From Verrucomicrobiales bacterium (GTDB lineage Bacteria > Verrucomicrobiota > Verrucomicrobiia > Verrucomicrobiales > DEV007), in the NCBI GenBank assembly GCA_029233965.1, contig JARGOP010000021.1:4687-66330 (forward strand): DNA of 61,644 bases. Reading direction: 5' to 3'. Position 1 is the first letter of the stretch, and each line of letters begins with the position of its first letter. The notes beneath the pieces are model-generated. The model was not told where the DNA came from. It saw only the letters and a list, made by a program, of their open reading frames with translations, and did not search any database. This document shows, one piece after another, positions 1 to 61,644 of this stretch. The position numbers and the translations under genes are program-made.

Positions 1-359
1 AGGACGAGCGCGTCGAGCGGTTCCGGCAATTCTTCGAAGGCATACCATGGCTGTTCCAAAGTCCGCAGCATCATCGTTCCGAGATACGGACTGCCGGCAA
101 GGGAGTAGAAAATCCAGAGACCTGCCAAACCGACCCGGGTCCTCCGTCGAATTCCGGGAGTAGCCACCGCGAATAACCCGATGACCCAGAGCAAGCCGGT
201 TGGCATCAAAATGAGCGCGCCTACCTTGCGGGCAATGAGCCAATTCCCGCTCAGACAGATGAGAAGGACGAGCAGAAAGCAAACGCCGACGAACGCAGAA
301 CAACGCGAATGACGTTTCAGGAAAGATAGCATGCTTGAAGATACACGCGTTTGAGTCAT
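1..359 (-). CDS. YdcF/ElyC-like (DUF218) membrane protein, 3' part outside window
   Basis: An open frame of 119 codons runs off the left edge of the window, so only the N-terminus is present. It starts with a basic stretch and a hydrophobic segment (about residues 20-45), then a second membrane segment after a short loop (about 50-65), then a region ending in a pattern close to LE-x-P...DALVL. ElyC/YdcF-type envelope proteins have this order: two membrane helices, a loop, then the start of the DUF218 Rossmann-like domain with a V-V-L-G-G motif, which here lies beyond the edge. In E. coli ElyC acts in peptidoglycan and lipid-carrier metabolism; that role is only inferred here. The start could be the ATG at 359 or at 332; neither has a clear ribosome binding site. 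Confidence 0.6.
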   Translation of the reverse strand, partial: MTQTRVSSSMLSFLKRHSRCSAFVGVCFLLVLLICLSGNWLIARKVGALILMPTGLLWVIGLFAVATPGIRRRTRVGLAGLWIFYSLAGSPYLGTMMLRTLEQPWYAFEELPEPLDALV

Positions 360-659
360 TTCTATCAGCAGGGCTTCCGAATTACCACAAAAGAGAAGAG
401 AAGGATCGAAGACGTTTGAACAGGTGATTATGCGATCACGCATAGCGCACCCGTTTAGTCCGCGCATTGAGGACTCGCGCTGAATTAATTGCCCGGGCAC
501 ATGATCGACCACCGAAAACTTGACGCCGGAGGAAATACCCGGTCAAATCCGCAGACGTGAGGGTGCTTCACTCCTTCCCCCCCTGCACCACCTCGAGATA
601 AGCGGTGACGGACGCAGGCTCTTGAAAAAGCAATTTCCCCCGCAGAAATACCCGATCCA
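360..659. other. Intergenic region with one small dyad
   Basis: No coding frame is convincing here. The region separates the divergent YdcF-like gene and the secreted propeller protein, so promoters for both should lie in it, but I cannot pick clear -35/-10 pairs. A perfect 6-bp inverted repeat with a 4-nt loop (TATGCG-ATCA-CGCATA, 429-444) could be an operator; nothing else supports that. Confidence 0.4.
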
Positions 660-2219
660 ATGATGACCCGGCTTTTTCCCATGGTAGTGCCGATGATTCT
701 GGCCGGGACTGCTTTCGCGTCCGGGCGATTCGATGAATCGGAGGCAACGACGCTTTTCGCCTTCGACAACGTCTCGATCCCGCACACGCAGAATCTCCGT
801 CTCGAGATGAACGAGCCGCGGCGGCATCCTGCCAATCCGGTGCTACGGCGCGGCGCAGCAGGCGCGCCGGATGCAATGGGCGTCCAGTTTTACGGATCGG
901 TGATTCGGGAAGAGGGGAGATTTCGGATGTGGTATGTCGCTTTCGATGACGACGCCAGCAGCAACGCCCCTTCGACCCGCTGGCGCGCAGCATACGCGGA
1001 GAGTGACGACGGGATAAACTGGAGAAAACCGAGCCTCGGCCTCGTCCCGTTCCGGGGAAATATGGACAACAATCTCGTCGATGTAGGTGGCGACTGGGGC
1101 TTCGTGAACCTGAAAGTGATTCGCGACGAAACCGACCCCGATCCGGCGCGGCGCTACAAAATGACGACGCACGTCTATTTCCGTCATCACACCCGGCTCG
1201 GCACCTTGCTTCCCTTTGTCAGTCCTGACGGATTCACCTGGACCCCGGTGAAGGAGGTGAAGCCGGTGAAAGGCGAACTTCGCAAGGAGGACCTGTTTCT
1301 TCCCATTGTGCACCTTGAGCCCTGCGGGGGGCTCTACCGATGGGATGATTGGTATTACCTCACAGCCCAGAACGCCATGCCGGGCATTCATCAGTACCAG
1401 GGCCGCGTCACCCGGATCTATCGCTCGGCGGATTTCGTGAATTGGAAGGCGACAAATCACATCGGCTTCGTACGCGGCACCCAGCACGAGTGGCTCGGTG
1501 CCGGCCGCAGCCGCGAGGGGGAGCAGAATCACGAGGGCATCAGCGTGTGGCATCGTGGAAACGTCCTCCTCGGGGTTTACGGCCGTTGGCAGGGAGCGGC
1601 GGAGTGGAAGGACGTGACCGTCGATCTCGGCCTGGTCATCAGCAACGACGGCCTCGGCTTTCGCGAACCGGAACACGAATGGACTTTTCTCCGGCGCGGC
1701 GAGGACGGTGCCTGGGATCAGGGAGGGCTGTTGCAGGGCCAGGGGTTCGAAAATGTCGGGGACGAGACCCGGATCTACTACGGCGCCTGGGATCCACGCG
1801 GAACAGGGGGACCGCCCGCGCCTCGCGGCGGGGTCGGGATCGCGGTGCTGCCACGGGATCGTTTCGGGGCGCTCGTGGTCGATGAGTCCGGAAAGGGGCC
1901 GGGTGACTACCAGGCACCGGAGATCACGCACGAGTTCGTGACCGCGTCGCTACCCGTGGCGCAAGGCACGAAGCCGAAGGTGTTTCTCAATGCCGACGGG
2001 CTTGGTTCACGGGCGACCCTTTTCATCGAAATGCTCGACCACGCCGAGCGCCGCGTTCCCGGTCGGGTCGCAAAAGTCGGAGAGAGCGGCCTTCAGGTGC
2101 CCGTGGAATGGGCCGATCCCGACGAAGCTGCGGTGCCTGATCGGATCCGGTTTCGCGTGGTGTTCGAGGGGCCTGAAAACACTGCGACCCGTTTCCACGC
2201 GCTCTATCTCGTGCCCTGA
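660..2219 (+). CDS. Secreted five-bladed beta-propeller glycoside hydrolase-like protein
   Basis: This 519-residue protein begins with a signal peptide (about residues 1-20, ending near AFAS). The rest looks like a five-bladed beta-propeller of the GH32/GH43/GH68 type: an early G-x-FRMWY strand, then a YAESDDGINW strand, a LGL-x-P-F-x-G...NNLV segment, and later a YYGAWD strand near residue 380. Similar secreted proteins of PVC bacteria are annotated as sucrase/glycosidase-like, but I cannot assign the catalytic acids or a substrate. It is probably exported and acts on a sugar or sulfated polysaccharide. It lies about 200 bp upstream of the two-gene unit at 2427-5392, in the same direction, so it may share their role. 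The start is the first of two consecutive ATG codons. Confidence 0.65.
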   Translation: MMTRLFPMVVPMILAGTAFASGRFDESEATTLFAFDNVSIPHTQNLRLEMNEPRRHPANPVLRRGAAGAPDAMGVQFYGSVIREEGRFRMWYVAFDDDASSNAPSTRWRAAYAESDDGINWRKPSLGLVPFRGNMDNNLVDVGGDWGFVNLKVIRDETDPDPARRYKMTTHVYFRHHTRLGTLLPFVSPDGFTWTPVKEVKPVKGELRKEDLFLPIVHLEPCGGLYRWDDWYYLTAQNAMPGIHQYQGRVTRIYRSADFVNWKATNHIGFVRGTQHEWLGAGRSREGEQNHEGISVWHRGNVLLGVYGRWQGAAEWKDVTVDLGLVISNDGLGFREPEHEWTFLRRGEDGAWDQGGLLQGQGFENVGDETRIYYGAWDPRGTGGPPAPRGGVGIAVLPRDRFGALVVDESGKGPGDYQAPEITHEFVTASLPVAQGTKPKVFLNADGLGSRATLFIEMLDHAERRVPGRVAKVGESGLQVPVEWADPDEAAVPDRIRFRVVFEGPENTATRFHALYLVP

Positions 2220-2426
2220 GATCTCTCCGGCTCAACTTCCTCGTTCTGCTTTGCCCGGCGTCGGTTCACGGCGGAGACCGGGGAAAAGCTCCCGACAATC
2301 ACGTCCTCCGCCGGTATCCCGCCGGCGCGCGGGTTCATATTCGAGCCATTCTCTGCGGAACCTGAACTCTTCGCCCTCCGGGCAATGGCTTGACGGCAGG
2401 GAGAATTTGCGGTCAGATTTTCCGAA

Positions 2427-3128
2427 ATGAGGCTTTTCAACCCCTTCCCAACCCTGCCCCGCTCCCAACCGGGGACGAGGCCTGGTGATGGACCGGCAAT
2501 TTTGATAAGACAAATCCCCGGCAGTCGCTTTCTCCTCTGTCTTTCCTGCCTCTGCCTCCTTAACGCCCTCCCCGCGACCCCCCTCCTCCGGGCAGAGGAA
2601 GATGCCCTTCTGCCCTTTGATCCTGAGAGAATCCGGCGCCTCAGCCTTGATGGTGTGCCCCGTTCGCTCTCCATACGTCAGGGAGACTCCGTCTGGCTGG
2701 GCTACGACCTCGAGCGTGCCGTGGTCATGAAGATCTGGCAGGCTCCCGAGGGAAAGCCGGGGCATCTCGTTTCGGACTTCACGACCCGTTCATCCGGGGA
2801 GACCCTTCACGGGGGAGCCGGAGAAGGGGAACGATGGCGCTGGCGACACGACGGGCAATTTGTGGATCCCGCGATCCGCTACCTCGGATGCTCGCAGGAG
2901 GACGGATACTTCATCCTCTCGTGGGAGCTGAGACACGGCAACGATACCCTGACACTGCGCGAACGGGTGAATTTCAGGAGCGAGCAGGGTAAGGTCATCA
3001 GGCAGCTCTCAGTCGCGGGCCTTACGGAGGGTGAGGAACTCCAGGCTCCCGGACTCGGGGAAGGCTGGAACCCTGACACGACCACGTTAACCGGCGCCGG
3101 CTGGCATCGCTTTGTTCTACAGCCATGA
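2427..3128 (+). CDS. Secreted protein of unknown function, coupled to the cytochrome gene
   Basis: I do not recognise a named family with certainty. The 233-residue frame has a long N-terminus before a hydrophobic signal-like stretch (about 34-52, ending near LLRAEE). A TTG about 25 codons in (2502) would give a more normal signal peptide, so the start is uncertain. The mature part is rich in beta strand and aromatic residues (SVWLGYD, RWRWRHDG). It resembles the beta-sandwich module that precedes the propeller in PVC propeller-cytochrome proteins; this is an impression only. Its stop overlaps the next start by 4 nt (ATGA), so the two are probably translationally coupled and their products work together outside the cytoplasm. 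Confidence 0.5.
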   Translation: MRLFNPFPTLPRSQPGTRPGDGPAILIRQIPGSRFLLCLSCLCLLNALPATPLLRAEEDALLPFDPERIRRLSLDGVPRSLSIRQGDSVWLGYDLERAVVMKIWQAPEGKPGHLVSDFTTRSSGETLHGGAGEGERWRWRHDGQFVDPAIRYLGCSQEDGYFILSWELRHGNDTLTLRERVNFRSEQGKVIRQLSVAGLTEGEELQAPGLGEGWNPDTTTLTGAGWHRFVLQP

Positions 3129-5392
3129 TCCGAATCACTCTTCTCCCGTATCTCGTTTCCTTGCTCTCACTCGGCACGGTCGCCGCCGCCCGATCAGCGG
3201 AAGAAGGGCTCCCCTCAACTTCGCTCGATCTCCCCGCCACCGCCGTTTTTTCGAAAGGACCGAACCGCTTTGTCGGTGACGTCCTCGAGATCACGAGAGG
3301 CCGGGGGGCGACGATCGGCTGGTATGTCAGGGCAACGACAGAAGAGGAGGTCCGGGTGTCCGTCGAATACACCTGCGAAAAGCCGCTCAACCAGGCCTAT
3401 CAACTCTCCTTCGACGGACAGGACCGATTCTGGGAGGTGGCTCCCACGGGAACGGGCGGGGCGGCATGGGAGATGGCGGAGTTGGGAACCTTCCGCCTGA
3501 GAGCGGGGCTCCCCGTGCTCATTCTCCTGGTTCCCCCGTCAGGAACCACCTACGGGCATCCCGTCCGATTCCGGAGACTTGTGCTGGAAGGAGCGACGCC
3601 GGGCAATCTCTCACTCATCACCGCCCCGGAAGATCCCGCCGCCCCGGACGCGAGCCCGGGCTTCGGGGAAAAACTGTCTTCGCGACATCCCGCGCTGGAA
3701 TCGGTCGATCTGCGCGACGAGTCGCTCACCCTGCGCATCAGCGGGATGGCGATGCGGGGCCCGGACGAATTGCTCTTCACGACCTGGGACGGCGACCTCT
3801 ACCGGGTCGAGACCGGCTCACTCCGGGAGGAAGGGCCTCCGCCCTTTCGCAAAATCGCCCGGGGCCTCTCCGAACCGATGGGACTCGCCATTTTCGAAGA
3901 GAGGATCTTCGTGACGGAAAAGAACGAGGCCACCGAGCTGATCGACGGGGACGGGGACGGATTTTTCGAGACCTATCGCTGCGTCTCCCACGCCTGGCCC
4001 TCCACGATGGATTATCACGAGTATCTCTTCGGAGCCGTGATTCGGGATGACCATCTCTACTTTTCCAACAGCGTCGGGATGGCGGCGCGGGGAAAAGACA
4101 ACTACCAGGCCCCGATGCGCGGCAGCGTCGTCAAAGTTCACCTCGAGAGCGGCGCGACTGAATTCATCGCCGGCGGCCTGCGCACTCCGGACGGGATGGG
4201 CGAAGGTCCCGGGGGCGCCCTCCTCGTGACGGACAATCAGGGTGAGTGGCTCCCCGCGAACAAGCTCGTTCACGTGACTGAAGGTGCTTTCTTCAACTTC
4301 CGCAGCATTCCGCCCCTGCATCCCTTCGACCGTCCCGTCGCAACGCCGCCCGCGGTATGGCTGCCGCAGGGGGAAATCGCCGCATCACCGACCGAACCGG
4401 TCTTGCTCCCGGATTCGTGGGGACCGTATGCGGGTCATATCATCTTCGGCGACTCGGCCTACGGGGGACTGCAGCGAGTCTTTCTCGAGGAAGTCGGAGG
4501 CGAACTCCAGGGAGCGGTCTTTCGCTTTTCGCAGGGCTTTCAGCATCTTTTCCACCGGTTTGCTTTGGCTCCGAACGGCGATCTCTATGCAGGCGGCATC
4601 GCCCGGGGGAAGGACGCGGACTTCATCCATCGCGTGAGCGGACTCACCCGCATCCGCTACACGGGCGCAACCGTCTTTGAACCCCTCGCGGCAAGGCTCC
4701 GTTCGAATGGTCTCGAGATCGAGTTCTCCGCGCCCCTCGCCGGGGGGGAAGGCTGGAACCCCGCCGCCTACCATGTCGCGCATTGGGGGTATCAGGCCAC
4801 TCAGACTTACGGCGGGCAGAAGGTGCGTCATCGCACCGGCGGGATTCGCTCGGCGACGGTCTCGGCGGATCGTCGCCGCGTCTTCCTCGAGCTGGATGAA
4901 CTGGTCCCCGGCGAGGTGGTGCATGTGCGGGTGTCACCCTCGCTCCCGGGTGAGGGCGGGAAGACGCTCCATGCCGGAGAACTCTGGTACACGGCGAACC
5001 GCATTCCGGAGCGAAATCCCGGCAGGGTCCTGCCTCCTCCGGCGGGAGCTCTCGCGGGAACCGCAGCCTACTTTCAGTTTTCAGGAGGAGACACCGGCCG
5101 CCTCCTTTTTCAGAGCTATTGCGCCGCCTGCCACAGCCTCGACGACGTCAAACTTGCCGGGCCCGTGCTGCGCGGAATCGCGGGGACGAAACGTCTCGTT
5201 CGCGATCCCGCAACGGGTGAGACGCGCGAGATAGAGGCCGACGCTGCGTACTTGCGTCAATCCATCCTCGAGCCGAACTCACTTCTGGCTGAGGGGTATC
5301 CCGAGAACCTCATGCCCCCGATCGGGGCGATTCTAAGCGAGGAGCAGATCGATGAGCTCGTCGAGTTCATCATGCAATCAGGCGAACGCTGA
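3125..5392 (+). CDS. Secreted beta-propeller protein with C-terminal cytochrome c domain
   Basis: The 755-residue protein has a signal peptide (about 1-22), a beta-sandwich-like region (about 40-160), a beta-propeller (about 195-500), a further beta-rich domain (about 520-630) and a C-terminal cytochrome c domain. The propeller contains blade-like strands such as EPMGLAIFEERIFVTEKNE and GLRTPDGMGEGPGGALLVTDNQG, as in the PQQ-dependent sugar dehydrogenase and membrane-bound dehydrogenase superfamily. The haem motif CAACH lies at residues 666-670, with a likely axial Met730 in NLMPP. Secreted proteins of this plan are frequent in Verrucomicrobia and Planctomycetes and probably pass electrons from a sugar or alcohol substrate to the respiratory chain; the substrate is unknown. 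It overlaps the preceding gene by 4 nt. Confidence 0.75.
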   Translation: MIRITLLPYLVSLLSLGTVAAARSAEEGLPSTSLDLPATAVFSKGPNRFVGDVLEITRGRGATIGWYVRATTEEEVRVSVEYTCEKPLNQAYQLSFDGQDRFWEVAPTGTGGAAWEMAELGTFRLRAGLPVLILLVPPSGTTYGHPVRFRRLVLEGATPGNLSLITAPEDPAAPDASPGFGEKLSSRHPALESVDLRDESLTLRISGMAMRGPDELLFTTWDGDLYRVETGSLREEGPPPFRKIARGLSEPMGLAIFEERIFVTEKNEATELIDGDGDGFFETYRCVSHAWPSTMDYHEYLFGAVIRDDHLYFSNSVGMAARGKDNYQAPMRGSVVKVHLESGATEFIAGGLRTPDGMGEGPGGALLVTDNQGEWLPANKLVHVTEGAFFNFRSIPPLHPFDRPVATPPAVWLPQGEIAASPTEPVLLPDSWGPYAGHIIFGDSAYGGLQRVFLEEVGGELQGAVFRFSQGFQHLFHRFALAPNGDLYAGGIARGKDADFIHRVSGLTRIRYTGATVFEPLAARLRSNGLEIEFSAPLAGGEGWNPAAYHVAHWGYQATQTYGGQKVRHRTGGIRSATVSADRRRVFLELDELVPGEVVHVRVSPSLPGEGGKTLHAGELWYTANRIPERNPGRVLPPPAGALAGTAAYFQFSGGDTGRLLFQSYCAACHSLDDVKLAGPVLRGIAGTKRLVRDPATGETREIEADAAYLRQSILEPNSLLAEGYPENLMPPIGAILSEEQIDELVEFIMQSGER

Positions 5393-5438
5393 GCGGAGAC
5401 AGCCGGGGGCAAACCGCGTTCCGGCAGAGCAGCGCACC

Positions 5439-5669
5439 TCAATCGAGGACAAAACGCTCTTCCCAGGGCGGGGGGAGCACTTCATCTTTCCCGAAGTGCT
5501 CGAGCCAGTAGTTCGTCTGCGCCGCCGTTTCGGCCATGAATTGCGCCCACGGGACCGGCTCACCCGGGCCTTCGAGGAGAGGCTCGTCGCAAATCGGAAG
5601 ATTCATGGCCAACGTCGCCTCGGATACCCGCGGCTGCGTACTCTTATCGCGCTCTTGATCGTATTTCAT
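5439..5669 (-). CDS. Small protein paired with a nucleotidyltransferase
   Basis: This frame encodes 76 residues, acidic and rich in Glu and Pro, with no membrane segment or recognised domain. Its ATG lies inside the end of the upstream nucleotidyltransferase gene (26-nt overlap, different frame), so it is likely translated by coupling. Small proteins placed this way after AbiEii-like nucleotidyltransferases are often partners of a toxin-antitoxin-like pair, but no homology proves that here. It could also be an unrelated small gene. Reading both strands, this frame is more plausible than the antisense alternatives because of the tight overlap. Confidence 0.5.
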   Translation of the reverse strand: MKYDQERDKSTQPRVSEATLAMNLPICDEPLLEGPGEPVPWAQFMAETAAQTNYWLEHFGKDEVLPPPWEERFVLD

Positions 5670-6222
5670 TCACCAGTCGGGAAAGAAGCTCCTCGCTTCC
5701 GAAATGTAGCACCAGATCCCGAAAACTCTCATCCTTTTGGGGGTCGAAACCGGATCGCATCGTCAGCTCAATGATATCGCTCCAATCCTGGGCGTCAGCC
5801 CTTCGACCGGGAGCCTTCAAAGCCTTGAGTTTCATCGCGATCAAATGGTCAGCAGCAGCCACGGGTACAGGGATCCCTTCGTCAAATTCGGCCACCCCCG
5901 CCCCGGACGACAGAGTTTCCCAGGTCGATTCATCGACAATCATGAGATCGATCCGCGGCCGGGCGCGGGCTTCATCCCAGAATTGTGCGAAGGCAGGAGT
6001 CGCATGTAGAAACGCATGGCCCTCAGCCTCAAGAAATCGTCGCCAGTCCGGCAAGACCCGCTCAGGCACGACAAAATCGATATCCCGGGTGAAACGTGGA
6101 ACGCCATGGGCGATGACAGCGTTCCCTCCGATGAGAAGAAACTCAGCAAGACCTTGCTTCAGAGCCCTTTCGCAGACCTGCTTCAACGTAACCGCTACAA
6201 GATTGGAATCTGACTCGCTCAC
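5644..6222 (-). CDS. AbiEii/MNT-type nucleotidyltransferase
   Basis: This 192-residue protein has the core signature of the DNA polymerase beta-like nucleotidyltransferase fold: GGN at residues 32-34, DID at 47-49 (two metal-binding aspartates) and a third candidate aspartate, D92, in RIDLMIVDE. Proteins of this type transfer a nucleotide to a protein or tRNA; AbiEii and MntA act in abortive-infection or toxin-antitoxin pairs. Here the partner would be the overlapping 76-residue gene. The start is the GTG at 6222, preceded by GAAAGG. No HEPN gene is adjacent, which argues against a classic MNT-HEPN pair. The exact activity is inferred. Confidence 0.7.
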   Translation of the reverse strand: MSESDSNLVAVTLKQVCERALKQGLAEFLLIGGNAVIAHGVPRFTRDIDFVVPERVLPDWRRFLEAEGHAFLHATPAFAQFWDEARARPRIDLMIVDESTWETLSSGAGVAEFDEGIPVPVAAADHLIAMKLKALKAPGRRADAQDWSDIIELTMRSGFDPQKDESFRDLVLHFGSEELLSRLVNEIRSRAR

Positions 6223-6307
6223 CTTTCGAGCCTACCGCATTTCGGTCATCCTTTCACCCCCCGAATTTTCCCCGGGCGGACTCAAAATCCCGTGCTACCG
6301 TCCGCGC

Positions 6308-7423
6308 ATGTTACAGGCAGGTATTGTTGGTCTTCCAAACGTGGGGAAATCCACGCTCTTCAACGCAGTGACCCGGACGCGCAATGCGGAAGCGGCGAAC
6401 TATCCCTTTTGCACGATCGATCCGAACGTCGGCGTCGTCACCGTGCCCGATGATCGACTCCAGGTTCTCAGCGATCTGAGCGGATCGAAAAAGCTCGTCC
6501 CCGCTGCGATCGAATTCGTCGACATCGCCGGCCTCGTCGAAGGCGCCTCCGCCGGGGCCGGTCTTGGAAACAAATTCCTTGCCAACATTCGCGAAGTCGA
6601 TGCCGTGGTCCAGGTCGTTCGCTGTTTCAACAACGATGACATCGTTCACGAGCTTGGCTCGGTGGATCCGCTTCGCGACATCGAGATCATCAACTCCGAG
6701 CTTATCCTTGCCGACATCGCAACGCTGGAAAAACGTCGTGCCTCACGTGAAAAAAAAGCGAAGCAGGGGGACAAAGAGTCTCAGGCCGAAGTTGCTCTGA
6801 TCGATAAACTGATGCCGCACCTCGATGCGGGAAATCCTGCACTCACCGCCGACCTCACCGACGATGAGAAAAAGCTCATGCGGGACTTTTTCCTCCTTTC
6901 CGCAAAGCGCTCCATCTTTGCCTGCAACGTGTCTGAGGACGAACTCGCCGGAGCGCTGGAGGATCCGGACGGCCATGCCATGGTCAAAAAAGTCCGGGAC
7001 TATGCTGCCTCCACCTTCGGCGCGGAAGCCATCGTCATCTCTGCCCGCATCGAAGAGGAAATGGTCGATCTCGAGCCGGAGGAAGCCGCTGAATTTCTCG
7101 CCGACATGGGCGTGAAAGACTCGGGCGTCTCGGCTCTCATCCGCGGCGTTTACCACCTTCTCGGCCTTCGCACCTACCTGACGACCGGCGAGCAGGAGAC
7201 CCGCGCGTGGACGATTCGCGAGGGCATGAAAGCTCCACAGGCCGCCGGTGTGATTCACGGGGACTTCGAGCGCGGTTTCATCGCTGCGGAAGTCGTCCAC
7301 TATGACGACCTCACCACGCTCGGTTCCTACACCAAAGCCCGCGAGGCCGGCAAGCTCCGCATCGAAGGCAAGGAATACGTGATGAAAGACGGAGACGTGG
7401 TGGAGTTCCGATTTAACGTCTAG
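6308..7423 (+). CDS. ychF: Redox-regulated ATPase YchF (Obg family)
   Basis: The 371-residue product starts [16 protein letters not shown], with the P-loop G-L-P-N-V-G-K-S at residues 8-15, followed by the switch motif DIAGLVEGA. The fourth nucleotide-specificity motif is of the N-x-x-E kind (NVSED), which in YchF favours ATP over GTP. A TGS domain fills the C-terminus. Length matches the family (about 363). YchF/OLA1 binds ribosomes and affects the oxidative stress response. The frame stays open upstream to 5771, but that part is antisense to the nucleotidyltransferase; the ATG at 6308, where homology begins, is the real start. Confidence 0.95.
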
Positions 7424-7590
7424 GGAGTGCAATTAACGTAGATCGAACTACCCGGGCACGAAGGAATCACGAAACCCCAAAGCCGGAAACCGTCGCGAAT
7501 AGACCACTCCGCCGCTTCACGGGCATTCCGGTTTCAGACTCCCGAACCTCCCCGGGTATTTCGAGCTTCGTCATTCCCCCCGGCCTTTCG

Positions 7591-7836
7591 TCATTCGCCA
7601 TTCTCTTCCCACCTGCGCCGGTTTCTCACCTCATTCTCAAACCTCTTCCGGTGCTTCGTGATCCGCCCGTTGACGCGTTTTCTCCACATTCGAAAGCTGG
7701 AAGGCTTCAGCTCACGTCGCATTACCTTGATCACCTCCGACTCGGTTAACCCGGTCTTCTTCTCGATCTCTTCGAAGGTAGTTCGATCCTCCCACGCGAG
7801 GCGAATAATGGCGTTTGTCTGCAGATCCGTCTTCAT
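7591..7836 (-). CDS. TIGR03643 family small basic protein
   Basis: The 81-residue product begins MKTDLQTNAIIRLAWEDRTT and carries a helix-turn-helix-like segment (EIEKKTGLTESEVIKVMRREL), then the conserved stretch PSSFRMWRKRVNGR and a very basic end. This fits the small TIGR03643 family, whose function is unknown; the shape suggests nucleic-acid binding. The ATG at 7836 is chosen because the open frame further upstream overlaps the end of the channel gene and carries no family similarity. It follows that gene by 11 bp and may be co-transcribed with it. Confidence 0.7.
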   Translation of the reverse strand: MKTDLQTNAIIRLAWEDRTTFEEIEKKTGLTESEVIKVMRRELKPSSFRMWRKRVNGRITKHRKRFENEVRNRRRWEENGE

Positions 7837-7847
7837 CCCGCCGAAAG

Positions 7848-8477
7848 TTACGGGGATGGCGGTGGGTTCGGTTCCCTTACCGCAGGAAAACACCAGTTCC
7901 ACCTCACCGCCGCGAGACGGAACAGAACGATCACGACGATCCCGGAAACAAGGGCAAAGGGTTGCAGAAAATCCCGGTGCGTCATTCCCAGATAAACCCA
8001 CGCCCCTGCAAAGGAGCAGGTCGCATTGAGCGGGCTCGGAGTGAAAAGCGAGGGCACTTCATTGCAGATCATATCTCCGAGGACGCCGCCGAAGGTCCCC
8101 GTGATGACTCCTAAAAGCGCCGCGACGAAGACTCCTGTCCCGGCATCCATCGCGTAGGCCGTTCCTGTCAGCGTGAAAAGCGCCATCCCGAGCGCATCGG
8201 GAAAAACGAGCAGCGGTCGTATCCTGCCAATATAGCGGACCAGAAATCCGGAGAAAACAGCGATTCCCAACACAATCACCGGGTAATGAGGATTGCCGAC
8301 CCAGAAAAGCGGAGTCCGATCGAGGAAAAGATCACGCAGCGTGCCGCCCCCGAAAGCGACGGCAAACGACACCGCAAAGACTCCCATGACGTCCATGCCT
8401 TTCCGGGCCGCAAGGAGGACCCCGTAGATCGCCGAAACGATGACGGCGAGGAACTCGATGGCGATGAGGTAATTCAT
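7848..8477 (-). CDS. TRIC-type trimeric intracellular cation channel family protein (UPF0126)
   Basis: The 209-residue protein has about seven hydrophobic segments and the internal repeat typical of the YadS/YicG (UPF0126) family: a first glycine-rich motif GGGTLRDLF and a second GGVLGDMICNEVP. Bacterial members are homologues of TRIC potassium channels of the endoplasmic reticulum. It sits in the inner membrane. The ATG at 8477 is preferred; a TTG at 8504 would add nine residues. The following TIGR03643 gene starts 11 bp downstream. Confidence 0.85.
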   Translation of the reverse strand: MNYLIAIEFLAVIVSAIYGVLLAARKGMDVMGVFAVSFAVAFGGGTLRDLFLDRTPLFWVGNPHYPVIVLGIAVFSGFLVRYIGRIRPLLVFPDALGMALFTLTGTAYAMDAGTGVFVAALLGVITGTFGGVLGDMICNEVPSLFTPSPLNATCSFAGAWVYLGMTHRDFLQPFALVSGIVVIVLFRLAAVRWNWCFPAVREPNPPPSP

Positions 8478-8636
8478 CGGCCAGAAAACAACCGGAGATG
8501 GCAACGGGCAAGCGATTCCGAAGGTATGGCGGGTTGACGGATCATTGAGAACTCGTCATTTCCCCGGGGAGGCGGGAAGCTTCCGTCTTGATTCCGAATT
8601 TGCCAATCCTCTAGAATGTATGCACCCAGACCTCCT

Positions 8637-9320
8637 ATGAAATTTTCAGTCACATTATCCTCCTTTATTTCGCTTTCACTGATGATTCCTGTCCTCGCTC
8701 AGGAAGAGAGTGTGAATCCGGGAATCAATGAAAACTTTCAAGATCCGGACCCGTCAAGCTTTGTCGAACGCTTCGAGAAAGAAGGGCGCGAAGTCTACGA
8801 CAACCGGAAAGTGATCGTGGAAAAACTGGAGTTGAAACCCGGGATGAAGGTGGCCGATGTCGGTGCCGGAACCGGGCTTTTTACCCGACTCCTTGCTCCC
8901 GAAGTGGGCGAAACCGGAAAAGTCTATGCCGTCGATATCGCAAAAGCCTTCGTGAATCACACCGTCATGAGCAGTCGGGTCCGCGGGTTCAGTCAGGTGG
9001 AGGGGATCGTTTGCACCGCCGATGACACCCTCCTGCCGGAAAATTCGGTCGATCTTGTTTTCATCTGCGACACCTATCACCACTTTGAGTTCCCGGCAAA
9101 AACGATGGCCTCAATTCACCGGGCACTCAAGCCGGGCGGACGCCTCGCGATGATCGATTTTGAGCGGATTGAAGGCGTCAGCTCCGAATGGATCATGGGA
9201 CATGTCCGCGCTGGAAAAGAAGTCTTTCAATCCGAGATCGAAGCAGCAAACTTTGAACTGGAGGAGGAACTGGACCTCTTTGACGAGAACTACTTCCTCA
9301 TCTTCCGGAAAAGCGAATAA
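8637..9320 (+). CDS. Class I SAM-dependent methyltransferase with signal peptide
   Basis: The 227-residue protein begins with a clear signal peptide (MKFSVTLSSFIS..., cleavage likely after VLAQ at about 22). It then carries a class I methyltransferase domain: motif I VADVGAGTGLF, an acidic DI after the second strand, and motif IV-like FICDTYHHFE, followed by LKPGGRLAMIDF. The methyl acceptor is unknown. Predicted export of a SAM-dependent enzyme is odd, because SAM is cytoplasmic; the N-terminus could instead act as a membrane anchor. An in-frame ATG at 8616 would add seven residues. It is a single gene, with neighbours on the other strand or distant. Confidence 0.8.
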   Translation: MKFSVTLSSFISLSLMIPVLAQEESVNPGINENFQDPDPSSFVERFEKEGREVYDNRKVIVEKLELKPGMKVADVGAGTGLFTRLLAPEVGETGKVYAVDIAKAFVNHTVMSSRVRGFSQVEGIVCTADDTLLPENSVDLVFICDTYHHFEFPAKTMASIHRALKPGGRLAMIDFERIEGVSSEWIMGHVRAGKEVFQSEIEAANFELEEELDLFDENYFLIFRKSE

Positions 9321-9538
9321 CCCCCCGTCGGTCGCAGGCATCGGGCCTTGGCCCCTTTTCAAACCGGACCGAACCCTGTCAGGTCCCTTACCTAACCCTG
9401 TCAGATCCTTTTCCGGATGCCTCTCATTTCACCCGTCTTTGAGTCCCCGGGTAACGTTGACTTTCATTCGCCGAACCTTACACTTCCATTCGCCCTCCGG
9501 CTTTCTGCCCGGTTGACAGTCGGAGCGGCGCTTTTTGT
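9321..9538. other. Intergenic region with short direct repeats
   Basis: No gene is seen. The core AACCCTGTCAG occurs twice within about 25 bp (near 9374 and 9398), which could be a regulatory repeat or remnant. A GGGCC-TT-GGCCC dyad followed by CTTTTC just after the methyltransferase stop could be a weak terminator. Confidence 0.3.
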
Positions 9539-11254
9539 ATGAACACCCCACGCCTCTCTCTTTACGGAATTTCAGCGGCCACTCTAGCTGTCACGACCGG
9601 TCTCTTCCTCACCTGCAATTTCAAAGGGATCGCTCAAGACGCCCCGGAGCTGATTTCAGGACCGCTCACTCCACCGACGGCCCCCTCCGTGGAAATGCCT
9701 CCGCCGGAGTCCGTGCAGGCCGATATCTCCGAAGTCGACATGGATGCGATTGTCAGAGTCGAGGTGGATACCAAGCAGCCCAACTACCGCGTCCCCTGGA
9801 ACATTGGCGGAATGAACAGTGGCAACGGCACCGGCTTTCTCGTCGGACCGAACCGGTTCCTCACGAATGCTCATGTCGTCAGCGATGCCCGGCTCATTTA
9901 CATCAAAAAAATGAGCGACCCAAAGCCCTACGAGGCACGGGTCGTCAATGTTGCGCACGATTGTGACCTCGCGCTTCTCGAACTCGAATCCGAGGAGGAA
10001 TTCGAAGGTGCCTTCGCCAATCTCCAGCCGCTCTTCATCGGGGGGATTCCGAAGCTGAACACAACCGTCGTCGCGGTGGGTTACCCCATCGGCGGCGAGC
10101 GCATCTCCGTTACGCGCGGTGTCGTTTCACGAATCGACTTCCGGACCTACAGTCACTCCAGCGTCGACAACCACCTTAGCATTCAGGTCGATGCCGCGAT
10201 CAACCCGGGAAACTCGGGCGGACCCGTTCTTCAAAATAACCAGGTCGTCGGCGTTGCCTTTCAGGGCTACTCGGGTGCTGTCGCGCAAAACACGGGCTAT
10301 ATGATCCCGGTTCCAGTCATCGAGCGGTTTCTGAAAGATGTCGAAGATGGCAGCTACGATTTCTACGTCGATCTCGCCACGAGCGTGATCAACATTCTCA
10401 ATCCCGCACAACGCAAGGCACTCGGCCTTCCCAACGACGGAGTCGGCGTCATGGTCGCAGAAGCCGATGCGGCCGGTTCAGCCGGCGGCATCCTCAAAAC
10501 CAAAGACGTGCTCCTTTCCATCGACGGCTACACGATCGCGTCGGACGGATTTATCGAGATCGAGGGAGAACGTATTGACCTCAACGAGATCATCGAGCGG
10601 AAGTTTGCGGGAGACACCGTTGATCTCGAAGTCTGGCGGGACGGCGCCCGCAAGGAAATCACGCTTGAGCTCAAGCGCTTTCTCCCCTACCTCATCCAGG
10701 CGAGTCAGTATGACAAGCAGCCGAACTTCGTGCTCTACGCCGGTCTTCAGTTTCAACCTCTCGACCGCAATCTGATGGCGGCCCATTCGATCAGCGATCT
10801 GCAAACCCGCTATCACTACACCTTCTTCAGTCAGGACGAAATCTACCGGGAGCGCCCCCAGGTCATCGTGCTCACCGAGGTGCTTCCCGATTCGACCAAC
10901 ACCCACCTGAAAAACTACATTCACAAGGTCGTCGATTCGATCAACGGGAAAAAAATCGGACTCGTTCAGGACGTTTACGATGCGTTTCACGGTGATTTCC
11001 ACGAGGAAGGCTACGAGGATTTCCATGTCGTCCGCCTCCTCGGAGAAGGTCGTCCTCTCGTCCTAAAGCGGAAGGATTCCGCGATCGCCCACGAGCGCAT
11101 CAAAGCAAAATACAACGTCGGTTTCGATCATTTCATCGAAGAGCCGGAAATCATGCAGCTGAAGGATACCCTCGCACCCGTTGAGCGGGAGGAGGAACCC
11201 ACCGGGGATTCCGAAGCGGAGGAGACCGCCGAACCAGCCAAAAAAGCTGCCTGA
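9539..11254 (+). CDS. HtrA/DegP-like trypsin-fold serine protease with PDZ domain
   Basis: The 571-residue protein has an N-terminal signal or membrane segment (about 8-30), a trypsin-like domain with an apparently intact triad, and a PDZ-containing C-terminus. The triad is His112 (TNAHVV), Asp143 (HDCDLALLE) and Ser226 (NPGNSGGPV). The first PDZ lies at about 290-375 (GVGVMVAEADAAGSAG, VLLSIDGYTI); a second, less clear one lies at about 430-500. This is the layout of the plant and PVC Deg group of HtrA proteases, which degrade misfolded envelope proteins. The tail is rich in Glu. It is followed after 33 bp by a paralogue that has lost its catalytic residues, so the two may form a mixed complex. 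Confidence 0.85.
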   Translation: MNTPRLSLYGISAATLAVTTGLFLTCNFKGIAQDAPELISGPLTPPTAPSVEMPPPESVQADISEVDMDAIVRVEVDTKQPNYRVPWNIGGMNSGNGTGFLVGPNRFLTNAHVVSDARLIYIKKMSDPKPYEARVVNVAHDCDLALLELESEEEFEGAFANLQPLFIGGIPKLNTTVVAVGYPIGGERISVTRGVVSRIDFRTYSHSSVDNHLSIQVDAAINPGNSGGPVLQNNQVVGVAFQGYSGAVAQNTGYMIPVPVIERFLKDVEDGSYDFYVDLATSVINILNPAQRKALGLPNDGVGVMVAEADAAGSAGGILKTKDVLLSIDGYTIASDGFIEIEGERIDLNEIIERKFAGDTVDLEVWRDGARKEITLELKRFLPYLIQASQYDKQPNFVLYAGLQFQPLDRNLMAAHSISDLQTRYHYTFFSQDEIYRERPQVIVLTEVLPDSTNTHLKNYIHKVVDSINGKKIGLVQDVYDAFHGDFHEEGYEDFHVVRLLGEGRPLVLKRKDSAIAHERIKAKYNVGFDHFIEEPEIMQLKDTLAPVEREEEPTGDSEAEETAEPAKKAA

Positions 11255-11287
11255 ACCAACCTGCTGAAGCTCAACTCTTTCCTTTCC

Positions 11288-12775
11288 ATGACCTCATTTT
11301 CATTCAAATGGCCCCTCGCCATCCTTGTTGCCCTTTCTCTTCCTGCCCTGGTGACGGCACAGGATGCCTCGCCCGAAAACTCCATCGTTCGCGTCAATGC
11401 CACGCTCCAGAGCTACAATTTCCTCCGCCCCTGGGAGAAGGGGGCACCCACACCGAGACGCGGACTGGGTGCGGTCCTCGAAGGCAATCGTGTCCTCGTC
11501 ACCGCCGAACTGGTCGTAAACTCCACCTTTCTCGAGCTTGAGCACCCGTCCAACGGCGACCGTGTTCCCGCCCGCATTGCCGGACTCGATTACGAAGCCA
11601 ACCTCGCCGTCCTGGAGCCGTCGAACGACAGCTCGACGGTATTTGAAGGCCTTTCGCCACTTGAACTCGATGACTCCGTAACCGCCGGGGAAACCCTTCA
11701 AGTCTGGCAGATCGAAGACAACGGCGATGGTGTCACGACCGATGTCGAAGTGCTGCGGGTGAACGTCGGCCGCTATTTCATCCCCGGCTCAGTCTTTCTC
11801 CTCTATCAGGTGAAGGGCTCCCTCCAGGCCCGGGTCAACAGCTTCACACTTCCTGTCGTGAAAGACGGGAAGCTTTGCGGTATGCTCCTGAGCTATTCCT
11901 CGAAAGAGCAGACCGCCTCCGTTCTTCCTGTTCCCATCATCAGCGCTTTCCTGGAAGACCTGAAGGATGGCGAATACGAGGGCTTCCCCAATCTCGGGAT
12001 CGGCATCAGTCAGATGCTGGACGAGACTCTCCGGGAGTTCACCGGGGTCGACGGCGAGGACGGCGGTGTTTTCATTCGAAATGTCGCGAAGGACAGTTCT
12101 GCTGAAAAAGGCGGACTGAAAAAAGGCGATGTCATTCTCTCCATCAACGGCCAGGCCATCGACTCGCGCGGCAATTACACGCACCCGGAATACGGAAAAC
12201 TGAGCTTTTCTCACCTTGTCCGGGGCGATGCGAAGGTTGGCGACAGCATTACGGTTGATATCATCAGAGACAAAGAGCCCCAAACCATTGAGATGGAGTT
12301 GATCCGGAAGCGTCCCGACGATTTCCTGATCGATCCTTACATGTTCGATCGCGGCCCCAAATATGTGATCTTCGGTGGACTCATTTTCCAGGAATTGACC
12401 CTCCCCTACCTGGAAAGCTGGGGCGACGAGTGGGTCAATCGCGCGCCATTCAAGTTGGTTCATGCCAATGCGAACCCGGAAGAGTGGGAGGAGCAGGACC
12501 GTGATAAGCTCGTTTTCCTGAGCAATGTGCTCAAAACCCCGAGCACTCTCGGCTATGAAAACCTGAACTCCGCGATCATCACGAAAGTGAACGGGAAATT
12601 CATCAAAAACATCAGGGATTTGTCTGCCGCTTTGAGCGAAGCGCCTGAGTACGGCATCCACACGATTGAATTTGTGGATTATCCCAAGGTGATTTACGTC
12701 GACGACAAGGCGTCTCAGTTCGTGAATCAGCAACTGATTCAATATGGAATCGGTCAACTTCAGCGTCTCGAATAA
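11288..12775 (+). CDS. Catalytically degenerate HtrA-like protein (pseudoprotease) with PDZ
   Basis: The 495-residue protein has a signal peptide (about 1-25, ending VTAQD) and aligns along its length with the upstream protease. The catalytic positions are changed: TNAHVV becomes VTAELVV (His to Glu74), CDLALLE becomes ANLAVLE (Asp to Asn104), and GNSGGPV becomes VNSFTLPV, which keeps a serine (184) but loses the glycines of the oxyanion region. The PDZ domain stays well formed (SAEKGGLKKGDVILSINGQ at about 270-295). I infer a non-proteolytic role: regulator, adaptor or substrate-binding partner of the upstream enzyme. The frame is open, so this is not a pseudogene. Confidence 0.8.
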   Translation: MTSFSFKWPLAILVALSLPALVTAQDASPENSIVRVNATLQSYNFLRPWEKGAPTPRRGLGAVLEGNRVLVTAELVVNSTFLELEHPSNGDRVPARIAGLDYEANLAVLEPSNDSSTVFEGLSPLELDDSVTAGETLQVWQIEDNGDGVTTDVEVLRVNVGRYFIPGSVFLLYQVKGSLQARVNSFTLPVVKDGKLCGMLLSYSSKEQTASVLPVPIISAFLEDLKDGEYEGFPNLGIGISQMLDETLREFTGVDGEDGGVFIRNVAKDSSAEKGGLKKGDVILSINGQAIDSRGNYTHPEYGKLSFSHLVRGDAKVGDSITVDIIRDKEPQTIEMELIRKRPDDFLIDPYMFDRGPKYVIFGGLIFQELTLPYLESWGDEWVNRAPFKLVHANANPEEWEEQDRDKLVFLSNVLKTPSTLGYENLNSAIITKVNGKFIKNIRDLSAALSEAPEYGIHTIEFVDYPKVIYVDDKASQFVNQQLIQYGIGQLQRLE

Positions 12776-12793
12776 GAGGCGTCAGAACTCGCG

Positions 12794-12821
12794 TTGACTT
12801 TTCGGACTTTTCTTTTATCGT
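12794..12821 (+). promoter_or_regulatory. Putative sigma70-type promoter upstream of rpmH
   Basis: TTGACT (12794-12799) and TATCGT (12816-12821) are separated by 16 nt, about 137 bp upstream of rpmH. The -35 is strong, the -10 moderate. It would drive the rpmH-rnpA-yidD-yidC unit. Confidence 0.4.
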
Positions 12822-12957
12822 TGCGGCCCTCCAATTGGGAAGACGATTCCATCGTCTCACTGAATGTCAGGAAACCGGAGTGGAATGAAAGTCATCCCAC
12901 GCCTTCGCGCGAAGAGCGCGTCACACAGCAAACGAATCTTTTTTTACCCGTAAGAAC

Positions 12958-13140
12958 ATGAAACGGACCTACCAACCTTCAAAACGTTCGCGCAAAAACC
13001 AGCACGGCTTCCGCGCCCGCATGGCGACCAAGGCCGGTCGTGACATCATCAAGCGCCGCCGCCAAAAAGGCCGTAAGCGTCTCATTCCCAAGGGTGCAGA
13101 GCTTCAGTACAAGCGCCACACGGTTCAGCACGGCAGGTAA
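12958..13140 (+). CDS. rpmH: 50S ribosomal protein L34 with C-terminal extension
   Basis: The N-terminal 44 residues match bacterial L34 closely ([20 protein letters not shown], then [20 protein letters not shown]). The usual protein stops near residue 44-47; this one runs to 60, with an extra tail [19 protein letters not shown]. It is part of the large ribosomal subunit. As in most bacteria it begins the cluster rpmH-rnpA-yidD-yidC, which often lies near the chromosome origin; dnaA is not in this window. Confidence 0.95.
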
Positions 13141-13236
13141 TGCTGTGCTCCGGTGCGCTTCAGCCTCCTGTCGTCGCACCGTTTTCACCGGTCAGGGGTT
13201 GGATCCACCGATTCCTCTGATTTTCGCCCCGGGACC

Positions 13237-13599
13237 ATGAAGTTCCCACGATCCAGGCGTATCACGAGAAGATCGGATTTTCAGTTGGTGCGCTCGAAAG
13301 GGAAATCGGTCCACGGCCGCTTTCTTGTCTTAGGGTATTTCAAGTGCTCCACAAAGACGCCTTCGAAATTGGGTTTAATTACCACGAAGCGTCTCGGGAA
13401 TGCCGTGATCAGAAACCGCGTGAGGCGGAAGCTGCGCGGGATCATGCAACGCGTTGGGGACCGTTTTCTGCCCGGACACTGGCTGGTCCTCATCGCACGA
13501 AACGCGGCGGCCGGAGCGACTTCTGAACAGCTTGAGAAGGAATGGAAATGGCTCATGCATCGAGCAGACTTGATGATACCGAAAGAGGAGCAGGGATGA
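13237..13599 (+). CDS. rnpA: Ribonuclease P protein component
   Basis: The 120-residue basic protein carries the RNR signature of RnpA (LGNAVIRNRVRRKLRG), which contacts the catalytic RNA of RNase P, the tRNA 5'-maturation enzyme. The ATG at 13237 is chosen because similarity begins there (MKFPRSRRITRRSDF); a GTG at 13153 would add 28 unrelated residues. It overlaps yidD by 4 nt (ATGA). Confidence 0.93.
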   Translation: MKFPRSRRITRRSDFQLVRSKGKSVHGRFLVLGYFKCSTKTPSKLGLITTKRLGNAVIRNRVRRKLRGIMQRVGDRFLPGHWLVLIARNAAAGATSEQLEKEWKWLMHRADLMIPKEEQG

Positions 13600-13919
13600 A
13601 ACCGGTGCTGATTTTTTTTGTTCGCTGCTACCAGAAGGTGATTTCACCACCGCTTCATTTTATCTGCGGCCCACTGAGCGGATGCCGTTACTTTCCTTCC
13701 TGCTCTCAGTATTTTATCGATGCCGTGACCGTAAATGGCTCCATCAAAGGCTCGTGTCAGGGGCTCTGGAGAATTTTACGCTGTCAGCCATGGGGCGGGC
13801 AGGGATATGACCCGCCTCCGGGATGGGAAGAATATGTGGCAAAACACCCCGAGGCCGCTTATGTAGGCCGACGTTCCTGCGACCTGCCGGACGCTGAAAC
13901 TGAAAACCCCAATCAATAG
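13596..13919 (+). CDS. yidD: Membrane protein insertion efficiency factor YidD
   Basis: The 107-residue protein shows the YidD pattern: hydrophobic amphipathic N-terminus (MKPVLIFFVRCYQK), then GCRYFPSCSQYFIDAV and RCQPWGGQGYDPPP. YidD helps insertion of inner-membrane proteins by YidC. It starts within the rnpA stop (ATGA) and lies 13 bp upstream of yidC, the classic order. The C-terminus is somewhat longer than in E. coli. Confidence 0.93.
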   Translation: MKPVLIFFVRCYQKVISPPLHFICGPLSGCRYFPSCSQYFIDAVTVNGSIKGSCQGLWRILRCQPWGGQGYDPPPGWEEYVAKHPEAAYVGRRSCDLPDAETENPNQ

Positions 13920-13932
13920 GAAAAAAGCTGTC

Positions 13933-15861
13933 GTGAAAAACATGGATCGAACATCTTGGATAGGCGTGATTGTCTGTCTGTGTCTGCTCTTTACCTGGGG
14001 CTGGTGGAACGCAAAGGAGACCGCCAAGCAACTGGAGGCCCAGCGTGAGCAGGCCGCTCTCGAAGCCCTGAATCCTCCCGTGGAAGAGGAAGCTCCGGCC
14101 CCCGTCAATGCGCTGACCGCTCCTGAAGCAGCTCCTGCGGACGATGCTCTGGAGACGGTTGCGGAGATGACGCATGTCCTTGAGAGTGACCTTGCCAGGT
14201 TTCACCTCACCAATCGCGGCGCTGGCATTAAGATCGCCGAGTTGAAAGATCAGGCCCGTCACTTCGAGGGTGACGATTTCATCACCATCAACGAGAATGC
14301 AAGCCATCCGGTCGGCGCGCTCTCCTCCGGCCCCGGCCAATTCGACAATACCAACTGGAACGTCACTGAGAAATCAGCGGAAAAAATCACTTTCGAAACG
14401 AAGACGCCAGCCGGTTTCACCATTTCCAAGACCTATCGCCTCCCCGGCCCGGATCGTGACGCGCATGAAATCATGCTGGAAATGAGCGTTCGCAATGAAT
14501 CGCAGACGCCCCTGGTCCTCGCAGATCAGTTTCTCTACGCAGGTTCCGCCGCTCCGCTCCACCTCAATGAGTGGTCGATGCAGATCGGCATGTTCTGGCT
14601 GCAGAGCAACGGGGACTTCGAGTATGAAACCGTAGATCACTACGGCGGTCGCAAGGTGCTGGGGATTTTCGGAAAGAATGAAATCGAGTCCGATGAATTC
14701 TCCCTCGAATCCCTTCGCTGGGCGGGGGTGAACGACCAGTTTTTCGTGACCATCGTGCAGCCTGAAAACGCACACGAAGCAACGCTATGGGGGAGTCGCT
14801 TCCCTGTCGTAGTCGAAGGAGACGAGGAAGCTTCGACGAAAAAGCGCATGTTTGCCGCCGAGGCAGGCATCGGGCTCCCCCCGCTTTCGATGAATCCGGG
14901 CGATCAGCAGACGCTTCGCTACCATCTTTACCTCGGACCCAAGGAATTCTCGCGTCTCAAGGGACTCGGTGAAGAAAAGCAACTCGTCATGCACTACGAC
15001 GAGATCCCGATCTTCGGCTGGCTCTTCGGCTGGGCGATCAAGCCCCTCGCCTCCTGGCTCATCATGGGACTTGTTTTCCTGAAGGGCTACGTGGGCGGCT
15101 ACGGTCTCGCCATCATTCTCATCACCCTCATGATCCGCCTCATCATCTGGCCGGTCTACGCGAAGTCAGCCCGCTCCATGAAGCGGATGTCCAAGCTGAC
15201 CCCAATGATGAAAGAGATCCGGGAAAAGTATGAGGACAATCCTCAGAAGATGAATGAGGAGACGATGAAGTTGTATCGGACCTACAACATCAACCCGCTG
15301 GGCGGCTGTCTCCCCATGTTCATACAGCTCCCGATCTTCCTCGCGTTTTACCGGATGCTCTGGAGTGCGGCGGAACTTCGCCACGAGTCCTTCCTCTGGG
15401 TCGACGACCTCGCGATGCCGGATACGATGTTCATGATCCCCGGTCTGGACATCCCCTTCAATCTTCTCCCGATTTTGATGGGCATTACCAGCTTCATCCA
15501 GATCGCAATCACCCCGAAGACAGGCGACAAGACACAGCAGATGATTTTCATGCTGATGCCGCTGATTTTTCTCGTCATCTGTTACAACTTCGCTGCGGCC
15601 CTCGCTCTTTACTGGACGACTTCAAATGCTTTCTCGATACTCCAGACCTGGCTTATGAACAAAATGCCTGAGCCCGAGCTGCAGAAGAAGCCGACCTCCG
15701 GAAAGAAGTCTTTCATGCAACGCATGCAGGAACAGGCGGAAGAAGCCCAGAAGGCAAAAGCCGCCGGTGGAACCGGTGGTGGGATCTCGAGGAAAGACCG
15801 GACCCGCATGCCGGGCGAGAAAGGCGATCGTCACACGAAAGGCAAGAAGAAGCGGAAATAA
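13933..15861 (+). CDS. yidC: Membrane protein insertase YidC
   Basis: The 642-residue protein has an N-terminal membrane helix (about 8-24), a large periplasmic domain rich in beta strands (about 60-340), then the conserved insertase core with about five membrane helices (about 360-590), including the hairpin MKRMSKLTPMMKEIREKYED and GGCLPMFIQLPIFLAFYRML. The end is very basic (KGKKKRK), as in YidC proteins that bind ribosomes. The GTG at 13933 is preferred over the ATG at 13942, because AGGAAAAAA lies at the right distance before it. It works with YidD and SecYEG in inserting membrane proteins. Confidence 0.95.
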   Translation: MKNMDRTSWIGVIVCLCLLFTWGWWNAKETAKQLEAQREQAALEALNPPVEEEAPAPVNALTAPEAAPADDALETVAEMTHVLESDLARFHLTNRGAGIKIAELKDQARHFEGDDFITINENASHPVGALSSGPGQFDNTNWNVTEKSAEKITFETKTPAGFTISKTYRLPGPDRDAHEIMLEMSVRNESQTPLVLADQFLYAGSAAPLHLNEWSMQIGMFWLQSNGDFEYETVDHYGGRKVLGIFGKNEIESDEFSLESLRWAGVNDQFFVTIVQPENAHEATLWGSRFPVVVEGDEEASTKKRMFAAEAGIGLPPLSMNPGDQQTLRYHLYLGPKEFSRLKGLGEEKQLVMHYDEIPIFGWLFGWAIKPLASWLIMGLVFLKGYVGGYGLAIILITLMIRLIIWPVYAKSARSMKRMSKLTPMMKEIREKYEDNPQKMNEETMKLYRTYNINPLGGCLPMFIQLPIFLAFYRMLWSAAELRHESFLWVDDLAMPDTMFMIPGLDIPFNLLPILMGITSFIQIAITPKTGDKTQQMIFMLMPLIFLVICYNFAAALALYWTTSNAFSILQTWLMNKMPEPELQKKPTSGKKSFMQRMQEQAEEAQKAKAAGGTGGGISRKDRTRMPGEKGDRHTKGKKKRK

Positions 15862-15997
15862 GCTCTTCTACCCGCATTTGTTTCAACAATTCGCTTGAAT
15901 TTTTTACAATTTAGGCTACTCGCAAGGCTTGCATCTCCGGAAATCGCCAGACCGGACTGTGAATTTACCCCAATAATTGCCGCATCTGAACTGACCC

Positions 15998-16294
15998 ATG
16001 GCAGACGACGCCTCCAATATCGTTTCGTTCCCCGGAACGGAAGGTCAGAAGAAGACAACCTCGGCAATTCGAAATGGCTCCAGTAATATGAGAAGTGACC
16101 TAGTCGACGCGGCATCAAAAGTGATTCCAGAACCCCCAGTTTTGATCAACCTGGTTTCTGCCAGAGTAAAGCAGTTGAACCTTGGTCGTGCCCCCCTTAT
16201 TCAGACAGATCACCGCATGGGTGCTGCTGATATCGCTCTCACTGAGATCATTCAGGGAAAGATCGGCGTCGATGCCGACTCGATTGAGGAGTGA
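15998..16294 (+). CDS. rpoZ: DNA-directed RNA polymerase omega subunit
   Basis: The 98-residue protein has a variable N-terminus and then the omega core: PPVLINLVSARVKQLNLGR and the D-H-R-M-G-A-A-D-IALTEI stretch, matching the usual helix that clamps the beta-prime C-terminus and binds ppGpp in some bacteria. The ATG at 15998 is the only reasonable start upstream of the conserved part. It lies between yidC and uvrB, all in the same direction. Confidence 0.85.
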   Translation: MADDASNIVSFPGTEGQKKTTSAIRNGSSNMRSDLVDAASKVIPEPPVLINLVSARVKQLNLGRAPLIQTDHRMGAADIALTEIIQGKIGVDADSIEE

Positions 16295-16419
16295 TCTCTG
16301 TTCCTTCCTGTCGCTAAAAACGTCAGTTTTTCGATATTCCGACATCCCTGAAAAACACGCCTCTTTCAAAGAGACGATGTAGTTGGAATTCACTGTATCC
16401 ACGGTAGAATTCTGTCTTC

Positions 16420-18564
16420 ATGTCTCTTTTCCAACTCAACTCTGACTTCAGCCCGCAGGGCGATCAAAGTCAGGCGATTGCCAAACTGGAGAAGTCGCTT
16501 CTCGCCGGGAACGAGCACCAGACCCTGCTCGGTGTCACAGGATCCGGCAAGACATTCACCGTCGCCAATGTCATCGCCACGCTCGGCAAGCCGACGCTGG
16601 TGATGTCCCACAACAAAACGCTCGCGGCGCAGCTCTACAGCGAATTCAAAGGGTTCTTCCCGCACAACGCAGTGGAGTATTTTGTCTCCTACTTCGATTA
16701 CTACCAGCCGGAGGCATACATCCCGCGCACCGACACGTACATCGAGAAGGATTCCTCGATCAATGACGAGATCGAACGGCTCCGCCTTTCCGCGATGAGT
16801 TCACTGCTAACGCGAAAAGATGTCATCGTTGTCGCGAGTGTATCCTGCATCTACGGCCTCGGATCGCCCGAAGACTACCAGAACATGATGGTCCCCGTCC
16901 GCGTCGGAATGGAAATGGACCGCGACGAGTTTCTGAAGAGCCTCGTCAGTATTCTTTACGAAAGAAACGACATCGAGTTTGGTCGCGGAAAATTCCGGGT
17001 CCGGGGTGATGTTATCGAAGTCTACCCGGCCTACCTCGAGAATGAGGCGATTCGCGTCGAGTTTTTCGGCGACGAAATTGATCGTATCACCTGTATCGAT
17101 CCCCTCACCGGAAACGCCAAATCGAAGCTGGACGACTATACCTTCTATCCCGCCAAGCAGTTCGTGACGCCGAAAGACAAAATGGCGAAGGCGATCAAAG
17201 AGATTCGGGCCGAGTTGAAGGAGCGCATCGAGCATTTTGAGAAAAACCAGCAATACCTCGAAGCGCAGCGGATCAAGCAGCGCACGGAGTATGATATCGA
17301 AATGATGCAGGAGATGGGTTTCTGTCAGGGCATCGAGAACTACTCACGACATCTCACGGGCCGCCCCCCGGGAACCAAACCCGGCACTCTGATCGACTTT
17401 TTCCCGGATGATTTTCTGACCGTGATCGATGAATCCCACGTCAGCATTCCCCAGATTGGAGGCATGTACGAGGGCGACCGTTCGAGAAAAACAACCCTCG
17501 TGGACTTCGGCTTTCGATTGCCGAGCGCGCTCGATAACCGTCCTCTGAAGTTTGAGGAATACATGAAAGCGACCGGACAGCGACTCTATGTGAGTGCGAC
17601 GCCTGCCAAATTCGAGATCCGGAATTCGACGGTCGGCAGAAAAGGCTACACCCCCCATCAACGAAAGAAAATCGGTGAAGAGGAACTTACTCCGGAAAGA
17701 CTTCCACGCATCTCCGGAAGTCGGCAGCCCATCGAAACCTTCGATGTCGAAACGAAAGGCAAAGACCTCATCGTCGAACAGATCATTCGACCGACCGGAC
17801 TCCTCGATCCGATCATCACCCTTCGACCTCTCAAGGGGCAAATTGATGAAACGATCGAGTTGTGTCGCCAACGGATCGAAAAGAACGAGCGCATCCTCGT
17901 GACGACGCTCACGAAACGAACCGCCGAGGATCTCACCGATTACCTGCGGAATGTCGGACTCTCGGTTCGCTACATCCACTCCGACGTCGACGCCATTGAA
18001 CGGGTTGAGATTTTGCGAAGCCTCCGTGCTGCCGAGTTCGATATCCTCGTGGGAATCAACCTGCTGCGCGAAGGTCTCGACCTTCCCGAAGTCAGCCTCG
18101 TGTGCATTCTCGACGCCGACAAAGAAGGATTTCTCCGCAGTGAGACCAGCCTGATTCAGACCGTAGGGCGCGCGGCCCGACACGTGAACGGCGAGGCGGT
18201 TCTCTTTGCGGACGTCGTAACCGATTCGATTCAGAAACTGATCAGCATCACCGAATATCGACGCCGGGTTCAAAGCGAATATAATGAAAAGCACGGCATT
18301 GTTCCCCACACCGTGACCCGCAACGATCAGGAGGCCTTGCGTCAGTATATCAAAGGCAAAGAGGTCGAGCGCTCACTCGTGGCGGATAGCGGCGAGGATA
18401 TCGATACTCTTTCAGTGATTCGCGAACTGGAGGAGGAAATGCAGGAAGCTGCCGGCAAGCTCGAATTCGAACGCGCCGCCCTGATCCGCGATCAGATCAA
18501 TAAATTGAAGAAAGACAGCGGAGAGAAGCCGATGAAGGTGACGCGGAAGAAAGTGAAGTATTGA
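16420..18564 (+). CDS. uvrB: Excinuclease ABC subunit B
   Basis: The 714-residue protein matches UvrB throughout: Walker A GVTGSGKT (38-45), the beta-hairpin region YYQPEAYIPRTDTYIEKD, DEAD-like motif TVIDESH, helicase motif VGRAARHVNG, and a C-terminal UVR motif (ELEEEMQEAAGKLEFERAA) that binds UvrC. It verifies damage in nucleotide excision repair with UvrA and UvrC. It is slightly longer than the E. coli protein (673). It ends about 140 bp from the convergent esterase gene. Confidence 0.97.
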   Translation: MSLFQLNSDFSPQGDQSQAIAKLEKSLLAGNEHQTLLGVTGSGKTFTVANVIATLGKPTLVMSHNKTLAAQLYSEFKGFFPHNAVEYFVSYFDYYQPEAYIPRTDTYIEKDSSINDEIERLRLSAMSSLLTRKDVIVVASVSCIYGLGSPEDYQNMMVPVRVGMEMDRDEFLKSLVSILYERNDIEFGRGKFRVRGDVIEVYPAYLENEAIRVEFFGDEIDRITCIDPLTGNAKSKLDDYTFYPAKQFVTPKDKMAKAIKEIRAELKERIEHFEKNQQYLEAQRIKQRTEYDIEMMQEMGFCQGIENYSRHLTGRPPGTKPGTLIDFFPDDFLTVIDESHVSIPQIGGMYEGDRSRKTTLVDFGFRLPSALDNRPLKFEEYMKATGQRLYVSATPAKFEIRNSTVGRKGYTPHQRKKIGEEELTPERLPRISGSRQPIETFDVETKGKDLIVEQIIRPTGLLDPIITLRPLKGQIDETIELCRQRIEKNERILVTTLTKRTAEDLTDYLRNVGLSVRYIHSDVDAIERVEILRSLRAAEFDILVGINLLREGLDLPEVSLVCILDADKEGFLRSETSLIQTVGRAARHVNGEAVLFADVVTDSIQKLISITEYRRRVQSEYNEKHGIVPHTVTRNDQEALRQYIKGKEVERSLVADSGEDIDTLSVIRELEEEMQEAAGKLEFERAALIRDQINKLKKDSGEKPMKVTRKKVKY

Positions 18565-18706
18565 AACTTTGTCCCATCGCTCTGAGAGCGGATTGGAGTG
18601 ACTTCGCGACGGGCGATAGAAATTATGTTTCAGAGAAGACGTCCCTCGCGAAATCCTGCACATCGAAAACGGGAAGAGAGGACGAATTCCCCAAAGGAAG
18701 AACGGC

Positions 18707-19819
18707 TTACTCTCCCGGTTTCAGCCAGCGTTCGAAAAATTTGTAGATGACCTCGTTGGATTCGTAATTCGGACCGTGCTCCGGTCGATTGTGCATCGCA
18801 ACCCGATCTTTGAATCCGAGAAGCGAATTCACCTCGATGGAGTGATGGAGGGCCTGCCATCGCTGCGGCGGATCTTCACTTCCCCCGGACACGAGGAACG
18901 GGCGGGGAGCCATGAGCGCATGCAGTTCGTGGAGATCGCGCCCCTCCGAGAGAAGTTTTGGATACAGGCCCCGCAGGGGATTTTCCGGCGTCGCCACGCC
19001 CCGCTTTCTCCACGGCTTCGGGTGGTAGCCGAGATACCATGGCTCCCAATAGTTGACGCTCGGGCGGATATCAAAAACGATCCCGGGATCGGACCAGGCC
19101 GCGCAGGCAAATTCTTCATACAGGCAGGAGGCAAACATCGACCATTTTCCGCCGAAGGAATGCCCGGTCACGCCGATGCGATCAGGATCCACTTCGGGGC
19201 GGGTCGCGAGAACATGGAATGCATTTGCTGCTGCATAGCCGAGCATGGAGAGCGGCTCGACTTCCGCATTGTCGATCGAGGGCCAGAAGAGCGAATAGGT
19301 TTTCGCTTCGGTCGCTTCAGTCGTCCCGATCGAAAGCGTCACGAATCCGCGCTGCGTGAGTTGATAGGCAAAGTCGCGAAGTTCCCTCCCCTCCCCGATC
19401 GCGGTTTCCGGTTCGTAGTAGACGGTCAGGACCGCCGGCCCGGGAGATGGGTTCCGGCTGTCAGGGATGAGAAGGTAGCCGGTTGTCTTTTCTTTCGGGG
19501 TCCATAGGAAACTGATTCGGTGTCGCGTGAAATCCTCGCGCTTTATCGTCTCGAGGATTTCGACATCCGGTTCCGTGATTACCTCCGGCCACGCTCCGAG
19601 GTGTTCTGTCCAGGCCGACAGGATTTCCTTTCGGCGCATCTTCCATTCTTCCGGCGAAGCCACTTTTGTCCCGTCTTCGAAAAGAAGGGGGGACCGGTAA
19701 CTTCCGCCATCACCGGCAAATTTTTCCGGTGGGGAAGTCAGTTGACTCCACTCCTGAGCGGGGATGCTGGAAACCGTGATCCCAAGTATGGAAAGAATTG
19801 AAAGGCAGAGGAAACGCAT
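18707..19819 (-). CDS. Secreted alpha/beta hydrolase, acetyl xylan esterase-like
   Basis: The 370-residue protein has a signal peptide (MRFLCLSILSILG..., ending IPAQ) and an alpha/beta-hydrolase fold with nucleophile Ser221 in GHSFGG; a C-terminal histidine in the segment NRPEHGPNY is the probable catalytic His. The order of motifs and length suit the dienelactone hydrolase/acetyl xylan esterase group that removes acyl groups from plant or algal polysaccharide. Substrate is unknown. The ATG at 19819, directly before the signal peptide, is chosen over an upstream open stretch. Confidence 0.75.
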   Translation of the reverse strand: MRFLCLSILSILGITVSSIPAQEWSQLTSPPEKFAGDGGSYRSPLLFEDGTKVASPEEWKMRRKEILSAWTEHLGAWPEVITEPDVEILETIKREDFTRHRISFLWTPKEKTTGYLLIPDSRNPSPGPAVLTVYYEPETAIGEGRELRDFAYQLTQRGFVTLSIGTTEATEAKTYSLFWPSIDNAEVEPLSMLGYAAANAFHVLATRPEVDPDRIGVTGHSFGGKWSMFASCLYEEFACAAWSDPGIVFDIRPSVNYWEPWYLGYHPKPWRKRGVATPENPLRGLYPKLLSEGRDLHELHALMAPRPFLVSGGSEDPPQRWQALHHSIEVNSLLGFKDRVAMHNRPEHGPNYESNEVIYKFFERWLKPGE

Positions 19820-19981
19820 CCGGAAGGAATAGCAGATCAGAGGAGGCCTGGAAATGGCGCGATCTTTCGCTTCGTGAGCCGAACGCAATCCGGTCACGGA
19901 ACTCCCCTATTTCAGGGGCCCGTCCCCCTCGAATTGCCTCTCGAATGAGACGAAGGCAGAGACACCTTCCCTGAGGAGTGA

Positions 19982-20704
19982 TCACCCCGCCATTAGCAGA
20001 ACTTCCCAGCCGACCCACATGAGTCCTAAATCCACGATCATGTGGCTGACCCAGGCACCCCAGAGGCTGTTGTAGCGATACATCATCCAACTCCAGGCAA
20101 ATCCGCCGATGGCGACGCAGACACCAAGGGCGAGGGCCCATCCAATCGGAAAAAACTGGCTCAGGATGACGATGTGATGGGAGGCGAAGCCGAGCGCGGC
20201 GACGAGGTGAGCCTTTGGTATTGACATCAGTTTGGCAGCCTGACCGAAGACAAAGAAGCGCCAGTAGAATTCTTCGAGCCAAGCGTGAATGAAGGATAAA
20301 AAGAGAGCGAAAAGCAGGAAGTGCTCTTTGACGCCAAGGTCTTCGATTCTCTCTGCGATCCTTCCGGCGTTCTCCTCCAACACCATCCCCAGTGGCGTCG
20401 CCCTGAGCAGGAGAAAGAGGACCCCGACGACGAGCAACCCGAAAACGGTGCCGGGAAGAATGGACGCGAGATGGCGTTTCTCCCGGCTCCGGCCGATCAG
20501 CTTTTCCCGCAGGATAACGAGCACGGCAAAGAACGGCCAGAGAAGGAGAAAAACCTTTACCCCCGAATAAAACGAATTCCCGAACGCCGTTCCCGGAAAG
20601 AGGACGAAGTAGAAAAACGAGGCAATGAAGGGAACAACCAGAGCCGGTAACAGCACCGCGAGTCGACGGGAACGGGGGGATTGATCGAGTGGTTTTGCAG
20701 TCAC
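19982..20704 (-). CDS. CPBP family intramembrane metalloprotease
   Basis: The 240-residue protein is strongly hydrophobic, with about seven to eight membrane segments. It carries the three CPBP (Abi/CAAX-protease) motifs: EEFYWR (E-E-x-x-x-R), F-A-S-H-H in the second, and HMIVD in the third. Family members cleave prenylated proteins or process bacteriocins; the substrate here is unknown. It is divergent from efp. Confidence 0.85.
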   Translation of the reverse strand: MTAKPLDQSPRSRRLAVLLPALVVPFIASFFYFVLFPGTAFGNSFYSGVKVFLLLWPFFAVLVILREKLIGRSREKRHLASILPGTVFGLLVVGVLFLLLRATPLGMVLEENAGRIAERIEDLGVKEHFLLFALFLSFIHAWLEEFYWRFFVFGQAAKLMSIPKAHLVAALGFASHHIVILSQFFPIGWALALGVCVAIGGFAWSWMMYRYNSLWGAWVSHMIVDLGLMWVGWEVLLMAG

Positions 20705-20773
20705 GGCGTCAATCTGTCCCTGCCATAGCCGCTCTCAAATCGTTATTTCCGATCTTGTGATCGACTGAAACGA

Positions 20774-20802
20774 TGGCAATATTCGTTTCCTCCGGTTATA
20801 CT
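20774..20802 (+). promoter_or_regulatory. Putative promoter of efp
   Basis: TATACT (20797-20802) is a good -10; TGGCAA 17 nt upstream is a weak -35. It lies 36 bp before the efp ATG, between divergent genes. Confidence 0.4.
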
Positions 20803-20837
20803 TAACTTTTCTTAATAAATCCCAGCAGATTCATCCT

Positions 20838-21398
20838 ATGGCTATCGTCGCAACCAACCTCAAACGCGGTCAGTGCATCAACTACAAAGGCGAACTCGGT
20901 ATCGTCCTCGGACTGGAACACCGCACTCCGGGCAAAGGCAACGCGCTCATCATGGCGACGATTCGTTCCTTCAATTCAGGCAAGACCAAGGACATCCGCT
21001 TCGCCTCCAGCGACAAGGTGGAGATCGTGCAGTCGGATCGCCAAAAGCTCGAGTTCAGCTACTCAGACCAGACTGGGTATCATTTCATGGATACGACAAG
21101 CTATGACACGATTACCTTTCAGGAGGAATTCATCGCTGAAAGCAAGGATCTGCTGATCGATGGGCTCGAAGTGGAAGTCCTTTTCGTGGATGGCAAACCC
21201 GTCTCGATCGAACTTCCCTCCAACATCGAGCTCGAAGTGACTGAGTCCGCCCCGGGCGTCAAAGGCGACACCGCGACAGCCGCCACGAAAGAGGCCGTCG
21301 TCGAGACCGGTCTCCGCGTTCAGGTTCCTCTTTTCATTGGCCCTGGTGACAAGATCAAGGTCAGCAGCGAAGACAAGAAATACGTGGGGCGGGCCTGA
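20838..21398 (+). CDS. efp: Elongation factor P
   Basis: The 186-residue protein matches EF-P: an N-terminal KOW-like domain with the tip loop TPGKGNA, whose Lys33 corresponds to the lysine contacting the P-site tRNA, then two OB domains (LLIDGLEVEVLFVDGKPVSI and the end VPLFIGPGDKIKVSSEDKKYVGRA). EF-P rescues ribosomes stalled at proline stretches; several neighbours encode Pro-rich proteins. A lysine rather than an arginine at the tip excludes EarP-type rhamnosylation. No modification gene lies nearby, so how or whether the lysine is modified is unclear. Confidence 0.95.
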   Translation: MAIVATNLKRGQCINYKGELGIVLGLEHRTPGKGNALIMATIRSFNSGKTKDIRFASSDKVEIVQSDRQKLEFSYSDQTGYHFMDTTSYDTITFQEEFIAESKDLLIDGLEVEVLFVDGKPVSIELPSNIELEVTESAPGVKGDTATAATKEAVVETGLRVQVPLFIGPGDKIKVSSEDKKYVGRA

Positions 21399-21433
21399 TC
21401 TTCAGTCCCCCTCCGCGCTGACCCGGCAATCCC

Positions 21434-22261
21434 GTGCCCCGCCAGAAAACGCCGAACCAACGCGCCCGGAAGCGAAAACCCGCTCCGAGGCACGGTTTGT
21501 CGGCTTTTCTCCCGGACGCTGCCGCTTCCGCGTTCAGCCCGCCACCCGAGAGTGCGGTGAAGTCTTTCAAATTGGTCTTCGGCATTTTTCTCCTGCCGTT
21601 CTGTTGGGTCATCCTCGAAACCTTTCTTGTCCTTCTCCAGGTCGACACGCTTGCCGGAAACTACTGGCGTTCGCCTGAGTTCATCGCCTTCGGGATCGGG
21701 TGCATTCTCTGGCTCACTCTGTTTTTCTGCTGCCGCTGTCGGCTCATGATGTGGCTTTACGTCGCCGGGCACGAACTGACCCATGCCCTCTTCGTTCTCA
21801 TCTGCCGCGGCAAAGTGAGTAAGGTCCACATCTCTTCCGATGGGGGACACATCCTGACGAACCGGAATAATTTTCTGATCTCGCTCTCACCCTACTTTTT
21901 CCCCTTCTACTCAGTACTCGCGATCATCGTCTGGGCTCTGGCAGGATGGGTCGTCGGAAAAGCGGAGCCCGTGAATCCGGTCTGGCTCTACGGGATGATC
22001 GGTTTCACCTGGATGTTTCACCTGAGTTTCACTGTCTGGATGTCGGCCCGCGAACAACCTGACCTCGAGCAAAACGGTCGCATTTTTTCGTTCGCGATCA
22101 TTTTCCTGATCAACATGCTGTTGATCTGCGGGCTGCTCATCATCGCCTCCCCCACCGCAACCTTCGCCGGGTTCGGGATCTCATTCTGGGAGAATGCGAG
22201 GAGTCTCTTCGATCGCTTTTCCGAATCAGCAATGGAGGTAATCAGAGCGCTTCCGGGCTAA
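21434..22261 (+). CDS. Polytopic membrane protein with HELTH zinc-protease motif
   Basis: The 275-residue protein has about five to six membrane segments and HELTH (113-117) in a hydrophobic context (YVAGHELTHALFVL), fitting an intramembrane metalloprotease of M50 type or the DUF3267 group. A second partner motif (N-P-D-G-like) is not obvious, so family membership is uncertain. It starts with GTG at 21434, just after efp; a GTG at 21557 would remove 41 residues and start closer to the first membrane segment. Its last 20 nt overlap, tail to tail, the TPR peptidase gene. Confidence 0.6.
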   Translation: MPRQKTPNQRARKRKPAPRHGLSAFLPDAAASAFSPPPESAVKSFKLVFGIFLLPFCWVILETFLVLLQVDTLAGNYWRSPEFIAFGIGCILWLTLFFCCRCRLMMWLYVAGHELTHALFVLICRGKVSKVHISSDGGHILTNRNNFLISLSPYFFPFYSVLAIIVWALAGWVVGKAEPVNPVWLYGMIGFTWMFHLSFTVWMSAREQPDLEQNGRIFSFAIIFLINMLLICGLLIIASPTATFAGFGISFWENARSLFDRFSESAMEVIRALPG

Positions 22262-24917
22262 CCGCGGCGGCCTCCTCTTCATCCGTCTTTGCTTTCTCAT
22301 CCGGAGCAACTGATCCTGCAATCTCAAGAAGGAGCGAGTGAGCCTCCTGATAACGGGGGGAATCGGCAAGAGCATCAAGAAGATGACGCTTTGCCACCGG
22401 CCTGTCTTCGTCCTTCAATAAACCGGCCATCCGGAAGCGTATCTCTGAGGGGTTCGCAGGATTCAGGAGCAACGCCTTTTCAAACGAGGTTACCGCAGCA
22501 CCGGTTTCCGAAAGAGCTGCATGGGCGCACCCGCGACAGTAGTGAAGGCGCTGATTGAATGGATTGATCGCCTTGGCACGCGAAGCATTCGCAATCACAT
22601 CACTCCAACCCTCCGCTTCAAATTCCACTTCAAGGAGACGATTGTAGGCAGCGAGTGCTTCATCGGATTGAGCGGCGAGGCGTTCCAGAGTTTCGGCCTC
22701 CCCTTCAAGATCTCCGCTTTCCCGCAAGGCCCGCGCCTTCATCGCATAGCCGTTCCCAAATCCGACAAAGTCCGGCAAAAGCCCGATCAAGGCTTCCGCA
22801 GAGTCGGCCGCTGCTCCCCAGCTCTCTTCATCGAGGAGCTTACCAGTCAGGGTCTGGAGCGCCCAGAAGTTCGAAGGATTCTTCTTCAGATAAGAGGCCA
22901 GCGACAAGGTGCTCAAGGGATTCACTTCGTCCTCCTCCGGCTCGCGCCAATCCACCCCGGGTCCGTAATTTTGAGCCAGGCTGAGCGTGGCAATCGCGAA
23001 ATCCTTTTCGAGGCGATCAATCGGCAGGGTATGCTTTGCGATCGCATCATTGATAAGCACTCCGTCTGCAAGATCCGTGAGAATGGAGCGCAGTGCCTCA
23101 AGTCCAAACCGCTCGACGATGAACTCCACCACCAGCATCGACTGGTAGTAAGCGAACATGACTTCCTCCCCGCTGCCGGCATTGAAGAAGGCCTGACTCA
23201 TTTCACCGATGGGAGTGAGCGCCTCCTCTTCGAGAATCATTTTCCGGTAGCGGGGAGTCATGCGCTGCCCCCAGTTCGGCTGACGCTGAATCTCCTCGTA
23301 GACCGAGATTCCCTCACTGAGCCAGCGTGGCATTTTATTGTTCGTCGCCGTCAGCGTGATGACGTGGCAATACTCGTGCCACAAGGTCGCTTCCCAGTTA
23401 CTCTTGCCCGCGGTGGTGCTTCCGGGACTGTTCATCGTCACGACAGAGCCGAAGCAGACTCCGAGCAGCCCCTCCCCTCCCAGCGAGCCGAAGGTCCGGA
23501 TCGCGAAGTCCTGCTGGTTGGGATAAAACTCGATCAAGGTACGCTCCTCAATCTCAATCCCATACTTTTCGCCAAGGACCTGCTTCGCTTCCGTGAGCAG
23601 TTCGAGAACCCGGTCCCCGTAGATCTCCGCTTCGTTCGGTGGCATCCGGATGATGAAATCATCGCTCTTGATGGAAGCAAAACTCTCGATCTCCTGTTTC
23701 AGGATCGCGAGGTTATACGCGAGGACATTGTATTCGTCCGCTTTGCCTACTTCGTCCGCGAGCGGCCAGGCTTCCTCGACGCGGCCGAGACGGAGGTAAT
23801 CCAGAGCCAGCTGTAGCTTGGCAGGGAGAAATCCGGGATCCATCTCAAGGGCACGCAACTGGCTGTCAGCCCCTTCGCGGTAGCGGTATTTATCGGAGAG
23901 GACCCGTCCGATGAGATGATCGACCTCCGGGTTATTCGCCCAGACCGAGAGCGCCTTCTCCCGCTCCAGTTCAAACGCGACATGATCATTCCATTCCAAC
24001 TCGACCAGAACGGCGCGGTACGCGGCAGCAATGGGATGCCGCGGGTTGATGGACTCAACCTTGTCGAGCGTCTCCTTCGCGACATCGTAGCGTTCCCGTT
24101 TGATCGAAGATTCCGTCATCATGAGCAACGCCCCGAAGTGGAACGGTGCCTCTTCGATAACTTTCTCGAGATACCCTCCGGCAACGGCTCGATCGCTTGG
24201 CATGAACGCCTGTGCGAGACCGAAAAGCACCTCCGGGTTAGTCGGAGCCAGTTTAAAAGCTCCCTGAAACTCCTTCGCCGCCTGACCGAAGTCATCTTTC
24301 ACCAAGGCAAGATCGCCGGCCGCGAGGTAGGCTTCGACGAGACCTTCGGGAACATTCTGCCCCTTCGCCTTGAAGGTCTTTGCCATACCGTAAAATTTCT
24401 CAAGCACCGTGGCGGGGTCAGCTCCGAGGACGAGTGCGGCCCTCCCCAGATAAACGTAGTCCAGCGCGGTTCGACCTTTCTCAGGGACTGCCCCCGCGGC
24501 AAGGTTGATCGCGTCGTAGATTTTTTCCGCCTCTTCCCATAAACCCATCGATTCGAACATTCCATGAGCACTGAGGAGAGCTCCGAGTTTATCAGAAAAG
24601 AGATCGGTGGTTTCGAGGGCTTCTTCGACGGCCTCCTCGTAGCGTCCGACATTAGCCAGCGATTCGAATCGCAGGGTGCGCCACTCCCATGAAGGCTGTC
24701 CCCGCCGAAGCGCATAGTCGCAGATCTGGATCACGATGTCATAGCGCCCCCGCTGAAAGATCTCACGCACCTTGGGAAGATTATCTTCATCGTAGTAGCG
24801 TTTGTAGTCCGCCTGTGCTTCCGCTTCGAAGGGAACGGCCGCAAAGCCGATAAGCAAACCCGCGAGGACGGCAAACCATCCACCCCGTTCCCCGATTTTC
24901 CGCGATGAAGACTGCAT
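22242..24917 (-). CDS. Large secreted TPR protein with peptidase-MA-like domain
   Basis: The 891-residue protein starts with a membrane or signal segment (about 10-30, ending EAEAQ). The N-terminal half and the C-terminus consist of tetratricopeptide-like helical repeats (for example LAPTNPEVLFGLAQAFMPS; LLNPANPSEIRFRMAGLL). Between them lies a zinc-protease domain with HEYCH (His514, Glu515, His518) followed by WLSEGISVYEE, the gluzincin pattern of the peptidase-MA-2 family. It is likely periplasmic or membrane-anchored and degrades or processes proteins or peptides. The ATG at 24917 is chosen because the signal segment follows; the frame is open further upstream. Confidence 0.75.
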   Translation of the reverse strand: MQSSSRKIGERGGWFAVLAGLLIGFAAVPFEAEAQADYKRYYDEDNLPKVREIFQRGRYDIVIQICDYALRRGQPSWEWRTLRFESLANVGRYEEAVEEALETTDLFSDKLGALLSAHGMFESMGLWEEAEKIYDAINLAAGAVPEKGRTALDYVYLGRAALVLGADPATVLEKFYGMAKTFKAKGQNVPEGLVEAYLAAGDLALVKDDFGQAAKEFQGAFKLAPTNPEVLFGLAQAFMPSDRAVAGGYLEKVIEEAPFHFGALLMMTESSIKRERYDVAKETLDKVESINPRHPIAAAYRAVLVELEWNDHVAFELEREKALSVWANNPEVDHLIGRVLSDKYRYREGADSQLRALEMDPGFLPAKLQLALDYLRLGRVEEAWPLADEVGKADEYNVLAYNLAILKQEIESFASIKSDDFIIRMPPNEAEIYGDRVLELLTEAKQVLGEKYGIEIEERTLIEFYPNQQDFAIRTFGSLGGEGLLGVCFGSVVTMNSPGSTTAGKSNWEATLWHEYCHVITLTATNNKMPRWLSEGISVYEEIQRQPNWGQRMTPRYRKMILEEEALTPIGEMSQAFFNAGSGEEVMFAYYQSMLVVEFIVERFGLEALRSILTDLADGVLINDAIAKHTLPIDRLEKDFAIATLSLAQNYGPGVDWREPEEDEVNPLSTLSLASYLKKNPSNFWALQTLTGKLLDEESWGAAADSAEALIGLLPDFVGFGNGYAMKARALRESGDLEGEAETLERLAAQSDEALAAYNRLLEVEFEAEGWSDVIANASRAKAINPFNQRLHYCRGCAHAALSETGAAVTSFEKALLLNPANPSEIRFRMAGLLKDEDRPVAKRHLLDALADSPRYQEAHSLLLEIAGSVAPDEKAKTDEEEAAAVSPEAL

Positions 24918-25072
24918 ATAAGAAATGAAGCGGAGAAACTGAATTTGGTAAAGCACGGGAAAACGTTGATTTTGAGACATCCTCAATTTTTTCGTAAAAT
25001 ATTCCCCTCCGGAATTTCCTCTCACCTTGCATTCCCTCCCGGCTCAGGCTTTGATGCAGGACACGATACGCT

Positions 25073-25966
25073 TTGACTGAGAACGAACCAGATCCTTCCC
25101 CGGAAGAAGAATCCACATTGGTGGAATCGCCGGACACTGACACGCCGGATCCAACCGATACTGCGGCACCGGAATCTGCCGTTGCTGAAGCAGAAAACGA
25201 TTCCTTTGAACCCGGAGGGGGAGTCATGCCCGAAGGTGATGACAGCCAATATAAGATCGCTCTGGAGATCTTTGAGGGCCCAATGGATCTCCTCCTGTAT
25301 CTCATCAAGCGCGACGAGATCGACGTCTACGATATTCCGATCGAACGGATCACGAAGCAGTATATGGAGTATCTCGATACCTTCAAGCTGCTCAACATCG
25401 GTGTTGCTGGAGAATTTCTCGTGATGGCGGCCAATCTCTGCTACATCAAGAGCAGACTCATGCTGCCCAAACATGTGCAGCCACCGGATGAAGAGGCCGA
25501 GGAAGATGATCCCCGCTGGGATCTCATTCGACAGCTCATTGAATACAAGAAATTCAAAGAGGCCGCTCATTTTCTCGGCGAGAAAGAAGCCCGGCAGCAG
25601 GATCATTTTGTTCGCAAGCCCGACAAAATTGAAGCGCCCAAAGATCAGGAACGGCCTCTCTCCGGCGACGTCAGCGTTTTTGACCTGATCAAGGCGTTCC
25701 AGAACATCCTTGATAAATTTCAGGATGACGGACTTGGCGAAATTGTCGATGACCACTACACCGTCAGCGACAAGATTGATCTGCTTCTCACAACCGTCGA
25801 GCCCGGAGGATCGATCTCTTTTTCCAGCCTCTTCGAGAACGCCACGAGCAAGCACGAAATGATCGTGACCTTTCTCGCCGTGCTCGAACTGATGAAACTG
25901 AACTACTTTCAGGTTCGCCAGGAAGTGGTTCTCGGAGAGATCGAGCTGAGAAGAAACCAGTTTTAA
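25073..25966 (+). CDS. scpA: Segregation and condensation protein A
   Basis: The 297-residue protein matches ScpA, the kleisin of the bacterial SMC complex: EIFEGPMDLLLYLIKRDEID near the N-terminus, then NLCYIKSRLMLP, and a C-terminal helix EMIVTFLAVLELMKLN. It bridges the SMC heads and binds ScpB. It has an acidic N-terminal extension (about 50 residues) if translation starts at the TTG at 25073; an ATG at 25226, preceded by GGAGGGGGAG, is a good alternative start. scpB follows 69 bp later. Confidence 0.9.
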   Translation: MTENEPDPSPEEESTLVESPDTDTPDPTDTAAPESAVAEAENDSFEPGGGVMPEGDDSQYKIALEIFEGPMDLLLYLIKRDEIDVYDIPIERITKQYMEYLDTFKLLNIGVAGEFLVMAANLCYIKSRLMLPKHVQPPDEEAEEDDPRWDLIRQLIEYKKFKEAAHFLGEKEARQQDHFVRKPDKIEAPKDQERPLSGDVSVFDLIKAFQNILDKFQDDGLGEIVDDHYTVSDKIDLLLTTVEPGGSISFSSLFENATSKHEMIVTFLAVLELMKLNYFQVRQEVVLGEIELRRNQF

Positions 25967-26035
25967 GTTCAGAGAATCCGCTTTTAATTCGACAAATTCA
26001 CGGCAGCTTACCGGCCCTATCGCACCGTCATTTCG

Positions 26036-26845
26036 ATGGATCTACTCCACATCATTGAGGCTCTCATTTTCGCCGCACCGGAACCCGTTACCTCTGCGGA
26101 AATCGCCAAGGCGATTCGTCGCGGTGCCGAAAGCCACGATTTCCCCGAAGCACGGGACTGGGAAAACATCACCGAGAAGAAAATCGCGACCGCGATCGCT
26201 GAACTCGGCGAAGTCCTTGCCTCCAGCGGACGCCCGGTCGAGTTGCAGGAAGGCGTCAACGGCTGGCGCTTTGTGACGCGGAGCGACTACGCCGAATGGA
26301 TCCGCGCGCTTCTCCCGGAAATGAGGCCCGAGAAGCTCAGTCCCGCGGCACTGGAGACACTGGCCCTTGTTGCCTACCGCCAGCCCATCACCAAAGCGGA
26401 CATCGAAGCCGTGCGCGGCGTCTCCGTGGATGGACAACTCCAAAAACTGATGGATCGAAGTCTTGTCCGTATCGGCGGCAGGGCGGATCTCCCGGGACGT
26501 CCCATGCTTTACGAAACAACCGACGAGTTCATGGAACACTTCGGCGTCAAAGATCTCGAAGACCTGCCCAATTCTGAAGAACTTCGCACGGTGAAGCTCC
26601 CCACGGCCGGTGAGGAGGAAACGAAAGCAGACGAAGGGGCCGCGGAAGAAGGGGAGAAGCCCGATGGCGACTCTGAAGCCCCCCCGGCATCCGAAAAAAA
26701 CGAAACCGGGGAAACTTCCGACGAAAAGGCCGACCCGGAAGACGCCGAAGACGAAACCGCAGAAGAGCAGGATGATGAGGACGTCGACATTGATTTCAGC
26801 TCCATCGCCGACGAAATTCGTGAATCGAAAGCCGACAACTCATGA
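26036..26845 (+). CDS. scpB: Segregation and condensation protein B
   Basis: The 269-residue protein has the two winged-helix domains of ScpB (about 1-180; motif [20 protein letters not shown] and [13 protein letters not shown]), then a long acidic, low-complexity tail (about 190-265), which is unusual in length. It regulates the SMC-ScpA complex. It overlaps pheA by 4 nt (ATGA). Confidence 0.92.
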
Positions 26846-27900
26846 GCCTCGAAGACCATCGTAAGAAAATTGATGCCATTGATACGGACATCATCCGCCT
26901 CCTCAATGAGCGGGCGGACATCGTCCACGAGATCGGAGTGATCAAAAAACAGAACGGTCTCGAGATTTATGCCCCTGAGCGTGAGGAGAAGCTCCTCCGC
27001 AGTCTCGTCGCCAAGGGCGAAGGGGGACGCATGCCCGAAAAATCAATTCGCGCGATCTACCGCGAGATCATGTCGGCGGCGCTAGCCCTCGAAGAGGACC
27101 TCAAAATTGCCTACCTCGGCCCTCCGGGAACCTGGACACATCAGGCCGCGATCGGTAAATTCGGCCACAGCGTCAAGTTTCTTCCACAGCCCAGTTTCGC
27201 CGATGTCTTTGAACAGGTTGAGCGGGGCATCGCCGACTACGGCGTCGTTCCGATCGAAAACTCGACCGAAGGAGCCGTAACTCATACCCTCGATCTTTTC
27301 GCTGACTCGCCACTGAAGATCTACGGCCAGGTCATGATGACGATTGAGAACAATCTCATGGCCAACTGCCCGAAGGAGGAGATCACACAGATCTACAGTC
27401 ACCCGCAAATCATCGCGCAGTGCCGTCGATGGCTCGGGAAAAACTTCCCGACAATCCAGCCGGTGGAAAAATCCAGTTCCGCCGCTGCGGCCGAGGTCGC
27501 CGCGAAAGAACCGGGGGCTGCCGTTCTCGGCGGACTTCTTCTCGCGGAGCAGTACGGACTGAAAATCCTTGAGCGGTCCATTCAGGACATCGCAAACAAC
27601 ACGACGCGCTTTCTCGTCATCAGCCACAAGACCTGTCCGCCGACCGGCGATGACCGCACCTCGGTGATGTTCTCCGTCCGCGACGAACCCGGCTCGCTGC
27701 ATCGGGCGCTCGAGCCCTTTGAAGAACTCTCGATCAACATGTCGAAAATCGAGAGCCGCCCGTCAAAGCGCCGCGCCTGGGAATACTACTTCTTCGTCGA
27801 CATCGCCGGGCACTGCGAAGATGCGGTCCTCGCGAACGTGATCCATGAGTTGGAGAAGAATTGCTCCTTCGTGAAGGTCCTGGGGAGTTATCCGGCTTAA
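26842..27900 (+). CDS. pheA: P-protein: chorismate mutase / prephenate dehydratase
   Basis: The 352-residue protein joins an N-terminal AroQ-type chorismate mutase (about 1-90; [20 protein letters not shown]), a prephenate dehydratase domain (about 92-270; [24 protein letters not shown], and [10 protein letters not shown] with the catalytic Thr region), and a C-terminal ACT domain (about 275-350; [23 protein letters not shown]) for phenylalanine feedback. It makes phenylpyruvate from chorismate. It overlaps scpB at its start and shares a TTAA with the convergent rrf2 gene at its stop. Confidence 0.95.
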
Positions 27901-28322
27901 ATCACCCAGTCCGCCCCCTCATCCTGCGCGCAATTCGCAATCAGCTCGGTCAGCGTGATCTCCCGACAGGCTCCAAGCATCGCCTGATTCACCTGCAGCC
28001 AGGCGGCATGAACAGTGGCAGCCGACATGCCTTCGTTTCCGGGACTGCTTTCAATTAATTGCTCTCCCTCCATCGCCGTAGCGATGTCTGCCAGCGTAAT
28101 CTCGTCCGGATGACGCGCGAGAAGATAGCCCCCGTTTTTGCCCCGGCGACTGATGACGAGCCCCGCCTGCCGGAGTGCCGTGAGAATTTGCACGGAGTAG
28201 TTCGGGGAAAGTCCCTCGGCCACGGCCAAATCCTCAACTTGCCTCACGTCATCTTCCGAGTAGGTAAGAGCCAACTGCGCCAAGACCTGGCAGGCATACT
28301 CTGTTTTTAAGGGGAGACGCAT
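27897..28322 (-). CDS. Rrf2 family transcriptional regulator
   Basis: The 141-residue protein is a typical Rrf2 winged-helix regulator (MRLPLKTEYACQVLAQLA; GLSPNYSVQILTALRQAGLV; SRRGKNGGYLLARHPDEITL). It lacks the three closely spaced cysteines of Fe-S regulators such as IscR; its Cys are at 11, 119 and 131. This favours a CymR-like regulator of sulfur metabolism, and it sits divergent from cysI-cysJ with 97 bp between. It probably controls that operon and itself. Confidence 0.85.
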   Translation of the reverse strand: MRLPLKTEYACQVLAQLALTYSEDDVRQVEDLAVAEGLSPNYSVQILTALRQAGLVISRRGKNGGYLLARHPDEITLADIATAMEGEQLIESSPGNEGMSAATVHAAWLQVNQAMLGACREITLTELIANCAQDEGADWVI

Positions 28323-28419
28323 CGTGACAGACAGCTAAAAACCGCTTGCGATTAGGCTGATACAATACATTAGTAAAACACGCAACTTTAAAATCTTTTC
28401 TGAAATCCCCCCCCTTTTC
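28323..28419. promoter_or_regulatory. Divergent rrf2-cysI control region
   Basis: These 97 bp must hold promoters for both genes. TACAAT (28361-28366) is a plausible -10 for cysI without a good -35, as expected for a regulated promoter. AT-rich sequence around it (GATACAATACATTAG) is the likely Rrf2 site; no perfect dyad is visible. Confidence 0.4.
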
Positions 28420-30177
28420 ATGACTACACTGGGAAAATCTGCGAACGAAGGCATCAAAGACGCGAGCCAATATCTCCGGGGAACGATCCTCGAGGGGCTT
28501 GCGAACACGGCGACAGGCTCCCTTTCGAAGGACGATCAACAGCTCACCAAATTCCACGGAATTTACCAGCAGGACGATCGTGACATCCGCAAAGAGCGCC
28601 GCGCGAAGAAGCTTGAGCCCGCCTATTCGTTTATGATCCGCGTCCGTGTCCCGGGTGGGGTAAGCTCCCCTCAGCAGTGGCTCGACATGGATCGCATCGC
28701 GCAGGAGCACGCCAACGGAGCGATCAAGCTCACAACCCGTCAGGCCTTTCAGTTTCACGGCGTCATTAAGAGCAATCTGAAGAAGTCGATCGCCGAGATC
28801 AACGAGGCCCTCTTCGACACCCTTGCCGCCTGCGGTGACGTGAACCGGAACGTGATGTGTAACCCGAATCCGATGCAGTCCAAGGTACACGGCGAAGTTC
28901 TCCAACTCGCGACAGAAATTTCAGATCACCTCAGCCCGCGGACGGGAGCCTACCATGAAATCTGGATCGACGACGGGACCGGCGAAAAGGTGAAAGTGAC
29001 CTACGATCCGCCCAGAATCGATGATATCGCTGATCCCGAAGAGCCCATCTACGGTAAACACTACCTTCCACGAAAGTTTAAAACCGTGATCGCCGTTCCC
29101 CCGAGCAATGACGTGGACATCTACGCTCACTGCCTTGGCTACATCGCGATCCTGGAAGGCGATGATAACATTGTCGGTTACAACGTCACCGTCGGTGGCG
29201 GCATGGGCATGACCCACGGCAATGAGGACACCTTCCCCCGTCTCGCCGATGTTATGGGATTCTGCACCCCGGAGCAGGCCGTGACCGTGGGAGAAGCCGT
29301 CGTCCGCGTTCAGCGCGACTTTGGAAATCGCGACGTCCGCACCAATGCCCGACTCAAATACACGGTCGAGCGCATGGGCCTCGATGCCTTCCGTGACGAA
29401 GTGGAGAAACTCTGCGGTTTCAAACTCGGGAAGCCACGCGATTTCACATTCGAGGACAATGGTGATCGCTATGGCTGGATCGAAGATCATCTCGGCAACC
29501 ACCACTACACAATGTTCGTGGAAAACGGCCGCGTCCGCGACACGGACGACTACCCGATGATGACCGGTCTGCGCGAGATCGCGAAGGTTCACGAGGGTGA
29601 CTTCCGACTCACCGCAAACCAGAACCTCATCATTTCGAATATTTCTCCCGAAAAGAAAAAGGAGATCGAAAAGCTCCTCACCGAATACAAAATGATTGAT
29701 TCGCATGAGCGATCCGCACTGCGCCTCAACTCCATGGCCTGTGTTGCGCTTCCGACTTGTGGACTCGCCCTCGCGGAGTCGCAACGCTACCTGCCCGATC
29801 TCGTCTCTGAACTCGACGAAGTGCTCGACGACGCAGGCCTGCGTCACGATGCCATCACGATCCGGATGACCGGCTGCCCGAACGGCTGCGCGCGCCCCTA
29901 CATCGCCGAGATCGGTTTCGTCGGTCGCGCTCCCGGAAAGTACAATCTCTACCTCGGTGGTGGCTTTGCCGGTCAGCGCCTCAGCAAACTCTATGCCCCT
30001 TCGGTCAAGAGCACGGATGTGAAGACGGTCCTCACGCCGATCATTCAGGACTACGCCAAAAATCGTGAAGACGGCGAGCGCTTCGGTGACTTCACGATTC
30101 GCGCCGGCTATGTCAAAGCCACAGAACACGGGCACGACTTTCACAAGGATCTCGTCGAGCCCGGGTTGGCGCTCTGA
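28420..30177 (+). CDS. cysI: Assimilatory sulfite reductase, hemoprotein subunit
   Basis: The 585-residue protein has the duplicated ferredoxin-like repeats of sulfite/nitrite reductases (TRQAFQFHGV near residue 106) and the four cysteines that bind the coupled 4Fe-4S cluster and siroheme: C441 and C447 (C-x5-C) and C486 and C490 (TGCPNGC). It reduces sulfite to sulfide for cysteine synthesis. It is followed after 38 bp by cysJ, which supplies electrons from NADPH, so this is the CysI type. Confidence 0.93.
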   Translation: MTTLGKSANEGIKDASQYLRGTILEGLANTATGSLSKDDQQLTKFHGIYQQDDRDIRKERRAKKLEPAYSFMIRVRVPGGVSSPQQWLDMDRIAQEHANGAIKLTTRQAFQFHGVIKSNLKKSIAEINEALFDTLAACGDVNRNVMCNPNPMQSKVHGEVLQLATEISDHLSPRTGAYHEIWIDDGTGEKVKVTYDPPRIDDIADPEEPIYGKHYLPRKFKTVIAVPPSNDVDIYAHCLGYIAILEGDDNIVGYNVTVGGGMGMTHGNEDTFPRLADVMGFCTPEQAVTVGEAVVRVQRDFGNRDVRTNARLKYTVERMGLDAFRDEVEKLCGFKLGKPRDFTFEDNGDRYGWIEDHLGNHHYTMFVENGRVRDTDDYPMMTGLREIAKVHEGDFRLTANQNLIISNISPEKKKEIEKLLTEYKMIDSHERSALRLNSMACVALPTCGLALAESQRYLPDLVSELDEVLDDAGLRHDAITIRMTGCPNGCARPYIAEIGFVGRAPGKYNLYLGGGFAGQRLSKLYAPSVKSTDVKTVLTPIIQDYAKNREDGERFGDFTIRAGYVKATEHGHDFHKDLVEPGLAL

Positions 30178-30215
30178 TTGTAAGAACCAGTTTTACCGCT
30201 TCGATTTTTTTTGAC

Positions 30216-31994
30216 ATGAGTTTTCCGAATCTCACTCCTCTTCAGCCTGACCAGCAGCAGCTCGCCCAACAGCTGGGTGCCGCCGTGAATCCTGACCAGG
30301 CAACCTGGCTTTCCGGCTTTTTCGCCGGAATCGGTTTCGCCGGCAATGGCGGAGACATCAATCCTGCCGCAGGGCTTGCTGCCTCTGTGGAAAAACAGTC
30401 CATGACCATTCTTTACGGTTCCGAATCCGGTAATGCCGAGAAACTGGCCGGAGACATGAAGAAGGCCGCGGAAAAGGCCAACTTCAAAGCCAGAATCGTG
30501 AACATGGCCGACGCCAAGCCGGTTGACCTGAAAAAGGCAGACAACCTCCTTGTCATCGTCAGTACCTGGGGCGAAGGCGATCCGCCTGACAGTGCCACGA
30601 GCTACTACGAAGCGTTCATGAGCGACGCGATGCCGCAGCTGCCGAACCTGAAGTATTCGGTCTGTGCTCTCGGTGACACCAGCTACGAGCACTTTTGCAA
30701 AATTGGAAAGGACTTCGACGAGCGTCTTTCCAAACTCGGCGGCGAGCGCGTCTACGATCGTGCCGACTGCGACGTCGACTACGAAGAAACTTTCAAGAGC
30801 TGGTTGAGCGGCGCCCTCGGGGCCTTTCCTCAAGCGGAAGCGGTTGCCGCCGTCGCCGCGACTTCAACAGCTCCCGCAGCACTTGTTTACGACAAAAAGA
30901 ATCCCTACGAAGCGGAGATTCTCGAAAAGATCGTACTCAACGGGACCGGTTCGGACAAGGAAACCCTGCACGTCGAAATTTCCCTGGAAGGCTCGGGGCT
31001 GACCTACGAGCCGGGGGACTCCCTTGGCGTTTACCCGGAGAACCGCGCTGCAGATATCGATGCGATTCTTGCTGCGACCGGCCTCACCGCCAACGCAAAA
31101 CTCGGGGACACGACGCTCGCGGAGGCGCTCAAACGTGATTTCGACATCACGACCCTGAGCCCCGCGATCGCGATGAAATACAACGAGATTGTCGGCAACA
31201 AAGATCTTCAGGAGGTCCTCGATGAGAAAGACCGTGTCACCTTCAAGGAGTGGATCCATGGACGTCAGCTCATTGACCTTCTTGAGACCTATCCGCACAA
31301 GGACTGGTCGGCTGAGTCATTCACCGGCATCCTCCGAAAACTCAGCCCGAGACTGTATTCGATCGCTTCAAGCCTGAAGAAGCATGAAAACGAAGTTCAC
31401 CTCACCGTCGCTGCGGTCCGCTATGACACGCATGGTCGCGACCGGATTGGTGTTTGCTCCTGCTACCTCGCCGATGATGTTGCCGTCGGGGAAAAGGTTC
31501 GGGTCTTCTTTCACTCGAACAAGAATTTCCGTCTCCCGGAGAATAACGAGACCCCCATCATCATGGTCGGTCCGGGAACGGGCATTGCGCCTTTCCGCGC
31601 CTTTGTCGAGGAGCGCTCGGCGGACTCCGCTACCGGAAAGAACTGGCTCTTCTTTGGCGATCAGCATTTCTCCTACGACTTCCTCTATCAACTGGAATGG
31701 CTGGATTATCTTGAGGATGGAAGCCTCACCGAGCTGACGACGGCTTTCTCCCGCGATCAGAAGGAGAAAATCTACGTCCAGCATCGCCTCCTTGAGCGGG
31801 GTGCCGAGATCTGGCAGTGGCTCGAAGAGGGTGCATGCTTTTACGTCTGCGGAGACGCCTCCAAAATGGCGAAAGATGTTCATCAAGCACTCATCGACAT
31901 CACTGTTGCCCACGGGGGCAAGTCAGCGGATGAGGCAAAGGCCTATGTCGATGCGCTCCGGAAAGAAAAGCGCTACCAGCGGGACGTCTACTGA
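30216..31994 (+). CDS. cysJ: Sulfite reductase (NADPH) flavoprotein subunit
   Basis: The 592-residue protein has an N-terminal region (about 1-60), a flavodoxin-like FMN domain (about 62-200; LYGSESGNAEKLA), an FAD domain with RLYSIASSL (about 380), and an NADP-binding domain with GPGTGIAPFRAF, ending in RYQRDVY. This is the alpha subunit that carries electrons from NADPH through FAD and FMN to CysI. It forms an operon with cysI. A 10-bp inverted repeat follows at 32091-32121. Confidence 0.93.
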   Translation: MSFPNLTPLQPDQQQLAQQLGAAVNPDQATWLSGFFAGIGFAGNGGDINPAAGLAASVEKQSMTILYGSESGNAEKLAGDMKKAAEKANFKARIVNMADAKPVDLKKADNLLVIVSTWGEGDPPDSATSYYEAFMSDAMPQLPNLKYSVCALGDTSYEHFCKIGKDFDERLSKLGGERVYDRADCDVDYEETFKSWLSGALGAFPQAEAVAAVAATSTAPAALVYDKKNPYEAEILEKIVLNGTGSDKETLHVEISLEGSGLTYEPGDSLGVYPENRAADIDAILAATGLTANAKLGDTTLAEALKRDFDITTLSPAIAMKYNEIVGNKDLQEVLDEKDRVTFKEWIHGRQLIDLLETYPHKDWSAESFTGILRKLSPRLYSIASSLKKHENEVHLTVAAVRYDTHGRDRIGVCSCYLADDVAVGEKVRVFFHSNKNFRLPENNETPIIMVGPGTGIAPFRAFVEERSADSATGKNWLFFGDQHFSYDFLYQLEWLDYLEDGSLTELTTAFSRDQKEKIYVQHRLLERGAEIWQWLEEGACFYVCGDASKMAKDVHQALIDITVAHGGKSADEAKAYVDALRKEKRYQRDVY

Positions 31995-32090
31995 TCCGCG
32001 ACGCTTACTCCTTTTCCTGATTTTCGTCTTACCGCGGGGACTGGGGAGGAAAGCAGGAAGACGATCAGGATTCAGATTCGAAGTTCGACC

Positions 32091-32121
32091 AACAGGGTTG
32101 CATCACCGACCCAACCCTGTT
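32091..32121. terminator. Inverted repeat between convergent cysJ and sulfatase
   Basis: AACAGGGTTG (32091-32100) and CAACCCTGTT (32112-32121) are perfect 10-bp arms around an 11-nt loop, ending at the sulfatase stop codon. A bidirectional terminator is plausible by position, but no T-tract follows, so it may be only a stem-loop. Confidence 0.4.
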
Positions 32122-33572
32122 CAATCCCGCTCGAACAATTTCCCGAAGGGCGCATAGTTGTGATACGGCACCGCCTTCGTCTGCCAGCTCTTAACCTCGG
32201 CATCGTAGCGCTGCCTCATCTCTTCCAGCTCCGATGAGAAGGCGGGATTGTTGAGTTCATTCTTCAACTCAAGAGCGTCTTCGCGGATGAAGTAGAGTTC
32301 TTCGGTGGCTTCGAAAGACCCTTCTTCGTAGGGCCAGTAGACATATTTCCAGTCCGCGGTGACGACGCCGAAGCTGTGAACCGCTTTCGGGCCCCAGACA
32401 TTCATGAGCGGCAACTGATCGTGGGTGGATGCGGTGGGATTGTCGTAAAGAGGCAGGAGGCTCTTCCCGTCGATTCCCTTCGGTACCTCAAGGTCGGCGA
32501 GTTCCAGCATCGTCGGATAAAAATCGATGTTCCCGGTGAGTGCTTCGCTTCTCATCCCTTTGCCCGAATTTTCATGACCGGGCAAATAGACGATCATGGG
32601 AGCACGGGAAGCTTCCTCGTAGGGCAATACCTTGGATCCGTATCCATGGGACCCGCAGAGAAAGCCATTGTCAGAGGTGAAAATAATGACGGTGTCACCC
32701 TCGACGCCCGCCTTGGCGATCGCCTCACGAATCATCCCGACAGCGACGTCGACGGCATAGATCTGCTGGTGGTAGGTCGCCATGACTTCGTCGTAGTTGT
32801 CCTTGTAGCCCCACTCCTCAAAACGCGCATATTGTCTCCCCTGACGACTTTGCAGGGAAAAATGTCCGCCGTGCTCACGGCCATAGTTCTCCGGCTTTTT
32901 GAAGGTCTTCCCTTCGTAGATCGAAGCAAACTGCGGATCCGGAGTCGCGGGCATGTGAGGCGCCTTGAAGCTGATCGACAGGCAGAAGGGCACGTTGTCC
33001 GCTGCCGCCTCTGCGATAAAATCTCTGCCAAAGGCACCATAGGACAGGGTCGAATGAGGATACTCTTCGGCATAAGCCGCCATGCTTTTGTTTTTCTTCG
33101 TCTCGTAGTTGGTCTGCCCGGGGCCGGCTCCCCAGCGATCGAAGTCTCCTTCCGGCAGGACTCCTTTCCCCTCCGGTTCGTCAGCAACTTCAATTCCGAT
33201 CTTTCCGGCGATCGCGGTTCGATAGCCCGCCTTGCGCAAGAGAACGGGATAACTCTTCTCCCATTTTTTCCGGAGAAGATTGCCATGCTCAAAATTGCAT
33301 CCGTTCCGATATTCAAAGAGACCGGTGAAAATACTCGCCCGACTCGCCATGCAGATCGCGGTGGTGTTGTAATGCCGGTCGAAAATCATGCCGTCCGCGG
33401 CGAGTTGATCGATCTGCGGCGTTTGCACATCGTCGTTTCCGTAGCAGCCAAGCGAGTAGATGGTTTGATCGTCGGTGAGAAGAAAGACGAGGTTGGGCTT
33501 TTCCTGCGCCGGGAGAGAGGCAGGCACCGTGAACAGGAAAAGAATGGAGGAGAGGACTGAAAATGGCTTCAT
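32121..33572 (-). CDS. Secreted sulfatase (cysteine-type)
   Basis: The 483-residue protein has a signal peptide (about 1-22, ending LPAQ) and the sulfatase fold: metal-binding D34-D35 in LLTDDQ, Cys74 in CMASR as the site of formylglycine formation, and IFTSDNGFLCGSHG for the second metal site. The pattern C-x-A-S-R differs slightly from the canonical C-x-P-S-R but is used by active sulfatases. It removes sulfate esters from a polysaccharide or glycosaminoglycan; the substrate is unknown. No anaerobic maturase gene lies in the window. It is divergent from fur. Confidence 0.88.
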   Translation of the reverse strand: MKPFSVLSSILFLFTVPASLPAQEKPNLVFLLTDDQTIYSLGCYGNDDVQTPQIDQLAADGMIFDRHYNTTAICMASRASIFTGLFEYRNGCNFEHGNLLRKKWEKSYPVLLRKAGYRTAIAGKIGIEVADEPEGKGVLPEGDFDRWGAGPGQTNYETKKNKSMAAYAEEYPHSTLSYGAFGRDFIAEAAADNVPFCLSISFKAPHMPATPDPQFASIYEGKTFKKPENYGREHGGHFSLQSRQGRQYARFEEWGYKDNYDEVMATYHQQIYAVDVAVGMIREAIAKAGVEGDTVIIFTSDNGFLCGSHGYGSKVLPYEEASRAPMIVYLPGHENSGKGMRSEALTGNIDFYPTMLELADLEVPKGIDGKSLLPLYDNPTASTHDQLPLMNVWGPKAVHSFGVVTADWKYVYWPYEEGSFEATEELYFIREDALELKNELNNPAFSSELEEMRQRYDAEVKSWQTKAVPYHNYAPFGKLFERD

Positions 33573-33673
33573 TTAGCGGAAGTTCGTTATAACGTTCCCC
33601 CGCGCCGAAGACAATCACGGGAACGTGGCTGTTTGCAGCGCTTCCATTTCTGTTCTAGTTTGGCCTTTACTCG

Positions 33674-34114
33674 ATGGGACACTCTCACGCCACTCCTGAT
33701 TTAGATTCGCTACTCGACCAGTGTTCCGATGCCGGCCTGAGGCGAACCAGTGCCTTGCGAGCCTGCCTCGAAGTTCTTCTCAAGGCAGGGCAGCCGCTTA
33801 CGCTCCAGGAGATCGGGACGAGCCCCTTCCTCGGAATTTCCTGCGACCCGGCGACGATCTATCGACTCATCACGAGGCTGGAGGAGAAACGTATCGTTCG
33901 ACGCATTGGATTTCACAGTCGGGCCGCTCACTACTGCCTCCGGGAGAGCAGTCATCAGGATTATCTCATTTGCCGCGACTGCGGGTCGGTTGAGGTTCTC
34001 GATATCACCTGCCCCGTCGAGCATCTCGAAAAGGAGATTGCGAAAACAAGCGGCTACTCTGATCTCGAGCACGAATTGGAATTTTTCGGCCGCTGCGCCG
34101 CCTGCCAAAGGTGA
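33674..34114 (+). CDS. Fur family transcriptional regulator
   Basis: The 146-residue protein has the Fur winged helix (GLRRTSALRACLEVLL; DPATIYRLITRLEEKRIVRR) and a dimer domain with two C-x2-C pairs for structural zinc, C100/C103 and C141/C144. The start has His residues (MGHSH). It could be Fur, Zur or PerR; the sequence does not decide. The divergent sulfatase shares 101 bp upstream. Confidence 0.88.
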   Translation: MGHSHATPDLDSLLDQCSDAGLRRTSALRACLEVLLKAGQPLTLQEIGTSPFLGISCDPATIYRLITRLEEKRIVRRIGFHSRAAHYCLRESSHQDYLICRDCGSVEVLDITCPVEHLEKEIAKTSGYSDLEHELEFFGRCAACQR

Positions 34115-34192
34115 TTCCGAGGCTTTTCCGCACTCGAATTTCGCAGGGCTGAGAAAACCTTGCCGCTTTTGCCGGTAAAATGGAGTTTATGG

Positions 34193-34220
34193 TTGTTACA
34201 CTATGCCGCTTTGATATACT
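34193..34220 (+). promoter_or_regulatory. Putative sigma70 promoter upstream of the small membrane protein
   Basis: TTGTTA (34193-34198), 16-nt spacer, TATACT (34215-34220), about 46 bp before the ATG at 34266. Confidence 0.5.
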
Positions 34221-34265
34221 TCGCAGAAGCGTCTCTCAGCTCTGCGAAACACGACCGAACTGCTC

Positions 34266-34664
34266 ATGAAATTTTCCGCGAACCGCCTCGTTTTAAGTGT
34301 CGGAGCCTTCATTCTCGCCCTCATGGCGGTGGATGGGCTGATTCAATTGAACAAAGCAGGTATGGCTGAGTTCGGATACGGCGAGAGCGCCTGGGTCACC
34401 GCCGACAGCGCCGCCGCGATCTTCATGATCGGGCTCATCGTTGGAATGATTCTCGGTATCGGAATTTTCTTTTTTCATCTCGTTCTTCGCGAGAAGAAAT
34501 ATGCTGAAGAGCCCGATGATCTCGAAGCGCTTCTCGAAGAAATTGAGCGGGAGGAAGCGGAAGAGAACACTTTCTTCTCAGAGGAGAATCACACGGAAGA
34601 GAAAAGTCAGGCCCTTGACCCCTGGGAGCGACCTGCTGACTGGTGGATGCGTGAAGACGACTGA
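34266..34664 (+). CDS. Small membrane protein with two helices and acidic tail
   Basis: I recognise no family. The 132-residue protein has two hydrophobic segments (about 7-25 and 52-77, the latter FMIGLIVGMILGIGIFFFHLV), then a very acidic cytoplasmic or periplasmic tail (about 85-132) with repeated Glu and a WERPADWWMR end. It has its own probable promoter. It lies between fur and the convergent xerD gene. Confidence 0.7.
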   Translation: MKFSANRLVLSVGAFILALMAVDGLIQLNKAGMAEFGYGESAWVTADSAAAIFMIGLIVGMILGIGIFFFHLVLREKKYAEEPDDLEALLEEIEREEAEENTFFSEENHTEEKSQALDPWERPADWWMREDD

Positions 34665-34691
34665 GGTCACGGCCTTCTCCAAAGCCTTTGT

Positions 34692-35585
34692 TCAGCCCCT
34701 CGGATGAAACTTGCGGTGAACGTCCCGCAGGTGCTTCTGATCTACGTGGGTGTAGATCTGAGTTGTCGCAATATCAGCGTGCCCCAGCAGTTCCTGAATC
34801 ACTCTGAGATCTGCCCCGTTTCCGAGCAAGTGGGTTGCGAACGAATGCCGGAGCAGATGCGGGTAGACGTTTGAGTCGATTCCGGCGAGTTTCGCCCGTT
34901 CCTTCACGATCTGCCAGATTCGCGTCGTCGTGAGTTTCCTTCCCCACTTCGAGAGAAAAATCTCACTGCCGGTTTGAGGGCGAACGAGACCGGGACGTTC
35001 CAACTCGAGGTAGCTTTTCAGGGCCTCAAGGGCCGCGGAACCGACCGGAATGATTCGCGTTTTGTTCCCCTTACCGGTCACGCGGATGGATCGTTCTTCC
35101 GGATAGAACAGCTCAAGGCGCGCGCCGGTGAGTTCAGAAACCCGCAACCCGCTCGCGTAAAGAAGTTCGAGAATAGCGCGGTCACGCTTTCCAAGTGGTT
35201 TTGAATCATCAACGGACTCAAGCAACTGCCTTACGACCGTTTCGTTCAGTGTTTCCGGGAGATACCGGGCCAGCTTTGGCGAATCAACCTGCTCGGCAAG
35301 GTCCGCCGGAATCTCGCCCCTGGCTGCGAGATGACGGAAGAAGATCTTCAGGGCGATCAGATTCACCCTGAGACTCGAAGCCGCGATCTGATCATCGAGT
35401 CTCCGATGACCGAGGTAGGCGGTGAGGTGATCGACAGTAACTGCCGATGGCGAAGTGACGCCCGCAGACCTCGCCGCCCACCCGGCGAAGTTCTCCAGAG
35501 CCCGCCTCACTGAAAGCTGATAATTGTCGGAAAGACCTTTCTCGACTGCGAGGAACCGAACGAAGCGATTGATCTCCCGCTCCAT
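34692..35585 (-). CDS. xerD: Tyrosine recombinase XerD
   Basis: The 297-residue protein has the core-binding and catalytic domains of XerC/XerD: catalytic Arg in ASGLRVSELTG, HLLRHSFATHLL (His and Arg), LGHADIATTQIYTHV (His and nucleophile Tyr). Length and the closing block are as in XerD, which resolves chromosome dimers at dif. The ATG at 35585, after AGGACGG, is chosen over a GTG at 35606 that would overlap the upstream gene. It follows the zinc-ribbon gene by 8 bp, so the two are probably co-transcribed. Confidence 0.9.
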   Translation of the reverse strand: MEREINRFVRFLAVEKGLSDNYQLSVRRALENFAGWAARSAGVTSPSAVTVDHLTAYLGHRRLDDQIAASSLRVNLIALKIFFRHLAARGEIPADLAEQVDSPKLARYLPETLNETVVRQLLESVDDSKPLGKRDRAILELLYASGLRVSELTGARLELFYPEERSIRVTGKGNKTRIIPVGSAALEALKSYLELERPGLVRPQTGSEIFLSKWGRKLTTTRIWQIVKERAKLAGIDSNVYPHLLRHSFATHLLGNGADLRVIQELLGHADIATTQIYTHVDQKHLRDVHRKFHPRG

Positions 35586-35593
35586 CGACCGTC

Positions 35594-38311
35594 CTAGCGG
35601 AACCACCCTTCCGTCACGTAATCGGTGATTTCGAGATGCTTCACTCCATGATCGAAAGCCTTCTGCTCGATCGTGACGATCACGGCAAGAGGCTCATCAT
35701 TCAATCCGACAACCGATTCCAGCTCGCTCGCCAGTTCACTGCCTTTTTTCACAAAGGCATATTCAGAGTGCTCACTGAGATCACCGTAGGGAGGATTGAT
35801 CTGGTAAACGAGATAGTCGTCCAGGTTGGTGAATTGATCCCGATCGCTTCCGAAGTAATCGGAGACCCGCTCGATGACGAGACGGAACGCATGCGGACTG
35901 GCGATGGCTCCTTTTTGAAATCCCACAAAATGCTGGTCCTGAAACTCAGAATAGATATCCCAGTCCACTTTGAGGTTTCCATCTTCAACCCGGACGATCA
36001 CAGGATAGCCCTGGTCGAGGTCGTTGGTGGAAACGAGGTAAACCCAGTAGGGACCACCCAGAGAAGTGTCCTGCTCCATCTGGAAGAGCTGTAAAGAAAA
36101 TCGCTCGAATGATGTCACTGGCCATTTCTTGTAGTATTCCTCGATGGTCGGACGAAGGCTCTCCCCCTGATAGGTGTAGGGGATTCTGGACTGCCAGTCA
36201 GGAGCTCTGAGGAAAGCATCGAGAAGGTCGTGCGTTTTTCCAAGGGGAGCTTCATCCGGTCCCGGGGCCGGGAAGGCAGAGGGTGGATTGTAATTCGACG
36301 CCATCGCAGATGACGCCCCGGGAACTAAAGCACCGGCTGCGGCGGCATCCGCTGCCCCACCCGCTGCGCCGACAAAATCATCCACCATGGTATTTGCGGT
36401 ATTTCCGAGGTCGGCAATCGTTGCGTCGAGGCTGTCAAGCGGGCCGGGCTTGGGCTCGCCCCCGATAATATTCATCTGACTCTCTGAGCCGCCTGCACCG
36501 TTCGATCCATTGACGATCTGCTGAACGCGCTCATCGAAGGAAAGCGCAGGAGCATCCTCTAACGGTGCCGGTGATTGAGGAGCCGGCGTCTCAATGCTCG
36601 AAGGCGGTGTATCATCAGCAATCAACACCGGCTGTGACGTATCACCGGGAAGAGTTGTCGTGCTTCGGGTAATTCCCTCTGTATTTTCATTCACCCTTTC
36701 CTGCGCGACCGGATCGATCACTGCAGGCGCGTCAACGATGGACGGTTCAGTGGAGTTCCCCGGAGGGACTTCACTGATTTTAGGCGGCGGGGTAATTTCA
36801 GTCTGGTTGGAAGCGATCTGAGGGCTGAGGCCTCCGGCCGCGTTGATGCCGACAACAACCACAATAATCGCAATGATCGCGACGGCGCCAATCATGGAAA
36901 GCATCACGATATTCGTGAGTTTTTTCTTCTTCCCGCCTTCCGAAGGAAGTTCTCCGAACATCTCTTCGAGGCTTTGAGAATTCGCCCGATTTGGAGCAGG
37001 GATCGCGGCAGACGTAGATTCAAACAACGCGTCCAGTTCATCGACAGGAGCAGCGGACTGCCGGCCGACTGCAGGCTGAACCGGTGCGGTAGGACCGGCT
37101 TGCCCCTGCTCTGAAAAAAGCCGCTCCATTGACCCCGAACTGAGTTCATCCCGGGGAGTTTCCTCCTGCCCCGGGTGAATCATGTCCGCTTCGGGCTCTG
37201 CAGGAGGAAAAGATTCAGGCAACGCGGGCTCATAGCCGACAGGAAGAGGGGCTTCCGTTTCAACCGGTGGAGCCGACTCAGCAGAAGAATTGAATTCGGC
37301 CGGCGGGGCCGGTTCCTGCTGATCAAGAAAAAGTTCCTCAAGCGGCTCTTGCAATGCAGGTTCTCCCAATTCATCCATGAGAATACCCGGAGCGCTCATG
37401 TCGAGATCAGAGATATCCGGAATGACCGGCTCAGGGGAAGGCGCAAAGGTCGGTTCTTCCTGATAGAGAGGTTCTTCAGGAAACTGCATCGGTGGTTGTT
37501 CAACCACCGGAGTTTGAGGAGGAACGGGCTCGACCGGAAGAGCAGCTCCGGGAACGATAAAGTCTCCGGGAGACTGCTGTCCGTTCAAGTCTCCGGGCCC
37601 CGGAAGATGCAACCTGGTCGGAGTACCGCTACCAGGCGCTGGTGAGATCAAGGCATCAAGACTTGACCCTTCGAAATTTCCACCGCGGTCTGCATCCAGG
37701 CGCGGAAGACCTCCTCCCGGTTCCGGTCCGGCAATCTCATTTTTCACGTCCGGAAGAGTACCGGGTAATGGAGAAATATGGATCGGCTGAGTTTTCTCAA
37801 GCGGAGACTGAGGAACAGGAGTCTCCGCCACCGCCACTTGAGGCGGAGCAGGCGGAGTGAACAAGGTTTCCTCAATAATCGGCTCCTGCTCCTCCTGAAC
37901 CGGTTCGGGAGCGGGAGCTGGAGTCGCTGGCGGGGCCGGGGCCGAAGGGGCGGTCGGAGTCACCGTTGCCGTCGGAACCTGGATCGTGGACGGCTTCGAG
38001 GCAGATACCACCGCAGGGGCCGACGAAGGCACGGAAGCTGCGGAACTGACCCGCGGGGCAGGATCAGTCCTCGGAGGGGCGTCTGCTACCGCTGTTGCGG
38101 AAGGAGCTACCTTGGGGCTGGCATCGTTCTCCTGCCGGTTTGGAAGCGTTTTTGATCGTGTTGCCGGTTCGTCATCCACAATGCTGTCGAGATCTGTGGG
38201 AGCGGTGATTTTGCGGCCACATTTCGGGCAGGGCGCGGAAATACCGGCAAGATGAGTGGGAACTCTCAACTTGGCCTGGCAGTTTGAGCAGGTGAATTTA
38301 ATCTTCTTCAC
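35594..38311 (-). CDS. Zinc-ribbon, proline-rich single-pass membrane protein
   Basis: The 905-residue protein starts with a zinc ribbon (C8-x2-C11 ... C28-x2-C31, the MJ0042/GYF-like ribbon common in PVC bacteria). A long disordered part rich in Pro, Ala and Glu follows (about 45-460), then one membrane helix (about 468-492), another low-complexity stretch with Gly/Ala-rich segments (about 495-690), and a folded C-terminal domain (about 690-905) with no family that I recognise. The ribbon would face the cytoplasm and the folded end the periplasm. It starts with GTG. xerD follows 8 bp downstream. Function is unknown. Confidence 0.75.
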   Translation of the reverse strand: MKKIKFTCSNCQAKLRVPTHLAGISAPCPKCGRKITAPTDLDSIVDDEPATRSKTLPNRQENDASPKVAPSATAVADAPPRTDPAPRVSSAASVPSSAPAVVSASKPSTIQVPTATVTPTAPSAPAPPATPAPAPEPVQEEQEPIIEETLFTPPAPPQVAVAETPVPQSPLEKTQPIHISPLPGTLPDVKNEIAGPEPGGGLPRLDADRGGNFEGSSLDALISPAPGSGTPTRLHLPGPGDLNGQQSPGDFIVPGAALPVEPVPPQTPVVEQPPMQFPEEPLYQEEPTFAPSPEPVIPDISDLDMSAPGILMDELGEPALQEPLEELFLDQQEPAPPAEFNSSAESAPPVETEAPLPVGYEPALPESFPPAEPEADMIHPGQEETPRDELSSGSMERLFSEQGQAGPTAPVQPAVGRQSAAPVDELDALFESTSAAIPAPNRANSQSLEEMFGELPSEGGKKKKLTNIVMLSMIGAVAIIAIIVVVVGINAAGGLSPQIASNQTEITPPPKISEVPPGNSTEPSIVDAPAVIDPVAQERVNENTEGITRSTTTLPGDTSQPVLIADDTPPSSIETPAPQSPAPLEDAPALSFDERVQQIVNGSNGAGGSESQMNIIGGEPKPGPLDSLDATIADLGNTANTMVDDFVGAAGGAADAAAAGALVPGASSAMASNYNPPSAFPAPGPDEAPLGKTHDLLDAFLRAPDWQSRIPYTYQGESLRPTIEEYYKKWPVTSFERFSLQLFQMEQDTSLGGPYWVYLVSTNDLDQGYPVIVRVEDGNLKVDWDIYSEFQDQHFVGFQKGAIASPHAFRLVIERVSDYFGSDRDQFTNLDDYLVYQINPPYGDLSEHSEYAFVKKGSELASELESVVGLNDEPLAVIVTIEQKAFDHGVKHLEITDYVTEGWFR

Positions 38312-38582
38312 GATGTATTGCCTCTCTGGATTATATTACATCACCCATCCTTCCATTCGCCCTGTGTGCTTCAGATCCCCATTCTTTGTAGGAAACGGAC
38401 GAGACACAATACCACTTAGGGCGAATTCAGAAGTCGGGAACGGGCTGGTCGGATGAAACCGCTAAAATCTTACCCATGATACGCAGGTTTGCAAATTTTT
38501 GTTAAGAAAGTTTTAAAATAAGGGGGTCATTACTCTCAATATTGCGAAATAACGCCGCTATTTGGCGCTGATTCTAAAAAAA
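38312..38582. other. Intergenic region, AT-rich, likely promoter of the zinc-ribbon gene
   Basis: No gene is seen. On the minus strand TATAAT at 38330-38335 is a good -10 about 19 bp before the GTG start at 38311, without a clear -35. The stretch 38460-38582 is notably AT-rich for this genome. Confidence 0.4.
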
Positions 38583-39917
38583 TTACGCTTCGACTGAACA
38601 TGGGACGAGGATTGCGTCACTCATTCCATGGAGCACTTTTTTGTCCGAAGGACAAATCGTTGCCAGCACCCCGCCGAGCGTCACTTTCCGGCTATCGGCT
38701 GAGACAAAATAATAGGGACAGAGCCGAACCCTGCCTTCCATCATTTCGAGTTGGCCGGTTGCTTCATTCAACCATGGGTGGGAAACAAGCTTCCCGGCAT
38801 GAAAGCGTTGAAGGACGTAGGGGGTTTCTCCAAATGCTCCGAGGGAATCGTCAATTACCTGAGCCCACTCATCCTGAGGAACGTCCTGGCCGATCGTGAC
38901 ACTTCGACTCCCCCAGGCTTTTTCGTTGAACCCGCTCAGCTTGATCACCAGTTCACGCTCAGTTTGCGAGAATTGCTTCATCTCATGAAACGATTGAATT
39001 TCCAATCCGGGGATGACAGCATGATGCGGAACGTCGGCAGGATCCAGGACCCAGCTTTGGGGGAACAACTGCTGAAGCACGCGGAAATTCGAATCACGGA
39101 GTTCGCGCCGCCAGGTTTCCCGAAGCGGCCGGGACCAGAACAGCGCCGACCAGAGCTTTTCCTCCAGCCACGGCTTGAAGGGACTGGTCATTTCCAGCTC
39201 GCCGACTGCGGCGGCTTCTCCGGCAGACCGTCCCCCCCGAACATTATCGAGATCGAACAGCTCAAAGAACCGGTAAACATCCCTGCCCCCCGCCTCGTAG
39301 GACTCCGCAGACGCCACTTTCCAGTCTCCGGTAAGCCGGTCGCTCAGCCATTCCATCTCCGGCCGGTAGTCGGAGGATTCCTCAGAGATAAGAATATCAG
39401 CCCCCTCATCCCCGTAGAGGGAATGAAATCCGTCGATCATTCCATCTGCACCGCCAATAATGCGACTGCCCGGAGCAAATTTCGCGTAGGTCTGCCCGAG
39501 CCATGCCGTCAATCCGATCCCGCCCGGAACAGAGTCAAGCTCCGTCGCGGAGAAGCCGTCATCGGTCAGAATGAGATCAGGACGAATCACGCCCGGCGTC
39601 TTTTCGAGAAGCGGTGCCGCCATGCCGAGTTCGATCAACTCGCCGGGTTTCCCCTGATCAAGATAACCGGAGATCCACCCCGGAAGCGAGCCCTTGCGGC
39701 TGCGCCGGTAGATCATGTCACAGGCTTGCTGAAAGCGATGCAACAACGGCCCCAGCTTCTCAAGTTGCTTGACCTCACTTTTGGTGAGCACAAAGGGCTC
39801 GGGCGAGATCCTCCATGCCTTCTCGGCAAAAAGGCCACCCGAAGGTAACTCCCCCTGAATCTGCCTGGCTCTTTCCTCAAGTTCGGAAGATAAAACCGCT
39901 GTTGTGGAATCTGTCAT
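38583..39917 (-). CDS. Unknown protein, possibly ATP-grasp-like, coupled to ruvA
   Basis: The 444-residue protein is not a family I can name. The middle part (FSATELDSVPGGIGLTAWL) recalls the substrate region of glutathionylspermidine-synthase-like proteins. A later segment (LVIKLSGFNEKAWGSRSV... YVLQRF ... GRVRLCPYYFV) has the order of ATP-grasp strands with a lysine and a Q-x-F. This is weak structural resemblance only. Its ATG overlaps the ruvA stop by 4 nt (ATGA), so translation is likely coupled. No signal peptide is seen, so it is cytoplasmic. Confidence 0.6.
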   Translation of the reverse strand: MTDSTTAVLSSELEERARQIQGELPSGGLFAEKAWRISPEPFVLTKSEVKQLEKLGPLLHRFQQACDMIYRRSRKGSLPGWISGYLDQGKPGELIELGMAAPLLEKTPGVIRPDLILTDDGFSATELDSVPGGIGLTAWLGQTYAKFAPGSRIIGGADGMIDGFHSLYGDEGADILISEESSDYRPEMEWLSDRLTGDWKVASAESYEAGGRDVYRFFELFDLDNVRGGRSAGEAAAVGELEMTSPFKPWLEEKLWSALFWSRPLRETWRRELRDSNFRVLQQLFPQSWVLDPADVPHHAVIPGLEIQSFHEMKQFSQTERELVIKLSGFNEKAWGSRSVTIGQDVPQDEWAQVIDDSLGAFGETPYVLQRFHAGKLVSHPWLNEATGQLEMMEGRVRLCPYYFVSADSRKVTLGGVLATICPSDKKVLHGMSDAILVPCSVEA

Positions 39918-40513
39918 CCTTGAAGTAGTCGCAGGGCAGCCCTCAACATTTCATCAGGTCTTGTGATTTCTGCGGGGATTTTCTCAATTGCCTTCTGCGC
40001 CTCAACTTGCTTGTACCCCAGCGAAATAAGCGCGAGGAGGGCATCGTTCTTCGCGACCTGGTCCTCGGTCAGGTTCGCGCCCGAAGACTGTGCCTGCCAG
40101 GCCTCTTTGACCCCGACTTTGTCGCCGAGTTCCAGCACGATCCTTTCGGCCGTTTTCTTCCCGAGGCCTTTGATCTTCGCGATCGTCGCGATGTCTCCGC
40201 TCACCACCGCCACCTTGAAATCGGCGGTCGCCATCCCGCTCAGCACGGACATAGCGACTTTCGGTCCGACACCGGTCACCCGGTTAATCAAGAGCCGGAA
40301 AAGATCCCTGCCGTCCTCGTCGGCGAAGCCGTAGAGAGTTTGTTCCTGCTCCCGGATATGATGATGGGTCAACACCTTCGTGGGCTCTCCAATTTTACCG
40401 AAACGATCCTCGCCCAGCATGGGAATAGTGACCTCGTATCCGACCCCTCCCGCGTTGATGACGAGTCTGCCCGGCCAACTTTCCTCCAGCGTTCCTTGTA
40501 AAAATGTAATCAT
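39914..40513 (-). CDS. ruvA: Holliday junction branch migration protein RuvA
   Basis: The 199-residue protein matches RuvA: N-terminal OB domain (MITFLQGTLEE ... GGVGYEV), LITRVTGVGPK-like helix-hairpin-helix (LINRVTGVGPKVAMSVLSG), a second HhH (KIKGLGKKTAERIVLEL), and a C-terminal three-helix domain (ALLALISLGYKQVEAQKAI). It binds Holliday junctions with RuvB. ruvB and ruvC are not adjacent; the downstream coupled gene is the unknown 444-residue protein. Confidence 0.95.
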   Translation of the reverse strand: MITFLQGTLEESWPGRLVINAGGVGYEVTIPMLGEDRFGKIGEPTKVLTHHHIREQEQTLYGFADEDGRDLFRLLINRVTGVGPKVAMSVLSGMATADFKVAVVSGDIATIAKIKGLGKKTAERIVLELGDKVGVKEAWQAQSSGANLTEDQVAKNDALLALISLGYKQVEAQKAIEKIPAEITRPDEMLRAALRLLQG

Positions 40514-40549
40514 CAGGTTTTAGTTTCAACCCAACCTAATCTCTTGCGG

Positions 40550-41182
40550 ATGGCAAACAGATTTAAAATCCCCTCTTTTCTTTTCTTCTGCTGCGCGGTC
40601 TTCGTCTGCCTGCCCGGCAAAGCGGCGGCCGAAGAAAAGGCCCGCCGCGTCGGGATTATCTTTGAAGGCAGCTTTGAGAGCCCCGACATTTCGAAGAAAC
40701 CTCCGGGTGGCGAATCCACGCTCATGGTTCCCTTCTACGAGTGGGACTACGGGATTCGCTCGTTTTCGACCGAAGAATGGGAAAAGCGCGAGCTGACGTG
40801 GGATCGTTCCCTCGAACTCTCACGAAGCCTCGGAGATCAAATCATGGAAGAGGTCGAGCCCGAATTGATCCGGGATGATCGCGGTGTCGTGCAGTATGCC
40901 ATTCTTGCCGCAAAAGAACCCTTCCTTTCGACCGCTGCATTTTCTGATCAGTTCCGTGTGAAATTCGAAGAGACGATGGGGAAAAGCCTCTACCTCGTTT
41001 TCATCGACCGATATGTGATCTATGTATTTCCGGCTGTGGGAGGCACCCTCGAAGACTACGGCCCTGCGCTGGTCGACGAATTTCAGTCGACCCCGCTACC
41101 GGTCAGCCTGGAAGTGTTTTTTCTCAACGACGACGGCCTTCGCGTCATCGGGGAACTCTCCCGCAACGCGACTCCGGAGTAG
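40550..41182 (+). CDS. Secreted protein of unknown function
   Basis: The roughly 210-residue protein has a signal peptide (about 1-26, ending KAAAEE) and a soluble mixed alpha/beta domain that I do not recognise (for example YLVFIDRYVIYVFPAVGG near the end). No cysteines remain after the signal, so no disulfides. The ATG at 40550 is preferred over a TTG at 40544. It lies divergent from ruvA and convergent with a sulfatase. Confidence 0.6.
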   Translation: MANRFKIPSFLFFCCAVFVCLPGKAAAEEKARRVGIIFEGSFESPDISKKPPGGESTLMVPFYEWDYGIRSFSTEEWEKRELTWDRSLELSRSLGDQIMEEVEPELIRDDRGVVQYAILAAKEPFLSTAAFSDQFRVKFEETMGKSLYLVFIDRYVIYVFPAVGGTLEDYGPALVDEFQSTPLPVSLEVFFLNDDGLRVIGELSRNATPE

Positions 41183-41196
41183 GCGGCCTCGAGAGT

Positions 41197-42570
41197 TCAC
41201 TCCCAGCTTTCGAGAACTTTGCGTTCCGTCACGGGCCACCATTCCCGAATTTCGGTAGCGAGTTCTTTCACGACCTCCGGATTCTCCGCTGCGAGGTTTT
41301 TCTCTTCATGCGGATCCTTAAGCAAGTTGTAAAGCTGAGGGCGCTTCTCGGTCCGTGGATGAGAGGATGCGTAGCGATTCACAACGCCGTCGTAAGTCAG
41401 AAGGAGCTTCCACTGATCTTTGACCACCCATCGATAAAGGAGGGAGTCCTCCGGCTTATTCACATTCGCGATGTCATGGGCAAAGCCCTCTCCGAGAACC
41501 ACCTCGCGGGGAGTCGGCTCGCCACTCTTCAGGATCGGCATAAGGTCGAGACCGGGCATTTCCTCCGGAACTTCGACTCCCGCCGCCGCGAGCATGGTCG
41601 GGACGATGTCGATACTGGAAGCGAGCTGATTGCCGCGATCGCCGGGCTCAATCACCCCCGGCCACGAATACATGATGGGCTGACGGGTTCCTCCTTCATT
41701 GGCGGACTGCTTCGAACGGGGGGCGTATTTGCCGCTGTCGGTGCTTTGAATCCAACCGTTGTCACAAACGTACACAAAAAGCGTGTTTTCGGTGAGGCCC
41801 TTTCCGTCCACGTAGTCGATGAGCTCGCCACAAGTCTGATCAAACCACTCACACATCGCATAATAGCGGGCGACATACATATTCTCGACTTTAGCCTGAT
41901 ACTTATCGAACAACTCCTTGGGTGGGTTGTGGGGAGTGTGGGGGAGAAATGGCGCATACCAGACGTAGAAAGGCTTATCCTCAGCGACGGAGTGATCGAT
42001 GAAATCAAAGACAGGTTTCATACCTTCCCGCCCGATTTTCAGACCGTCATCCCCATGGCGTCCGCCGGGCTCGGGAAATCCGCGAGTCATGCCGTGGGTG
42101 AAACCACCGCGCTTGAAGCTTCCCTCCCACCACTTGCCGGACTGGTGACTGAGGTATCCCTGCTCGCCGAGGAGCCGGGCGATTGTGGGAACGCGGTCCA
42201 CGTTGGCAATGAGGGTCTCCCGAAGCGCATCATATTCCGGTCCGGCTTTTTTACCGTCCGTCAGCACCGGTGAGGGATCGTTCCCGCTGATCATGTGCTG
42301 ATGCGTGTAAAGACCGGTTGCCAGGGTCATCAAAGAGGGGCGGCAGAGCGCAGTGGGAACGTAGCCACGGCGGAAAAGAGCACTTCTTTCCGCAAGACGA
42401 TCAAGGTGCGGGGTCTCGATGTGTTCATGCCCCATGAAACCATAATCAGTCCAGGACTGATCATCGGATAAAATCAGAACGATGTTTGGCTGGTCAGCCG
42501 CCCGGAGAAGAGGAGTCAGCAATAAGCCGATGGCCAGAGCACTGAGAAATGAAAGGGGGTTAACACTCAT
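41197..42570 (-). CDS. Secreted sulfatase (C-R-P-S-L type)
   Basis: The 457-residue protein has a signal peptide (about 1-24, ending LRAADQ) and the sulfatase fold: D36-D37 in ILSDDQ, Cys76 in LCRPSLMTLATG as the formylglycine site, and VCDNGW for the second metal site. The usual C-x-P-S-R has Leu in place of Arg here, a variant seen in a subgroup of family S1 sulfatases. It probably desulfates a polysaccharide. The ATG at 42570 starts the signal peptide; the frame is open upstream but without likeness. It is divergent from the histidine kinase. Confidence 0.87.
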   Translation of the reverse strand: MSVNPLSFLSALAIGLLLTPLLRAADQPNIVLILSDDQSWTDYGFMGHEHIETPHLDRLAERSALFRRGYVPTALCRPSLMTLATGLYTHQHMISGNDPSPVLTDGKKAGPEYDALRETLIANVDRVPTIARLLGEQGYLSHQSGKWWEGSFKRGGFTHGMTRGFPEPGGRHGDDGLKIGREGMKPVFDFIDHSVAEDKPFYVWYAPFLPHTPHNPPKELFDKYQAKVENMYVARYYAMCEWFDQTCGELIDYVDGKGLTENTLFVYVCDNGWIQSTDSGKYAPRSKQSANEGGTRQPIMYSWPGVIEPGDRGNQLASSIDIVPTMLAAAGVEVPEEMPGLDLMPILKSGEPTPREVVLGEGFAHDIANVNKPEDSLLYRWVVKDQWKLLLTYDGVVNRYASSHPRTEKRPQLYNLLKDPHEEKNLAAENPEVVKELATEIREWWPVTERKVLESWE

Positions 42571-42852
42571 GCTCGAAAGAAACACCCTTTGCCGCCCCGG
42601 TGTCAATGGAAGCCTCGTCATGCCCGAGACCGCAATAACGGCGGGTTGTGTCTCGTGATGAAGGACGTGTGAAGAATCATGCAAACAGTCACCATCAGAA
42701 ACCACCACACCGCAGCTTACTGAAAATCAGCCCTTACCGTCAACAATCGCCCCAAAACTCAGCTTACTTAAATATGGTAATTATTTTAATTTTAACTAAT
42801 AACTCAAGGCGAGAACGATTATTCGTCCCCGATATCAGGATTCAGTGGAGCC
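42571..42852. other. Intergenic region between divergent sulfatase and histidine kinase
   Basis: No gene is seen. The part near 42760-42820 is strongly AT-rich (TTACTTAAATATGG, ATTATTTTAATTTT) and is the likely promoter zone for the kinase; no single -35/-10 pair stands out. Confidence 0.35.
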
Positions 42853-43803
42853 GTGAATGGGTCACAGGCTCTTCCTCCGCCGCGGCCTGACGTACTTCTC
42901 GCGCAACCGGTCTCCAGTGCCTCCGAAGCCGAGGCCACACTCAGCCAACTGAGCAAAGTGGTGTCGGAGTTCATGATAAAATACCCTTCGCACACCCAGC
43001 GGATTCCTTCGATCCGGCCCGGTGAGCACGCGCTGATTGCCTTTGTCCGGCAAATGGCGGCTTCCATGGCCAACAAACAGGAAGAACTGGAAACGCTGAA
43101 CGAAGAAGTCACCGAAGCAACCCGGGAGAAAGAACGCTTCTTTGCCAATATGAGCCACGGGGTCCGAACGCCGATGAACGGCATCTTCGGAATGGTGAAT
43201 CTTCTTCTGGAAATGGACCTCGACCCGGTTCAGCGGGAGGTTCTTGACACAATTCATGCTTCGAACGAATCACTGCTGAACATCCTGGACGACATTCTTG
43301 ATTACGCAAAGCTCAACGCTAATCAGATGCCTCTCAAGCCGAGGACATTCGAACTCAGCAAGCTGATTCGTGACGTTCTCCTGGTCTACAAGACTACGGC
43401 CGACAGCAAAAACATCGAACTTTCAGCAACCATCTGCGAGTCACTTCCTGACACCTTTGTCGCAGATGATCTGCGATTGAAGCAGGTGATTTCCAATCTG
43501 GTGAGCAACGCGATCAAATTCACCGACAGTGGCCAGGTCTCTCTCACTGTCTGCGGAATCGAGAAATCGGGAAGGAGCCAGCTTTTTTTCGAAATCAAAG
43601 ACACCGGCATCGGCATCACTCCGAAAGCAGGCAAAACGCTCTTTTCCCCCTTTCGCCAGCTCGATTCCGAAGACGAAAGGCGATACGACGGAACCGGTCT
43701 CGGTCTCGCGATTTCGAAAAACATCGTTGAGCTGATGGGCGGCTGTGTCTGGTTCGAGAGCGAAAGTGGTGTCGGCGCGACATTTTTCTTCACCGTGAAC
43801 TAA
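42853..43803 (+). CDS. Soluble histidine kinase without sensor domain
   Basis: The 316-residue protein has a short N-terminal part, a coiled coil (about 72-100), then the HisKA domain with His102 in MSHGVRTPMNGIFG, and an HATPase domain with N-box SNLVSNAIKFT, G1 DTGIGI and G2 GTGLGLAIS. The residue after His is Gly instead of the usual Glu (SHE becomes SHG), which may alter kinase or phosphatase balance. There is no membrane segment and no PAS or GAF domain, so the input signal is unknown. The start is GTG. The response regulator starts 3 bp after its stop, so the two form an operon. Confidence 0.87.
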   Translation: MNGSQALPPPRPDVLLAQPVSSASEAEATLSQLSKVVSEFMIKYPSHTQRIPSIRPGEHALIAFVRQMAASMANKQEELETLNEEVTEATREKERFFANMSHGVRTPMNGIFGMVNLLLEMDLDPVQREVLDTIHASNESLLNILDDILDYAKLNANQMPLKPRTFELSKLIRDVLLVYKTTADSKNIELSATICESLPDTFVADDLRLKQVISNLVSNAIKFTDSGQVSLTVCGIEKSGRSQLFFEIKDTGIGITPKAGKTLFSPFRQLDSEDERRYDGTGLGLAISKNIVELMGGCVWFESESGVGATFFFTVN

Positions 43804-43806
43804 CAA

Positions 43807-44343
43807 ATGCCCGAGCCGCTTGCGACGGAGATCCCTGATATCGTTTCGCGGGGCAAGCTCGAAATGCCTCAGAGGAGGTCGGTAAAAACGGAAGGAAAAC
43901 TCCGTGTTCTGCTCGTAGAAGACAACAAAGTGAATCAGAAAGTCGCGTCACTGACGCTGCAACAGCTTGGTGGTGAGGTAACCATCGCCGACAATGGAAA
44001 GGAAGCCGTTGATCTCGCCGACGGTCCTATTCACTTCAGCCTGATTTGCATGGACGTCAACATGCCGGTCATGAACGGTCTCGACGCAACCCGGGCTATT
44101 CGCCGTCTCAGTCACCCAAATGCACGGGCATACATTCTCGCCATGACCGGGATGGCCTTCGATGAAGACAAAGAAAAGTGCATCACTGCCGGAATGAATG
44201 ACGTTGTAACGAAACCATTCGATCTCAACGACTTGCGCGGACGAATCGACTCACTCGAAGCCACTTCCGAAGAAAACGTTGCCCTGAGCTCCCAGGAAAG
44301 GCCGAATCCAGCGGCGTCCTTCCGGCAGAAAGCCTCGAAATGA
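43807..44343 (+). CDS. Single-domain response regulator
   Basis: The 178-residue protein has a variable N-terminus (about 1-30), then one receiver domain with phospho-acceptor Asp83 in MDVNMPVMNG, acidic pair E38-D39, and the Lys of VTKPF. There is no output domain; a short tail follows. In sequence it resembles receivers of hybrid kinases (VEDNKVNQKVA), which suggests that the kinase and this receiver came from a split hybrid kinase. It may act by protein contact. The partner kinase lies directly upstream. Confidence 0.87.
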   Translation: MPEPLATEIPDIVSRGKLEMPQRRSVKTEGKLRVLLVEDNKVNQKVASLTLQQLGGEVTIADNGKEAVDLADGPIHFSLICMDVNMPVMNGLDATRAIRRLSHPNARAYILAMTGMAFDEDKEKCITAGMNDVVTKPFDLNDLRGRIDSLEATSEENVALSSQERPNPAASFRQKASK

Positions 44344-44391
44344 GGGAGTTTTCACTGGCGTTTTGTGACGATTTCGCGAGGATGGTCGGGC

Positions 44392-45330
44392 ATGGCGCTA
44401 GACATCAGAATATTCAGCGGGACGGCCCACCCGGAACTTGCAGACGATATCGTCAGCTACCTCGGAGTCCGGAAATCGGATCTTACCGTAACTCAGTTCC
44501 CCGACGGCGAGACCTTCGTCAAAATCAATGAAAACATACGCGGCCGCGATATTTTCATCGTCCAGCCCACCTGTCCTCCCACGAACGAAAACCTGATGGA
44601 ATTGCTCATCATGGTGGACGCAGCGCGCCGCGCCAGTGCCGCGAGAATTACGGCTGTGATTCCCTTCTTCGGCTACGCGAGGCAGGATCGAAAAGACCAG
44701 CCCAGAGTGCCGATCACCGCAAAACTCGTGGCGAATCTGCTCACCGCCGCAGGGGTGAACCGGGTCCTCACCATGGATCTCCACGCAGGGCAGATTCAGG
44801 GATTTTTCGACATCCCGGTCGATCATCTTTACGCCAAGCCGGTGCTGATCAAATACTTGCGCGATAAAGGACTCACCGACAATCTCGTCGTCGTGTCACC
44901 CGACGTCGGCGGAATGAAAATGGCGCACTCTTATTCGAAGGCACTCGAATGTCCTCTCGCCATTGTGGCAAAAAATCGCGTCAGCGCCACTGAGGTGGAA
45001 GCAATCAGCCTGATTGGTGAGGTGGACGGGTGCAACGTCCTCCTCGTCGATGACATTTCAGAAACGGCTGGAACACTCACCTCAGCCGCGAGGCTTCTGC
45101 GAAGTCATGGTGCCAGGCGAATTTTTGCCGGAGTCTCGCATGCGGTCCTCGGCGAGCAGGGGCGCAAAAGGATCGCGGAATCCGATATCGAGGAGCTTAT
45201 CTCAACGAACAGCACACCTTACGCAGTCGGAGACAAGGTCACGGTGGTTAGCGTTGCGGAGCTTTTGGGAGAGGCGATTCGTCGCATTCACGATGAAGAG
45301 TCGGTCACATCTCTCTTTGACATTGCCTGA
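44392..45330 (+). CDS. prs: Ribose-phosphate pyrophosphokinase
   Basis: The 312-residue protein matches PRPP synthase: FSGTAHPELADDI at the start, the ATP loop QFPDGETFVKI, PFFGYARQDRKD, and the PRPP-binding motif LLVDDISETAGTL. It makes PRPP for purine, pyrimidine, His and Trp synthesis. The ATG at 44392 is chosen, because similarity begins with MALDIRIFSG. L25 follows, as in many bacteria. Confidence 0.96.
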   Translation: MALDIRIFSGTAHPELADDIVSYLGVRKSDLTVTQFPDGETFVKINENIRGRDIFIVQPTCPPTNENLMELLIMVDAARRASAARITAVIPFFGYARQDRKDQPRVPITAKLVANLLTAAGVNRVLTMDLHAGQIQGFFDIPVDHLYAKPVLIKYLRDKGLTDNLVVVSPDVGGMKMAHSYSKALECPLAIVAKNRVSATEVEAISLIGEVDGCNVLLVDDISETAGTLTSAARLLRSHGARRIFAGVSHAVLGEQGRKRIAESDIEELISTNSTPYAVGDKVTVVSVAELLGEAIRRIHDEESVTSLFDIA

Positions 45331-45405
45331 GAGGTAGCCTAGATTTCGCGCCCTCAATCCGGACTGCCCGATTGAGCGACCATTTTACATTTATCAAACG
45401 AGACC

Positions 45406-46074
45406 ATGGCTACCCAGGAAACGCTTCAAGCCGAGAAACGCGACGTCAAAGGCACCACCGCTTCGAAACGACTTCGTCGTTCCGGAATCGTTCCTGCCGT
45501 GATCTACGGATCAAACCAGCGCGAATACATGATCCAGCTGGACTCGAAGAATTTCTTCGATGTTGCCAAAAAGCAGGCAAGTCAAAACTTTATCGTCAAC
45601 CTTGAGATTGATGGCGCTCAGGAGAAGACCAAACTCGCGATCGTTCAGGACATTCAGCGTGATCCCCTCACCGGAACGTTGATCCACGTCGATTTCCGCG
45701 CCGTGAACGAGAATGACACCATCCACGCAACGGTTCCAATTCTACTTAGCGGAGAGCCCGTCGGAGTTAAGGCTGGAGGTCTCCTTGAGCAGGTCCTTCG
45801 TGAGATCGATGTCTCCTGCCGACCCGGTGATCTTCCTGAGTCGATCACTAATGATGTATCGGCTCTCGAAATTGGAGATTCTCTCAAGGTGAAAGACCTC
45901 AATCTTCCTGATGGCGTTATCGTCAAGATGGACGGGGAAGTTATCGTCTCACTCGTAGTTCAGACCCGTGCCGCAGCTTCTGCTGGTGGTGGTGGCGCGG
46001 CGAAAGCTGAAGACGCCGCAACCGAAGAAGGGTCTGCTGAAGGCGAAGGTCAAGAGGAAGCTGCGGCCGAATAA
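45406..46074 (+). CDS. rplY: 50S ribosomal protein L25/general stress protein Ctc
   Basis: The 222-residue protein has the L25 5S-rRNA-binding domain (about 1-95; RLRRSGIVPAVIYG) followed by the TL5/CTC beta domain (about 96-190; VPILLSGEPVGVKAGGLLEQ, CRPGDLPESI), then an acidic Ala-rich tail. It is a long, CTC-type L25. A strong intrinsic terminator follows the stop. Confidence 0.95.
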   Translation: MATQETLQAEKRDVKGTTASKRLRRSGIVPAVIYGSNQREYMIQLDSKNFFDVAKKQASQNFIVNLEIDGAQEKTKLAIVQDIQRDPLTGTLIHVDFRAVNENDTIHATVPILLSGEPVGVKAGGLLEQVLREIDVSCRPGDLPESITNDVSALEIGDSLKVKDLNLPDGVIVKMDGEVIVSLVVQTRAAASAGGGGAAKAEDAATEEGSAEGEGQEEAAAE

Positions 46075-46110
46075 GCTGCGAGTTCCCCTTTTCCCAACAC
46101 AGGTTTACCA

Positions 46111-46140
46111 AAAAGCCCCGGTTTGCACCGGGGCTTTTTT
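46111..46140 (+). terminator. Rho-independent terminator after rplY
   Basis: AAAAGCCCCGGT-TTGC-ACCGGGGCTTTTTT forms a GC-rich stem with a 4-nt loop followed by a T-tract, 36 bp after the L25 stop. Confidence 0.95.
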
Positions 46141-46144
46141 GTGA

Positions 46145-47176
46145 ATGAAGAAGCCTCTCGTCTCCGTTGTCATGCCGGCCCGAAACGCGGCCGCGACGAT
46201 AGGCGATTCCATTCTCAGCCTTCAGGCTCAGGATCTTTCTGAAATCGAAATCATTCTCGTGGATCATGGATCCATAGACGCGACCGGCAAGCTCATGAGC
46301 GAGGCCGCGGCGAAGGACCCCAGAATTCGGGTGTTCCCCTGCGAGGGAACCTTTGTCGAAGCCGTGAACCTGGCCTGGGAAAGGTCAACCGCCGACCTCG
46401 TTGCCCGCATGGATAGTGACGATGTCGCCTACCCTGCCCGCCTTTCCTCCCAGGTTCGCTTCCTGCAGGGCGATCCCGACCTCGATGCCTGTTGCACTCA
46501 GGTTCGAATCCCGAAGCGCGGCAGCGAAACCGGGGAAATCATTCCTGCAGACGGCGGATACTCCCGCTACGAATCCTGGGTAAATTCGGTGATCACTGCC
46601 CGGGATATCTCAGCCCAGCGTTTCATCGACAGCCCGATTCCGAACCCCACAATGATGATTAAACGCCGGGTTCTTGAATCACTGGGCGGCTATCACGACC
46701 CGCCGTGGGCAGAGGATTACGACTTTTGGCTGAGATTTCTCGAGGAAGGTTACCGCATCGGAAAGGTGCCGCTTCCCCTTCTCGATTGGTATGACTCCCC
46801 GCATCGATCCACTCGAACTGTCCCCCGCTATGAGCAGAATCAATTTCAAAGGGCAAAGGCCCACTTTCTGTCCCGGATCGAATCGCTCCGACTCCATGGC
46901 GTGATGATCTGGGGAGCCGGACCGATCGGTAAACAAATGGCCGGACTTCTGAACAATGAGGGCATCACCGTTCACCGCTTCATCGAAGTGAATCGCAAAA
47001 AGATCGGAAACAAAATCGGTGGAGTCGAGGTCGTCGACTGCACCGATCCGGGAAATCTTCCCACCCGGCCGGTGCTACTTTCAGCCGTGGGAAATTCAGC
47101 AGCAAGAGAGCGTATTCGAAAGGAAATCGCCGCGATTGGCCGGGTCGAGGGTGAGGACTTTTTCTGCGTCGCATAA
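46145..47176 (+). CDS. Family 2 glycosyltransferase fused to a Rossmann-like domain
   Basis: The 343-residue protein has a GT-A domain (about 5-230): [18 protein letters not shown] at the N-terminus, and the metal-binding acidic cluster DSDD (90-93) after LVARM. A second domain follows (about 250-343) with a dinucleotide-like glycine motif [14 protein letters not shown] and a Rossmann-like order, as in PglD N-terminal or CoA-binding folds. The transferase would use a nucleotide sugar; the acceptor is unknown. It starts 4 bp after the terminator of rplY, so it must have its own expression signals or be read through. Confidence 0.8.
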
Positions 47177-47208
47177 ACCTGTTTCATCGGTTATTTTCCC
47201 GCTCCCTT

Positions 47209-47991
47209 ATGTTATCCCAAACCCGTTTCCGCCCCTGCATTGACCTCCACGAAGGCCAAGTGAAGCAGATTGTCGGAGGGACTCTCGATGCATCAGAAGG
47301 AGGGCCCGAAACGAACTATGTGAGTAATCAGTCGTCAGGCTGGTTTGCGAAACTCTACGCTAAGGACCAGCTCACCGGGGGGCATGTCATTAAACTCGGC
47401 CCCGGTAACGACGAAGCCGCTGCTGAGGCGCTCGCTGCTTATCAAGACGGTCTTCAAATCGGAGGTGGCATCACCGCGGAGAATGCTTCGTCCTGGCTTG
47501 AGAAGGGTGCCTCTCACGTCATTGCGACCTCCTGTCTCTTCGATGCAAAGGCACAGTTTCAGCCCGGGCAGCTTGACCGTCTCGTCGCGGCAGTCGGGAA
47601 GGATCGACTCGTCATTGATTTGAGTTGCCGTCGTCAGGACGATAAATGGATCGTGGCCATGAACCGCTGGCAGACCCCGACCGACCTCGATATCGAACAC
47701 GCCGTTCTTGACGAACTGAGTCGCTCCTGCGCTGAATTCCTGATCCATGCCGCCGATGTCGAAGGCCTTTGCTCCGGCATCGATGAAGAACTGGTCTCTT
47801 TCCTCGGCGGATGGGGGAAAATTCCGATCACCTATGCCGGCGGCGCCCGCTCGCTGGAGGATCTTCATCTCGTTCACTCATTGAGCGCAGGAAAAGTTGA
47901 TCTCACGATCGGCAGCGCCCTCGACATTTTTGGTGGAGGCGGCGTAAGTTATAAGGACTGCGTCTCCTTTAACACGGCATCACTCCGTTAA
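47209..47991 (+). CDS. hisA: HisA isomerase, eukaryotic (HIS6) type
   Basis: The 260-residue protein is a (beta/alpha)8 barrel like HisA, which isomerises ProFAR in histidine synthesis. The sequence matches the fungal/plant HIS6 form rather than usual bacterial His[60 protein letters not shown], and [11 protein letters not shown]. The Asp in CIDLH and a second in DLSCR/AADVEG are the expected catalytic acids. No other his gene is near. Such a form in a bacterium suggests either old transfer or a lineage that carries it. Confidence 0.85.
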
Positions 47992-48041
47992 CCCGCCCGA
48001 TTTCGCAAACAGAACTCCCGTTTACCAACGCTTATCTCTCC

Positions 48042-50903
48042 ATGAATCCAAAACCCGCCCTCCCTGTCTATTTCCTTTTCTGCCTTGCTGCCGTCGTTTT
48101 CTGGCAGGTCAGCACGATCGGACAGGAAACGACCGCACCCGCTTCCCCGATTCCACTGCCCCACGAGGATAGTGACATCAGTCCCGACCCCGCCGTGAAG
48201 TGGGGCGTTTTCGAAAACGGCTTACGCTACGCCATCCTTCCAAACGAGGAACCGCCAAACCGGGTCAGCATGCGACTCTTCGTCGATGCCGGTTCCCTCA
48301 TGGAAGCAGACAACCAGCAGGGACTCGCCCACTTCCTTGAACACATGGCCTTCAATGGCACGAAGAACTTTCCCGCCGGTGAAATGGTCGAATATTTCCA
48401 GCGCCTCGGGATGGGTTTCGGAAACCACACGAACGCACATACATCATTCAACGAAACCGTTTACAAGTTGGAGCTTCCCAATACCGAAGCTGAAATCATT
48501 GATGAGGGGATGAAACTTCTTCGCGACTATGCGGACGGAATGCTTTTCCTTCCTGATGAAATTGAAGACGAGCGCGGGATCATCCTCAGTGAAAAGCGCG
48601 ACCGCGACTCCGTAGGCTGGAGAACTTTCGTCGAACAGATCAAATTCGCCTTCCCCGAAATTCGCGTGAGTCGGCGCATGCCTATCGGGACTGAGGAAGT
48701 CATTTCCAATGCGCCGCGCGAGAGGTTTGTCGAATTCTACGAAAGCTGGTACACACCGAACCGCATGGCCATCATCGTGGTCGGCGATATCGAAGTCGCC
48801 GCCATCGAGGAGGTGATCGCAAAATATTTTGCCGATTTGCCGACCCGGGAGAAGCGTCCCGCCCCTCCCATGGGGGAAATCACGAAGCGCGGTCTCGCCA
48901 CTCACTATCACTACGAAGATGAAGCGGGGGAAACATCCGTTTCCATCGAGGCGACGAAGCCACGGGTCGATCCGCCCGACAATAAGGAACGCCGCGAGGA
49001 GGATCTCAAACTCATGCTCGCCAGTCGCATGATGGACCGACGACTCGAGCGCATCGCGAAGAAGGAGGACTCCCCGATCAGTTCCGGCAATATGCACGCC
49101 GGCGACTTCTATGATCTTGGGTTCGCCCTCTACAGTTCGATCAGTGCTGACTGTAAACCGGAAAACTGGGAGGCCGCCCTCACATTGATCGAACAGGAAC
49201 TGAGACGGGCTCTCGAATTCGGATTCACCGACGGCGAGCTTGAGGAATCCAAAGCAGTCATCAACAGACTCTACGAAGAAGCAGCCCGTCAGATGGGAAC
49301 ACGTCAGTCCCGTAATCTGGCCAACGAGATCGCAAGGCGAATCGGAACCCGCCGGATTTTTACGAGCCCGGCCGAAGACCTGCCCCGGGTTCAGAAGACG
49401 CTTGCCTCCATCACCGTGGAATCCTGTCAGGAAGCTCTTGTCAGTCTCTGGAAGGACGCGAACGAGACGCTGATTTATCTCTCCGGCAATGCCGAAGTTG
49501 AAGATGCCGTCGCCGCGGTTGAGACCGTCTATGAATCAAGCAAAGGGATCGCCGTCACGCCTCCGGAAGCTCAGGAAATTTCGGATTTTGCCTACGAAGA
49601 ACTTCCTGAGCCCGGCACCATCGCGGAGCAGAAAGATATCGAAGACATCGGGGTGACCCAGCTCCGGTTCGACAACAACGTCCGCGTGAACCTCAAAGTG
49701 ACTGACTACGAGGATGACACCGTCTACGTCAAAGCACGCTTCGGAGCGGGACTTCTCACCGAACCGAAGCCGGGCTTGTCCTTTCTCCTTTCGAGCATAT
49801 TCACCAAAGGTGGGCTCGAAGCCCACAGTCAGGACGAGTTGAAGCAACTCTTCGCCGGGGAATCCGTCAACGTTGGGTTCGGCATCGACGACGACGCATT
49901 CACTCTCAGTGGCGAGACCACTCCGGACGATCTTCTTGCTCAACTCACGCTGATGCGGGCCTACATGACAAACCCCGGATTCCGTGAAGAAGCGACAAAC
50001 GAATTCATTCGGGCGCTCGATTACATCTACCAGCAGTTGGAACGAACCCCCGGCGGCTTTGCTCAGGACGAGGTGGCTCTCTTTCTTCATAGTGGCGATG
50101 AGAGGTTCGGCTACCCGCCCCGGGATGCGGTGGAAGCTCTCACGACCGGGGAAGCAAAGGCGTGGCTCATGCCTGATTTGAACGAAGGCTATCTGGAGAT
50201 TTCAGTCGTAGGGAGTTTCGATCCTGACGAGGCCATCTCTGCTTTGGCACAGACATTTGGCAACCTGCCCGAAAGGGCCGAAACCAAGCCGGCCTACACT
50301 GAGGAGCGAATTGTCAAATTTCCTGACGCGACCACGAAAGTGTTTGAGTTTGATTCCGAAATTCCGAAGGGCATGGCTGTCGTTCACTGGCCCACCACCG
50401 ACATTTACGACATCAAACAGTCCCGCCGTCTGGGAATGCTCTCGGCGATCATTGATGACCGCCTTCGCGTGAAGATCCGCGAGGAGCTGGGCGATGCCTA
50501 CAGTCCGTTCGCCCATAACCTGCCCAGCGACACCTGGACTGACTACGGCTACCTCTTTGCCTCAGTCACGGTCGACCCTGATCAAGGCGAGTCGGTCACT
50601 CAGGTAATCTCGCAGATTGCAGATGATCTTGCCACCGGCGAGAGCATCACCGAAGATGAACTGGAGCGTGCCAAGAAGCCTCAGGTGACCCAGATCGAGG
50701 AAATGCGCCGCACGAACCGCTACTGGCTCGGAAGCGTTCTCGAATCAAGTCAGGAGTATCCGGAGCGACTCGAGTGGTCCCGAAGCTTCGTGGATGACTA
50801 TAAGAGCATCACCGTGGAAGAGGTGAATCAACTCGCGAAGGAATACCTGACCGAAGACAAACAGGTGTCCATCATCGTGAGACCGGCAAAAACGGAAGAG
50901 TGA
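48042..50903 (+). CDS. Secreted M16 family zinc metallopeptidase (insulinase-like)
   Basis: The 953-residue protein has a signal peptide (about 1-30), then duplicated M16 halves. The N-terminal half has the inverted zinc motif H97-F-L-E-H101 (GLAHFLEHMAFNG); the expected third ligand Glu lies in the segment after it, near EDERGIILSE (about 180). The C-terminal half (about 540-950) is of the inactive M16 type (YSPFAHNLPS). Length and order resemble PqqL-type periplasmic peptidases of Gram-negative bacteria, which degrade peptides. It stands alone; the next gene is convergent, 15 bp away. Confidence 0.9.
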   Translation: MNPKPALPVYFLFCLAAVVFWQVSTIGQETTAPASPIPLPHEDSDISPDPAVKWGVFENGLRYAILPNEEPPNRVSMRLFVDAGSLMEADNQQGLAHFLEHMAFNGTKNFPAGEMVEYFQRLGMGFGNHTNAHTSFNETVYKLELPNTEAEIIDEGMKLLRDYADGMLFLPDEIEDERGIILSEKRDRDSVGWRTFVEQIKFAFPEIRVSRRMPIGTEEVISNAPRERFVEFYESWYTPNRMAIIVVGDIEVAAIEEVIAKYFADLPTREKRPAPPMGEITKRGLATHYHYEDEAGETSVSIEATKPRVDPPDNKERREEDLKLMLASRMMDRRLERIAKKEDSPISSGNMHAGDFYDLGFALYSSISADCKPENWEAALTLIEQELRRALEFGFTDGELEESKAVINRLYEEAARQMGTRQSRNLANEIARRIGTRRIFTSPAEDLPRVQKTLASITVESCQEALVSLWKDANETLIYLSGNAEVEDAVAAVETVYESSKGIAVTPPEAQEISDFAYEELPEPGTIAEQKDIEDIGVTQLRFDNNVRVNLKVTDYEDDTVYVKARFGAGLLTEPKPGLSFLLSSIFTKGGLEAHSQDELKQLFAGESVNVGFGIDDDAFTLSGETTPDDLLAQLTLMRAYMTNPGFREEATNEFIRALDYIYQQLERTPGGFAQDEVALFLHSGDERFGYPPRDAVEALTTGEAKAWLMPDLNEGYLEISVVGSFDPDEAISALAQTFGNLPERAETKPAYTEERIVKFPDATTKVFEFDSEIPKGMAVVHWPTTDIYDIKQSRRLGMLSAIIDDRLRVKIREELGDAYSPFAHNLPSDTWTDYGYLFASVTVDPDQGESVTQVISQIADDLATGESITEDELERAKKPQVTQIEEMRRTNRYWLGSVLESSQEYPERLEWSRSFVDDYKSITVEEVNQLAKEYLTEDKQVSIIVRPAKTEE

Positions 50904-50918
50904 GTCTTCAGAAGCGAG

Positions 50919-52808
50919 TCACCCTCTGTTCTCCATGAGCTTACTCCCCGGAATCAGGGAGTGAGCGTACTCACGTAGGCCCTCCTCGTCGGCGTCATCG
51001 ATCAACTCAAGTAACCGCCCGAGCTCTACCCGAGGCGCCTCACCGGGCGCGTCTTTTTCGACTACCCAGATGCGGTCGAGATCAGTGCGGACAACATTTT
51101 CATCGTCAGTGAGAAGCTCTTCGTATTCCTTCTCACCGGACTTGAGTCCTATATAGACGACCTGAATATCCACGTCAGGAATCAAGCCGGAAAGTTCGAT
51201 CATGCGACGGGCCATGGCGTCGATTTTGACAGCCTCACCCATTTCCAGCACGAAGATCCGGCGGTCTTCCGGCACCGCACCGGCCGCAAGAACCAACTCA
51301 ACCGACTCGGGAATCGTCATGAAGTATCGGGTCACTTCCTCACTCGTGACGGTGACGGGACCTCCCCGCGCAATCTGCTCACGAAAGATCGGGACGACGC
51401 TACCGTTACTTCCGAGAACATTTCCGAATCGAACCGCTTTGAAACAAGTCTTACCAAGAGGGCGCTCAATTAACAATCGTTCCGCGAGGCGTTTACTCGA
51501 TCCCATCAAACTGGTAGGGCGGACTGCTTTGTCGGTCGAGATGAGAACAAAATCAGCAACGCCCTCCTCCTCGGAGACCGAGGCCGCCACCTCGGTTCCG
51601 ATCACGTTGTTCTGGAAACACGAAACCGGATTTCGCTCCATGAGGTCGACATGCTTGTAGGCGGCGGCGTGATAGAACAGATCGATGCCCCCTGCTCTCT
51701 GCATCGCGGTTCTCAACTGATCTGCCCGGCGGACATCACCTGCCACCGCTATGATTTTCACTCCTGCCTCTTTGGCTCTTCCGCTGAGTTCCCGCTCGAC
51801 TTCAAAGAGGTGAAATTCGCTGATTTCAAAAAGCACGATCACTTCAGGCCTGAAGTGGATCAGCTGTCGGCAAATCTCAGAGCCGATGCTCCCCCCGGCT
51901 CCGGAGACGAGGATACGCCGCCCGCCAATAGCTCCCTGGAGCCTCTCCCTCGCAATTTCATACGGGACACGGGGCAGAAGATCTTCGATCGCCACTTTTC
52001 GAATACTGCTGACTGAGATGCGACCGGAAGCCAACTCGTCCATGGAAGGAATCACTCGATAATCACAGGTGATCTTTCTCCCGGAAAGTGCATCGATCAC
52101 CCGTCGAATTCGACGCGGCCCTGTAAATGGAGGCAAAAAGAGCAGGGTGGTTGCCTGCAGTTTCTTCACAACCTCTCCGACATCCTCAATCCCGGCATGA
52201 ATCTTTACTCCCCTCAGCTTGGAGCCATGGTGCCGGCGATTTTCGGACACAATCCCGACCACTCTGCCCAGCTCTCCCCCGTGGCTCTGAACACTTCGGA
52301 GGAGAGCATCCGCTTCTTCCGGATCCCCGAAAAGAAGCAATCGTCGTCCTTCCGCGCCGGCAGCACCCCGTCGACTCTGTCGCGCTTCGCGAAACAATCG
52401 CACCAGCCCTCTTCCTCCGATTTCCCAGAGAAGGAGGAGGAGGAATGAGATGATAAAGACGGATCTCGACACATCCTGAAAAGTAAATCCATTCGAAACA
52501 TAGACCAGAGCCGCCGCAAAAATGGTCCCGATTGTGAAAGCCACCGTCGTAATCAAACAGTCCCGTAACGTAAAGAAACGCCACAAGCCCTGATACATCC
52601 GGAAAATGACGATGCAGGTGATATAGGCGCAAATCACCCACCCGATGGACTCTTTGAAGGTTAACCAGTGGTTCTCGGGGACCCGGAAATCAAAGCGGAT
52701 GAGGTGCGCAGCGGTGTAGGCCAGGACAATCCCCAAGACATGAAAAATAAATGCAAAACACCGCCGGATGGCGGTGTTATCTCTGAATAGCTCTACCAAA
52801 AAACGCAT
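50919..52808 (-). CDS. UDP-sugar 4,6-dehydratase with membrane domain (WbpM/PglF/CapD type)
   Basis: The 629-residue protein has four N-terminal membrane helices (about 15-135), a first Rossmann-like domain (about 140-280) and a second, catalytic SDR domain (about 290-560) with NAD motif GAGGSIGSE. The catalytic site follows the pattern of PglF/WbpM: M-x-x-x-K in STDKAVRPTSLMGSSK, instead of Y-x-x-x-K. These enzymes turn UDP-GlcNAc into UDP-4-keto-6-deoxy sugar for O-antigen, capsule or glycan synthesis. The TTG before the ATG at 52808 could add one residue. It is the last gene of the downstream polysaccharide block. Confidence 0.88.
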   Translation of the reverse strand: MRFLVELFRDNTAIRRCFAFIFHVLGIVLAYTAAHLIRFDFRVPENHWLTFKESIGWVICAYITCIVIFRMYQGLWRFFTLRDCLITTVAFTIGTIFAAALVYVSNGFTFQDVSRSVFIISFLLLLLWEIGGRGLVRLFREARQSRRGAAGAEGRRLLLFGDPEEADALLRSVQSHGGELGRVVGIVSENRRHHGSKLRGVKIHAGIEDVGEVVKKLQATTLLFLPPFTGPRRIRRVIDALSGRKITCDYRVIPSMDELASGRISVSSIRKVAIEDLLPRVPYEIARERLQGAIGGRRILVSGAGGSIGSEICRQLIHFRPEVIVLFEISEFHLFEVERELSGRAKEAGVKIIAVAGDVRRADQLRTAMQRAGGIDLFYHAAAYKHVDLMERNPVSCFQNNVIGTEVAASVSEEEGVADFVLISTDKAVRPTSLMGSSKRLAERLLIERPLGKTCFKAVRFGNVLGSNGSVVPIFREQIARGGPVTVTSEEVTRYFMTIPESVELVLAAGAVPEDRRIFVLEMGEAVKIDAMARRMIELSGLIPDVDIQVVYIGLKSGEKEYEELLTDDENVVRTDLDRIWVVEKDAPGEAPRVELGRLLELIDDADEEGLREYAHSLIPGSKLMENRG

Positions 52809-52920
52809 CAAATTTTCAACCGTTAAGGTCCTGCTACCGGATGACCGGAATCATCGAAGTACTGGAAACAGTTCCATAAATATTCTAGACGCTCCTGTAG
52901 GGTCCGCAATCAAAAGCCAA

Positions 52921-53478
52921 TCAGGTAGATTGCACCCGATCCTCTCTCCCTGCGCCGAGAACCGTGTCGCATAACAGGCGGAGATCGAGCGAGAGGCTCT
53001 GCTCCCTTACGTATTCCGCATCGCACTCAGCAAGACGCTCCGGCACTGACATATCAATCCCCCGGACCTGCCCGAGTCCTGTGATACCGGGAAGCACATC
53101 GAAAACCCCGCGCTTGTCCCTCGCCTCGATTAACTCTTGCTGACCGGGAAGGCAGGGACGTGGGCCGACGAGACTCATTTCACCGCGAATGACGTTCCAG
53201 AGTTGCGGAATTTCATCCATTTTTGTCTTTCTCAGGATTCGTCCGATGCCGGTGACGGAGGCGGCGCTGACTTCGTGAGTTCCCGCCTCCTTCGTCCCTT
53301 CGGCCATCGTCCTCAACTTGTAGCAAATGAAAGGCTTACGGTTTTTTCCAACCCGTTCCTGGCGGAAAAGAGCCGGCCCGGAAGACGTAAGACGAATTGC
53401 CGGAACGAGGACAAGCAGGATGGGTGCCGTTAGAATCAGGCCCACGATGGAAAGCATCAATTCAAAGAATCGCTTCAT
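52921..53478 (-). CDS. Initiating sugar-phosphate transferase (PglC/WcaJ family)
   Basis: The 185-residue protein has one N-terminal hydrophobic hairpin (about 5-25) and the polyprenyl-phosphate phosphoglycosyl transferase core: FRQERVGKNRKPFICYKLRTM, then KMDEIPQLWNVIRGEMSLVGPRP and PGITGLGQVRG. It places the first sugar phosphate on undecaprenyl phosphate. Being short and without the four-helix WcaJ/WbaP front, it is of the PglC type. The ATG at 53478 is chosen; a GTG at 53496 would overlap the upstream gene by 8 nt. Confidence 0.9.
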   Translation of the reverse strand: MKRFFELMLSIVGLILTAPILLVLVPAIRLTSSGPALFRQERVGKNRKPFICYKLRTMAEGTKEAGTHEVSAASVTGIGRILRKTKMDEIPQLWNVIRGEMSLVGPRPCLPGQQELIEARDKRGVFDVLPGITGLGQVRGIDMSVPERLAECDAEYVREQSLSLDLRLLCDTVLGAGREDRVQST

Positions 53479-53488
53479 TTCGAATATC

Positions 53489-54424
53489 TCACCCACCCTC
53501 GGTGGTTCGTTTCACCCCTCGAAGAGTCGGGGTCTCAGGCTGCCAGGAAAAAGCAGTTTGGACTGAGGTCGTATCAAGGACAAGATCATCAAAGAGGCCT
53601 TGCGCCATTTTTTTTCGGCCGACGAGACAAAGCATGTTTCTCATCACGCTCACCGGAAAGGGTATCATTCCGGGCTTCCTCCCAAGTCCTTCCCGGAGTG
53701 CCGTCACGATTTCAGAGAGGGAAAAGGCCCCCTCGTCCGCGACATGATACGTTCCGCTCAACTCCGGTCGCCCCGATTCCCTGAGAATGAAATGAATCAA
53801 ATCGCATAGATTCTCAATCCCGAGATAGGAGCGCCGATTTCGGACTCCGGCGAAAGGAACTGGAAGCCCGCTCTTCGCCAGCGCCGTAATTTTCGCCCAG
53901 TTCCCCTTGGTGCCGACTCCGTAAATCAAAGGAGGCCTCAAGTTCACCCCCAACTGCCCGGATTCCTGAAGGGCTGATACAAACGGCTCTGCCTCCCGCT
54001 TTGATCGCCCGTAGTCGGTTTGGGGCTCTGTCTGATCGATTTCCCGGAAGCCTCTATCAGGAACTGATTTTCCCTCTCCTGCTGCCGCAATACTGCTGAT
54101 ATGGATCAACACCTTCACACCCGATCCGGCAACCGCCTCGCTGAGACGGCGGGTCCAATCCCGGTTTCCCTCATCGAAAAGCTTCTTCAATGTTTGAGGA
54201 TCACGGCTCGGATTGTGCGCTACGCCTGCAGCATGCACCACGGCATCAAATTCGTTCACGAGCAATGTGAAATCGCTCGACGCATCTGCCACGATCAGGT
54301 TTTCCATCGTACCGCATTCTCCTCCCGATCGGACCGTGCCCGTTACCTCGTGTCCGGCTGCACGGAGAGAGCGCATCACATGCGATCCGACAAATCCATT
54401 GGCTCCGGTAACAAGCACATTCAT
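53489..54424 (-). CDS. NAD-dependent UDP-sugar 4-epimerase/reductase (WbpV-like)
   Basis: The 311-residue protein is an extended SDR: MNVLVTGANGFVGSH at the N-terminus, SSIAAAG (Ser111) and Y138-x-x-x-K142 (YGRSK), then RPPLIYG and NRRSYLGIENLCDLI. This order is like WbpV and similar enzymes that epimerise or reduce UDP-keto sugars for the first sugar of O-antigen. It lies between the aminotransferase (8 bp upstream) and the sugar transferase, so it may supply that transferase. The ATG at 54424 is chosen. Confidence 0.87.
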   Translation of the reverse strand: MNVLVTGANGFVGSHVMRSLRAAGHEVTGTVRSGGECGTMENLIVADASSDFTLLVNEFDAVVHAAGVAHNPSRDPQTLKKLFDEGNRDWTRRLSEAVAGSGVKVLIHISSIAAAGEGKSVPDRGFREIDQTEPQTDYGRSKREAEPFVSALQESGQLGVNLRPPLIYGVGTKGNWAKITALAKSGLPVPFAGVRNRRSYLGIENLCDLIHFILRESGRPELSGTYHVADEGAFSLSEIVTALREGLGRKPGMIPFPVSVMRNMLCLVGRKKMAQGLFDDLVLDTTSVQTAFSWQPETPTLRGVKRTTEGG

Positions 54425-54431
54425 GGTTCGA

Positions 54432-55535
54432 TCATCCTTCACTCAAGACTGAAAGAATGACTGCGGCAATTCTTTCCTGATCCGATGACTTTACGTATGG
54501 ACTCATGGGAAGGCTCAACCCCAGGGCCGCGACTCTTTCCGTCACCGGAAAGTCACCCTCCCGGTATCCAAGACCCGAAAAAACGGGCTGCAAGTGCAGC
54601 GGAACAGAATAGTAGGCCACCGACGGAATTCCCGCCTCGCCCAGCTTTGCCTGAATCTCATCCCGTAATTCCGAGAGAATCGTGTATTGCGCAAACACTG
54701 AGGTATTTCCTTCGGCAACAAACGGAACCTGCACCGACGCATCAGTCAGGAGATTCGAATAGCCTTCACCGACTTTTCCGCGGAGTTCGACTTCCTCTTC
54801 GAAAATCTCAAGCTTTGCAAGGACCACTGCCGCCTGCATCGCATCGAGTCGACCGTTCACCCCGAGGACCGGATGATGGTTTTTACCTGACTGGCCATGC
54901 AGGTGAATCCACCTCATCTTTTCAGCAAGCTCATCGTCATCCGTGAAAATCGCCCCCCCGTCGCCATAGCCCCCGAGGGGCTTGGAAGGAAAGAAGGATG
55001 TACTTCCGATGTTCCCGAGACCGCCGGACTGTCTGCCATGGTGAGTCGCCCCGAAACTCTGGGCCGCATCTTCGATCACGGGAATTCCTCCCGCCTCCTC
55101 AGCGATTCGGTTGATCAAGGTCATGTCAGCGGTCTGGCCATAGATGCCGACCGGCATGATCGCCTTGGTCTTCTCCGAAATCGCCGCCTTCAGCAACTCC
55201 GGATCCATGTTCCAGGTATCAGGGTCAATATCCACAAAAACCGGAGTTGCACCCACTAAAGCGATCACCTCAGCGGTCGAAATCCAGGTATAGGGAACCG
55301 TAACCACCTCGTCACCAGGTCCAATCTCCAGCGCCATCAGCGCGATGAGCAGTGAATCGGTTCCGGAAGAAACGCCGATCGTATGCCTGCATCCAACAAA
55401 TTCGGAAAGCTTCTCTTCCAGCTCGGCGACTTCGGGTCCGAGAATGTATCGCCCGTGATCCAGAACGGCCGCCAGCCTCCGGTCAATCGACTCACGGATG
55501 CGGCTCTGCTGTGACTTCAAATCAATAAAATCCAT
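54432..55535 (-). CDS. DegT/DnrJ family sugar aminotransferase (WbpE-like)
   Basis: The 367-residue PLP enzyme has the DegT signature: SSGTDSLLIALMALEI, YGQTADMTLINRIAEE, IEDAAQSFGA and the PLP lysine K185 in STSFFPSKPLGGYGDGGA, with later HGQSGKNHHPVLGVNGRLDAMQAA. Similarity is closest by eye to WbpE/WlbC, which aminates UDP-3-keto-GlcNAcA, but other keto-sugars are possible. The ATG at 55535 starts the conserved part; the open frame upstream runs through the terminator at 55567-55591. Confidence 0.9.
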   Translation of the reverse strand: MDFIDLKSQQSRIRESIDRRLAAVLDHGRYILGPEVAELEEKLSEFVGCRHTIGVSSGTDSLLIALMALEIGPGDEVVTVPYTWISTAEVIALVGATPVFVDIDPDTWNMDPELLKAAISEKTKAIMPVGIYGQTADMTLINRIAEEAGGIPVIEDAAQSFGATHHGRQSGGLGNIGSTSFFPSKPLGGYGDGGAIFTDDDELAEKMRWIHLHGQSGKNHHPVLGVNGRLDAMQAAVVLAKLEIFEEEVELRGKVGEGYSNLLTDASVQVPFVAEGNTSVFAQYTILSELRDEIQAKLGEAGIPSVAYYSVPLHLQPVFSGLGYREGDFPVTERVAALGLSLPMSPYVKSSDQERIAAVILSVLSEG

Positions 55536-55566
55536 ATCTTGGACGGGCTTCTCCTCTGGCGCGAAT

Positions 55567-55591
55567 AAAAAAGCTCCCGCCTCCCGGGAGC
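55567..55591 (-). terminator. Rho-independent terminator between the two polysaccharide blocks
   Basis: On the minus strand the stem GCTCCCG/CGGGAGC (55573-55579, 55585-55591) with a 5-nt loop is followed by six T (55567-55572). It lies after the 541-residue gene and before the aminotransferase start. Confidence 0.8.
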
Positions 55592-55664
55592 GGTCGAAAC
55601 TACGCGGGAGAAGCACGAATCGCCAGCATTTTTCACCGACCGTAAAGATACGCGTGAAAAACGT

Positions 55665-57290
55665 TCAATCCGCATGAGTGGCTGAATATCCTTCGGAAAC
55701 GAGATCAAGAAGGCGCTCACGATGCGATGGGTTGAATGGTTCGAAATGATCAGACGCAGCCTCGAAAAGAGATGCAAAGCGTTTGTCCCAGCTGATGGGT
55801 TCGCGCTCAAGGGCCCTCTCTCTGGCGGCCCACTCGAGACGGCGCCATTCCAGCATCCAGGCGAGAAGTGCCGGGAACGCTTTGCCCCGCAATCGTTTCA
55901 GGAGAAAAGGCCACGATGAATTTTCCGAAGGCTCCAGAATCGCCTCCGTCGGAAACTCAACCCGAATCCGAATATCCCAGACCGGCCATTCAGGACAAGG
56001 CTTCGAAACGATTGCCTTCCAACCAGCATGCCCGGCTTCTCTCAATAGGTAAATCTCAATCTGCCAGGGACTTTGCAACTCGAACTGGAGTTCAGCACTG
56101 TCAAACTGATCAAGCGCCCGGCGAATCTTCGCGGCAATCCGTAATGCTTCTCCTGTCTCCACCCCACCCTTCAACTCCAAAAGCGCAGGAAGAGGCATTC
56201 CCGAACACAGATCAGAAATAACAAGAGTAAAATCCTCTTCACAAAGAAGTGCCCGGGTTCGCAATGTGTTGGGGTGTTGACTCAAAAACGGGATCGCCAT
56301 TTTCCGGTTCACTTCCTGAATAAGTGACTCCCCGAACCAACCCTCCGGCGGCAGCAATGCCCCCTGACGGTCGATTTCACCTCCAGGATCCGACTTGAGG
56401 GGAAGCACAAACGGAGAGGCAACCGTGACAGCACCCGGGCTGCCACCATCTCGAGCGAGCTTCTCCGGATACTCCACTGACAACGATTCCATGAGAAAGG
56501 TTCTCACCGGGCCCAGCGGAGCCGCAGGTAAGTCGCCTATTCGGTCAGTGGATGGCCTCAAAGCATCCGTCTCTCTCCGCAGACAGCGCTCCAATTCCTC
56601 CAGAGCGTCTCCCATCCCGAGTTCGCGACCGGAACGCATCGCTTTCAGAAGCTTCCGAAAAGGGCGCTGTGTCGAAGGATCGTAGTCGGACACTTCCTTC
56701 TCCCATCCGTCCCTCGCAGCTCCGTAAACTCCGGCAACATACTCGCCCCAGAAACAGGCAATCTCAAAATCGCTCTTCGATTCTTCTTCCCGAAGCACAG
56801 GGAAGACGGGATGTAACTCAGTCTCGAGCGAAACCCCGTGACGACTTCTCACGAGAAAGTCATCCGGAACTGAGTTCGAAAGCAATCTCGGTGCCCGGGT
56901 CAGTTCCCGAAGTTGCGCCACCATATTCCTCAACAGCCCCAGCGTGATTCGTAACCGGGGTCGGGTTCTTCTCACATAAACCGAAAAGGGCTCGCCTTCG
57001 ATAGAACCGGCAAGAATTTCCCCCCGATTTTCATCCTCTATTTGAATGGACTTCAGAAGGGCGCCGGAAACAGGCAACTGCTGCCCAAGTTCAAACCGCT
57101 GCCTGACTGAATTGAGGTATCCCCTTTGAAACTCCCCTTCAGCATTGATGACGAATTTCCAGCCGATATCATGTCCCGCCGGATTTCCGACAAAAGCAAA
57201 ACTCCACGAGGCAATTGTCTCATCACCCCACTGGCGATGGAAGTAGCTGGTCTTAAGAACCTCGTGTAATTGGTGCTCCTCTGAAGTCAT
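55665..57290 (-). CDS. Unknown cytoplasmic protein, downstream of the insertion sequence
   Basis: I do not recognise a family in this 541-residue protein. There is no signal peptide or membrane segment; it has several Arg/Glu-rich helical parts (e.g., LLRNMVAQLRELTRAPRLL, about 120) and a Trp/Arg-rich C-terminus (LLAWMLEWRRLEWAARERA). Some of the order recalls lipopolysaccharide-kinase or pseudokinase folds, but no catalytic motifs are convincing. Its ATG at 57290 lies 8 bp from the IS end; before insertion it would have been 4 nt after the glycosyltransferase stop, so it belongs to the same operon. A terminator follows it. Confidence 0.6.
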   Translation of the reverse strand: MTSEEHQLHEVLKTSYFHRQWGDETIASWSFAFVGNPAGHDIGWKFVINAEGEFQRGYLNSVRQRFELGQQLPVSGALLKSIQIEDENRGEILAGSIEGEPFSVYVRRTRPRLRITLGLLRNMVAQLRELTRAPRLLSNSVPDDFLVRSRHGVSLETELHPVFPVLREEESKSDFEIACFWGEYVAGVYGAARDGWEKEVSDYDPSTQRPFRKLLKAMRSGRELGMGDALEELERCLRRETDALRPSTDRIGDLPAAPLGPVRTFLMESLSVEYPEKLARDGGSPGAVTVASPFVLPLKSDPGGEIDRQGALLPPEGWFGESLIQEVNRKMAIPFLSQHPNTLRTRALLCEEDFTLVISDLCSGMPLPALLELKGGVETGEALRIAAKIRRALDQFDSAELQFELQSPWQIEIYLLREAGHAGWKAIVSKPCPEWPVWDIRIRVEFPTEAILEPSENSSWPFLLKRLRGKAFPALLAWMLEWRRLEWAARERALEREPISWDKRFASLFEAASDHFEPFNPSHRERLLDLVSEGYSATHAD

Positions 57291-57294
57291 CCGC

Positions 57295-57298
57295 TTAG
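57295..57298. repeat. Target-site duplication, left copy (TTAG)
   Basis: TTAG, matching the copy at 58765-58768. Read on the minus strand it is CTAA and provides the stop of the transposase. Confidence 0.85.
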
Positions 57299-58713
57299 CA
57301 GCCTGTTGAAGAACGGCGGATTTCCGGGATGATCCACGATCTCCGCGATATGGTGAGCAAGTTGTCCGAACACCGCCCATTCGAATCGGAACGCAAAGGC
57401 GAGCTCAGGAGGCCGGCGAAGAGTCGAACGAGGCGATTTGCGAGCCGGATAAGAGCCGAAACGGACTGTGCCGTCCACTGTTTCGGCGTTCCAAATCCGA
57501 AGATCTTGCGCATCAGCAGCGAAAGGTCATAGGTCATCGCTGCGGCGATTTGTCGCTTGGTCAGGTTTTCCTTTCCTCGCAATGTGGCTCGCCTCAACCC
57601 ACCGTGATCGAGCACATGGGCGAAGCTTCGTTCCAGGTGCTCGCCCCGCTTTCTGAGAAGTGCCTTTCCGCTTTTGCTTTTCACGGCTCGCTTCGCCTTG
57701 TTCAAGGTTTGCCGTGTCACCTTGCACCGCTTGTCTTTGTTCCTGTGTGACTCGTGCGGGTCGCCCATCACCGTGCGGATGCCTTCGCTCTGCAACGCAC
57801 AGACTTCCTCTGCGCTGAAGTAGCCTTCGTCGGTTGTCAGGCTCCGTCCCACTTTCTCCTGTTTGGGATCTTCGCAGACTCCCGCCAGCGTCCGGCATCC
57901 TTCCAGCACACGATCAGACAACTCTTCGCTGTCTCCGCTATCGCCGGTTCTCACTTCGGCCCGGATGATCGCCCCGGTCTCCAGGTCGGTGAAATGCTCG
58001 GGCTGATAAAACATGTCGCAGGCCCCGTCCTTGGTCCGGCCGACCCTGGCATCAGGATCGTGTGGATTGACCCAGTCCTCGTCGGAGGTCTTTCGTCCCT
58101 TGCGCTTCTTATCGAAACGACGCACCGCCTTGGTATCGTCGGGATCGATTCCCGCTTCCGCAGCAAGCTTTTTCACATACTCCCAGTAGGACTCTTCGGT
58201 GTTGCGGTGCTGCAGTTCACGCAGGCTCGCGTTGGCTTCGATGATCGAAGAGTCGATGCCAAGGTCGCGCCCCTTGAGCAGCCCGTGCTCGTAGAGCCCG
58301 GTGAGCACGATCTTCAGCGCGCTCTGGTAGACTTCCACTCCCAGGCGCGTACGGATCACCGAGAGCGACGAGTGATCCGGTGTGCTTTCGGTCAGGTTGT
58401 AGCCAAGGAAGGCCCGCAACGAGAGGCTGTCTTCGCAGCGGCTCGCAATGGCCCGCTCACTGGGAAGATTTTCGAAGAACCCAATCATGAGCATCTTGAA
58501 GTAAACGGATGGATCGATACCTGGTCGCCCGCCCGAACTCGCTTTCTTGTAGGCAGCTCGGCAGAGATCGCGCACCTTCCCGGCGAACTCCATCTCGCGA
58601 AGCGTCTCGTCAAGCTTGCGATAAAACGTTCCTGCCTTCACCGCCGGTAACTGTCTCTTCTCCACCCAGAACTCTTCCTGCTTCGGCTTCTCCCCATCGC
58701 AATGCTCAAACAT
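57295..58713 (-). CDS. IS5/IS1182-type DDE transposase
   Basis: The 472-residue protein has an N-terminal DUF772-like domain (about 60-125; GRPGIDPSVYFKMLMIGFFE, ASRCEDSLSLRAFLGY) and a DDE catalytic domain: D154 in LGIDSSIIEAN, D295 in TTDEGYFS and E361 in RGEHLERSF. Reading frame is intact, so the element may be active. The last base of its final codon and its TAA stop come from the 4-bp target duplication, outside the IS itself. Base composition is like that of the neighbours. Confidence 0.9.
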   Translation of the reverse strand: MFEHCDGEKPKQEEFWVEKRQLPAVKAGTFYRKLDETLREMEFAGKVRDLCRAAYKKASSGGRPGIDPSVYFKMLMIGFFENLPSERAIASRCEDSLSLRAFLGYNLTESTPDHSSLSVIRTRLGVEVYQSALKIVLTGLYEHGLLKGRDLGIDSSIIEANASLRELQHRNTEESYWEYVKKLAAEAGIDPDDTKAVRRFDKKRKGRKTSDEDWVNPHDPDARVGRTKDGACDMFYQPEHFTDLETGAIIRAEVRTGDSGDSEELSDRVLEGCRTLAGVCEDPKQEKVGRSLTTDEGYFSAEEVCALQSEGIRTVMGDPHESHRNKDKRCKVTRQTLNKAKRAVKSKSGKALLRKRGEHLERSFAHVLDHGGLRRATLRGKENLTKRQIAAAMTYDLSLLMRKIFGFGTPKQWTAQSVSALIRLANRLVRLFAGLLSSPLRSDSNGRCSDNLLTISRRSWIIPEIRRSSTGC

Positions 58714-58764
58714 CCTTCACTCTATTCAAAATTCTTGATTGGTGAAGGGTTTTTCAACAGGCTG
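57299..58764. mobile_element. Complete insertion sequence, 1466 bp, IS5/IS1182-like
   Basis: The ends are 16-bp inverted repeats: CAGCCTGTTGAAGAAC (57299-57314) and, reversed, CAGCCTGTTGAAAAAC (58749-58764), 15 of 16 equal. A 4-bp direct repeat, TTAG, flanks both sides (57295-57298 and 58765-58768). TTAG fits the YTAR target of IS5-group elements. One transposase gene fills the element. The target lies at the stop codon of the GT4 gene. Confidence 0.92.
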
Positions 58765-58768
58765 TTAG
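58765..58768. repeat. Target-site duplication, right copy (TTAG)
   Basis: TTAG; on the minus strand CTAA, the end of the GT4 gene: its TAA stop is within the duplication. Confidence 0.85.
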
Positions 58769-59883
58769 CTTCTGCGATTGTTTCGGGGCCTGCTGCTGCT
58801 CACGACCGACTTGAACCAACTCTTGAATCTCCGATAGCGGCTCTTTTTCCTTTCAAGTTCAAGGTGCAAAATCAGAGCGGTGAGTTGCTCGGAGATGTGA
58901 CTGGCTGTTCTGAGGTCGACCACGGGATGCGTAGTGGTGTCATCATTTCCGGTGCCGATCACTTCCGCATAAAGTTCTTCCAGAGCAGCGACAGTATGGT
59001 CAACCCCACATGTCTCCCGGATTCGCCGGGTCACGAGCGCTGCATCTTTTGAATCGTAGCGTTCGATCTGTGCGTGAAGAGCCTCTTCGGTCAGCGGAAA
59101 ATGTAACAAGCCCATGCCAAAATTCATCGCCCGGAGATGATCGAAACGGTTGATGCTTACCATTTCGCCGACTCCTCCTGCCCCAATTAGGACAACGGCG
59201 CATCCGACGCTTAGCGCTTCCAACGCACAGCGCGCCTTGGCGAAAACCAAATCATACTGCGGTAGGATCTTCTCCGGATGCTCAACCGCTTTTCCCGCGG
59301 CGTGTCCCACTTCATCCAAATGAATCCCCAGCGTCAGGCAAACTTTCCTTGCCAGGATCAGATGTTCATTGTGGGCATCATTACTCGTAAAGATAAGAGC
59401 CCTTTTCGGCTTGGCTGGCAATGGAGTCCGGGATTGAAATCTTTCCAGATCGACACCATTGGCAATGATCTGAATCGTATCCTCCCGAAAATTGCAGTCA
59501 CGAATGAGCCGTTCGCGACAGAGCTGATCGACTGCAATGTAGCGCCGAATTTGCGGAGTTATTGGTGCCAATCCCTGCCATAGCCAAGGCTCATGTACCA
59601 TGAAGATTCCAGGGGTGTCGGGGAATCTTTGAAGCAGCCTCACTGCCTCAGAGATATGATGGCAATGCAAGACATCAGGCTCCCAGTCAATCCTACCTGG
59701 ATCGTCCCAAACGGATATTCCCGCCGCGCGGAACTCCTCGGTGAATGGCCCAAGTCGCGGGGAGAAGATACCGCAATGTGCGCCTCGCTGCTGGAGCCTA
59801 CTGGTGACATCCCGGAGGAAACACTCGGTGCCATAGCGGCCGGTGAGTCCATAGTTACTGAAAATGATGCGACGTCCGCTCAT
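58765..59883 (-). CDS. Family 4 glycosyltransferase
   Basis: The 372-residue protein is a GT-B enzyme: N-terminal Rossmann with GLTGRYGTECFLRDVTSRL, the HCHH segment, and a C-terminal domain with IIANGVDLERFQ and CALEALSVGCAVVLIGAGGVGEMV, the E-x7-like donor-site motif of GT4. It probably adds a sugar to a lipid-linked polysaccharide precursor. It overlaps the upstream PIG-L gene by 4 nt (ATGA). Its end is very basic (RPRNNRRS). The IS lies at its stop codon, but the coding part is intact. Confidence 0.85.
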   Translation of the reverse strand: MSGRRIIFSNYGLTGRYGTECFLRDVTSRLQQRGAHCGIFSPRLGPFTEEFRAAGISVWDDPGRIDWEPDVLHCHHISEAVRLLQRFPDTPGIFMVHEPWLWQGLAPITPQIRRYIAVDQLCRERLIRDCNFREDTIQIIANGVDLERFQSRTPLPAKPKRALIFTSNDAHNEHLILARKVCLTLGIHLDEVGHAAGKAVEHPEKILPQYDLVFAKARCALEALSVGCAVVLIGAGGVGEMVSINRFDHLRAMNFGMGLLHFPLTEEALHAQIERYDSKDAALVTRRIRETCGVDHTVAALEELYAEVIGTGNDDTTTHPVVDLRTASHISEQLTALILHLELERKKSRYRRFKSWFKSVVSSSRPRNNRRS

Positions 59884-60656
59884 GCCTTCAATCCCAGCGT
59901 CTTTCTCATCGAGTTTATCAACGGCAGGACATGTTCTTGATAGGAGATCAGGTGCTTGTATTTTCCCAGAGCGACCTGTTTCGCTCCATAGCTTTCATAG
60001 AACGGAGGCTTCTCAGGCAGGATATCACGCCCTCGCTCCTGAGCGGGGATGTAAAAGGCCTCGTGCGCGAAGGCTTGCCTGCCGCTTGAGGCAAGGGCCG
60101 CCTCCAACTCCTGGCGCAGTTGTTCATACCCTTGTGCGGCAGCTATTTTCTCACTTAGAGCCGCCTCATCCAGTGTCAACGTGCTGATCGGAGTGAGTTT
60201 TCCCATCCAGGCATTCATGGGATCGCCAATCAACGGAAACGCCAGATTCTGTTTAGGTGCGCGGTCTTCCGCCGCCGCCAGTTCGCAGGCCGCACCAATC
60301 ATGGCCCGACACACATCATGGCTCGGGTTGTATCCCTCGCACATGTCGCCCATCACAGTGGCTGGAAAGGAGGTTGCGATTGCCTGTTGCAATTGGAGCA
60401 CAAGGGGAGCCAGGCGGGCCCCGTCCTTCTTCAATAGTATTTCATACACATCCGCGTCTGTGAAGCCTCCGAACCACGCCCCACGTTCGCATCCTGCTTG
60501 GCTTAGCAATTTGGCTGACTCCTCAAGCCTGACTGCCCCGTTGGCGCCACCTCCATCGGTGAGGATAAAGCTTAGTGGCTTGTTCACAGTGACCCAATGC
60601 CAGATGCGGAGTTCATGACCGGGATGGGCAATGACGAGAAGGGGGCGTAAACTCAT
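59880..60656 (-). CDS. PIG-L/LmbE-like hydrolase with altered motif
   Basis: The 258-residue protein has the order of PIG-L N-deacetylases: N-terminal AHPGHE (10-15), ILTDGGGANGAVRLEESAKL, GGFTDADVYEILL and YNPSHDVCRAMIGAA (H113). The usual zinc motif AHPDDE has Gly13 and His14 in place of the two Asp, so the catalytic base is absent and the metal would need a His ligand. It may deacetylate a sugar in a changed way, or bind it. It is the first gene of the block, coupled to the GT4 gene. The ATG at 60656 is chosen because similarity begins there. Confidence 0.6.
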   Translation of the reverse strand: MSLRPLLVIAHPGHELRIWHWVTVNKPLSFILTDGGGANGAVRLEESAKLLSQAGCERGAWFGGFTDADVYEILLKKDGARLAPLVLQLQQAIATSFPATVMGDMCEGYNPSHDVCRAMIGAACELAAAEDRAPKQNLAFPLIGDPMNAWMGKLTPISTLTLDEAALSEKIAAAQGYEQLRQELEAALASSGRQAFAHEAFYIPAQERGRDILPEKPPFYESYGAKQVALGKYKHLISYQEHVLPLINSMRKTLGLKA

Positions 60657-60708
60657 GGGGATGAAATCAAACAGATGGTATTCCGGTGGTCGCTGCAATT
60701 ACTCTCTC

Positions 60709-60831
60709 TTATGAAACTTCCTCGTGGACCGAGGTTAAGGCGAAACCGAGTTGCTCGGCTTGGCGTCGAAGATAGCGCTCTTTCCGGGCGCGGGCCAGTT
60801 CGGGGTTTCCCAGTCGCGCGCTCTCTCTCTG
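60709..60831 (-). pseudogene. Possible C-terminal remnant of a transposase
   Basis: After an in-frame TAG, 40 codons encode a basic end (ARARKERYLRRQAEQLGFAL, then TSVHEEVS and TAA) that looks like a transposase C-terminus. The similarity is only by eye and short; it could be chance. Confidence 0.2.
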
Positions 60832-60889
60832 CTAAGAATTTGCTTTTTCAACCCAGCCACTCCGTCACCGCGCATCGCCCCGGGTAGGA

Positions 60890-60912
60890 GGGAGTGCAGG
60901 GGGAGGAAGGGG
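60890..60912. repeat. G-rich direct repeat, copy 1
   Basis: GGGAGTGCAGGGGGAGGAAG then GGG; 21 of 23 bases equal those at 61286-61308. Confidence 0.6.
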
Positions 60913-60918
60913 TGACGT

Positions 60919-60942
60919 GTTGACTCATAAAAAAAGACACCG
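60919..60942. repeat. Short direct repeat, copy 1
   Basis: GTTGACTCATAA, seven A-rich bases, then GACACCG. The copy at 60976-60998 has GTTGACTCATAAATAGGACACCG. Confidence 0.6.
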
Positions 60943-60959
60943 AAGCGCAAGCTTCGGTG
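60929..60959 (-). terminator. Rho-independent terminator within the sulfotransferase remnant
   Basis: CACCGAAGC (60938-60946), loop GCAA, GCTTCGGTG (60951-60959): a perfect 9-bp stem. On the minus strand it is followed after TC by seven T (60929-60935). Confidence 0.75.
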
Positions 60960-60975
60960 AAAGAACGGAGGATCG

Positions 60976-60998
60976 GTTGACTCATAAATAGGACACCG
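60976..60998. repeat. Short direct repeat, copy 2
   Basis: Partner of 60919-60942; the terminator hairpin lies between the two. The pair could result from a local duplication. Confidence 0.6.
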
Positions 60999-61285
60999 TG
61001 GCGGATGGCAGTCATGAACTGTTGCGCCTCCCTCCCGACAAACTCAAAGGCCTTTGCCTCTTCTGCGGACATCTCTCGGAGGTTGACGTCAAAGTCGCGC
61101 GTATAACTCTGGTAACCCATCGTTTGAAAAAGGACCGTCCTTGCGAGGGTGTTTCCCGATCTGGGATATGAAGCGATCCAAACAATCATTGTGTATGGTA
61201 CGAATCGAAATGAATCCCCTTTCGACTGACAGGAATTCGCTTTTTCACGAAGTTCTTATGAGTGCGCCGGTCCTGGCGGGATTGA

Positions 61286-61308
61286 GGGGGTGCAGGGGGA
61301 GAAAGGGG
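61286..61308. repeat. G-rich direct repeat, copy 2
   Basis: Partner of 60890-60912. ATTGAGGGGGTGCAG here (61281-61295) also pairs, inverted, with CTGCACCCCCTCAAC at 61525-61539 (14 of 15). Confidence 0.6.
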
Positions 61309-61644
61309 GAAATCTTGTCTTCATGGAGAGATTTGGCCATGAAAACAAGCTGGAGTCAAGGCTGTGAGCCTCGGATCTACTGAACCGCTCTGAAATGGTG
61401 GGGGTTCGGTCGAAAAATCGGGGGGTCTGGACACAGGAGTGCAGCAGCTCGTCCGTTGGCCTGCCAGCATCAAAACCTGGATCGGTCAGCGACCGCACAA
61501 CCACCTTGACTGACTGGTGCGCGACTGCACCCCCTCAACAATTTCGGAAAAGAAGCACATCGTGGTTAGTAGGGAAGAAAATTATCGATAAACTGTAAAC
61601 GCCGGATGAAAACCGGTACGGAAATAGGGTCGGGATAAAACCGG

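Follow-up and report, generated by a model that had tools for sequence, protein, structure and literature searches.

Most descriptions of HtrA proteases are of homo-oligomers. In plants, Deg7 has been described as a duplicated HtrA unit with PDZ domains, of which the first is active and the second is degenerate, and the degenerate protease domain is reported to mediate trimerisation (inventory paper, PMC3473262; review, PMC4754418). The plant paralogues Deg5 and Deg8 have been proposed to form heterohexamers (PMC4754418). In magnetotactic bacteria, one gene cluster encodes the active HtrA protease MamE and MamO, a pseudoprotease of the trypsin fold. MamE-dependent proteolysis requires MamO, whose activating role is ascribed to its TauE transporter domain; MamO binds metal, and a contact with MamE was not detected according to this account (PMC4794232). 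In Leptospira, the LIC20143/LIC20144 operon follows an adenine phosphoribosyltransferase gene, and LIC20144 is called PDZ-only, in passages that do not mention a degenerate protease domain (PMC7709667, 2020).

Here we analyzed a DNA stretch of 61,644 nucleotides from a Verrucomicrobiales bacterium (the window), in which two adjoining open reading frames on the + strand encode related proteins. T1 (9539..11254, 571 aa) is by sequence a Deg2/Deg9-type HtrA protease with an intact triad, and T2 (11288..12775, 495 aa) is a pseudoprotease paralogue; all features given below lie on the + strand as well. A 33-bp gap (11255..11287), within which no terminator-like site was listed, separates the T1 stop from the T2 start, and with a stop codon between them the two ORFs are not a Deg7-type fusion. 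The two proteins aligned over 464 columns with 25% identity in BLASTP (E 5e-31) and over 457 columns with a probability of 100% in the profile comparison, in agreement with the preliminary description of T2 as a full-length paralogue, whose coordinates (9539-12775) match the two ORFs exactly.

T1 contains a trypsin-like protease domain (residues ~64-272, 9728..10354), supported by a Trypsin_2 match of 90 bits over residues 97-239 and by AF2, and then a PDZ1 domain (residues ~273-383, 10355..10687; PDZ_2 at residues 303-378) and a PDZ_3 domain (residues 387-529, 10697..11125; PF17815, 62.1 bits). The large alignment places the catalytic residues at His112 (9872..9874), Asp143 (9965..9967), and Ser226 (10214..10216), the latter within GNSGG. 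A trypsin-like domain with His-Asp-Ser and GNSGG that is followed by PDZ places T1, by sequence, among the active HtrA/Deg (S1C) peptidases, and T1 is probably an exported protein-cutting enzyme.

T2 begins with a signal-peptide-like N-terminus (residues 1-24, 11288..11359), as judged by eye and by a crude hydrophobicity scan, followed by a degenerate protease domain (residues ~26-235, 11363..11992; AF2 and Deg9 match), a PDZ1 domain (residues ~236-345, 11993..12322; PDZ_2, 48.1 bits), and a PDZ_3 domain (residues 351-488, 12338..12751; PF17815, 94.8 bits). The signal peptide and the PDZ domain had been recognized before, and PDZ_3 is a second C-terminal domain absent from that earlier account. 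BLASTP, the large alignment, and the profile comparison all replace the catalytic His by Glu74 (11507..11509) and the catalytic Asp by Asn105 (11600..11602), just as first proposed. The catalytic Ser is most likely replaced by Phe186 (11843..11845), although this column depends on the aligner, with Phe in BLASTP, the profile comparison, and a further alignment, and Asn in the large alignment; the original reading of GNSGG as changed to VNSFT was thus right about the loss of the motif but off by about one place. The protease domain scored below the Pfam Trypsin_2 cut-off (15 vs 27.6 bits). With Glu, Asn, and no GNSGG, T2 is, as judged from these residues, a non-peptidase homologue outside the active HtrA/Deg (S1C) family, and its product should be unable to cut proteins.

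The AF2 model of T2, predicted, like the other of the two models, as a single chain, had a pLDDT of 93.2 and matched Deg9 (5il9) with a Z of 38.9 over 455 residues. The predicted T2 fold, with a trypsin-like fold and PDZ domains, is complete and Deg9-like, and both proteins have the Deg2/Deg9-type layout of protease, PDZ, and PDZ_3 (PF17815), T2 by its fold. Pfam scans matched PDZ_3 in 57/57 T2 and 58/58 T1, PDZ_2 in 50/57 T2, and Trypsin_2 in only 10/57 T2; as Pfam sees the PDZ domains and rarely the protease domain, the T2 gene escapes annotation. T2 also carries the motif PWxKxxPxxRRGLG (residues 48-61, 11429..11470), seen in the majority consensus and in Leptospira, of which PW is common to T1 and T2 and the RRG part is T2-typical. 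A hydrophobic N-terminal stretch was found by the crude scan in 135/138 T1 and 103/109 T2. Lipoprotein anchoring was also considered, but a lipobox-like pattern was found only in 11/138 T1 and 17/109 T2 by the same crude scan, which supports no conclusion.

In 150 matching Verrucomicrobiota genomes, His-Asp-Ser was kept in all 150 readable T1 and in none of the 117 readable T2, with the type of each protein set by whole-protein score and not by the triad (three T2 were near ties). As this rule holds for 117/117 T2, the triad loss is more than chance; Asn occupies the catalytic Asp column in 106 of them. Before counting, one of 249 ORFs was dropped for a score of at most 60 bits, as was one weak extra HtrA match, and weak extra matches in second places (E > ~1e-7) were left out. 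Both genes were present in 116 genomes, and G313 makes 117. All 106 loci holding both (105 genomes) have T1 and T2 on one strand, with T1 first and a gap of at most 436 bases, and the same arrangement was found in 7/7 further loci. With a mechanical choice of start codons, the genes overlap by 4 or 1 bases in 31 of the 106 loci, and in 68 more the T2 start lies within 60 bases after the stop of T1. A frame break was visible in only one of 119 T2, in a genome that holds a second intact pair. The two conditions named at the outset as refuting, a pair not conserved in relatives and frame decay in sister species, thus did not hold. As many relatives keep both genes and nearly always adjoining, T2 is probably a partner of the active enzyme. 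In contrast, the idea of a general PVC feature has to be given up: in Verrucomicrobiota, the PVC phylum covered by the search, 73/141 class genomes and 122/194 phylum genomes had no match, so that roughly every second genome of the class lacks both proteins. Leptospira, which does not belong to PVC, has the pair as well.

The genes around the pair change while T1 and T2 stay together, as viewed over about 3 kb on each side. Clusters with rpmH-rnpA-yidD-yidC neighbors (names assigned by eye) comprised 15-18 loci, and a conserved operon with these genes was rejected because nearly all loci belong to the window's genus; with at most one locus outside it, these clusters are hardly informative about function. 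A ychF-like cluster on the upstream side comprised 16 loci from 3 genera, with 5 of the loci outside the window's genus, and the neighbor family with the widest genus spread had 7 loci in 7 genera at mixed positions.

In the phylogeny, from which 56 of 247 proteins were left out for redundancy or a length of at least 900 aa, T2 forms one clade (SH-aLRT 100) that is spread over 39 family codes. The rooted tree took in 26 pair loci, and 26/26 paired T1 fall in one clade (95). This clade also contains three T1 entered as single, of which one has a length-filtered T2 (G118) and two are contig-end cases (G280 and G313). Single-copy T1 and plant Deg2/Deg9 fall outside both the T2 clade and the paired-T1 clade. 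The distances of T1 and T2 correlate with an r of 0.92 over 78 loci; a shared species history would lead one to expect this, and the comparison covered T1 and T2 only. Median dN/dS values were 0.134 for T1 and 0.124 for T2 in the window's genus (56 and 58 of 351 pairs, dS <1.6), and a second genus gave 0.128 for T1 and 0.166 for T2 (66 of 153 pairs each, dS >0.05 and <1.6), whereby the pairs share species and hence are not independent. T2 is an old family under selection and not in decay. The T2 medians of 0.12-0.17, which resemble those of T1, the triad loss, the single clade, and the conserved pair order support the initial suggestion that T2 is selected for a non-catalytic function.

The homology, triad loss, single clade, co-inheritance, gene order, purifying selection, and full predicted fold lead us to favor, with some reserve, the view that T1 and T2 form a mixed assembly to which T2 contributes a non-catalytic subunit, so that the two genes together would correspond to plant Deg7. 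A Deg2/Deg9-type HtrA protease would have been duplicated long ago, giving rise to the active copy T1 and to T2, which would have lost catalysis once and early. T2 would then be the obligate non-catalytic partner of T1, its intact but dead protease fold packing with T1 in a mixed oligomer; it could set the assembly and active state of T1 and supply further PDZ surfaces to bind substrates or signals. This presumes export, physical contact between T1 and T2, and an effect of T2 on T1. Hetero-oligomer control or substrate delivery by T2, as proposed at the outset, is plausible. Against a mixed oligomer, tandem order and coupling are also compatible with two proteins that share a pathway without ever touching, around half of the genomes in the class live without both proteins, and the activation by MamO needs a transporter domain, with no contact found in the published description.

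Alternatively, T2 could have been repurposed for its own extracytoplasmic job, for example as a chaperone or as a metal- or cell-wall-binding scaffold, and adjoin T1 only for shared regulation, without contact. There are pseudoproteases that have a function of their own; MamO, for instance, binds metal and activates MamE without a detected contact in the report on it (PMC4794232). T2 as a whole also diverges 1.36 times faster than T1, which fits an own job and speaks against a mixed oligomer. However, T2 was found without T1 in 2 genomes only, both times as a fragment at a contig end, and both genes are kept in the three genomes in which they lie at separate places (draft assemblies, in which binning errors are possible). 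Since none of the columns conserved in at least 90% of 57 T2 holds a His or a Cys, a MamO-like metal site is not evident in T2. We therefore regard an independent job of T2 as rather unlikely.

Still less probable, in our opinion, is that T2 acts on T1 as an adaptor or inhibitor through transient binding by its PDZ domains, for example in substrate delivery, and is not a stable subunit. The well-kept PDZ domains would suit such a role, but the dead protease domain, which would be needless for a pure PDZ adaptor, is as constrained as they are: it evolves no faster than the T2 PDZ domains in 3/3 comparisons. Compared with the T1 protease domain, it evolves 1.6 to 6 times faster (dN 0.023 vs 0.004, 0.065 vs 0.011, and 0.111 vs 0.069), a further point against the mixed oligomer. 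An adaptor would also agree with the PDZ1 glycine that is present in the window's T2 (Gly237), which we take to be part of the peptide-binding loop, and is replaced by Ala280 in T1. This difference is not clean across the set, with Gly in 42/80 paired T1, 62/81 T2, and 13/30 single T1, and a complementary loss, in which T1 kept catalysis and T2 peptide binding, was rejected on these grounds. A reading of T2 as a duplicate in decay or as an artefact of sequencing, which the one frame break and the freely varying residue at the Ser site (large alignment) might suggest, is ruled out by purifying selection in two genera and by the breadth of its single clade, and has practically no probability left.

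Returning to the mixed T1-T2 assembly, we consider it possible, in a more tentative generalization, that the HtrA of Leptospira and of part of the Verrucomicrobiota is constitutively heteromeric, with a dedicated dead subunit that arose in one ancient duplication and that both assembles and gates the active subunit. Bacteria of 39 family codes keep the dead partner together with the active enzyme, and Leptospira has it too; the protein quality-control protease of the bacteria with the pair would then so far have been seen only in half.

Among the matches listed in the literature (titles and abstract openings), there was no report of a T1/T2-like pair in Verrucomicrobia. The earlier suggestion that the pair has not been studied thus holds, as far as these matches go, for Verrucomicrobia but not for Leptospira, where PMC7709667 noted the operon and, in the passages concerned, took its second gene as PDZ-only. 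The two proteins of the Leptospira pair in our set (L247) group within the T1 and the T2 clade, respectively, and their genes come after an adenine phosphoribosyltransferase gene; through this pair and the gene context, we liken LIC20143/LIC20144 to the same tandem, with the difference that LIC20144 was described as PDZ-only, whereas T2 has a degenerate protease domain in addition to its PDZ domains. T2 finds its best match, in sequence as well as in fold, in plant Deg2/Deg9, which are also the best match of T1 in sequence and likewise consist of protease, PDZ, and PDZ_3. The plant proteins keep the triad that T2 has lost, and in the tree they join the single-copy T1 of Verrucomicrobiota, outside the clade of the paired T1. 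MamE/MamO likewise place an active HtrA beside a pseudoprotease of the trypsin fold; unlike MamO, however, T2 lacks a C-terminal TauE transporter domain and has PDZ and PDZ_3 there (Pfam). Deg5/Deg8 are also two HtrA paralogues with a proposed joint assembly, but both are treated as proteases in the review, with no dead partner (PMC4754418). Similar in design, going by its published description, is Deg7 with its active and then degenerate HtrA unit with PDZ domains, the difference being that Deg7 is one chain, whereas T1 and T2 are encoded by two separate bacterial genes, and a signal-like N-terminus is present in both products. If our reading is correct, heteromeric HtrA in bacteria would represent the Deg7 design without the fusion.

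Two adjoining ORFs on the + strand of the window encode T1 (9539-11254; 571 aa), an HtrA protease of the Deg2/Deg9 type with an intact His-Asp-Ser triad, and its paralogue T2 (11288-12775; 495 aa). T1 matched the Pfam family Trypsin_2 at 90 bits and carries PDZ and PDZ_3 (PF17815) domains, whereas T2 scored far over the cut-off for PDZ and PDZ_3 and reached just 15 bits for Trypsin_2 (cut-off 27.6). The two proteins share 25% identity and align by profile comparison over 457 columns with a probability of 100%. His112 and Asp143 of T1 are exchanged for Glu74 and Asn105 in T2, and the counterpart of Ser226 is most likely Phe186. For both proteins, the closest solved relatives by sequence, and for T2 also by profile, are plant Deg2 (4fln) and Deg9 (5il9). 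AlphaFold2 models had a pLDDT of 86.8 and pTM of 0.81 for T1 (58 sequences) and a pLDDT of 93.2 and pTM of 0.88 for T2 (57 sequences). The T2 model overlaid on Deg9 with a Z-score of 38.9 (rmsd 2.7, 455 residues) and on Deg2 with a Z-score of 37.5, and a Foldseek search with it had the same outcome. A Pro-Trp ahead of the first strands is conserved in both proteins, and T2 typically carries a PWxKxxPxxRRGLG stretch.

The preliminary description had proposed an active HtrA-like protease followed by a pseudoprotease paralogue, and this proved to be real among the homologues as well. These were assigned to T1 or T2 by the better-scoring window protein over the whole length, so that the triad played no part. 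His-Asp-Ser was read in 150 of 151 T1 proteins, the remaining one being truncated, and in none of the 117 readable T2 proteins (119 in total). Of these 117, 106 have Asn at the Asp site and 81 have Glu or Asp at the His site, and a single T2 retained the His, and the His alone. Lys occupies the His site in the T2 of an intact second pair in genome G024.

Whole-genome searches with P0002 as query gave matches in 55 of 56 relatives, 68 of 141 genomes of the class, and 72 of 194 of the phylum. As P0002 also detects T1 homologues, genomes without a match have neither T1 nor T2 at this sensitivity. The main loci were fetched from each of the 150 matching genomes of the pooled set, of which 116, spread over 39 family and 56 genus codes, had both genes, 32 had T1 alone, and two had T2 alone, in both cases as a fragment at a contig end. 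Because the contig ends inside T1 on the side of the expected T2 in two of the 32 (G027 and G280), and a third (G313) has T2 in two pieces, each at a contig end, the corrected numbers are 117 genomes with both genes and 29 with an apparently truly single T1.

In the main extraction, all 106 loci with both genes (105 genomes) had them on the same strand with T1 first and a gap of at most 436 bases, and so, in strand and order, did seven of seven loci fetched later. With a mechanical choice of start codons, T1 and T2 overlapped by 4 or 1 bases at 31 of the 106 loci, T2 started no more than 60 bases beyond the T1 stop, sometimes upstream of it, at another 68, and the remainder comprised four with a more distant start and three unresolved. 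In the draft assemblies G033, G104, and G185, T1 and T2 lie on separate contigs although the contig runs on past the expected partner site; in G123, a contig end merely splits the pair. G024 has two pairs (L216, G024:C234, and L217, G024:C198); one retains an intact T2, while a frame break near residue 400 divides the T2 of the other. A short additional T2-like fragment (L250, G282:C85, 1929-2348; 45 versus 13 bits) lies apart from the intact pair of its genome.

The biggest neighbour clusters around the pair were limited, or nearly so, to the window's genus. The most widespread one comprised seven loci from seven genera, and a ychF-like cluster had five of its 16 loci outside the window's genus. 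ORFs resembling rpmH, rnpA, yidD, and yidC by eye follow 3' of the pair (12776-15861), and clusters of such neighbours comprised 15-18 loci with at most one outside the genus. By eye, we also noted a nucleotidyltransferase-like ORF (5644-6222, - strand) overlapping the opposite-strand ORF 5771-7423, which holds a ychF-like GTPase, and an insertion-sequence transposase-like ORF (57295-58713, - strand) overlapping ORF 55665-57380.

When 191 of the 247 proteins were placed in a tree, one branch with an SH-aLRT of 100 parted T1 from T2. A rooted tree (89 rows, 26 pair loci), to which plant Deg2 and Deg9 and, as outgroups, DegP-like proteins of the same genome were added, recovered T2 (100) and paired T1 (95) as single clades, with single-copy T1, Deg2/Deg9, and a Sulfurovum protein outside both; support for the branches setting the order among these large groups is weak (83 and 87). 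The paired-T1 clade also takes in three T1 rows that had been entered as single-copy, namely G118, whose T2 was dropped by a length filter, the contig-end T1 of G280, and G313 with its T2 in pieces. Judged from these sequences, the pattern fits one duplication and one loss of catalysis, followed by co-inheritance. T1 and T2 distances correlated with an r of 0.92 over 78 loci, a value that may reflect shared species history and was reached in 0 of 1000 permutations. Some class members also have active Deg9-like proteins that form a deep clade of their own and have no T2 next to them (f17, f11, f28, f31; loci L115, L127, L129, L141, L142, L152, L156, and L157), and G104 has one of these (L127) in addition to its own separated T1 and T2.

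Nei-Gojobori counts gave median dN/dS values for T1 and T2 of 0.134 and 0.124, respectively, in the window's genus, and of 0.128 and 0.166 in another genus, g4. Against three relatives, dN was 0.023, 0.065, and 0.111 in the dead protease domain of T2, 0.070, 0.131, and 0.194 in its PDZ1, and 0.041, 0.070, and 0.121 in its PDZ_3, and slower still in the protease domain of T1 (0.004, 0.011, and 0.069). Selection thus holds the dead domain of T2, less strongly than the live domain of T1.

Searching plasmid records with tblastn matched three, two from Leptospira interrogans and one from Sulfurovum, the latter with one matching place and one active-looking protein. In the Leptospira record L247 (3301-6413), an annotated 'S1C family serine protease' is followed after 14 bp by a 'PDZ domain-containing protein'. 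The first has His-Asp-Ser and groups with T1. The second, annotated solely by its PDZ domain, forms a long branch inside the T2 clade, with Ser at the His site, Asn at the Asp site, and no GNSGG. The portion of PMC7709667 considered here describes the LIC20143/LIC20144 operon, treating LIC20144 as PDZ-only and leaving its role open, and a second protease/PDZ operon with an ATGA overlap, LIC11112/LIC11111, which may be another pair of this kind. The T1-T2 pair, which is old and selected, occurs in Leptospira and in some members of one phylum.

Our best reading is a mixed T1-T2 assembly, within which T2 would be a subunit with structural and regulatory roles. Going by excerpts of PMC3473262 and PMC4754418, the nearest precedent is Deg7, in which an active unit is followed by a degenerate one through which trimers form, but the live and degenerate HtrA units are fused. 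MamE and MamO likewise combine a live with a dead HtrA protein in bacteria, and the corresponding excerpt of PMC4794232 reports that contact between them was not found. What is new in T1-T2 is that a dead HtrA paralogue is retained as its own gene beside the live one.
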